DNA of 33,506 bases, taken from Bifidobacterium breve (GTDB lineage: Bacteria > Cyanobacteriota > Cyanobacteriia > PCC-6307 > Cyanobiaceae). The stretch spans positions 1-33,506 of the forward strand of contig CALPNT020000009.1 in assembly GCA_943325005.2 (NCBI GenBank), given 5' to 3'. The position numbers were made by a program, and so were the translations under genes. Numbering within the stretch: the stretch's first letter is position 1; the number at the start of each line of letters is the position of its first letter. Below the pieces are notes generated by a model, which saw only the letters and a program-made list of their open reading frames with translations, was not told the origin of the DNA and ran no database searches. This document shows, in pieces, positions 1 to 33,506 of this stretch.

Positions 1-881
1 AGCCGTTCTCGGAACGCGTATTGCAGCGTACGCCGCGAATAGTGACTGCGAGCTTCCAGAAGCGTAAGGTTCAGTGGATGGTCGAGATTGGCCTTAATAT
101 AATCAATCAGTTCATCGAAAGCATCCCGACCTTGGCGCTCCCTCTGCCGCAAACGATTGTATGGCCCTTCCTGCCATAATTCTGGAACCATCATGGCCGC
201 CAGCAGCCGGTAAATCTGATCGTCAAGTTTCAACCTCTCCGGCAGGATCGGATTGAGATCCAGCAACTGGTCAACCTGCACGAGTAGCTCCCGCAACATC
301 CCCTGCAACAAGATCTGGGTCGGATCATCTGACAACGGCCAGCAGTCAAAGCCAAACAAGGGCAGTTTTTCATGCAGTGAAGCCGTGGGAGCACCTCCCA
401 TCCCTGCAACTGTCTGGAGCAGACGCTGCGGATCGAGACGAAAGAACACAAGGCTGCAAAGCCCCCCAATCCAAGCGAACCTGTCGCCTGAGTTCTGTTC
501 CGAGTTCTGCGCCGACTTGGAGGCCGACAGGATGAGGCAGTCACCGGGATGCAAGCCCCATCGATGCCTGCCGTACCCCAACGTCCCCTTGCCGTCATAG
601 CCGATGAGCACCGTGTGCTGCCCTTGACGATCCACAGTGGCGGCAGCCATCGCTGAAGTGGAATTAAGGCAACCTATTCCTGCTCCCAGCTCCAGGCCAG
701 CGATCATCAGATTGAAACCATAATACCAGCCAATTGCCGCGGAATTGACACTTCTCGATTCCCGCAAAGACAGGCTTGGCTTGACTAGTGCCGCGCCGAT
801 TAAATCAGGCTTGAATAGTCGCAGGCGTCGCTTGAATGGATTCTGAAGTGCCGCAGCCTCAAGATGCTGCTCCACCCCCAT
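1..881 (-). CDS. AraC-family transcriptional regulator (3' end beyond window)
   Basis: Reading the minus strand from an ATG at 881 gives an open frame of 293 codons with no stop before the window edge, so the C-terminus is missing. The last ~40 visible residues are the start of an AraC/XylS helix-turn-helix domain: a DELIDYIKANLDHPLNLT stretch followed by ARSHYSRRTLQYAFRERL, the first recognition helix. The preceding ~240 residues would be the effector or dimerisation part and contain no motif I recognise. In-frame ATGs at 707 and 650 are alternatives; the frame stays open up to a stop at 933-935. It is divergent from the CheB-CheR gene, with a 363-bp gap between. DNA binding is known for the family; its targets cannot be read from the sequence. 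Confidence 0.75.
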   Translation of the reverse strand, partial: MGVEQHLEAAALQNPFKRRLRLFKPDLIGAALVKPSLSLRESRSVNSAAIGWYYGFNLMIAGLELGAGIGCLNSTSAMAAATVDRQGQHTVLIGYDGKGTLGYGRHRWGLHPGDCLILSASKSAQNSEQNSGDRFAWIGGLCSLVFFRLDPQRLLQTVAGMGGAPTASLHEKLPLFGFDCWPLSDDPTQILLQGMLRELLVQVDQLLDLNPILPERLKLDDQIYRLLAAMMVPELWQEGPYNRLRQRERQGRDAFDELIDYIKANLDHPLNLTLLEARSHYSRRTLQYAFRER

Positions 882-1244
882 CGGAAGCCAATCGTCGAGA
901 GCCCTCAAACCGACATCCGCCGGAGAGCCCGATCAAGCAAAGCCGCTGCAAGCCCGGATTCAGAACAAGCCTGGCGCTGGCACCGTTCCCGCAGGGCTTG
1001 ATGCGTGACATGGGCCAACGTGATCATGATATCAACGGACTCCGGAAACCTCTCCTTCGACACTACTGGATCAATCATCATCAATCTCTCAGCCAAGCCG
1101 CTGACCAGGACTACTACACTAAACCTTATTATTCCGATTCCCTACAGTCATCGGACCAGCCTCCACCGACATTTGCATCATTACGAAAAAAGCGCACTTT
1201 TCAGCTTTTAACACTTACGTTATTGTTGTAACAGCTGCAGTGGA
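882..1244. other. Divergent intergenic region, AT-richer than surroundings
   Basis: This gap separates the divergent AraC-type and CheB-CheR genes. Its right half (about 1020-1235) is clearly richer in A+T than the coding DNA on both sides and ends in a TTTTAACACTTACGTTATTG stretch, suitable for promoters. Overlapping short frames here have no protein-like composition. I see no clear operator or RNA gene. Confidence 0.4.
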
Positions 1245-4200
1245 TTGGTGGCATCCCTGGCAATCGACAAGCAAAACGCCGCTCAAGGGCAAGGCTTGCC
1301 CGACCATGTGGTGGCGATCGGCGCCTCCGCCGGGGGGCTGGAAGCCATCCAGGAGCTGGCTCGTCATTTGGTGCTGCCAGGCCATTTCGCCTACATCGTG
1401 GCCCAGCATCTGGCACCTGACCATCCCAGCCTGCTGGTCGATCTGGTCGCCCGGGTCACCAGCCTGAACGTGGTCACGGCGGTCGATGGAGCGGCACTCG
1501 AGCCTGGCGTGATCGTGATCGCCCCCCCCCACTGCGATGTAGCCGTCGAAGCTGGCCAGCTGCGGGTCAGCGACCCCTTGCCACGCTTCGGGCCCAGCCC
1601 CTGCATCGACCTGCTGTTCGAATCCTTGGCCGAACAGTGGGGCGACAAGGGGATCGCCGTGGTGCTCTCGGGCACCGGTTCGGATGGCGCCCGTGGCCTG
1701 CGGGCTGTTCGGGTCGCTGGCGGCCTCACCATTGCCCAGTCACCCCAGGAAGCAAAGTTCGACGGCATGCCCAGGGCCGCCATTTCCCTCGGTGGCGCCG
1801 ACCTGGTGCTGGAGGCCGCCGCGATCGGAGAACGGCTCTGCGACATGATTCGCAAAGGCGGGGACTGGATCAGCGAACCCTTGCCCGAACCGCAGACCGT
1901 GTTGCTCAACAGTGTGACGACCAAGCTGAAACAGATCAGCGGAATCGACTTCTCCCAGTACAAGGAATCCACCCTGCGCCGGCAGGTGCAGCGCCGCATG
2001 GCCATTCGTGGCATCAACAGCATGAGCGACTACCTGCCCCTGCTCAACACCCAGGAGGAGGAATCCCAGGCCTTGGTGCAGAATCTGCTGGTCGGTGTCA
2101 CCTCGTTCTTTCGTGATGCCAAGGCCTTCGAGGCCCTGCGCGAACTGCTGCACAACAAGTTCACAGCCTCGATGTCATCAGCGCAGCTGCGCGTCTGGGT
2201 CGCGGGCTGTGCCAGCGGCGAGGAGGCTTATTCGATCGCCATGCTGGTGAGTGAGGTGCTCGGCCATCCAGGGGGACTGGCGTCGCAGCTGAAGATCTTC
2301 GCCACCGACCTCGATGAACAGAGCCTGGCGATCGCTCGCCGCGGCCTCTATCCACTCTCGGCCGCCAAAGCGATTCCTGACGATCTGCGCAGCCGCTTCC
2401 TCACTGAAACGGATGGCGAAGTTGAAGTGGATAAAGCCTTGCGTAACTGCATCGTCTTTGCCCGACACAACCTCTGCGAAGACCCACCCTTTCCCAATCT
2501 TGATCTCATTTCCTGCCGCAACACGCTGATCTACCTCACCCCATCGCTGCAGGAACGGGTGCTGGACCTCTTTTCCTTTGCCCTGCGGCCTGGTGGCCTG
2601 CTATTTCTGGGCAGTTCCGAGGCCATCGGCAATCGCATCCCCGGGTTTGCTGCCGCCAATGGGGGCCAGCGCCTTTATCTGCGCACGCAGCAGGCCCGGA
2701 AGCCTCAGCCCCTCACCACCCTGATGCCGCCGCAGTCGTTGCCCCAACCCATTGGTGCAGCAGGCCGGATCACCGCTCTGCGCCCGAGCGTGCCGGAGCA
2801 ACATGTGGCCTTGCTGGAGGTGCTGGTTCGCCAGCTCAGCATGCCTGGCCTGGTGTTGGATCAAAACCATGATCTGGTGCAGGTGATCGGCGATGTGAGC
2901 GCTTACTGCCGCATGCCGGAAGGCCGGATGACGGCCTCGGCCGCAGCGTTCCTGCGCTCTGAACTGCAGGCGGAAGCGCGGGTGCTGTTTCTGCTGGTGC
3001 GGGCCGATCGGATCGCCGCCAGCAGCAGACCGATCCACCTCGACGACCTCGACAATCCGATTCGCCTTGTGGCCTCGCCGCTGGAGGTGGGTGAACGCAG
3101 CCTCACCCTGTTGTCCTTCCAGAAGGAAGCCACCTCGATCGGCAGCCCCCCACCCTCTACTGGTGAGGGGAGCGAGCGGGATGCGGCCTTCGGCAAGGAA
3201 ATCGAACGGCTGGAGCAGGAACTGCTCTCCAGCCAGGACAGCCTGCACCGCTCCTTGAGCGAACTGGAGCAAGCCAACGAAGAGCTGGAGGCGTCGTCTG
3301 AGGAACTGCAGGCCTCCGCCGAAGAGCTGCAGGCGTCGAATGAAGAGCTGGAGGCCTCAAACGAAGAACTCCAGGCCACCAATGAAGAACTGGCCACCCT
3401 GAACCAGCAGCTGCGCACTCGCAACGATCAAACCGAGGAGCTCAACAACGATCTCGAGAACATCCAGGCCTCCCTGAGCCAGGGCATGGTGATCCTGGAC
3501 CGCAATCTGCGGGTCACCCGCTTCTCACCCCTTGCCGTGCGGGTGTTCGGCCTCGTACCCAGCGACATCGGCCAGCCGCTGATCGGGGTGCCCACCACGG
3601 TGCCGCTGCCGGAACTGCGGGAAACCCTGCTGGCGGTGCTCGAAGACGGCACTCGCCACAGCAGTGAAGCCAGCAGTGAGGAGGTGTCGTATCTGGTGCA
3701 GTTCCTGCCCTATCAGGAACGGGACGGCAAGCGTCTGGGGGTGATCATCTCGATGACCGATGTGTCCGAACTGGTGGCGCTGCGGCGGGCGGCTGAGGCG
3801 GCGCTGAGCGAGTTCACCTGTCTCACCATCGCCCTTGAGGTGGCTGTCTGGAAGAAAGATCCCTCCTTGCAGAAATTGCTCTTCATGAGTGAGCGCATCC
3901 GGGGCATCAGCGGCTGGACACCCGCCGAAGTGTGTCAGCAACCCAGCCTGCTGGAGGAGGCCATCCTCCCGGCCGACCGTGCGTTGGTGCAAGCAGCCCG
4001 CAAGCTGGAGCAGGGAGCCTGGTCGGTGCCCTATCGCCTGCATAGCCGCGATGGCCGTGAGCATTGGGTACAGGAATCGGCCAAGGTGCTGCAGGAGGGC
4101 TGCGACCACGTCGTGGTGGGCACACTCACCGACATCACCGAACTGCACGCCCTCGAAGAACAGGCCCGGGAGCTGGCGGCAACGCTGGAATCGATCGTCC

Positions 4201-4562
4201 ACACCAGCCTGTTCGCCGTGGCCAGCCTGGATGCCGAGCTGCGGGTGATGATGGCCAATGAACGGTTCTGCGCCCTGGTGGGCTTCAACCCTCAGGCAAT
4301 TCAGGGCATGCCTGCGGCCGCCTTTGCGCCAGGACCGCAGGACAAAGGGCCGGAGGGCCGGCCCTGGCCAGCCGAAAATCTCAGCGCCGCGGCTCGCTCC
4401 GTGCTGGACGGGGTGGAGCCGGTGGTGCGGCGATCGCTGGCCATCCGCAGCCAGGACGGCAGCATTCAGGCCTTGGAGGCCGAGATCCGGCCCGTAGGCC
4501 CCCACGCCGGCAAAGCGAGAGTGCTGGTCATCGTTCAAGAGCGGGGCGAAGGATCGAGCTGA
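1245..4562 (+). CDS. CheB methylesterase-CheR methyltransferase-PAS fusion protein without kinase domain
   Basis: A 1105-residue multidomain signalling protein. Residues ~20-200 are a CheB methylesterase with an intact triad: Ser28 in GASAGG, His55 in AQHLAPDH and Asp147 in SGTGSDG. Residues ~220-465 are a CheR SAM-dependent methyltransferase, with the SAM loop VWVAGCASGEEAYS (317-330) and CRNTLIYL (424-431). Residues ~650-745 form a coiled coil of repeated EEL-A-S/N heptads. Three PAS-like domains follow (about 746-845, 856-965 and 975-1100). The protein ends there, with no HisKA/HWE or ATPase domain. There is no receiver domain before CheB. The start is TTG 1245 or GTG 1248; an in-frame stop at 1209 excludes anything further upstream. 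No other chemotaxis gene is visible nearby. A sensory role coupled to methylation-type chemistry is inferred. Confidence 0.9.
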   Translation: MVASLAIDKQNAAQGQGLPDHVVAIGASAGGLEAIQELARHLVLPGHFAYIVAQHLAPDHPSLLVDLVARVTSLNVVTAVDGAALEPGVIVIAPPHCDVAVEAGQLRVSDPLPRFGPSPCIDLLFESLAEQWGDKGIAVVLSGTGSDGARGLRAVRVAGGLTIAQSPQEAKFDGMPRAAISLGGADLVLEAAAIGERLCDMIRKGGDWISEPLPEPQTVLLNSVTTKLKQISGIDFSQYKESTLRRQVQRRMAIRGINSMSDYLPLLNTQEEESQALVQNLLVGVTSFFRDAKAFEALRELLHNKFTASMSSAQLRVWVAGCASGEEAYSIAMLVSEVLGHPGGLASQLKIFATDLDEQSLAIARRGLYPLSAAKAIPDDLRSRFLTETDGEVEVDKALRNCIVFARHNLCEDPPFPNLDLISCRNTLIYLTPSLQERVLDLFSFALRPGGLLFLGSSEAIGNRIPGFAAANGGQRLYLRTQQARKPQPLTTLMPPQSLPQPIGAAGRITALRPSVPEQHVALLEVLVRQLSMPGLVLDQNHDLVQVIGDVSAYCRMPEGRMTASAAAFLRSELQAEARVLFLLVRADRIAASSRPIHLDDLDNPIRLVASPLEVGERSLTLLSFQKEATSIGSPPPSTGEGSERDAAFGKEIERLEQELLSSQDSLHRSLSELEQANEELEASSEELQASAEELQASNEELEASNEELQATNEELATLNQQLRTRNDQTEELNNDLENIQASLSQGMVILDRNLRVTRFSPLAVRVFGLVPSDIGQPLIGVPTTVPLPELRETLLAVLEDGTRHSSEASSEEVSYLVQFLPYQERDGKRLGVIISMTDVSELVALRRAAEAALSEFTCLTIALEVAVWKKDPSLQKLLFMSERIRGISGWTPAEVCQQPSLLEEAILPADRALVQAARKLEQGAWSVPYRLHSRDGREHWVQESAKVLQEGCDHVVVGTLTDITELHALEEQARELAATLESIVHTSLFAVASLDAELRVMMANERFCALVGFNPQAIQGMPAAAFAPGPQDKGPEGRPWPAENLSAAARSVLDGVEPVVRRSLAIRSQDGSIQALEAEIRPVGPHAGKARVLVIVQERGEGSS

Positions 4563-4822
4563 TCCTCATCGCTCCCCAGGTCTTCGTCTTCGTGCAGGCA
4601 GCGGCTGATCAGATGCTCGGCCAGCTCCCCGGGGGAGCGACCACATTGCGCCGCCAGTTTCACCAATTGTAAATAGGATTCGATGGAAAGCTTCAGATCC
4701 AGTCGCCTTGGGAAAACGGCCGGATCCAGCCGAAAGGGATCAAGCTCCAGCTTGCTGGAATCAGGCAGCTGAGGGGAATCGAAAGGAATGTTGGACAAAA
4801 GCCGAAGTTGTTCGCCAAGCAA
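4535..4822 (-). CDS. Small ribbon-helix-helix-like protein
   Basis: A 95-residue protein whose 3' end overlaps the convergent CheB-CheR gene by 28 bp. The middle (about 40-72) reads as a beta strand followed by two helices: RRLDLKLSIESYLQLVKLAA, then a GRSPGELAEHLISRCL helix. This resembles a CopG/Arc-type ribbon-helix-helix fold. The tail is strongly acidic. There is no ATG; TTG at 4822 is the only reasonable start before the in-frame stop at 4847-4849. It is similar in style to the RHH protein at 5268-5537. DNA binding is inferred, and the target is unknown. Confidence 0.55.
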   Translation of the reverse strand: MLGEQLRLLSNIPFDSPQLPDSSKLELDPFRLDPAVFPRRLDLKLSIESYLQLVKLAAQCGRSPGELAEHLISRCLHEDEDLGSDEDQLDPSPRS

Positions 4823-5267
4823 ACAACCTGAAAACCTGATCAGACTCTACTCCCTGTCAACGAAGCAGAATCGGGAGAATTGGACCAGGGTGCAACGAGG
4901 ATCCGGCCATTTCCATGGCCACTTGATTACGGCCACTGATTACGGCCACTGACTACGGCCATGGCGACCTCAGCCACGGCGTCTTAAAGGCCTGAACAGA
5001 GCTCTTGAATCGAAGCTGCTGCTGCTGCTGTTCCGCGGATGGATGGGGTGTCAGCAGCTGGCTGGCCGCAAGGGGGGGCAGATCCTGACGCCATCAAACG
5101 GGCTGAGGGAGAGAAATTCTTGTTGATTCGCCAGCCAATTAATTAACCAAGTTTATGCAAGGAAAACATGGAGCTGAATTCGCTCAGAACAGAGCGGATC
5201 ATCTCAAAGCTGGCGAGACAACAGGCAACGCCTGATCAAGCATCAATCAACGCGCAGAGCCAAGCCA
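4823..5267. other. Intergenic region with a short tandem repeat
   Basis: No convincing gene lies in this 445-bp gap between two minus-strand small genes. It holds three tandem 13-bp units (4924-4962), a CTG run near 5015-5029 and an AT-rich patch around 5130-5160. It is the upstream region of the 4535-4822 gene, so its promoter should lie in the left part. Confidence 0.4.
4924..4962. repeat. Tandem repeat, three 13-bp units
   Basis: The unit TGATTACGGCCAC occurs twice in perfect tandem (4924-4936 and 4937-4949). A third copy with two changes (TGACTACGGCCAT) follows at 4950-4962. It is noncoding in every frame I consider real. Confidence 0.85.
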
Positions 5268-5537
5268 TCAGCTTCCCCTGAAATGACCATTCCCGCTCAC
5301 CTTTTTATCCACCGAATAGGACGCTGCCATACTCCTTGAATCGGACTGAGTTGGTGCATTGGCCACGGGCAAGGTTGCCGCATGTCGCAAAGAATCTTCG
5401 AGCAGAAAGGCACAGAGATTGGAAACCGACCGTCCCTCCTCCTCGGAGCGTGTCAGCAGCGCTTCGTGGACGTGGTAGCTGAGCGTGATAGTGATGCGCC
5501 GTGGCTGACGCTGCAGCATCCGAAGTCGCTCATTCAT
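5268..5537 (-). CDS. Ribbon-helix-helix (CopG-like) protein
   Basis: An 89-residue protein starting at ATG 5537 with a strong Shine-Dalgarno, AGGAGG, 8 bases upstream. Residues ~12-50 fit an RHH domain: a basic patch (QRQPRRITITLSYHVHEALL), a polar turn (SEEEGRSVSNL) and a second helix (CAFLLEDSL). The last ~35 residues are polar and probably disordered. Proteins of this build are usually small DNA-binding regulators or antitoxins. No toxin-like partner gene is adjacent: the next convincing frame on this strand is the second RHH-like gene 445 bp downstream. The RBS makes this the better supported of the two. Confidence 0.75.
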   Translation of the reverse strand: MNERLRMLQRQPRRITITLSYHVHEALLTRSEEEGRSVSNLCAFLLEDSLRHAATLPVANAPTQSDSRSMAASYSVDKKVSGNGHFRGS

Positions 5538-5552
5538 CGTTGATTCCTCCTA
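5530..5552 (-). promoter_or_regulatory. Strong ribosome binding site for the RHH gene
   Basis: On the minus strand AGGAGG precedes the ATG at 5537 with an 8-base spacer. Most genes in this window have weak or absent Shine-Dalgarno signals, so this one stands out and fixes the start. Confidence 0.7.
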
Positions 5553-6532
5553 AAAGTTTTCAAATTGGGGGACTTTGCAGCCGAAGATGACCTGAGAAGG
5601 ACCCAGGAACGCCGTACCGATACAGCGATTACGCGGCAATCCTAATCTCGCTGACCGATTCTCAACTGATGCATCCTACTGCACATCGGCATTGGAGTCG
5701 AGGCTTTTGCGGGCCTGCTCATCGCCTGGCTCTATGCACTTATTGCATCTTCGTTGGCCGAAGAGGCCCAACATGGGTAAACCCGCTTACACCATCTCCC
5801 TGCGAGGGCGGGGCGGGGCAAGGCGACCGTTGCCGAAGCTCCAGGCCAAGCTGGAATCGCTTGAAGCGGCTGGAGCCCAAACATGCCGACCTGGTCAACC
5901 TGTCCCTGGCCATGCAGGAGTTGCAGATCGCACCAGAACACTCAGATCCGCACCGTTGCAAGCCGGGTGACTTCGCGCGCCACTGGCATGTCCTGCCTGC
6001 CAAACCCCATCCTTGCGGGCTTTGGGCATGTCCCACCAAAGCTTCTGACTTGGACCGCTGACCCGAGCCATGCTTCTGGCCACGGATCGGCCTGGCTATG
6101 GACTCGCCCTGAAGACTCCAGCGATCAACGCGAAGGGAGAGTCTGGCCAGGCTTGGCTGTTGATGCCTTACCCCTGTCAATTCTGGTTCTGAGAACCGAT
6201 CGTTCATGGCGGTGGCCTGCTTCGTTTTGTTCATCATCAGGCGCCCCAACCTGCAGGCTCACGAATAAAACGCAAAGTTCTGCGCAAGGCCGCGCAATTT
6301 CTAAAGAGAGCAGACGTACCAGACGCTTCAGCTCTGCTGCCGATCGAGACGGCGCCCTGAAGCACAACCAGACCGAAGCGATCGCGCGCCGCCTCGATGG
6401 CCCTCACGACGTGAGTCGTTGGAGCAGCGGGCCGTGGCCTCGATCGGGATCAAAGCCCGCCAGGGACCTGACTCTGCTGCGGCAGCCTTTTCAACCCTTG
6501 TCGTCCCTGAAAGGTGCTGAAGGGTCCGCGGG
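5538..6532. other. About 1 kb without a convincing intact gene
   Basis: Several overlapping open frames cross this stretch on both strands, but their compositions (rich in Arg, Pro, Ser, Cys and Trp) look like chance frames in GC-rich DNA. The only protein-like pieces are described under the remnant at 5679-5970. I see no tRNA, insertion sequence or inverted terminal repeat. Confidence 0.4.
5679..5970 (+). pseudogene. Possible remnants of two adjacent genes
   Basis: Frame 5679-5780 reads as the end of a membrane protein: IGVEAFAGLLIAWLYALIA, then SSLAEEAQHG and a stop. A stop sits just upstream, so there is no N-terminus. Its TAA overlaps an ATG at 5773 (ATGGGTAA), typical of coupled genes. 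The second frame starts MGKPAYTISL and becomes a Leu/Lys/Glu helix. Near 5870 the protein-like reading appears to move to another frame, with a HADLVNLSLAMQELQ stretch. Together these suggest decayed coding DNA. I do not recognise the family, and chance cannot be excluded. Confidence 0.25.
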
Positions 6533-8227
6533 ATGATGGGCCGATCGGATGGATCTGCGATGGGAAGTGGCCGGCATCGGGTCTGGCAGCATCGCGATCG
6601 TCGCCTGGCCCCAGGCCTGCTGCTGCTCTGGCTCCTGGCGTTGATCCTGGCCCTCATTGGCCTGGGCGGCGTGCCCCTGGTGGACTGGGATGAGGGCATC
6701 GTCGCCCGGGTGGCCCTGGAAACCAGCCGCGCGCCCTGGCCCGAACGGCTCTGGCCCACCTACTGGGGCGAGCCCTATCTCAACAAACCACCAGCGATCC
6801 ATCTGCTGATCGCGGCCAGCATCCAGCTCTGGCGCCAGCTCAGCCCGGCAGCCAGCACCGCGGAGCTGCCGCCGGAATGGGTGCTGCGCATCGGGCCGGC
6901 ACTGCTGTCGTCGTTGATCGTGCCCTTACTGGGGCTGATCCAATGGCGCCTGCGGCCCGGCGAACGCAGCACCGCCCTGGCCAGCGCCGCCATCGCCCTC
7001 ACCCTGATGCCGCTGGCACGGCATGGCCATCGGGTGATGCTCGACGGCACTCAGCTGGTGGCCATCGCCCTCATCTGGTGGGCCCTGCTGAGCAGCATGG
7101 GCTGCTGGCGCCGGATCCTGCTCTGGGGCACGCTGGCCGGCCTGGCCGGCAGTGCCCTGCTGCTGCTCAAAGCTCCCACCGCCCTGCCCGTGCTGGGCAT
7201 AGCGCTGGCACTGCGCGCCCTGGAACGGGATCTGCGGCCGCGCCAGTGGCTGCTGTTGGCCCTGGCCTTGGTGGCCGGCCTCGTACCTGGCCTGGCCTGG
7301 CATCTGGGCCACTGGCTGGTGCGCGGCGATGGCGCCCTGCAGATGTGGCTTGGCCAGGGCTACGCCCGCATCGGCACGGCCATCGAGGGCCATCGCGACG
7401 GCCCCTGGACCGCCGCACTGGAGATGCTGGAGGGAGGCTGGCCCTGGCTGCCCTGTTGGCCGTTTGGTCTGGCGCTGGCCTGGCGTGCCCGCCGCAGCCG
7501 GGCTGGACTCTGGTGCCTGGGGCTCACCCTGGCGATGAGCCTGATGGTGCTGCCCCTGCGGACCCAGTTGCCCTGGTACACCCTGCTGCTCTGGCCCCCC
7601 TTCGCCCTGGTCTGCGGACCGGTGCTGGCCTGGTTGCTGGATCGCCGCCAGCAGGACCGCCCTCCCGGCGCCGGCTGGCTCGCGCACCTACCCCGCTTCT
7701 GGAGCCTGCTTGGCGTGGTGGTGGTGGCGGCAGCCCTGGCTTCGCTGCTGGGGATGCTGCCACCATTGCGGCCCGCCGCCGCCATCGCCCTGGTGTTCGG
7801 CAGCGCCCTGGTGGCAGGTGGCTGGTTACTGGCCCGACCACTTCAGCGCCAACGCCACTGGGGGGGGCTGGTGCTCGTGCTCGGCACCTGGCTGGCCCTG
7901 CTGCTGCTGCTGGCCAGCCCCCTGTGGCTGTGGGAGCTCCATGAACGCTGGCCCGTACCGCGGCTGGCCGCAGTGCTGACGACTCAGGGATCAGCCGAGG
8001 TCCGCCTCTGGCAGGAGGCCGAACGCCCCAGCCTCAATTGGTATGCGGGCCGCCGCCTACGCCGTGAAGACCATCTCGATCTGGCACCGGGGCAGACGAT
8101 CCTGCTGCTGAGCCTGAAGCGGCCCCAGGCGCCCGATCTGCGTTGCCAGGCCCTCGCCGATGAAGCCCCACTCACCCTTTACCGCTGCGGTCTGGTCGGC
8201 AGCACGCTCCAGAGCCCGCCCCCCTGA
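6533..8227 (+). CDS. ArnT/PMT-like membrane glycosyltransferase
   Basis: A 564-residue polytopic membrane protein with roughly ten hydrophobic segments, the first at about residues 26-46. Just after it lies DWDEG (51-55), the acidic pair in the first periplasmic loop where GT-C glycosyltransferases (GT39/GT83: PMT, ArnT) keep their catalytic acid. PYLNKPP (81-87) matches the family's W-x-P-Y-x-x-K-P-P signature. The C-terminal ~100 residues are a soluble domain, as in ArnT-like proteins. Such enzymes move a sugar from a polyprenyl-phosphate donor to lipid or protein outside the membrane; donor and acceptor cannot be told here. ATGs at 6533, 6536 and 6557 are possible starts. It stands alone, with no sugar-synthesis genes adjacent. 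Confidence 0.85.
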   Translation: MMGRSDGSAMGSGRHRVWQHRDRRLAPGLLLLWLLALILALIGLGGVPLVDWDEGIVARVALETSRAPWPERLWPTYWGEPYLNKPPAIHLLIAASIQLWRQLSPAASTAELPPEWVLRIGPALLSSLIVPLLGLIQWRLRPGERSTALASAAIALTLMPLARHGHRVMLDGTQLVAIALIWWALLSSMGCWRRILLWGTLAGLAGSALLLLKAPTALPVLGIALALRALERDLRPRQWLLLALALVAGLVPGLAWHLGHWLVRGDGALQMWLGQGYARIGTAIEGHRDGPWTAALEMLEGGWPWLPCWPFGLALAWRARRSRAGLWCLGLTLAMSLMVLPLRTQLPWYTLLLWPPFALVCGPVLAWLLDRRQQDRPPGAGWLAHLPRFWSLLGVVVVAAALASLLGMLPPLRPAAAIALVFGSALVAGGWLLARPLQRQRHWGGLVLVLGTWLALLLLLASPLWLWELHERWPVPRLAAVLTTQGSAEVRLWQEAERPSLNWYAGRRLRREDHLDLAPGQTILLLSLKRPQAPDLRCQALADEAPLTLYRCGLVGSTLQSPPP

Positions 8228-8251
8228 GAGCCACGGTCTGAGAGCCACGGT
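8224..8251. repeat. Perfect 14-bp tandem duplication over a stop codon
   Basis: CTGAGAGCCACGGT occurs twice back to back (8224-8237 and 8238-8251). The TGA in the first copy is the stop codon of the glycosyltransferase gene. It may be a recent slippage event. Confidence 0.7.
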
Positions 8252-8552
8252 TCCGCATGCTCCATGGGCGACCTTGACCGTTCCGGGAGCGCCGTCCCTT
8301 CGAGCAAAATCAGGATGCCAACGCCATCGATCAGGCCGCCCTGCCAGGGGCTGAAGAGCGCGAACAGGTTGTGATCGGGTCCTAATGGCCCATCAAGCTG
8401 AGGCCTTCAACACCAATGCTGGCGCAGCGATGCGAACCGATGGCGCTGCCCGCAAGCCTTGGCCAGGTGAGCTGCTCGCCAACCTGCACCAGTCGCACGG
8501 CTCCGCCTCCCCCATGAGCCCTTGGCCAGCCCACGGCGGCGCCCGAACTGGT
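8228..8552. other. Intergenic region without a visible gene
   Basis: This lies between the glycosyltransferase and the convergent small DUF7219-like gene. A plus-strand frame runs from 8385 through the small minus-strand gene, but its composition is not protein-like. I see no terminator with a T-tract. Confidence 0.35.
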
Positions 8553-8822
8553 TCAGGCCCTGGGGCCCTTGCCATTGATCAGGTTTCCCTTGCTGTCCTT
8601 GAGCTCCTTCCAGATCACCCGGATCTGGTCATAGGCCTGGTCCTGGCTGAGCTTGCCATTGGCTTGCAGGCCCACGATCAACCCCACCCGCTCGGCGAAG
8701 GATTCCAGGTTCTGATGGAACATCAGCCGCTCAGGGGACCAGTCGTTGCCGCGGTAACTGGCATGGGCCTCCATCGGAGATGTCACACCCGGTGTGCGCC
8801 CAGCACTGTCGTCGCTCGGCAC
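8553..8822 (-). CDS. Conserved small cyanobacterial protein, DUF7219-like
   Basis: An 89-residue soluble protein. The core from residue ~22 (YRGNDWSPERLMFHQNL, then ESFAERVGLIVGLQANGKLS and QDQAYDQIRVIWKELKDSK) matches the pattern I recall for the DUF7219 family of cyanobacteria: Y-x-G-x-F-x-P-E-N-L-x-F-N-x-N-L, E-F-A-x-R-V, and K-x-W-K-x-L-K near the end. The function is unknown. It starts at GTG 8822; ATG 8774 (residue 17) is an alternative that keeps the whole conserved core. It diverges from the CHAD gene, and a Pho-box-like repeat facing it lies 50 bp upstream of the GTG. Confidence 0.7.
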   Translation of the reverse strand: MPSDDSAGRTPGVTSPMEAHASYRGNDWSPERLMFHQNLESFAERVGLIVGLQANGKLSQDQAYDQIRVIWKELKDSKGNLINGKGPRA

Positions 8823-8871
8823 GGCAGGCCCAATAACGTTGGTCCAGGTTAGTTCGCGGCCCCCAGGGTCG

Positions 8872-8890
8872 GGGTTAAGGGCCGTTCAAG
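8872..8890 (-). promoter_or_regulatory. Candidate Pho box facing the DUF7219-like gene
   Basis: On the minus strand CTTGAACG-GCC-CTTAACCC is two 8-bp half-sites with an 11-bp period. This is the layout described for cyanobacterial PhoB/SphR sites (CTTAACCT-type repeats with 3-bp spacers). The first half-site matches in only 5 of 8 positions. Confidence 0.4.
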
Positions 8891-8909
8891 CCCTGGTCGA
8901 AAGATTGCG

Positions 8910-8928
8910 GACAACCTCCCCTTAACCC
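8910..8928 (+). promoter_or_regulatory. Candidate Pho box upstream of the CHAD gene
   Basis: GACAACCT-CCC-CTTAACCC is two half-sites with an 11-bp period, ending 50 bp before the ATG at 8978. The second half-site is close to the CTTAACCT consensus; the first keeps AACCT. Confidence 0.45.
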
Positions 8929-8977
8929 CGGCGTGCTGGGGCGGGCGCAAAGTCGATTCAACAGGGAGATCTGGGCC

Positions 8978-9988
8978 ATGGCATGTGCTGGGAAGGCCCC
9001 CGCCGATCCACGGGCCCTCACCAACGGCGCGTTCGCCCTGGGATTGATTCAACGGGCCAGCCGCCGCCTGGTGGACCTGCAGAACGAGGTCGTCGCCAAT
9101 CGCGATCCGGAACCGCTGCACCAGATGCGGGTGGCGATGCGCCGCCTGCGCACAGCCCTGCGCCAGTTCGCCCCGGCCCTGGAGCTGCCTGAAGCCGTGA
9201 GGGATCAACGCATCGCCCGGGTGGCACGGCGGCTCGGCCTGGCCAGGGATCTCGATGTGTTGCGAGCCCATCTGGAGGCCAGCGTGCTGCCGAAGCTGCC
9301 GGCGGCGGAGCGCCAGCAACTGGAACCGGTGCTGCGCCAGCTGCAGCGCGAACGCCAGCACACCCAGAGCCAGGTGGAGAAAACCCTGCGCAGCGGCAGC
9401 TATCTGAATCTCCTGGCCCACCTGCAGCGTTGGCAGAAGGCACCGCAATTCACGGCCCTGGGGCACCAGCCGCTGCGCGACTGGCTGACCGAATGGCAGG
9501 CCCCCGAGCTGGTGACGATCTTCCAGCATCCCGGCTGGGCCGTGCTCGAGCCCGACGGGCCCGTCGAGGACGTTCACGATCTGCGCAAGCAGTGCAAACA
9601 CGCCCGCTACAGCCTTGAGAATCTCCTGAGCCAGACAGGACCCCGCTGCCGCGGCTGGGCCGGGCGCTTCCGGGGGCTTCAGGATCTGCTCGGCGAACTC
9701 CATGACCTGGAGGTGCTCAGGCGAGCCATCAACGACCAACTGCCGGCCGGCAGCCTGGCTGATCTGCCGATTCTGGCGCAGCTCCTGGAGCAGGATTACC
9801 AGCGCTGCTGGCAACGCTGGGGCCTGGAGGCCACCGCTCTGCAGCAACCGCAGCGGCGACGCCAGCTCTGGCGGGATCTGCTGCGGGAGTCCAGCCCTGA
9901 CTGGAGGCGGCCCTGGTGGACCGTGGCGCTACCCCGTCGTCCGGGGGCCGGCACTGAAGCCATGCAGCGGATCTTGAGCGGCTCTTAA
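8978..9988 (+). CDS. CHAD-domain protein
   Basis: A 336-residue, mostly helical, Arg/His-rich protein. The CHAD domain (conserved histidine alpha-helical domain) fills it. The first conserved block is LHQMRVAMRRLRTALRQF (His48, with several Arg). The second is VHDLRKQCKHARYSLENL (His200, Lys204, Lys207, His208). CHAD domains bind polyphosphate through these basic faces and associate with polyphosphate granules. The frame could start at GTG 8933. ATG 8978 is preferred, because it has an AGGGAG ribosome site upstream and follows the candidate Pho box. pstS begins 66 bp downstream, so a phosphate-storage role fits the context. There is no CYTH triphosphatase domain, unlike some CHAD proteins. 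Confidence 0.88.
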   Translation: MACAGKAPADPRALTNGAFALGLIQRASRRLVDLQNEVVANRDPEPLHQMRVAMRRLRTALRQFAPALELPEAVRDQRIARVARRLGLARDLDVLRAHLEASVLPKLPAAERQQLEPVLRQLQRERQHTQSQVEKTLRSGSYLNLLAHLQRWQKAPQFTALGHQPLRDWLTEWQAPELVTIFQHPGWAVLEPDGPVEDVHDLRKQCKHARYSLENLLSQTGPRCRGWAGRFRGLQDLLGELHDLEVLRRAINDQLPAGSLADLPILAQLLEQDYQRCWQRWGLEATALQQPQRRRQLWRDLLRESSPDWRRPWWTVALPRRPGAGTEAMQRILSGS

Positions 9989-10002
9989 ACAACTCATAAC
10001 GA
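9984..10002 (+). promoter_or_regulatory. Candidate Pho box upstream of pstS
   Basis: CTTAAACA-ACT-CATAACGA gives two half-sites with an 11-bp period, starting within the stop codon of the CHAD gene and ending 53 bp before the pstS ATG. A further TAACC lies near 10022-10026. pstS is a known PhoB target in cyanobacteria. Confidence 0.5.
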
Positions 10003-10054
10003 CCCAGGGGTCGGCTGGCCGCTAACCAGGTAGAGCTCCATCCTTGGCATTGCA

Positions 10055-11047
10055 ATGACCTTCGCGAAGAAGGCCCTGATCCTCGGCACCACCGCCAGCT
10101 TCGGCGGCGGCCTGGCCATCACCGCTGCAGCTCTGGCCGCCGCCACCATCAACGGTGCTGGGGCCACCTTCCCTGCCCCCTTCTATCAGGCCTCATTTGC
10201 AGGCCTCGCCAACAAGGGCATCAAGGTCAACTACCAGTCGGTGGGTTCGGGCGCCGGAGTGCGGCAGTTCGTTGCCGGCACGGTTGATTTCGGTGCCACG
10301 GATGAACCGATCAAGCCCGCCGAGGCGGCCAAGGTGAAGCGGGGCGTAGTGCAGTTCCCCGCCTCCGGCGGCACGATCGCCGTGGCCTACAACAACCCCA
10401 GCTGCCCGGCCCTCAAGCTCACCCAGAAGCAGGTGGTCGGCATCTTCCTCGGCCAGATCGACACCTGGGAGGAGCTCAAGTGCGGCAGCGGCCCGATCAA
10501 GGTGGTGCACCGTTCGGACGGATCCGGCACCACCTTCGCCTTCACCAACTCCCTCTCGGCCTTCTCGGCTGACTGGAAGAGCAAAGTGGGCGAAGGCAAA
10601 AGCGTCAAGTGGCCCGTGGGCGTTGGCGGCAAAGGCAATGAGGGAGTGGCCGGCACGATCAGCAACACCCCCGGTTCGATCGGCTATCTCAGTGAAGCCT
10701 TCGTTAAAGGCAAAATCAAGGCAGCTGCCGTTCAGAACAAGGCTGGTCGCTTTGTCAAGCCCAATGCCAAGAGCGGTGCCGCCGCTCTGAACAACATCCG
10801 GCTCGACGGCATGCTGGCCGGAGAAGATCCCAATCCCGCCGGCGAGACCAGCTACCCGATCTCCACTCTTACCTGGATCCTGGCCTACAAAACCGGCAAC
10901 GGTGAAAAAGCCGAGGTGATTCAGAAGGCAATGGAGCATCTGCTCAGCAACACCACCCAGTTCCGCGGCGAAGTCCTCGGCTTCATCCCCCTCAAGGGAT
11001 CGATCCTCAGCCAGTCCCGCCGCGCCGTCGACAGCATCGGCAAGTAG
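10055..11047 (+). CDS. pstS: Phosphate ABC transporter substrate-binding protein PstS
   Basis: A 330-residue periplasmic phosphate-binding protein. The N-terminus (lysines, then an Ala/Gly-rich hydrophobic stretch to about residue 33) is a signal peptide. The PstS signatures follow in order: INGAGATFPAPFYQ, VGSGAGVRQF, DFGATDEP and HRSDGSGTTFAFTN. The last holds the Ser/Asp/Gly residues that contact phosphate in the family. The C-terminus (FRGEVLGFIPLKGSIL) is also typical. It captures inorganic phosphate for a PstCAB permease; pstC, pstA and pstB are not in this window. A strong terminator follows at 11074, so the gene is probably transcribed alone or with the CHAD gene. It belongs to the same neighbourhood as phoB-phoR 4 kb away. 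Confidence 0.95.
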   Translation: MTFAKKALILGTTASFGGGLAITAAALAAATINGAGATFPAPFYQASFAGLANKGIKVNYQSVGSGAGVRQFVAGTVDFGATDEPIKPAEAAKVKRGVVQFPASGGTIAVAYNNPSCPALKLTQKQVVGIFLGQIDTWEELKCGSGPIKVVHRSDGSGTTFAFTNSLSAFSADWKSKVGEGKSVKWPVGVGGKGNEGVAGTISNTPGSIGYLSEAFVKGKIKAAAVQNKAGRFVKPNAKSGAAALNNIRLDGMLAGEDPNPAGETSYPISTLTWILAYKTGNGEKAEVIQKAMEHLLSNTTQFRGEVLGFIPLKGSILSQSRRAVDSIGK

Positions 11048-11073
11048 TCGATCGTTCAACGATCACCATGGCT

Positions 11074-11098
11074 GGCCCCCTTCAGAGGGGGCCTTTTT
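11074..11098 (+). terminator. Rho-independent terminator of pstS
   Basis: GGCCCCC, a 6-base loop, then GGGGGCC and TTTTT, 26 bp after the pstS stop. The 7-bp G/C stem with a U-tract is a textbook intrinsic terminator. Confidence 0.85.
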
Positions 11099-11152
11099 CA
11101 TGGGGCCTTCGGTCTGGGTCGATCAGGCCAAAGCCCGGTCTGGCCACGGTCA

Positions 11153-11863
11153 TCAGCAAGACGGCCCAGCCGGCCCGGCGACACCGACGGGAACGGCAAC
11201 AGCCGGCGGGAACAGACCGGTGTGGACCCGGACCCCGGCAGCTGGAGCTACCCAGATCGCACGGATCTGGCCGCTCAGCAACCGGATCGCCCGCCAGCCC
11301 TCCAGCAAGGTGACCAAAGCCAGGATCAACACCGCAATCAGCGGCGAGAGCTGGCTGGTGACGCTCGATTGGGGACCGCCCGCAGCAGAGGGCCGCGGGC
11401 TGTTTCGAGCCAGCCTCGCTGGCGATTGCCCCTGCTGCGGTTGCACCCTCGGCGGTTGCTCGGGCGGAACCGGCGCGGCCGGGGCCACGGCCAGCACAGC
11501 GGCTGTTCGAACCACAACCCTGGCCCCCACCGCACGCTCCGCAGCCACGGGGAGGCCAATGGCGGCCAGCGCCACTGCTGCCGGCGCCACTGCTGCCGGC
11601 GAAACGGCTGCCGATAAAACGACTGCCGACCAAACGGCTGCCGGTAAACCAGCTGCCTGGTTCACCGGCGGCTGCTCATCAGACAGCGGCACATCAGACA
11701 GCGGCTCATCAGACCGTGCCGCACCAGTTGGGGCTGGCACGGCAGGCAGATGCAGCAGGGCGGTGGCGGGTTCTACCGGCACCGTCCACGGGGCCGGAGG
11801 ATGCACTCTCCAATACGGAGACTGCTGCCAACCCCTCAATCGGGTGGAAAGGGTGGGATTCAT
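11153..11863 (-). CDS. Ala/Pro-rich protein with a predicted C-terminal membrane segment
   Basis: A 236-residue minus-strand frame beginning 28 bp after the phycobilisome linker stop, in the same direction. The first ~165 residues are low complexity, rich in Ala, Val and Pro, and include degenerate pentapeptide repeats encoded by a 15-bp tandem repeat. Residues ~172-195 (SPLIAVLILALVTLLEGWRA) would span a membrane, followed by a short basic and hydrophobic tail. No domain is recognised. Competing frames cross the region on both strands, including a very long plus-strand frame that is also open antisense to the linker. Strand and frame are therefore chosen mainly from context and the membrane segment. 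Confidence 0.4.
   Translation of the reverse strand: MNPTLSTRLRGWQQSPYWRVHPPAPWTVPVEPATALLHLPAVPAPTGAARSDEPLSDVPLSDEQPPVNQAAGLPAAVWSAVVLSAAVSPAAVAPAAVALAAIGLPVAAERAVGARVVVRTAAVLAVAPAAPVPPEQPPRVQPQQGQSPARLARNSPRPSAAGGPQSSVTSQLSPLIAVLILALVTLLEGWRAIRLLSGQIRAIWVAPAAGVRVHTGLFPPAVAVPVGVAGPAGPSC
11568..11657. repeat. Six degenerate 15-bp tandem repeats
   Basis: Six 15-bp units, each ending in CTGCC, run from 11568 to 11657. The first two (AGC/GGC + GCCACTGCTGCC) are nearly identical, and later ones vary around AAACGGCTGCC. The 15-bp period keeps any reading frame and encodes five-residue repeats. Confidence 0.8.
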
Positions 11864-11891
11864 GGCGCCACGGCCGGCGGTGGTCTGCTCC

Positions 11892-12866
11892 TCAGTTCAC
11901 CACCACGTCAATCACCCGGCCACCCAGACGACTCACCCGTTGCAACGCCTCATTCATGCGGCTGAAGGGCACGCGCAGCACATAGGAGCCGCTGCGCACG
12001 TAGGCGTTGTCGGCGATCCCGGTGGCTTTGATGGTCACCAGCCTGGCACCGCTGGTATTGGTGCCGCGCAGAGCTGGCGACACCCTGAGCGCCTCCTGGC
12101 GATGATCCTGGGAGGCACTTCTGGGGGCCGCGCCTGGGGTTTCACCGCCATACAGGCCAGCCTGATCCGAAATCAGGGCTCGGAACGGTCCGTCGGTGCT
12201 GATCCCGCTGTAGTCGCGACGCACGGATACGTTGCGGATGATCACCGCCCCAGCGGCGCCGCGCACGGCCACCGGTTGGTTCTGATGCAGGGGCCGATTC
12301 AGGGCGGCCTGAATGCCGCTGCGGTCGCCCTTGACGGAAGCGGCAGCGCCTGCAGCCAGCTGCATCAGCCAGGAAAACTGACGGCCCTGATGCCCCTTGG
12401 AGTAATCCCAGCCATGCAGGTAAGGCACCACATCCTGGCCGAACCGCTCCTGATACTCAGCGCTGTCAATGTAGGAATCAATTTCGGCTTCAACGCCATG
12501 TTGCTGCAGGATCGTGAAGTGATGGAGCATCTCAGCCTTGTTCTGAGGAGCCCGACCAAGCAGATGCTTGAAGTTGAGTTCGATGAAGCGATAAGCGTTG
12601 CAATTATCAAAGAAACGAGCACGATAGAGGCCACTGTTGGCAACAGTTCGCACGAATTCTCTGACGCTCAGTGCCCCGTCCTTGAACAGGGATTCCGCAC
12701 CACTCAGGCGCTCGTTATCCATCACATACTGCTGGCCCAGAACCTGCCGGTAAACGGCCCGGATGATCACGTTCTTGTCATTGTCCGAGGCGTGCAACCA
12801 GCTTTCCTTATTGCGATCGTTGGCGTAACGCGCAATGCCCAGAGTGGGCGCCTGCACAAGGGTCAT
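11892..12866 (-). CDS. Phycobilisome rod linker polypeptide with C-terminal CpcD-like domain
   Basis: A 324-residue linker. Residues ~20-155 are the PBS_linker domain, with VIIRAVYRQVLGQQYVM, SGAESLFKDGALSVREFVR, FFDNCNAYRFIELNFKHLLGRAP (a 23-residue block here cited at about 85-107) and EIDSYIDSAEYQERFG. Residues ~272-324 form a CpcD-like capping domain, with VTIKATGI near its start and RVSRLGGRVIDVVV at the end. This layout fits rod linkers of the CpcC/CpeC type, which join hexamers of phycocyanin or phycoerythrin; the FF(D/E)xC block is nearer the phycoerythrin-associated linkers. ATG 12866 is chosen over a TTG five codons upstream. There is no clear ribosome site. No phycobiliprotein genes are adjacent, which is unusual. 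Confidence 0.88.
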   Translation of the reverse strand: MTLVQAPTLGIARYANDRNKESWLHASDNDKNVIIRAVYRQVLGQQYVMDNERLSGAESLFKDGALSVREFVRTVANSGLYRARFFDNCNAYRFIELNFKHLLGRAPQNKAEMLHHFTILQQHGVEAEIDSYIDSAEYQERFGQDVVPYLHGWDYSKGHQGRQFSWLMQLAAGAAASVKGDRSGIQAALNRPLHQNQPVAVRGAAGAVIIRNVSVRRDYSGISTDGPFRALISDQAGLYGGETPGAAPRSASQDHRQEALRVSPALRGTNTSGARLVTIKATGIADNAYVRSGSYVLRVPFSRMNEALQRVSRLGGRVIDVVVN

Positions 12867-13091
12867 GGTGGGGGGTGGCAAGGGGGGAAGAGGGAGTCAG
12901 CGGATCCAGCCAGAGGCCGGATCCCACCGATCACCGTTGAACCGTAAGGCGATTTCCCAGGCTCTCCTGTAGACCTGAAAAAAATCAAGACGCCCGCCAA
13001 CCACAAGCGCTGGCAGCTGGCAAGCGTCGCCATGTGATGAACACAACCGTCCGGCGGCGACTTTTGCTGTTGAGATGGGTGGAACCACCCA
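12867..13091. promoter_or_regulatory. Upstream region of the phycobilisome linker
   Basis: A 225-bp gap between the minus-strand linker and the plus-strand small ORF at 13092. It should contain the linker promoter and leader. The bases just before the linker ATG are a C-rich run without a Shine-Dalgarno motif. I could not fix -10/-35 elements. Confidence 0.3.
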
Positions 13092-13289
13092 ATGCAGGAT
13101 TCCGTCGTGCTGAGCAACGGAGACTCACCGCTGACAGCGATCGCCACCTGCCTGCTGCTGCAGGCTTCCATCCTTGGAGCCGGCTGGCTGCTCCAAGGCT
13201 GGTGCCCTCCCCGCACCCCCCTGCAAAGCCACGACCCCAGTCAGGCACAGGCTGCGATTGGGGCCGGCACCGGTTGCCAGCAGGCTTGA
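13092..13289 (+). CDS. Possible small membrane protein
   Basis: A 65-residue frame from an ATG with GGTGGA a short distance upstream. Residues ~13-36 (SPLTAIATCLLLQASILGAG) are hydrophobic enough for one membrane helix; the rest is polar. It fills part of an otherwise empty 480-bp gap divergent from the phycobilisome linker. No family is recognised, and a chance frame is possible. Confidence 0.35.
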   Translation: MQDSVVLSNGDSPLTAIATCLLLQASILGAGWLLQGWCPPRTPLQSHDPSQAQAAIGAGTGCQQA

Positions 13290-13339
13290 ACCTCCGCCCG
13301 CGCGCTCCTAACTACCGCGACTCCAGCACCAAAACGGTG

Positions 13340-13354
13340 GAGCTGAGTCAGCTC
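13340..13354. repeat. Short palindrome at a gene end
   Basis: GAGCTGA-G-TCAGCTC is a perfect 7-bp inverted repeat around one base. It overlaps the stop codon of the minus-strand gene that ends at 13348. No T-tract follows on either side. Confidence 0.5.
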
Positions 13355-14178
13355 TGGCGCTTGATTTGATGCTGCAGCTGACGACGCTGATATTCCACCG
13401 AAAGGGAAGCCAGGTGTTGCTTGGCCTGCTCCCGCAGCGCCGGATCCACCTGCTCCAACACCTGCCCCTGGGGCACCTGCATCCGCATCACCAGCGACAA
13501 GGCATCAAACAGGCGCACCTGGTCGTTCTGCCAGCCCTGATAGTCGGCAGCGAGGGCCTTGAGCGCCTCGCCGGACACTTCACCCTTCTCCACCAACGGC
13601 CTGAGGACCTGCACCTGGGCCAGGCGGGCGGAGGTCACCAGGGCATGGGCGGCCCCGAGCGCAGCGAGGGCATCGGCCGCCTCCCGCTTCAGCAAGGTCA
13701 TATCCCTGGCGAGCACGGCCTGCTCGACGCTCAGGGGTTCCCGCAGGCCAGGACAGAGGGCCGCCCGATCGGCCGCAAACGCCAGGCTGCCTGCAGGCGG
13801 AGCCAGGCTGGGCATCGTCATGATCATCGTCGGGCCGGCCTGGAAGGAATCCTCAGCCGGGCCTGGAGTAGCAGCCAGCACCGGGCCAGCCACTGCGGCT
13901 GGGCCGGCAACCTGGAGGGGTGTGGCCGTCTCGATGGGGGCGGGGGCCAAACGCTGAACCCAGGTCGAGAGCTGCTGATGGAGCCAGCGGCGCAGCCGCT
14001 GCAGGGGTTGTTTCCTCACCACGGTTGAATCGCCTTCCACAAACCGACCTCCACTCTGGGGGGCCGCAGGTGAGTTCGGCGCAGGCGGATATCCCGCGGC
14101 CGCCTGGTGGACATTCAAGGCATCGGGGGGAAGCAAGCGCAACCGGCGCGGACCGGCATCAGACCGCCCCGAAGCCAT
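13348..14178 (-). CDS. Hypothetical protein with Ala/Pro-rich N-terminal half and helical C-terminus
   Basis: A 276-residue protein from ATG 14178, which has AAGGTG a few bases upstream. The open frame continues to a TTG at 14250, but that would add only low-complexity sequence. The N-terminal ~155 residues are Pro/Ala/Arg-rich and probably disordered. The C-terminal ~120 residues look folded and helical, with heptad-like stretches (EQAVLARDMTLLKREAADAL, and near the end REQAKQHLASLSVEYQRRQL). No signal peptide, membrane segment or known domain was seen. It is divergent from the CRP-like regulator, sharing its 192-bp upstream region. Function unknown. Confidence 0.6.
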   Translation of the reverse strand: MASGRSDAGPRRLRLLPPDALNVHQAAAGYPPAPNSPAAPQSGGRFVEGDSTVVRKQPLQRLRRWLHQQLSTWVQRLAPAPIETATPLQVAGPAAVAGPVLAATPGPAEDSFQAGPTMIMTMPSLAPPAGSLAFAADRAALCPGLREPLSVEQAVLARDMTLLKREAADALAALGAAHALVTSARLAQVQVLRPLVEKGEVSGEALKALAADYQGWQNDQVRLFDALSLVMRMQVPQGQVLEQVDPALREQAKQHLASLSVEYQRRQLQHQIKRQS

Positions 14179-14277
14179 GGTGGCACCTTGATCCAGGCTG
14201 CCAGCGGAACCGGAACGTGTGCGGCGGGGCTGGCTTGACTGGCACAGCAACGGCGGTGCCGGCTCTGACTGGAGCGC

Positions 14278-14296
14278 CTTAGCCAGCTCTTAACCG
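14278..14296 (+). promoter_or_regulatory. Candidate Pho box upstream of the CRP-like regulator
   Basis: CTTAGCCA-GCT-CTTAACCG gives two well-matching half-sites with an 11-bp period, 75 bp before the ATG at 14371. It is the best match in the window to the cyanobacterial CTTAACCT-type Pho box, and would place the regulator and phoB-phoR under PhoB control. Confidence 0.5.
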
Positions 14297-14370
14297 AATG
14301 ATGATCGCCCCTTTGCCCACCTCTCGGTGGCTCTCCATACAGTTTTGCCAACCCGTTTGCACGGCTTTTC

Positions 14371-15003
14371 ATGGTGTTCACGCCGTCCCGTGGCGCTGCC
14401 GGCAGCGGTGCATTCCGCGAATTCCTGGAGGCCAGCTACCGCAAGCGCACCCTGGTGCATCTGGCGGCGGGCAGTCAGGTGCCGATGCTGCGCAACAGCA
14501 TCTGGCTGGTGGTGCGCGGCATGGTCAAGCTCGGAGCGATCACCATCCACGGCGACGACCTGCTGCTGGGACTGGCCGGTCCGAGTGAACCGTTCGGCGA
14601 ACCGCTCACCGATGTGGAGGCCTTCGAGGCCCGCACGCTCTGCGACACCGACCTGTTGTGCCTGAGCCTGGAGGAAATCCGTTCCGATGCCAGTCTTGCG
14701 GTGGCCATGCTGCAGGCGGTGACCAAGCGCTACCGCCAGTCCCAGTCGCTGTTGGCCCTGATGGGCCTGCGCCGGGTGGAAGAACGGGTGCGGGGCTTTC
14801 TGGAGCTTTTGGCCACCGAATATGGCCAGGCCTGTGAACAGGGACTGCGACTTGATCTGCGACTCACCCACCAGGAAGTGGCCAGTGCCCTTGGCACCAC
14901 GCGTGTCACCGTCACCCGGGTGATCGGCGTGCTGCGCCAGGAAGGCTGGCTGAGTCTTGACGGGCAGCGCCGTCTGGTGATCAGCCATCTGCCCCCCCGG
15001 TGA
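14371..15003 (+). CDS. CRP/FNR-family regulator, PtrA-like
   Basis: A 210-residue CRP/FNR-type regulator. Residues ~25-115 form the degenerate cyclic-nucleotide-type beta barrel; the cAMP phosphate-binding residues are not evident. A dimer helix follows (~115-150). The winged HTH lies at about 164-196: LTHQEVASALGTTRVTVTRV, then IGVLRQEGWLS. It is the first gene of a run with phoB and phoR. In marine Synechococcus and Prochlorococcus the CRP-like regulator PtrA is linked to phosphate stress, and a similar gene lies beside phoBR in some strains. Calling this gene ptrA is an inference from fold and neighbours; another CRP-family paralogue is possible. NtcA is less likely, since the barrel differs from it. 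Confidence 0.75.
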   Translation: MVFTPSRGAAGSGAFREFLEASYRKRTLVHLAAGSQVPMLRNSIWLVVRGMVKLGAITIHGDDLLLGLAGPSEPFGEPLTDVEAFEARTLCDTDLLCLSLEEIRSDASLAVAMLQAVTKRYRQSQSLLALMGLRRVEERVRGFLELLATEYGQACEQGLRLDLRLTHQEVASALGTTRVTVTRVIGVLRQEGWLSLDGQRRLVISHLPPR

Positions 15004-15047
15004 TCCCCCTCTTCTGGATCGACCACCTGCCGACCGACAATGGCGGG

Positions 15048-15749
15048 ATGCAACCTTCCCTGCTGGTCGTTGAAGACGACGAAACGATCCGCGAGACGAT
15101 CCGTGACGCCTTGGTCCTGGAGGGTTTCGCGGTGACGGCCTGCGGTAATGGCCGCGATGCGCTCGACACCCTCACCCGGGCCAGCGCCGATGCCAGTGGC
15201 GGCTTTGCCCTGGTGGTGCTGGATCTGATGCTGCCGGGACTGGGAGGGCTGGATCTCTGCCGCGAATTACGTGGCGCTGGCGATCGCACACCCATCCTGG
15301 TGGTGAGTGCCCGCGACAGCGAAACCGATCGGGTGGTCGGCCTGGAGGTGGGGGCGGATGACTACCTGATCAAGCCCTTCGGCATGCGCGAACTGGTGGC
15401 CCGCTGCCGCGCCCTGATGCGCCGCAGCCAACCCACCGCCGAGGCGGCACCCTCGGTGCTGGAACACGCCAACCTGCGGCTCTATCCGGATGAATGTCGC
15501 GTCACCCGCGATGGGCTGGAGGTGAATCTTTCCCCCAAGGAGTACAGGCTGCTGGAGCTGTTCATGCAGCATCCCCGTCGGGTCTGGAGCCGCGACAAAT
15601 TGCTGGAGCAGGTCTGGGGTATGGACTATTTCGGCGATAGCAAAACCGTCGATGTTCATATTCGCTGGCTACGCGAAAAACTCGAAGCCAGCCCCTCGGC
15701 TCCGGTCCATCTGATCACCGTGCGGGGCTTCGGCTACCGGTTCGGCTGA
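15048..15749 (+). CDS. phoB: Phosphate response regulator PhoB/SphR
   Basis: A 233-residue OmpR/PhoB-type response regulator. The receiver has the acidic pocket VVEDDE (7-12), phospho-acceptor Asp59 in LVVLDLMLPG, the switch Ser87 in ILVVSA and Lys109 in YLIKPF. The C-terminal winged helix ends with the usual DVHIRWLREKLE and VRGFGYRFG. The frame opens at GTG 15000, which overlaps the previous stop as GTGA. ATG 15048 is preferred because PhoB proteins normally begin just before the VVEDD strand; the longer form would add 16 residues. It is followed at once by the phoR-type kinase and preceded by the CRP-like gene, so the three are probably one operon. Confidence 0.88.
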   Translation: MQPSLLVVEDDETIRETIRDALVLEGFAVTACGNGRDALDTLTRASADASGGFALVVLDLMLPGLGGLDLCRELRGAGDRTPILVVSARDSETDRVVGLEVGADDYLIKPFGMRELVARCRALMRRSQPTAEAAPSVLEHANLRLYPDECRVTRDGLEVNLSPKEYRLLELFMQHPRRVWSRDKLLEQVWGMDYFGDSKTVDVHIRWLREKLEASPSAPVHLITVRGFGYRFG

Positions 15750-17045
15750 GTGGGTTTCCTTTTGGCGGCACTGCTAGGGCTCGGCATCGGCCTGCTGTTG
15801 CCGCGGCCGCGGAGCCCTGGCCGCCGGCCCTTCAACCGGCTGGAACGCACCCAGCTGATTCGCTGGCTCAACTCCAGCCCCAGTGGCTGGTTGATCGTCG
15901 ATCCGACCGACCAGGTGGTCCTGATCAATCACCGGGCCGAACGACTGCTGGATGTGCTTGGGGCGGCGTTGATGCACACACCGCCATTGACCCGGGTCTG
16001 CCCGGCACCGGAGCTGGCTGAGTTGATTCGTGATGCCCGCCTGCGCCAACGCACCCAGCGCCTGGAATGGCAGCGTTCAGGCCAGGAGCTGGTGCTCTTC
16101 GCTCTGCCCGGTGAGGGAGGCTGGGTGGCCCTGGTGCTGCAGAGCCGCCGCTCACTGGAAGCCCAGCTCGAACAGCAGGAGCGCTGGGTGAGCGATCTGG
16201 CCCACGAACTCAAAACCCCCTTGACAGCCCTGCTGCTGGTGGGAGACAGCCTGGCCGCCCACGTGAACAGCGGCAATGCCGTGCTGGTGGAACGCTTACA
16301 GCGGGAGCTACTGCGACTGCAGGAGCTGGTGGGCGACCTGCTGCAACTGTCCCGCCTGGAAAACACCCTGCCCCGCGATGGTCTGAGGCGCTCCGAGGTC
16401 GACCTGCCGCAGCTGGTGGAACAGGTGTGGCTCGGACTGCGGCCCCTGGCGGAGCAGCGCCAGATCCGGCTTGAGCTGAAGGTGGTCGACAACCGCCATG
16501 GCCAGGGCTTGAGCCAAGCCAACGGCGAAACCAAAGTCAACAGCCCAACCAAGCTCAACAGCGCAACCAGCGCCAGTGAACTGGGCCTCGGCCATTCCCA
16601 GGCAAACAGCCCTTCCGGTGAGACCAGCGGTGTTCAGGAGCACAGCCAGGCGCTTGAACACCACACCGCCTCCGGCAGCGACGACGCCATACGGATTCAG
16701 GGGGATGGGTCGCTGCTGCATCGCGCCCTGCTCAACCTGATCGACAACGCCCTGCGCTACAGCCCGGACGGGGGCTGTGTGTGGGTGCGGATTCAGTCCA
16801 CCGACCAGTGGTGCCTGCTGACGGTGCGGGACGAAGGGCCCGGACTCAGCGAGGAGGACCAGGAACGCCTGTTTGAGCGCTTCTACCGCGGCGACCCCTC
16901 CCGGGTGCGCAGTCGTCGGGGCGGCAGTGGTCTGGGCCTGGCGATCGTCCAGCAGATCGCCCTCACCCACGGCGGTCGCGTCCAGGCCGGCAACCATCCC
17001 GATGGTGGGGCTCGACTGGAACTGCTGCTACCGGTGGGAGGCTGA
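15750..17045 (+). CDS. phoR: Phosphate sensor histidine kinase PhoR/SphS
   Basis: A 431-residue sensor kinase starting at GTG, directly after the phoB stop (TGAGTG). One N-terminal hydrophobic segment (residues 2-17) anchors it. A PAS-like region follows (~35-130). HisKA holds the phospho-acceptor His152 in SDLAHELKTPL. The ATPase has the N box NLIDNALRYS (329-338), G1 DEGPGL (361-366) and G2 GGSGLGLAIV (391-400). It phosphorylates PhoB when phosphate is low. There is a polar Gln/Ser/Asn/Thr-rich insert of about 60 residues (~248-312) between HisKA and the N box, where PhoR proteins usually have the compact start of the ATPase fold. All catalytic motifs are kept. Confidence 0.88.
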   Translation: MGFLLAALLGLGIGLLLPRPRSPGRRPFNRLERTQLIRWLNSSPSGWLIVDPTDQVVLINHRAERLLDVLGAALMHTPPLTRVCPAPELAELIRDARLRQRTQRLEWQRSGQELVLFALPGEGGWVALVLQSRRSLEAQLEQQERWVSDLAHELKTPLTALLLVGDSLAAHVNSGNAVLVERLQRELLRLQELVGDLLQLSRLENTLPRDGLRRSEVDLPQLVEQVWLGLRPLAEQRQIRLELKVVDNRHGQGLSQANGETKVNSPTKLNSATSASELGLGHSQANSPSGETSGVQEHSQALEHHTASGSDDAIRIQGDGSLLHRALLNLIDNALRYSPDGGCVWVRIQSTDQWCLLTVRDEGPGLSEEDQERLFERFYRGDPSRVRSRRGGSGLGLAIVQQIALTHGGRVQAGNHPDGGARLELLLPVGG

Positions 17046-17077
17046 GGCGAGCGTTCCTCCAGTACCTGTTCAGCCCC

Positions 17078-18352
17078 ATGGCCCTCTCCGGCTCCGCCCC
17101 GCTGCACGCCTCCACAGAAGCTCAGGCTATTGCCACTCAACACCCACCCCTGCGGGAGGCTGAGCGGCTGGGGACTGTGCTCACCCCCGTGATCCCCCAG
17201 GTGGGCCAGCTGATGGCGCGCCGGCCAGGATGCCTGTCCCTGGCCCAGGGCATGGTGGGCTGGGGGCCGCCTGCCGAGGTGCGCCAGGCGCTGCGGCGGG
17301 CCCTGGACGCGGCCGATTCCGATCCCCACCGTGCCGCCGCACTCGATCGCTATGGCCCCATGGCGGGCGATCCGGCATTGCTCGCCGCCATCGACAGCGA
17401 ACTGGAAGGGCGTTGGGGCCTTGATCTCGCCAACAGCTCCCTGCTGGTGACGGCCGGCAGCAACATGGCCTTCAACGCCCTGGCCCAGGTGATCTGTGAT
17501 CCGGGTGATGAGGTGATCCTGCCGGCTCCCTATTACTTCAACCACGTCATGGCGGTTCAGCTGGCCGGGGGCCGGCCGATCACCCCCGCCGCCGGCCTGA
17601 TCCCCGATCCGAAGCTGTTGGCAGCAGCCATCACCCCCCGCACCCGGGCGATCGTGACGATCTCCCCCAACAATCCCAGCGGCGTCGTGATTCCTCCCGC
17701 CGTGCTGGCCGAGATCAATGCCCTGTGTGCCCAGCACGGCCTCTTTCACATCAGCGATGAGGCCTATGCCGTGTTCGTGCATGGCGAGGTGCCCCACTGG
17801 AGTCCGGGTTCCGCGGCCGGGGCCGGCGCCCACACGATCACGCTGCAATCGCTGTCGAAGTCCCATGGCATGGCCGGCTGGCGTCTCGGTTATGCCGCCG
17901 TGCCCAGCGCCTTGTTCGCCGCTCTGGCCAAGGTGCAGGACACGATCCTGATCTGTCCGCCAAGGCTGGTGCAGCAGGCCGCCATCGCCGCGCTCGGCTG
18001 TGGCTCCCCCTGGCTGGCGGAGCAACTCACAGCCCTGCGCCAACGCCGCAACCAGCTGCTGGCCGCCCTCCAGGCCGCCCAGGCCAAAGGCCTGGGCGCA
18101 CACCTGCTGGCGCCACCCGATGGGGCCTTCTATGGGCTGCTGGCGGTGGAAACAGCCCTCTCTGGCGAGGCCCTGATGGAGCGCCTGGTGCTGGACCATG
18201 GCGTGGCGACCCTTCCGGGCGAGAGTTTCGGACTGACGGCGGAGGCCGGACACGCAACCCTGCGGCTGAGCTACGGCCTGCTGGATCAACCGACGCTGGC
18301 CGAGGCCCTGGAGCGGCTGTGCCAAGGGCTGCTGGCCAGCGCCAAGGCCTGA
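17078..18352 (+). CDS. Class I/II PLP-dependent aminotransferase
   Basis: A 424-residue fold-type I aminotransferase. The PLP lysine is Lys261 in SLSKSHGMAGWRLGY. SPNNPSG (196-202) and the SDEAY block (226-230) are the cofactor-contacting signatures. An Arg in TLRLSYG near the C-terminus should bind the substrate carboxylate. It transfers amino groups between amino acids and 2-oxo acids; the substrate is not readable from the sequence. It starts 32 bp after phoR on the same strand and could be read from the same transcript. The ~22 residues before PPLREAERLG look like an extra leader, so the ATG at 17078 may be slightly upstream of the true start. Confidence 0.85.
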   Translation: MALSGSAPLHASTEAQAIATQHPPLREAERLGTVLTPVIPQVGQLMARRPGCLSLAQGMVGWGPPAEVRQALRRALDAADSDPHRAAALDRYGPMAGDPALLAAIDSELEGRWGLDLANSSLLVTAGSNMAFNALAQVICDPGDEVILPAPYYFNHVMAVQLAGGRPITPAAGLIPDPKLLAAAITPRTRAIVTISPNNPSGVVIPPAVLAEINALCAQHGLFHISDEAYAVFVHGEVPHWSPGSAAGAGAHTITLQSLSKSHGMAGWRLGYAAVPSALFAALAKVQDTILICPPRLVQQAAIAALGCGSPWLAEQLTALRQRRNQLLAALQAAQAKGLGAHLLAPPDGAFYGLLAVETALSGEALMERLVLDHGVATLPGESFGLTAEAGHATLRLSYGLLDQPTLAEALERLCQGLLASAKA

Positions 18353-18384
18353 GATCGAGCGCCCAGGGTCTGAGGTCCACCCTT

Positions 18385-18414
18385 CAGCCCTGATCAGCAT
18401 CTCGATCAGGGCTG
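18385..18414. terminator. Hairpin between convergent genes
   Basis: CAGCCCTGATC, an 8-base loop, then GATCAGGGCTG: a perfect 11-bp stem 33 bp after the aminotransferase stop and 74 bp beyond the end of the convergent TonB-like gene. No U-tract follows on either strand, so it may act as a factor-dependent or bidirectional terminator. Confidence 0.5.
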
Positions 18415-18487
18415 AGACTCCGGCCACAACGCCCGCTAGCTAGGCCGCCCCCATCAGCTATCGCCCCAACCCACAGGCCAGCACCCC

Positions 18488-19282
18488 CTAAGGCTTCGTG
18501 CTGGCTGGCTCTGAGTTGCCGTGCAGCAGTGCACGCCAGATCCAGAGGGTCTGGCCATCGGGCCAGAGCAACAGCAGCTGATCATCCAGGACCACCGCCA
18601 TTCTTTGGCCAGAACGGAGACCATCCTGGGCGGCATCAGCCAGGGGCAGTCGCCTGAGTTCAAGGCTCTCGGTTGGCGAGATCTGGCCCACCGCCGATGG
18701 GGGGACAACCACGGCCCGCTTCCAGAGCTGGCGCCAGGCGGCGGCGGCATCCCCCTGCGGGCGCTGCAGTTCTGGATCAGGTGGCAGCTCCAGCTCAGGG
18801 TTTCCGCCAAGCTCAGCCGCAGCGCCAAGGCCCTGCAACCGGCGGATCACAGCCAGGGCGGTGCCGGCGAACCCTGGGGTGAAAGCGGTGCTGTGGGCAG
18901 GGCGGGTGCCCCCGCCCTTGGGTAGCCGTGAACCACTGGCTTGAATCGAACCGCCCTGAACCCGGCTGGCCGGCTGGCGGCGCCCGGCCGGACTGGCGCT
19001 CCGGGGGCTCAGCAATTGCGGAGGCGGCAGGCTGCTCAGCGATGGCAGGCTGCTGAGTGGTGCCAACGCGGCGAGCTGCAGCGACTGCTCCAGCGGTTGG
19101 CGGCGACTGAACAGCAGCAGTTCGGGGCTGTCATCCGGCAGCTGCGGCTGGCTGGGCTGGAGCTGGCGCTGGACGCGCAGCTGGCGGTAAGAGAACCCCA
19201 GCAGATGGACCACCAGCGCCGCCAGCAAGGCGAGCCACAGGGACGAGGCAGGACCTAGCCGCTGCGGCAGCAACCGTTTCAT
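18488..19282 (-). CDS. TonB-like membrane-anchored periplasmic protein
   Basis: A 264-residue protein from ATG 19282, which overlaps the stop of the upstream exbD-like gene (ATGA). One N-terminal membrane helix (about 12-29: SSLWLALLAALVVHLLGF) carries a His in its C-terminal half, in a position recalling the His of TonB's helix. A Pro/Ser/Leu-rich periplasmic spacer follows (~45-125). The C-terminal ~100 residues appear folded but do not show the canonical TonB C-terminal YP-motif. With ExbB- and ExbD-like genes directly upstream, it is probably the energy-transducing partner of a Ton-type complex. Its receptor is unknown. A longer frame to 19351 exists but lies inside the upstream gene. Confidence 0.6.
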   Translation of the reverse strand: MKRLLPQRLGPASSLWLALLAALVVHLLGFSYRQLRVQRQLQPSQPQLPDDSPELLLFSRRQPLEQSLQLAALAPLSSLPSLSSLPPPQLLSPRSASPAGRRQPASRVQGGSIQASGSRLPKGGGTRPAHSTAFTPGFAGTALAVIRRLQGLGAAAELGGNPELELPPDPELQRPQGDAAAAWRQLWKRAVVVPPSAVGQISPTESLELRRLPLADAAQDGLRSGQRMAVVLDDQLLLLWPDGQTLWIWRALLHGNSEPASTKP

Positions 19283-19668
19283 GGCAGTTGCAGCTCCAGG
19301 GGCAGCGGACCGGTGTCCAACCGTGCCACCAACTGCTGCACAGCCCCCCATGGCACCTGGGGATCGCTCACCAGCCGCAAGCGCAGATCGCTGCGCTGCT
19401 GGGCCAGCCGCTTCAGCACCGCGGCCAGCTGCTGCGGTGCCACGGCATGGTTCCAGAGCCGTAGCTGTCCCCGGGAATCCAGCCGCAACAGAATCACCCC
19501 GGCACTGGCCGGGCGCTGCGCCAGGCGCTGAGGAACCACGCTGAGCGCCAGGGTCAGCAGGGCCAGACTGATGCCCATCAATCCCAGCGCCAAAGCCTCA
19601 ATCGCGTGGGGCTGGGCCACGACCGGGCCGGAGGCAGGGCCGTTGAAGGGGAGTTGGGGGTGGATCAT
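19279..19668 (-). CDS. ExbD/TolR-like protein (second copy)
   Basis: A 129-residue protein. One membrane helix (about 21-45) is followed by a periplasmic ExbD/TolR-type fold, with VILLRLDSRGQLRLW, an amphipathic helix and LRLRLVSDPQVPWGAVQQLV. In canonical ExbD the helix begins P-L-I-D, with an essential proton-path Asp. Here the matching stretch is HAIE (21-24), so Glu replaces Asp. It overlaps both neighbours by 4 bp (ATGA). With ExbB it would form a proton-driven motor. Confidence 0.7.
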   Translation of the reverse strand: MIHPQLPFNGPASGPVVAQPHAIEALALGLMGISLALLTLALSVVPQRLAQRPASAGVILLRLDSRGQLRLWNHAVAPQQLAAVLKRLAQQRSDLRLRLVSDPQVPWGAVQQLVARLDTGPLPLELQLP

Positions 19669-20021
19669 CGCCCTGGTTGCGGCGGCAGTTCCAGCAGCAC
19701 CGGGCCCGATCCGAGCGAACGCAACCAGCGCAACGAGGAGGAGATGTCGCCGATCGGCAGGGCCGCCGACGGCAGATAGTGCACAGCCACCCTGCCTCCC
19801 TGGTGGCGGAGCAAAGCGGCCAGCCGATTGGTTTCAATCGCTTGACCGCCGAGATGCCAGCGCTTGCCTGGGGCTTCCACCAGCCACAGGGAGGTGCCCC
19901 CATCCCTGCTGAGCAGGGGCCGCGACCGGGGGATCCGTTCGCGGGCGATCTCCGGCAGGGCGGCCACAGCCCCACAGACCAGCAGGGTGAATCCCACCAG
20001 ACATTGCAGCGCCAGACTCAT
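19665..20021 (-). CDS. ExbD/TolR-like protein (first copy), no acidic residue in the membrane helix
   Basis: A 118-residue protein from ATG 20021, overlapping the exbB stop by 4 bp. The membrane helix spans about 3-22 (LALQCLVGFTLLVCGAVAAL) and has no Asp or Glu, although canonical ExbD needs an Asp there. The periplasmic part resembles ExbD: SLWLVEAPGKRWHLGG, then TNRLAALLRHQGGRVAVHYL and a last GPVLLELP strand. It may be a structural partner of the Glu-bearing copy downstream. Assignment rests on fold-like pattern and position. Confidence 0.6.
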   Translation of the reverse strand: MSLALQCLVGFTLLVCGAVAALPEIARERIPRSRPLLSRDGGTSLWLVEAPGKRWHLGGQAIETNRLAALLRHQGGRVAVHYLPSAALPIGDISSSLRWLRSLGSGPVLLELPPQPGR

Positions 20022-20530
20022 GGATGGGCCGGCTCCAACAGGCGTCGTAGCGGCCGCTCCAGCTCGCCGATCTGCCAGTGACGCAGCCCCTGGTTCAGCG
20101 ACAAGGTGGTGGTGGCCACCAGGCTGACGATCAGACCCAGGGCCGTGCTGATCAGCACCTCGCCGTAGCCCTGAAGACTGGTCCCGGCGGGCAGGAGCAG
20201 CTGGGGCCCGAGACTGGAAAGCACCTGCATCAGGCCGATCACGGTACCGATCAGCCCCAGCAGCGGGGCGATCACGATGGCGGCCTGCAGCAGCGGTTCG
20301 CCAAAGCGGATCTCCCGATCCCAGTCTTCAAGCTGATGACGCGCCTCTGTGGGGGCTGTCTCCAGCTGGAACCGCCACTGCTGGCGGCGCAACGATCGCC
20401 TACGGAACCACTGCAGCCACCAACGGCAACGGTCGAAACACACCGTGAGCACAGCGATCGATACGAGCAACAGCAGCACACCGATCGGGCCACTCACCCC
20501 GGGGATCAGTCCATGGGAGGCGCTATTCAA
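20018..20530 (-). CDS. exbB: ExbB/TolQ/MotA-family proton channel protein
   Basis: About 170 residues from TTG 20530; GTG 20497 (159 residues) is an alternative, and no ATG fits. The open frame continues far upstream, but only as antisense of cysK. Three membrane helices lie at about 13-35, 79-101 and 124-146. The MotA/TolQ/ExbB core is clear: APLLGLIGTVIGLMQVL (88-104) and GYGEVLISTALGLIVSLVAT (121-140). Thr96 and Thr129 match the two channel threonines of E. coli ExbB. It is shorter than E. coli ExbB (244 residues), lacking most of the N-terminal region. It is the first gene of a four-gene cassette with 4-bp overlaps and diverges from cysK. Confidence 0.8.
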   Translation of the reverse strand: MNSASHGLIPGVSGPIGVLLLLVSIAVLTVCFDRCRWWLQWFRRRSLRRQQWRFQLETAPTEARHQLEDWDREIRFGEPLLQAAIVIAPLLGLIGTVIGLMQVLSSLGPQLLLPAGTSLQGYGEVLISTALGLIVSLVATTTLSLNQGLRHWQIGELERPLRRLLEPAHP

Positions 20531-20689
20531 GGGCGATCTCGGCTTGGCAGCTGCCAAGGATGGTATGAGTTCGGATCGGCCAAGGCCTGTGTTCCGAGCG
20601 CTTGACAGCCAGGAAGGACTGGTCTTTCTTCTGTCGCTGACTAGGGTGCCGGCAGGATTGCTCCCACTCCTGCGTCCCCCCGTGACCCG

Positions 20690-21670
20690 ATGAGCTCCAT
20701 CTATCCCGACAACAGCCTCAGCATCGGCCGCACGCCCCTGGTGCAACTCAACCGGGTGACCGAAGGCTGTGGGGCGCGGGTGCTGGCCAAGATCGAAGGG
20801 CGCAATCCGGCCTACTCGGTGAAGTGCCGCATCGGTGCGGCGATGATCTGGCAGGCCGAGAAGGACGGACTCCTCGGCCCCGGCAAGGAACTGATCGAAC
20901 CCACGAGCGGCAATACCGGCATCGCCCTGGCCTTTGTGGCAGCGGCCCGCGGCATTCCGGTCACATTGACCATGCCCGAAACGATGAGCCTGGAGCGGCG
21001 CAAGCTGCTCACCGCCTACGGCGCCCAGCTCGTGCTCACCGAAGGTCGGCTGGGCATGAGCGGTGCCATCGCCGCCGCCCGGGAGCTGGCCGACACCGAT
21101 CCCGAGCGCTATGTGCTGCTGCAGCAGTTCATGAATCCAGCCAACCCGCGCATCCATCACGACACCACCGGTCCTGAGATCTGGCAGGACACCGAAGGGC
21201 AGGTGGACGTGCTGGTGGCCGGTGTGGGCACCGGCGGCACGATCACCGGCGTCAGCCGCTACATCAAGACCACCCTGGGCAAACCCCTGGTGACGGTGGC
21301 CGTGGAACCGACCAACAGTCCGGTGATCCGCCAGACGATCAGTGGCGAAGCGCTCAAGCCCGGTCCCCACAAAATCCAGGGCATCGGCGCCGGCTTCGTG
21401 CCGCAAAATCTCGATCTTGCGTTGCTTGATCGGGTGGAGAATGCCAGCGATGAGGAGGCCGTGACGATGGCGCGTCGGTTGATGAAGGAGGAGGGAATTC
21501 TGGCGGGAATCTCCTGCGGTGCCGCCACGGCGGTGGCCGTGCGACTGGCCCGGGAGGAGTCCTATCGGGGCAAGACGATCGTGGTGGTGCTGCCCGATTC
21601 CGGCGAGCGCTATCTGAGTTCAGTGCTGTTTGAAGGCGTGTTCAATGAGCGCGGCCTCGCCGCCGTGTGA
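20690..21670 (+). CDS. cysK: Cysteine synthase A (O-acetylserine sulfhydrylase)
   Basis: A 326-residue PLP enzyme of the cysteine synthase family, making cysteine from O-acetylserine and sulfide. The cofactor lysine is Lys45 in [11 protein letters not shown]. The substrate loop is [11 protein letters not shown] (about 70-80). The phosphate-binding GTGGT loop lies in [12 protein letters not shown]. The C-terminal block [13 protein letters not shown] is typical of CysK. The length fits plant and bacterial CysK (about 310-325). The ATG at 20690 has no clear ribosome site. It is divergent from the exbB cassette with a 159-bp shared upstream region. The sulfur-supply role goes with the glutathione genes nearby, though they are not in one operon. 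Confidence 0.93.
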
Positions 21671-21837
21671 ACCGGATTGGGCCGCGGTGGGAATGGAGCC
21701 CATTCACCACAATTCCAGGCCGAGTCTTGAGCTGAGCAGGGGCCATCTTCCTGTCCGGAGCCGATGACCCAGTGATGGGCGATACAGATTGAATGGTCCT
21801 GCTCCTTTGGGATGGGATCGGTAAATTCTGATTCTCC

Positions 21838-22119
21838 ATGGCTAACTACACGATCACGCTCAAAGATGGCGCCAGCTTCACCTGCGCCGACGACACCTAC
21901 ATCCTCGATGCCGCCGAGGAACAAGGAATTGATCTGCCCTATTCCTGCCGGGCTGGAGCCTGCAGCACCTGTGCTGGCAAAATCCTGGCCGGCAGTGTGG
22001 ATCAATCAGATCAGAGCTTCCTCGACGACGATCAGATTGCCGCTGGATTCGCCCTGCTCTGTGTGAGCTATCCCATGACCGACTGCACCATCCAGCCCGA
22101 GGTTGAAGACGAACTCTGA
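21838..22119 (+). CDS. petF: Plant-type [2Fe-2S] ferredoxin
   Basis: A 93-residue photosynthetic-type ferredoxin. The cluster ligands are Cys37, Cys42, Cys45 and Cys75, in CRAGACSTC and LLCVSYP. The classic block [12 protein letters not shown] is present. It carries electrons from photosystem I to FNR, nitrite reductase and thioredoxin reductase in the cytosol. It has two extra cysteines (16 and 83) and is slightly shorter than most PetF (about 97-99). It converges tail-to-tail with the glutathione reductase gene, with 6 bp between the stop codons. Confidence 0.92.
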
Positions 22120-22132
22120 AGAGCTTCAGTTC
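22109..22132. terminator. Hairpin containing both convergent stop codons
   Basis: CTGAAG-AG-CTTCAG (22116-22129) is a perfect 6-bp stem. The ferredoxin TGA (22117-22119) and the minus-strand stop of gor (22126-22128) both lie in the stem. No T-tract is present, so termination is only plausible. Confidence 0.4.
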
Positions 22133-23496
22133 GGCATGGTCACGAACTCCTCGGCCACCGAGGGATGCAGGGCCATGGTGCGGTCGAAGTCGGCCTTGGT
22201 GGCCCCCATACCGAGGGCGATCGCCGCCATCTGAATGATCTCAGCGCTGTGATCGCCCACCATGTGCGCCCCCAGAATCCGGCCACTGCCGGTTTCGACC
22301 ACCAGCTTGAGCAACACCTTCCCCCCCCGCTGCGGCAGGGCCTGGGCCATGGAACGGAACCGGGCACGGTGCACGGTCACGCCCTCGCTGCCATAACGCT
22401 CCAGGGCCTCCTCTTCCCCCAGTCCCACCGAGGCCAGCTCCGGCTGGGTGAACACGGCACTGGCCACCAGGCTGTAGTCCACCTGCCGGGGGCGATTGCC
22501 GTAGACGCTGTCGGCGAAAGCCCTGCCCTCATCCACCGCCACCGGGGTGAGGTTGATGCGGTCGGTCACATCGCCCACCGCATGGAGATGGGCCACGTTG
22601 GTGCGCTGGTCAGCATCCACGGGAATGCGCCCGCTCGCGTGCTCCACGCCGGCCGCTTCCAGGTTCAGACCCTCTAGAAACGGACGACGCCCGGTGGCCA
22701 GCAACACCCCGCCGCACGCCAACACGGCGCCGGAATCGGTCTTCAGTCTCAGGTTGCCAGGCTCGCCTTCAATCGCGGCCGGGCTCTGGCCGAAGCGAAC
22801 ATCGATGCCTTCAGCCGCCATACCCTCCAGCACCAAGGCGGAGGCTTCCCGATCGAAGCCACGCAACAGGTGGTCGCCCCGCACCAGCTGGGTCACGGCC
22901 ACCCCCAACCCCCGCAAGATGCCGGCGAATTCGCAAGCGATGTAGCCAGCTCCCACCACCACCACACTCTCGGGGAAGGTCGTCAGCTCGAACAGGTCGT
23001 CGCTGACCCATCCCAGCTCCGCACCAGGGATGGGCGGGCGCTGGGGGCGGCCGCCCACGGCGATCAGGATGCGCTCACCACGCAGGCGCCGGCTGTCGCC
23101 GCTGCTGTCTGTGACGAGCAGATGGTGGGGATCCTCAAAGCGCCCCCAACCGCTGATCAGCTGCACGCCGGACTTCTGCAACCCGCCGATATGGAGCTGG
23201 TTGAGGCGATCCACCTCGGCACGCACATGGGCCAGCAACAGCGCAGTGTCACAGCGGAAGGGAGTCGCGGCTCCCTCCAGAATCCAGCCATAGCTGGCCG
23301 CATCGGCCAAGTGATGGCCGTAGGCCGATCCATACACCAACAACTTCTTGGGCACGCAGCCGCGGATCACACAGGTGCCGCCCACCCGGTCACCCTCCAA
23401 AATCGCCACCTTGGCGCCATAGGAGGCCGCTCGCTTGGCGGCGGCAAGCCCCCCTGAGCCGGCGCCGATCACGATCAGATCGAAGCTGTCATCCAT
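22126..23496 (-). CDS. gor: Glutathione-disulfide reductase
   Basis: A 456-residue flavoprotein disulfide reductase. It has the FAD-binding GAGSGG (11-16), the redox-active pair Cys42/Cys47 in GGTCVIRGCVPKKL, the pyridine-nucleotide fold GAGYIACEFAG, a second FAD contact in LHAVGDVTDRINLTPVA, and the C-terminal catalytic His444 in ALHPSVAEEF. It reduces glutathione disulfide in the cytosol. The RGCVPKK and LHPS/AEEF patterns separate it from lipoamide dehydrogenase and mercuric reductase. ATG 23496 is chosen; a longer frame to 23553 adds 19 residues without conserved sequence. Confidence 0.92.
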   Translation of the reverse strand: MDDSFDLIVIGAGSGGLAAAKRAASYGAKVAILEGDRVGGTCVIRGCVPKKLLVYGSAYGHHLADAASYGWILEGAATPFRCDTALLLAHVRAEVDRLNQLHIGGLQKSGVQLISGWGRFEDPHHLLVTDSSGDSRRLRGERILIAVGGRPQRPPIPGAELGWVSDDLFELTTFPESVVVVGAGYIACEFAGILRGLGVAVTQLVRGDHLLRGFDREASALVLEGMAAEGIDVRFGQSPAAIEGEPGNLRLKTDSGAVLACGGVLLATGRRPFLEGLNLEAAGVEHASGRIPVDADQRTNVAHLHAVGDVTDRINLTPVAVDEGRAFADSVYGNRPRQVDYSLVASAVFTQPELASVGLGEEEALERYGSEGVTVHRARFRSMAQALPQRGGKVLLKLVVETGSGRILGAHMVGDHSAEIIQMAAIALGMGATKADFDRTMALHPSVAEEFVTMPN

Positions 23497-23867
23497 GGCG
23501 GCGATACGGGGGAGGAGCAACGTGGGTAGGAGAGGGTTGCGCATGGAAGCCAAGCGCTGATTTTGCTGCCTTTGGGTACCGGATGAGGTTCAAAGACTGA
23601 TCTTCAGCCGAGACGCTGGAGCCGGCCAGATCGCCACGGCCCTCGGACACGATCGCTTGCAAGCCGATGGAGATCCTGGCCATCGGTGGCTGGTTGGAGC
23701 CTGGGATTGGCTTCGAGCTTGGCTTGCCCTCCATTCTGCTCCCTCCAGAGCGACCCATCAGCAGGGTCAGGAGCGGCCAGAAAAAAGCCTCCCAGGGTTC
23801 TGGGAGGCGCGAAGAGTCTGCCCCGTGGGACTCGACTGACTAGCGTGACGCTGCTCCGAAGCGGTCT
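23497..23867. other. Intergenic region with the PII terminator
   Basis: This lies upstream of the minus-strand gor gene and downstream of the minus-strand PII gene. It contains the terminator at 23781-23808. The remaining ~280 bp should hold the gor promoter. No gene is supported. Confidence 0.4.
23781..23808 (-). terminator. Rho-independent terminator of the amt-PII operon
   Basis: On the minus strand GCCTCCCAG, a 4-base loop, CTGGGAGGC and then six T: a 9-bp perfect stem with a U-tract, 60 bp after the PII stop. Confidence 0.9.
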
Positions 23868-24212
<345 letters not shown>

Positions 24213-24218
24213 TCAGCC

Positions 24219-25691
24219 TCAGTTGGTCATGGGATCATAAGCCTCTTCGCCATGGCAAACGAAGTCGAGACCGCGCTCTTCATCCTCGGGGGTGACGCGC
24301 AGACCAACTGTTGCCTTGACAATCAGCAAAATGACGGTGGTACCGATGGCAACAAATCCATAGGTAACCAGTACAGCCTTAAGCTGAACAATGAACAGGC
24401 CGAAGTTGCCGCTTTCTTCCAGGATCTTGGCTGAAACCGGAAAATAGTCAGCTGGCACCATTTCCTTGACCGCCAGGGCCCCGGTCAGCAGAGCACCGAT
24501 GGTGCCGCCGACGCCATGAACCGAGAACGCATCCAACGATTCATCGAGAACCGATTTGGAACTACCACCTGAACCGCCGGCCCCGGAGAACTGCACGGCG
24601 ATGTAGCAACCAGCGGACACTACAGCACCAATCAGAACCGAGGAACCAACCGAGACAAAACCAGCAGCGGGTGTGATGCCCACCAAGCCAGCCACGGCAC
24701 CGGTGGCAGCACCAACAGCCGTGGGTTTGCCATTTTTAAACCAATCAATCAGACACCAGGTGAGCAGGGCTGCCGAGGCTGAAGTCGAAGTAGTGATGAA
24801 AGAAAGGCCAGCACCTTTGACTGCGAAGTAACTGGCGCCGTTGAAGCCGAACCAGCCAAACCACAGCAGACCGGCACCGAGCAGGATGTAGGGAACGTTG
24901 TGGGGTGGGCGCACACTTTCCGGATAGCCGGTGCGAGGACCAACGATCGCCGCCGAAACCAGCGCAGCCACACCAGAAGCGATGTGGACCACGGTGCCAC
25001 CCGCAAAGTCGATCGCACCGATGCCGAGGGGACCGAGATAGCCACCGCCCCAGACCATGTGGGCCAAGGGGCAGTAGATGAAGAGGCTCCAGAGCAGACA
25101 GAACCAGAACCAGGCCTTGAAGTTGATGCGTTCCACCAGGGCACCGGAAATCAGCGCCGGCGTGATGATCGCAAACATGCCCTGGAACAGGGCAAAAGAT
25201 GTGGCTGAGATCGAGAAGCCATCGGCCAGGGGCTGGTCACCCAGCGGACCGCCGACTCCGTTGAGCCACATGGCCTCCAGGCCACCGATGAAGGGACTCT
25301 TGAAGCCCACTCCGAACGACAGGCTGTAGCCGATCACCACCCAGAGGACGCCGATCAGCCCCATCAGGAAGAAGCTCATCATCATCGTGTTGAGCACGTT
25401 CTTGGCGCGGGTAAAACCGCCGTAGAAGAACGCCAGACCCGGGGTCATCAGCAGCACCATGGCTGCACCCATCAGCATCAGCAGGGTATCGGCGCCATCG
25501 GTGGGCACCTTCTGCAAAGCCGCATGGGCCGAGCCGGCCATCAGCGGCAGCAAACCGGCACCAGCGGCCAGCAGCACCAAGGCATAGCGGCGCAGTTGGG
25601 CGTCCTGGACGCCCGCCAGCACCTTGAGGCGGAAGCGGTCAAAGGTTGTCTCAACAGACGGAGGTCCGCTGGACAGGAAGGTCGGTGGCAT
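24219..25691 (-). CDS. amt: Ammonium transporter Amt
   Basis: A 490-residue ammonium channel. After a basic N-terminus, a hydrophobic segment (about 36-57) ending in GSAHA looks like a signal peptide. Eleven membrane helices then follow. The twin histidines of the pore are His211 (PLAHMVWGGG) and His392 (AFSVHGVGG). The FYGGFTRAKNVL block (89-100) and GGTVVHIASG are typical of the family. It imports ammonium through the cytoplasmic membrane. The final ~30 residues are the cytosolic tail that PII proteins contact in AmtB. PII is the next gene. ATG 25691 is the only reasonable start. The signal peptide is about 30 residues further in than usual. Confidence 0.94.
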   Translation of the reverse strand: MPPTFLSSGPPSVETTFDRFRLKVLAGVQDAQLRRYALVLLAAGAGLLPLMAGSAHAALQKVPTDGADTLLMLMGAAMVLLMTPGLAFFYGGFTRAKNVLNTMMMSFFLMGLIGVLWVVIGYSLSFGVGFKSPFIGGLEAMWLNGVGGPLGDQPLADGFSISATSFALFQGMFAIITPALISGALVERINFKAWFWFCLLWSLFIYCPLAHMVWGGGYLGPLGIGAIDFAGGTVVHIASGVAALVSAAIVGPRTGYPESVRPPHNVPYILLGAGLLWFGWFGFNGASYFAVKGAGLSFITTSTSASAALLTWCLIDWFKNGKPTAVGAATGAVAGLVGITPAAGFVSVGSSVLIGAVVSAGCYIAVQFSGAGGSGGSSKSVLDESLDAFSVHGVGGTIGALLTGALAVKEMVPADYFPVSAKILEESGNFGLFIVQLKAVLVTYGFVAIGTTVILLIVKATVGLRVTPEDEERGLDFVCHGEEAYDPMTN

Positions 25692-26313
25692 GAGGGGGGA
25701 AACCTCTCAAGAGTTCACCCGGGTACGGTGCGCCCAGGAGGGTGACTACCTCTGTAACAAGCGAAACAGTTTGGCCCTTCACTCCTCAATCCTGACGCCA
25801 TTGGGTGGCCAACCAGCCTTGCCGCAGTCGCTGAAAACAGCGCGCCTGCCAGGACTGCCGTTGCTCAACATGGAAAAGGGAGCAGGCCGATGGATCTCCA
25901 GCCAGAGGTGATCCAGGCAGGACGGAACGCAGCGAGAGGGATCGACGCAGGAGGTTCACGGCTGCTTGATCCGGCTCTGCCGTTGGCCGCTGGAGTTCGC
26001 CAGAGCTGTTCCTGAACCGGCATCAAGCCGCAGTCGAAACCAGCCCAACGTCTGACGACGGTTCCACCCTTGACTCGTTCAACCTGCTGGAACGGCTATT
26101 TCAGCCCCACAGTCTCGATTTGGTGGGCTCATCCGCTGGCGGATCTCAGCTCGCCGCCCGGGATCAGACGACGGTTTCATCCGTCATGGTTACCCCTCAT
26201 GGATGGCTCAGCCAGGGCGGACAACCTGTGCTGGCCGTGGCAGCCCCTGGGCGATCGAGCCAGGCCTGGCTCGGCTGCGCCAGGATCGCCAGTGATCGAC
26301 GATCCGCTGCGCC
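25692..26313. other. Intergenic region, 622 bp, between divergent amt and GST genes
   Basis: This holds the amt promoter region on its left side. A 42-codon frame from ATG 25890 and a partly protein-like frame ending at 26344 are visible, but neither has a ribosome site or a recognisable family. I see no hairpin with a U-tract or tRNA. Confidence 0.35.
25754..25767. promoter_or_regulatory. Weak NtcA-like site upstream of amt
   Basis: GTA-N8-AAC (minus strand: GTT-N8-TAC), 63 bp upstream of the amt ATG, is one base off the NtcA consensus GTA-N8-TAC. amt genes are commonly NtcA-activated in cyanobacteria. I cannot fix a -10 element at the expected distance, so this is only a candidate. Confidence 0.25.
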
Positions 26314-27564
26314 TTGGAGAGCTGTGAGTCCCCTGACCCCCTGAGTTGGGAGGCCCTGGCCGACCTGGCTGTCCCTGAACCCGACCTGGTCCATGGCCCC
26401 ACCAGTGCCAGGGCCAGCCTGCGCCTGTTCGGCCATGCCGAGGAGCAGGTCCGCGTCACCTTGTATCGCGATCACCATGCCTGGTGTCCCTACTGCCAGA
26501 AGGTGTGGCTGTGGCTTGAAGAGCGCCGCATTCCCTATCGGATCCGCAAGGTGACGATGTTCTGTTACGGGCAGAAGGAGCGCTGGTTCACCCAGCTGGT
26601 GCCCTCCGGCATGTTGCCAGCGCTGGAGCTGGACGGTCGCCTGATCACAGAAAGCGATCGCATCCTGGAAGCCCTGGAACGAGCCTTCGGCAGCCTCGGA
26701 CCCGGCATGCAGGAGCCCAGGGTGTGGCAGCTGCGGCAACTGGAGCGGCGGCTGTTCAGGGCCTGGTGCCAGTGGTTGTGCGTCCCTGGCCTGGGCGAAG
26801 CCGCAGAGCGGCGCGCCAGGGAAGACTTTGATCACTACGCCGCGGCGATGGGCGAGGCGATCGAGACCGGCCCCGGCCCCTTCCTGCTGGGGGAACTGAG
26901 CACCGCCGACCTGGTGTTCGTGCCCTATGTGGAGCGCATGAACGCCAGCCTGGCTTATGACAAGGGCTATCTGCTGCGCCAACGCCATCCAGCCATCGAC
27001 CGCTGGTTCAACGCCCTGGAGCAACGGCCGACCTATCTGGGCACCCAGAGCGATTTCCATACCCATGCCCACGATCTGCCACCCCAGATGGGCGGCTGCC
27101 ATGCCAATGGCAGCGCCGCGCAACAGCACCTGAGCCACCGCATCGACCAGGGCCCCTGGCCGATCATCGACGGCAACCAGCCCGATCCGGAAACCAGCCA
27201 GACGGAACCGCAGCAGGCGGCAGCCCTGGCCCTGGCCAGGGTGTTGAAGCATCGGCCCGCGCTGCTGCAGCGCAATCCCCTGGCTCAGGACTTTGATCGA
27301 CCGCTGCGCTGCGCCCTCACCGCCCTGATCAGCGAGCGGGCCTGCCCGCCACCAGCAGGGTCGGCCCCGGCGCTGCGCTATCTGCGCGATCGCATCAGTG
27401 TGCCCCGCGACATGCCCCTGCATGCGGCCCGCCGCCTGCGCAGGGCCCTGGAGCAGACCGCCTGCCTGGATCCGGCCGCTGCCGCTCTCCAAGGCCCGGA
27501 ACTCCCACGCCAGCATCGGCGTGATCAGGATCCGCTGCCCTTCCTGAGCCAGAAACCTGGCTGA
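26314..27564 (+). CDS. Glutathione S-transferase family protein with long C-terminal extension
   Basis: A 416-residue protein. Residues ~45-125 are a thioredoxin-fold GST N-domain with a redox-type motif WCPYCQKVWLWLEE (Cys58/Cys61) and the glutathione contacts VPSGMLPALE and ITESDRIL. Residues ~135-250 are the helical GST C-domain (LGELSTADLVFVPYVERMNA). The remaining ~160 residues are an unassigned extension that begins with a His-rich stretch (FHTHAHDLPPQMGG) and ends helical and Arg-rich. CPYC resembles glutaredoxin or omega-type GSTs, suggesting thiol transfer rather than conjugation. The start is TTG 26314: an in-frame stop at 26293 allows no upstream choice and no ATG lies before the domain. 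Confidence 0.8.
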   Translation: MESCESPDPLSWEALADLAVPEPDLVHGPTSARASLRLFGHAEEQVRVTLYRDHHAWCPYCQKVWLWLEERRIPYRIRKVTMFCYGQKERWFTQLVPSGMLPALELDGRLITESDRILEALERAFGSLGPGMQEPRVWQLRQLERRLFRAWCQWLCVPGLGEAAERRAREDFDHYAAAMGEAIETGPGPFLLGELSTADLVFVPYVERMNASLAYDKGYLLRQRHPAIDRWFNALEQRPTYLGTQSDFHTHAHDLPPQMGGCHANGSAAQQHLSHRIDQGPWPIIDGNQPDPETSQTEPQQAAALALARVLKHRPALLQRNPLAQDFDRPLRCALTALISERACPPPAGSAPALRYLRDRISVPRDMPLHAARRLRRALEQTACLDPAAAALQGPELPRQHRRDQDPLPFLSQKPG

Positions 27565-27638
27565 AGCGCCGATCAGAACGTCAGCCCGCTGGGCCTGGTT
27601 TCCAGAACCGGGCCTAATCTCCGGACGATCGCGCTGGG

Positions 27639-28211
27639 ATGGCCATGAACCGATCAGCCTGGACCTGGCCCTTGGTGGCCGCCCTGCTGACAGGCACGCT
27701 GACCGTGACACCCGCTGCTGGCATGGCACCGGCTCGGGCGCTGGAGCTACGCGGCTCCACCTACTTCGTCAAGGCTCCGTGGAAGGCCGAACTGATCACC
27801 TACTACGACAACACCGGCGATCCTTCGGCGGAGTACTACCTCACCATCAGCCTCGATCCCCAGGCTGGGGCCTCGCTGCAGCGGCTCACCATCCAGCAGA
27901 CCCGCGGCGCCGACTGGCAGTTTCCGTTTGCGCCTGAGCGCAGCCGCGCCTTCCTGGGGCGTCCGCGCCGCGAAGGCACCCCGGTGCCGGTACAGGCCAC
28001 GTTTGCGCAGCGGGAGCGACTGATCACCGTCGACTTCCCCGAGCCGGTGGCGCCCGGCAGCACCTTGACGGTGATGCTCAAACCCTGGACCAACCCAGTC
28101 ACGGCCGACACCTATCTGTTTCAAGTCACCGCCTGGCCGGCTGGCCCCCAGCCGGTGGCCAGCCCCGTCGGTACGGCCACCCTGCGGATCTACGACCGCG
28201 TCCCCTGGTGA
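27639..28211 (+). CDS. DUF2808 exported protein
   Basis: A 190-residue protein with a signal peptide (about 1-34: a hydrophobic stretch, then an ARA-LE cleavage-type site). The mature part matches cyanobacterial DUF2808: YYLTISLDPQAGASLQRLTI, a GRPRREG turn and a strand-rich end with TVMLKPWTNP. The function of the family is unknown; it is probably periplasmic or cell-surface. ATG 27639 and ATG 27645 are both possible. It is the same direction as the GST-family gene (75 bp upstream) and the DUF427 gene (106 bp downstream). Confidence 0.8.
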   Translation: MAMNRSAWTWPLVAALLTGTLTVTPAAGMAPARALELRGSTYFVKAPWKAELITYYDNTGDPSAEYYLTISLDPQAGASLQRLTIQQTRGADWQFPFAPERSRAFLGRPRREGTPVPVQATFAQRERLITVDFPEPVAPGSTLTVMLKPWTNPVTADTYLFQVTAWPAGPQPVASPVGTATLRIYDRVPW

Positions 28212-28316
28212 GCAGGCCCGGGGGCGAACCAACGCAGGCGAACCGGATCGGGCTCGGCAGTACGTCGATCCAAAGGCTCAAGCGTCAGGATGGAGCTTCC
28301 TTGAAGACCCAGGACG

Positions 28317-28595
28317 ATGCAGGCTCGATGGAATGGCCAGGTGCTGGCCAGCAGCGATGACATCGTGACGGTGGAGGGCAATGCCTATTTCCCCGCCTCA
28401 GCCCTCGACCCCAGCTTGTTCCGGGCTTCAGATCACCGCACCGTCTGCGGCTGGAAAGGAGAGGCCCACTACTACGACGTGCTGGCTGGTGGCGAGGTGA
28501 ATGCCAATGCGGCCTGGTTCTACCCGGAGCCCAAACAGGCGGCCGAGCAAATCAAGGGACGGGTGGCGTTCTGGAAGGGGGTTCAGGTCGCCTGA
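28317..28595 (+). CDS. DUF427 domain protein
   Basis: A 92-residue single-domain DUF427 protein. The motif run is typical: VTVEGNAYFPASAL, then TVCGWKGEAHYYDV and ANAAWFYPEPKQAAEQIKGRVAFWKG. The fold is a small beta barrel. The Cys in the CGWKG block and the aromatic residues after it are strongly conserved in the family. No reaction is established. ATG 28317 precedes the domain closely, and the length fits the family. Confidence 0.88.
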   Translation: MQARWNGQVLASSDDIVTVEGNAYFPASALDPSLFRASDHRTVCGWKGEAHYYDVLAGGEVNANAAWFYPEPKQAAEQIKGRVAFWKGVQVA

Positions 28596-28806
28596 CGGGC
28601 CTGGAGGAGCGGCCAGCAAACGAGCCACTTGGGCTTTCGCAGCAGGACTACCAACTCAGAAACGGTTCACCCGAAGCGTGAGATCCAAAGCCTGGTTTGG
28701 TGATCGATAGGGTCGAGCCTGTTTGTTGTCGCGGGACAGCTCAGCTGGGAACTGGAACGCCATCAGAGCCAACCCAGCCGGTCGCCGTCAGCTGGACAAA
28801 GGCCGC

Positions 28807-29055
28807 TCAGACTCCCGGGTGGCGCAGCGTGCGCCATTCACCGCTACCGGTGCTCACCTCAACGCCGATACCCACTGGGGCCTGATCGGCACCGAACTGT
28901 TCGTTCCACCAGCTCAGGGCTTCAGACCAGGCCGAATCCAGGGAGTCGTAGAGGTCATCGAGAACTGGATGGGGCTCACCCTGCTGATCGACGAGCCGGA
29001 AGCGGCGGCTGCTGGGGGTGGCGACTGAACGCAGGGAGCTGGCGGGGATGGACAT
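28807..29055 (-). CDS. Small conserved hypothetical protein
   Basis: An 82-residue soluble protein from ATG 29055. It has the pattern of a cyanobacterial conserved family: RRFRLVDQQG, then LDDLYDSLDSAWSEALSWW and a last strand GIGVEVSTGSGEWRTLRHPG. The open frame extends upstream to ATG 29148 (113 residues) and TTG 29190, but that part reads as unstructured Ser/Val/Pro sequence. No domain name or function is assigned. It sits alone between the DUF427 gene and menG, facing the former. Confidence 0.65.
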   Translation of the reverse strand: MSIPASSLRSVATPSSRRFRLVDQQGEPHPVLDDLYDSLDSAWSEALSWWNEQFGADQAPVGIGVEVSTGSGEWRTLRHPGV

Positions 29056-29328
29056 GGCCCGGGTGGAGACTGAAGCGGTTGAAGCGGGATAACCGGGGTA
29101 GGCAACGGACACGACGAACACCGTCTCGCTGATCGGATCCTGCCCCATGTGCCAGATCCAGACTGTCACTGTTGCAACATTGACCCGCAATCCAGCCGCA
29201 GGACCTGATCAGGAGGCCGCAGGACCATGGAGCACTGGTGCAGCACTCCAGTGATCGGGAGGCTGGGTGATCCGCAGACTCTCCCCAAACAGAATCCCCT
29301 GAACGGACTCTGAGCTGGTGCTGGAATC

Positions 29329-30045
29329 TCAGGCCACCAGTTCCAGCATCCCCATCAAGCCAGCGGCGAGGGGGCGATGTGATGCCTGGCGGAAGCCAGC
29401 CTCGCGGGCCAGACGCAGCTGCTCTGCCGCCAGAGGAAAGCGTTCGAGACTGGCCTCGAGGTAGGCGTACTCCTCCGGCAACCCCGCCAGACGGGCGGCG
29501 GGCACCACCAGCTGGCGCAGGTAGAAACGCTGAAAACGCGCCACCGCCACCGCCGGCAGCCCCGCAGCCTGGTCGGGCCGGTTGAAATCGAGCACCGCCG
29601 CGCGGGCACCAGGACGGAGTAACCGGCGCAATTCCCGCAGCGCGGCCGCTGGATCGGCCAAATTACGCAGGCCGTAGGCCATCACGGCCCCGTCCTGGGA
29701 AGCGTCCGCCAGCCCCGTGGCCAGGGCATCCCCCTGCTGCCATTGCAAGGCCAACCAGGGCTGCATCGCCGCCCTGCGCCTGGCCAGCTCCAGGGGAGCC
29801 TGGGCCGCATCGAGCCCCAGAACCCGTCCACCCGGCCGCACCTTCGTGGCCAGAATCAGGGCCAGATCGCCTGTGCCGCAGCAAAGATCAAGCAGCTGTT
29901 GACCAGGCCTCGGCTGCAACCAGGCCAACGCCTGACGTTTCCAGAGTCGGTGCAGGCCGAGGCTGAGCAGGTCGTTGAGCTGGTCGTAACGAGGGGCGAT
30001 GCGCTCGAACAGCTCACGCACAGCCTCCGGATCACCGGGTTTCAA
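29329..30045 (-). CDS. menG: Demethylphylloquinone methyltransferase (UbiE/MenG family)
   Basis: A 238-residue SAM-dependent methyltransferase. It has the UbiE/MenG N-terminal block VRELFERIAPRYDQLNDLLS, motif I LDLCCGTGDLAL (52-63), VLGLDAAQAPLELAR, and the second signature MAYGLRNLADPAAALRELRRLL. In cyanobacteria the enzyme makes the last methylation of phylloquinone, the photosystem I quinone. The start is TTG 30045, overlapping the end of the upstream small membrane-protein gene by 14 bp; this suggests translational coupling. The next gene upstream after that is hisF, same strand. Confidence 0.88.
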   Translation of the reverse strand: MKPGDPEAVRELFERIAPRYDQLNDLLSLGLHRLWKRQALAWLQPRPGQQLLDLCCGTGDLALILATKVRPGGRVLGLDAAQAPLELARRRAAMQPWLALQWQQGDALATGLADASQDGAVMAYGLRNLADPAAALRELRRLLRPGARAAVLDFNRPDQAAGLPAVAVARFQRFYLRQLVVPAARLAGLPEEYAYLEASLERFPLAAEQLRLAREAGFRQASHRPLAAGLMGMLELVA

Positions 30046-30376
30046 AAGAAGGAGCCTGGGCTAGGGCGGGGATGTCATCCCAGGGGAGCACGATCGCATC
30101 AAGGCTGATGCCGCTGTCGCGATCGGGTCCAAGCACCATCACGCCGTGAGCGGCCTCCAGGCGGCCCGGGCTGGTGATCGTAAGCACCATCACGGTGGCC
30201 AACCCCACGGCAGCAGAGCACACCATGCAACCCGCCAGCATCAGCGAAAACTCCTGGCGATCACTGGCCGCCTGCATCAACTGCAGCGCCCAGGCCACCA
30301 GTGCGACCACGGCCGCCACCATCACCAGAGCGATGAAGGTGAGGAGGGATCCAGGCAGGGCAAACAGGGCGGTCAA
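30032..30376 (-). CDS. Small membrane protein, function unknown
   Basis: A 114-residue protein with two membrane helices (about 4-34 and 46-68) and a polar C-terminus of ~45 residues. No domain is recognised. The start is TTG 30376; no ATG is available, and the frame is closed upstream by the hisF stop region. It lies between hisF (48 bp upstream) and menG (overlapping), same strand. A 16-bp palindrome sits just upstream of its start. The overlap with menG suggests co-expression. Confidence 0.6.
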   Translation of the reverse strand: MTALFALPGSLLTFIALVMVAAVVALVAWALQLMQAASDRQEFSLMLAGCMVCSAAVGLATVMVLTITSPGRLEAAHGVMVLGPDRDSGISLDAIVLPWDDIPALAQAPSFETR

Positions 30377-30401
30377 GGCAAGACAGAGGCGATCGTGAAC
30401 A

Positions 30402-30417
30402 GTTACATGAATGTAAC
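30402..30417. promoter_or_regulatory. Perfect palindrome between hisF and the small membrane gene
   Basis: GTTACAT-GA-ATGTAAC is a 7-bp perfect inverted repeat around two bases, 8 bp after the hisF stop and 26 bp before the TTG start. It is AT-rich, has dyad symmetry and lacks a U-tract, so an operator is likelier than a terminator. The regulator is unknown. Confidence 0.4.
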
Positions 30418-30424
30418 GACAGCT

Positions 30425-31219
30425 TCACCAGTAGCGCGAGTCCCCCGCCTTCAAGAGCGGCCGCACGGGCAAGCCCCTGGCCAACAGCTCCCGCTTGATT
30501 TCCTCCACCGTCAGCACCCCATCGTGAAGCAAGGAAGCCAGCAAGGCCGCAGCCGCCTTGCCCTCCTGCAGCGCCGCGGCGATGTGGTCGATGCAGCCAG
30601 CTCCACCGGAAGCGATCACCGGCACCTCCACCGCCTCAGCCACCGCCCGGGTCAGGGTCAGGTCGTAGCCCGCCTGGGTGCCGTCGCCATCCATTGAGGT
30701 GAGCAGGATCTCGCCGGCCCCCAGCTCCACCACCCGGCGAGCCCAGGTCAGGGCGTCGAGTCCGGTGTTGTCGCGCCCGCCTTTGACATACACATCCCAG
30801 CCGGGGCTGCCCCCCTGGCGCCGCCGGGCATCGATGGCCACCACGATGCACTGGTTGCCGAAGCGGCTGGCCCCGGCAGTGATCAGCTCCGGACTGCGCA
30901 CGGCCGCCGAATTGAGGCTCACCTTGTCGGCGCCAGCGCGCAGCAGCTCGGTGATGCCCTCGACACTGCCGATGCCGCCGCCCACCGTGAACGGGATCGT
31001 CACCGCCTCGGCGGTGCGGCGCACCAGCTCCACCAAGGTGCCGCGACCCTGGTGACTGGCCGCGATGTCGAGAAACACCAGTTCATCGGCGCCGGAGGCG
31101 CTGTAGCGGCAGGCCAGCTCCACCGGATCACCGGCATCGCGCAGTCCCACGAAGTTGACGCCCTTCACCACCCGGCCATCGGCCACGTCGAGACAGGGGA
31201 TGATCCGTTTGGCAACCAT
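30425..31219 (-). CDS. hisF: Imidazole glycerol phosphate synthase subunit HisF
   Basis: A 264-residue TIM-barrel cyclase that, with HisH, converts PRFAR and ammonia to imidazole glycerol phosphate and AICAR in histidine synthesis. The catalytic residues are Asp11 ([12 protein letters not shown]) and Asp130 (VVAIDARR). The phosphate-binding loops [11 protein letters not shown] and VIASGGAG are present. ATG 31219 is followed by the usual [11 protein letters not shown]. It is divergent from petP, with a 44-bp gap. Other his genes are not in the window. Confidence 0.95.
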
Positions 31220-31263
31220 GGGCTCACTGGTAAGGTTGCGCCACCCAAGATGACGCGTCGGCC

Positions 31264-31476
31264 ATGTCCCAGGCTGCCATCACGATCGGCTCCAAGGTGA
31301 GGGTCACCCGGGTGCGTGATCGCATCCCTGCCGACCTCGTCGCTGCCCTCAAGGCTGATGCCACCGGCACGGTGAAAGATTTTCGCGTCACCGATGGCAA
31401 AGGCATCGGCGTCGTCGTTGAACTCAGTGCTGGTGGTACCAGCTGGTTCTTCGACGATGAAATCACCCCTGCCTGA
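31264..31476 (+). CDS. petP: PetP/DUF2862-type small protein, cytochrome b6f-associated
   Basis: A 70-residue protein that resembles the DUF2862 family, which includes the PetP subunit of the cyanobacterial cytochrome b6f complex. Visible blocks are [18 protein letters not shown], then [15 protein letters not shown] and SWFFDDEI. The fold is SH3-like, close to the variable chain of ferredoxin-thioredoxin reductase, which is the main alternative; the DGKGIGVVV and WFFDDE blocks favour PetP. It would sit on the stromal side of b6f and influence electron flow. chlG follows on the same strand. Confidence 0.7.
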
Positions 31477-31510
31477 GCCCAGTCCCAAGCAGCCCCAAGC
31501 GGTGAACGAC

Positions 31511-32521
31511 ATGGTGGGAGACGCTGGCCCGAGCACGGTCTCGAAAACTGGGGGCGCCCGTCAGCTGCTGGGCATGAAGGATGGTGGCAGCAGCGCCAAT
31601 ATCTGGGCGATCCGCCTCCAGCTGATGAAGCCGGTGACCTGGATCCCGCTGATCTGGGGGGTGATCTGCGGCGCTGCCGCTTCAGGCAATTACCACTGGC
31701 GCCTCGGAGATCTGCTGGCCGCTCTGGCCTGCATGGTGATGAGCGGTCCGCTGCTGGCCGGCTACACCCAGACAATCAACGATTACTACGACCGCGACAT
31801 CGACGCGATCAACGAGCCCTACCGGCCGATTCCCTCGGGGGCGATTCCCCTGGCTCAGGTCAAGTTGCAGATCGTGGTGCTGCTGCTGGCCGGTCTCGGT
31901 GTGGCCTATGGCCTCGATCTCTGGGCTGGCCACAGCACACCGGTGCTGTTCCTGCTGGCCCTGGGTGGATCGTTTGTCAGTTATATTTATTCAGCTCCAC
32001 CCCTGAAGCTCAAGCAGAACGGCTGGCTTGGCAATTACGCCCTCGGTGCTAGTTACATCGCCCTGCCCTGGTGGGCCGGCCAGGCCCTGTTCGGCCAGCT
32101 CACTTGGACGACAGCCCTGCTGACCCTCGCCTACAGCCTGGCAGGCCTGGGCATCGCCATCGTCAACGATTTCAAGAGTGTCGAAGGTGATCGGGCCCTG
32201 GGACTGCAATCGCTGCCAGTGGTGTTCGGCATTGAAAGAGCCAGCTGGATCAGTGCCGCCATGATCGATCTCTTTCAAGTGGCGATGGTGGCGGTGCTGA
32301 TTGCAATCGGCCAGAACTTCGCCGCCGTGTTGCTGGTGCTGCTGATCCTGCCCCAGATCACCTTTCAGGACATCTGGCTGCTGCGCGATCCTGTGAGCTT
32401 TGATGTCAAGTACCAGGCCAGCGCCCAGCCGTTCCTAGTGCTCGGCATGCTCGTCACAGCTCTGGCCATCGGCCACAGCGACCTGATCCGAGTCGGCGGC
32501 CAGGTCGCCCAAGCCCTTTGA
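31511..32521 (+). CDS. chlG: Chlorophyll synthase ChlG
   Basis: A 336-residue UbiA-type prenyltransferase with about eight or nine membrane helices. It attaches geranylgeranyl or phytyl diphosphate to chlorophyllide a, the last step of chlorophyll synthesis in the thylakoid. The Mg-diphosphate motif is NDYYDRDIDAINEPYRPIPS, and the second acidic motif is NDFKSVEGDRALGLQSLPV. The block IRLQLMKPVTWIPLIWGV near the N-terminus is typical of ChlG. The open frame starts inside petP (31394). ATG 31511 is chosen because the family normally begins shortly before RQLLGMK; ATG 31457, overlapping petP, is possible. Confidence 0.93.
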   Translation: MVGDAGPSTVSKTGGARQLLGMKDGGSSANIWAIRLQLMKPVTWIPLIWGVICGAAASGNYHWRLGDLLAALACMVMSGPLLAGYTQTINDYYDRDIDAINEPYRPIPSGAIPLAQVKLQIVVLLLAGLGVAYGLDLWAGHSTPVLFLLALGGSFVSYIYSAPPLKLKQNGWLGNYALGASYIALPWWAGQALFGQLTWTTALLTLAYSLAGLGIAIVNDFKSVEGDRALGLQSLPVVFGIERASWISAAMIDLFQVAMVAVLIAIGQNFAAVLLVLLILPQITFQDIWLLRDPVSFDVKYQASAQPFLVLGMLVTALAIGHSDLIRVGGQVAQAL

Positions 32522-32589
32522 GCCAAGGGCTACCCGCCAGTGGCTCGGAGCCCTCTCGGGAAGGCAACCCAGACCCTCGGCGCGGCGGT

Positions 32590-33506
32590 ATGCCACGGCG
32601 ACGGCTAGCCCCGGCCCTGGCCGCAGCGGCGATCGGCGTTGGTGTGGCCCTCGGCCAATCGGCCCTGGAGGCCGGCCTCGACGGCCTGCTGCCCGATGCC
32701 GATCGGATCAGTGCCTTCAACCGCCCCGGCACCCTCACCATCCTCGACACCAATGGCAAGGTGGTGGTCAAGGAAGGACCGGCCACCCGCGAAAAACTCA
32801 GCACCGGCAACATGCCCCTGCTGATCCAGCGCGCCTTCGTCGCCGCCGAAGACCGTCGCTTCTATCAGCACGACGGCATTGATCTGCTGGGCATCAGTCG
32901 CGCCATGCTTCGCAACATGAGCCGAGGATCGGTGGAAGAGGGTGCCAGCACGATCACCCAGCAACTGGCTCGCACGGTCTTTCTCAGCCAGGACCGCACC
33001 CTGATCCGCAAGCTCAAGGAAGCTCTGCTCGCCGGCAAGATCGAACGCCAGCTCAGCAAGGAGCAGATCCTTGAGCAGTACCTCAACCTTGTTTATCTGG
33101 GCTCCAGCGCCTACGGCGTTGCCGATGCGGCCTGGGTCTACTTCGCCAAGACCCCCGAGCAGCTGACCCTGCCGGAGGCCGCGCTGATCGCCGGGCTGCC
33201 GCCAGCCCCTTCGGTCTATTCACCGCTGGTCAATCCCGATCTAGCCCTCAGTCGCCGTCGCACCGTGTTACGGCGGATGCGGGAAGTGGGCTACATCGAT
33301 GACATCCAGCTCGATCGGGCCGATGCGGCCCCCCTGGGCCTCAAACCGGCCGAACCTAAATACTTCGCCAACCCCGCTCCCTGGTTCACCAGCTGGCTGG
33401 AGCAAGAATTGCCTGGGGTGCTCAGCAAGGAGCAGCTGGAGGTGGGCGGCCTGACCATCCGCAGCGGCCTGAACAAAGACTGGCAGGCCCAGGCCCAGGC
33501 AACGAT
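32590..33506 (+). CDS. Class A penicillin-binding protein, 3' end beyond window
   Basis: 305 codons are visible from ATG 32590, with no stop before the window edge. A short N-terminal membrane anchor (about 8-24) is followed by a glycosyltransferase family 51 domain (about 60-235). Its catalytic Glu is Glu87 in AAEDRRFYQHDGID, with GASTITQQLARTVFL, then KIERQLSKEQILEQYLN and GLPPAPSVYSP. This domain polymerises lipid II into glycan chains outside the membrane. The transpeptidase domain should follow beyond the window. It resembles PBP1A-type proteins. The gap after chlG is 68 bp, same strand. Confidence 0.88.
   Translation, partial: MPRRRLAPALAAAAIGVGVALGQSALEAGLDGLLPDADRISAFNRPGTLTILDTNGKVVVKEGPATREKLSTGNMPLLIQRAFVAAEDRRFYQHDGIDLLGISRAMLRNMSRGSVEEGASTITQQLARTVFLSQDRTLIRKLKEALLAGKIERQLSKEQILEQYLNLVYLGSSAYGVADAAWVYFAKTPEQLTLPEAALIAGLPPAPSVYSPLVNPDLALSRRRTVLRRMREVGYIDDIQLDRADAAPLGLKPAEPKYFANPAPWFTSWLEQELPGVLSKEQLEVGGLTIRSGLNKDWQAQAQAT

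Follow-up and report, generated by a model that had tools for sequence, protein, structure and literature searches.

An ExbB-ExbD-ExbD-TonB-like cassette of Cyanobiaceae in which the rotor aspartate is mostly missing from both ExbD proteins

The locus was analysed in a stretch of 33,506 nucleotides (the window), taken from a Cyanobiaceae genome that is 92% complete. Four overlapping minus-strand open reading frames run from 20530 to 18488. These encode an ExbB/TolQ-like channel protein (20018..20530), two small single-helix ExbD-like proteins, D1 (118 aa; 19665..20021) and D2 (129 aa; 19279..19668), and a TonB-like single-helix protein of 264 aa (18488..19282). Neighbouring genes share 4-bp ATGA overlaps at all three junctions, and the coordinates and junctions bear out the minus-strand chain that the first-pass annotation had described. 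The 5' neighbour is a divergent cysK. On the 3' side lies a convergent aminotransferase gene, followed by three plus-strand genes outside the cassette (14371..17045), which were named with NCBIfam models: a PhoR-like kinase (15750-17045) and a PhoB-like regulator (15000-15749), for which the PhoR and PhoB models are the nearest but score under their cut-offs, and ptrA (14371-15003; PtrA model, 346.7 bits, cut-off 300).

The PhoB/PhoR-like genes and ptrA adjoin the cassette in 20 of 41 loci, with ptrA at most about 4 kb away, and in at least six loci ptrA follows the cassette directly, in the same orientation. The gene for PstS likewise lies within the window (10055-11047), and a CHAD-domain protein (8933-9988; Pfam 4e-44) lies immediately 5' of pstS. 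A phosphate link via ptrA-phoB-phoR was kept as a lead only, as the synteny is seen in 20 of 41 loci and is absent near the cassettes of other clades. The window further encodes a fused CheB-CheR-PAS protein of 1105 aa with a TTG start (1245-4562). In two complete genomes (L070 and L071), the gene 3' of the cassette encodes a small secreted protein whose HELFH motif resembles that of metalloproteases.

The channel gene starts at TTG 20530 (170 aa). An in-frame GTG at 20497 is an alternative start (159 aa), and the upstream TTG start is the one common to orthologues. The protein has three predicted membrane helices and matches Pfam MotA_ExbB (PF01618) at 53 bits against a cut-off of 22.9 (E 3.8e-14). 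In active motors, the two threonines of ExbB meet the Asp of the rotor. Both are present here as T96 (20245-20243) and T129 (20146-20144) in the 170-aa numbering, so the description of a short ExbB/TolQ/MotA-type channel with both threonines stands. Across 74 cassettes, these columns on TM2 and TM3 are near-invariant (T71/S3 and T73/M1). The carboxylate at the channel entrance, E124 in the window, is at the position of TolQ E173. This position is Glu in all five cassettes that carry the rotor Asp (see below) and mostly Gln (39) or Asp (15) in the Asp-less ones, where Glu is found in four, besides other residues.

As single sequences, the two small proteins are poorly matched by the Pfam ExbD model (PF02472). 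D2 scores 17.3 bits (E 0.005), under the cut-off of 25.4, and D1 has no match; for the D1 orthologue with Asp in L073, the score is 42 bits. Orthologue profiles match solved ExbD structures for both D1 (PDB 7ajq, E 2e-5) and D2 (E 2.5e-5). When profiles were built from Asp-less members only, they recovered the Asp-bearing orthologues (6e-17 for D1, 5e-18 for D2) and also ordinary ExbDs. An AF2 model of D1, made from a shallow alignment, has a pLDDT of 68 (about 77 within the domain). Its top Foldseek rows are TolR/ExbD with a probability of 1.0, and a second look with VIA is topped by ExbD/TolR as well (Z up to 9.6). The profiles identify both proteins as true relatives of ExbD, and for D1 the predicted fold does so too. 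The ExbD identity given to both in the first-pass annotation is thus not rejected by the fold check on the D1 model.

An Asp in the rotor is regarded as essential for MotB, TolR and ExbD, and in the systems tested its replacement abolishes function. The N-terminal helix of D1 is without any acidic residue, and Gly10 (19994-19992) fills the Asp column, where the profile alignment pairs it with the Asp of the solved ExbD. The register of D2 was set by the Asp-bearing orthologues, whose Asp aligns without gaps and lies 14 residues before the Pro at the helix end. In the window's D2, Gly32 (19575-19573) is the residue 14 before this Pro. Glu24 (19599-19597) is 22 before it, eight residues or two turns N-terminal of Gly32, on the cytoplasmic side. 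The canonical Asp is therefore absent from both helices, as had been claimed. It had also been claimed that only one copy is non-acidic, the other having Glu at the matching place. This holds for D1 and fails for D2, which is non-acidic at the Asp position too.

The same pattern was found throughout the family. In 74 cassettes, the Asp column holds G37 A25 D5 V4 S2 L1 in D1 and A35 G17 S17 D5 in D2. Asp is present in both ExbDs of five cassettes and in neither of the other 69, and there are no mixed cases. With 69 of the 74 cassettes sharing it, across 13 genera, the double loss is not a matter of chance. Among homologues, the canonical Asp is confined to five cassettes (L073, L074, L075, L103 and L104) that form a branch of their own and read 'PLIDVLL' in D1 and 'LPLxDxLLV' in D2. 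In none of the 69 Asp-less relatives does D2 have an Asp or Glu within 18 residues N-terminal of the Pro at the helix end. The position of Glu24 is acidic in 39 of the 69 and non-acidic in 30, with Gln, Pro, Trp or Arg in other clades, and across the Asp-less set the D1 and D2 helices share no conserved acidic position. The register and this lack of conservation rule out Glu24 as a stand-in for the lost Asp. In the TolQRA system of E. coli, TolR D23A and TolQ E173A, T145A and T178A each abolish function (PMC12583513), and ExbD D25N is inactive (PMC11658791). The known proton step, which depends on the Asp, is very probably unavailable to the cassette's complex.

The first-pass annotation had suggested a heteromeric motor in which one ExbD, the Glu-bearing D2, is active and the other silent. 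Two ExbDs per ExbB would suit such a motor, and, judged by its helix sequences, the arrangement is real in other cyanobacterial operons. At loci chosen by profile matches, 10 of the 12 tandem pairs read in ExbB-ExbD-ExbD operons (L129, L130-L134, L136, L137, L139 and L141) combine a copy with Asp ('VPMMDVLMTVL') with one that has Thr or Asn in that position ('IPMLTVMMGVL', 'IPMLNVMMAVL', 'LPLINIVFLLL'), and all 11 single ExbDs have Asp. For the window's cassette, the suggestion is highly improbable: neither Asp column is acidic, Glu24 is out of place, and complete relatives have no spare canonical ExbD. The last point also bears on whether ExbB might partner a canonical ExbD encoded elsewhere, with D1 and D2 as accessories. 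One genome (G030) does carry a canonical ExbB-ExbD pair in addition to the cassette. No second ExbB or ExbD over the cut-off was found in the six cassette genomes that form a single contig and are complete or nearly so (G090, G140, G147, G181, G193 and G186). A supply from elsewhere is ruled out in these genomes and very improbable in the window's own, which is 92% complete; we give it very little credence overall.

The TonB-like protein has a single helix, a Pro/Ser-rich spacer and a (D)DxPELLxFSR motif. In the helix, His26 (19207-19205) is at the motor-contact place, a column that holds H40 N23 Q8 in the family; the remaining SHLS motif was not recognised. The C-terminal domain is small, conserved and unrelated to TonB_C. 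No TonB_C was detected in six cassette transducers, while a control TonB (L129) scored 8.5e-17, which upholds the earlier remark that the partner is without a TonB C-terminal motif. No Pfam family matched this domain. A PDB profile match to sarcosine oxidase gamma (E 5.5e-4) consisted of two weak pieces and was taken as chance. The AF2 model (pLDDT 53) was too poor for a fold search.

In 16 genomes that have the cassette and no canonical pair, both Asp-less and Asp-bearing, neither a Plug domain of TonB-dependent receptors nor a TonB_C was found, and three relatives with canonical ExbBD carry both. TolB and OmpA/Pal domains were absent from the 13 genomes tested. An outer-membrane receptor, TolB and Pal had been noted as missing nearby, and they are missing elsewhere in the genome too. 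These absences support the proposal of a function other than Ton import or Tol-Pal. Since the Asp-bearing cassette-only genomes also have no TonB_C or Plug, and TolB and OmpA are absent, it is probable that the cassette did not belong to Ton or Tol already before the Asp was lost.

Of 400 Cyanobiaceae genomes searched with the D2 profile, 80 contain the family; these belong to 13 of the 59 genera. Outside Cyanobiaceae, the profile finds ordinary ExbDs only. Named records of close relatives come from lake MAGs and from Synechococcus sp. UW140, and the carriers are picocyanobacteria of freshwater type. The four genes co-occur in the roughly 75 Cyanobiaceae genomes checked, and their order is identical in every complete locus, the TonB-like gene included, so a survey of the neighbourhood in relatives shows a conserved cassette. 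The accessory distribution, with five losses among 42 genomes of the genus, and the lost key residue are what a decaying relic of a Ton-type energiser could show. One cassette does look damaged (L076, in G106), with several stops in the ExbB frame, a split TonB-like gene and an open D2. Decay is ruled out as a general account, and we consider it most improbable, because all four frames are intact in about 70 loci of 13 genera and most dN/dS values for close pairs lie at 0.1-0.5, D2 or the TonB-like gene reaching as much as 0.9 in a few pairs. The conserved Thr, Trp, Arg and Pro columns also go against decay.

The Asp-bearing cassettes come from genera g24, g32 and g44. In a concatenated tree with the Asp columns removed, they are split from the Asp-less ones by a long branch (SH 0.98). 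The rooted ExbB tree has the same split with a moderate bootstrap of 60-65. Because the two groups separate on both trees, a single event of Asp loss is likely. These sisters have the same four genes in the same order, and no TonB-dependent receptor or TonB_C in the three genomes tested. They differ by the Asp in both ExbDs and the retained entrance Glu of ExbB.

Several known systems resemble the cassette. The Ton energiser of Stenotrophomonas has a tandem ExbD (tonB1-exbB1-exbD1a-exbD1b; PMC11002078), and an ordinary ExbB-ExbD-ExbD-TonB operon also occurs in a Cyanobiaceae genome (G008). The gene set, the ExbB fold with its Thr ring, the periplasmic ExbD fold and a single-helix partner are shared with these energisers; the cassette differs in having no Asp in the ExbD helices, no TonB_C and no TonB-dependent receptor in the genome. 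TolQ-TolR-TolR-vWA operons (PMC12204202) likewise combine one TolQ-like gene with two unlike TolR-like genes and a transducer of TonB topology without the TonB C-terminus. A related vWA partner family keeps the proton-binding Asp (PMC12204202), unlike the cassette, and the C-terminus of the cassette's transducer differs from those transducers in matching no Pfam family. The AglRQS gliding motor (PMC9389320) pairs one MotA/TolQ-like protein with two MotB/TolR-like proteins, but a retained Asp is predicted for AglQ and AglS. In the open-access literature, we found nothing on Asp-less ExbD pairs or on this cassette.

By homology, the four proteins probably form one inner-membrane complex, with a pentamer of ExbB enclosing one helix each from D1 and D2, and the TonB-like helix docked on the outside. 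The first-pass proposal of a cassette that is heteromeric by gene content and has an altered proton path is consistent with our results. With small neutral residues in place of both rotor Asp and a relaxed channel-entrance Glu, the complex would reach across the envelope as a scaffold, tether or sensor that is either static or driven by other means. The periplasmic domains of D1 and D2 would lie at the cell wall, with the C-terminus of the TonB-like protein pointing towards the outer membrane. We lean slightly towards a derived 5:2-motor complex whose proton step was dismantled and which was kept for a trans-envelope role. A stronger version, which has an even chance of being right, is a clade-wide pseudo-motor that lost proton coupling in one step, through both ExbDs and with the ExbB entrance Glu relaxed, and was kept under selection for a trans-envelope function independent of the PMF. 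The chance that the complex is a passive scaffold or tether is a little under even.

Some features do not fit easily with a dismantled proton step. The near-invariant Thr pair of ExbB would not be expected if the pore were wholly idle, His, Asn or Gln is retained at the motor-contact place of the TonB-like helix, and a displaced acid is present in the 39 relatives that share an Asp or Glu at the Glu24 place. Together with the purifying selection, these could point to a complex that is still driven by ions in a non-canonical way, through the displaced D2 carboxylate near the cytoplasmic end, through the Thr ring and water, or with another ion. We regard this as unlikely, since the Asp-less set conserves no helix acid in D1 or D2, other clades have replaced the Glu24 acid and the entrance Glu of ExbB is mostly lost. 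The point that fits a dismantled proton step least well is the conserved Thr ring, which would allow for an ion route not yet known.

A derived complex with a dismantled proton step may be a case of a motor turned into something that is no longer run by protons. A natural family without Asp in both rotor subunits, and with the threonines kept, separates the motor fold from the proton motor. The Asp-less cassettes thus offer a natural test of the role of the channel threonines when the Asp is missing. Alongside the asymmetric Asp/Thr and Asp/Asn pairs of other cyanobacteria, they form a graded series of two, one and no acids, with which the role of each rotor acid could be measured.
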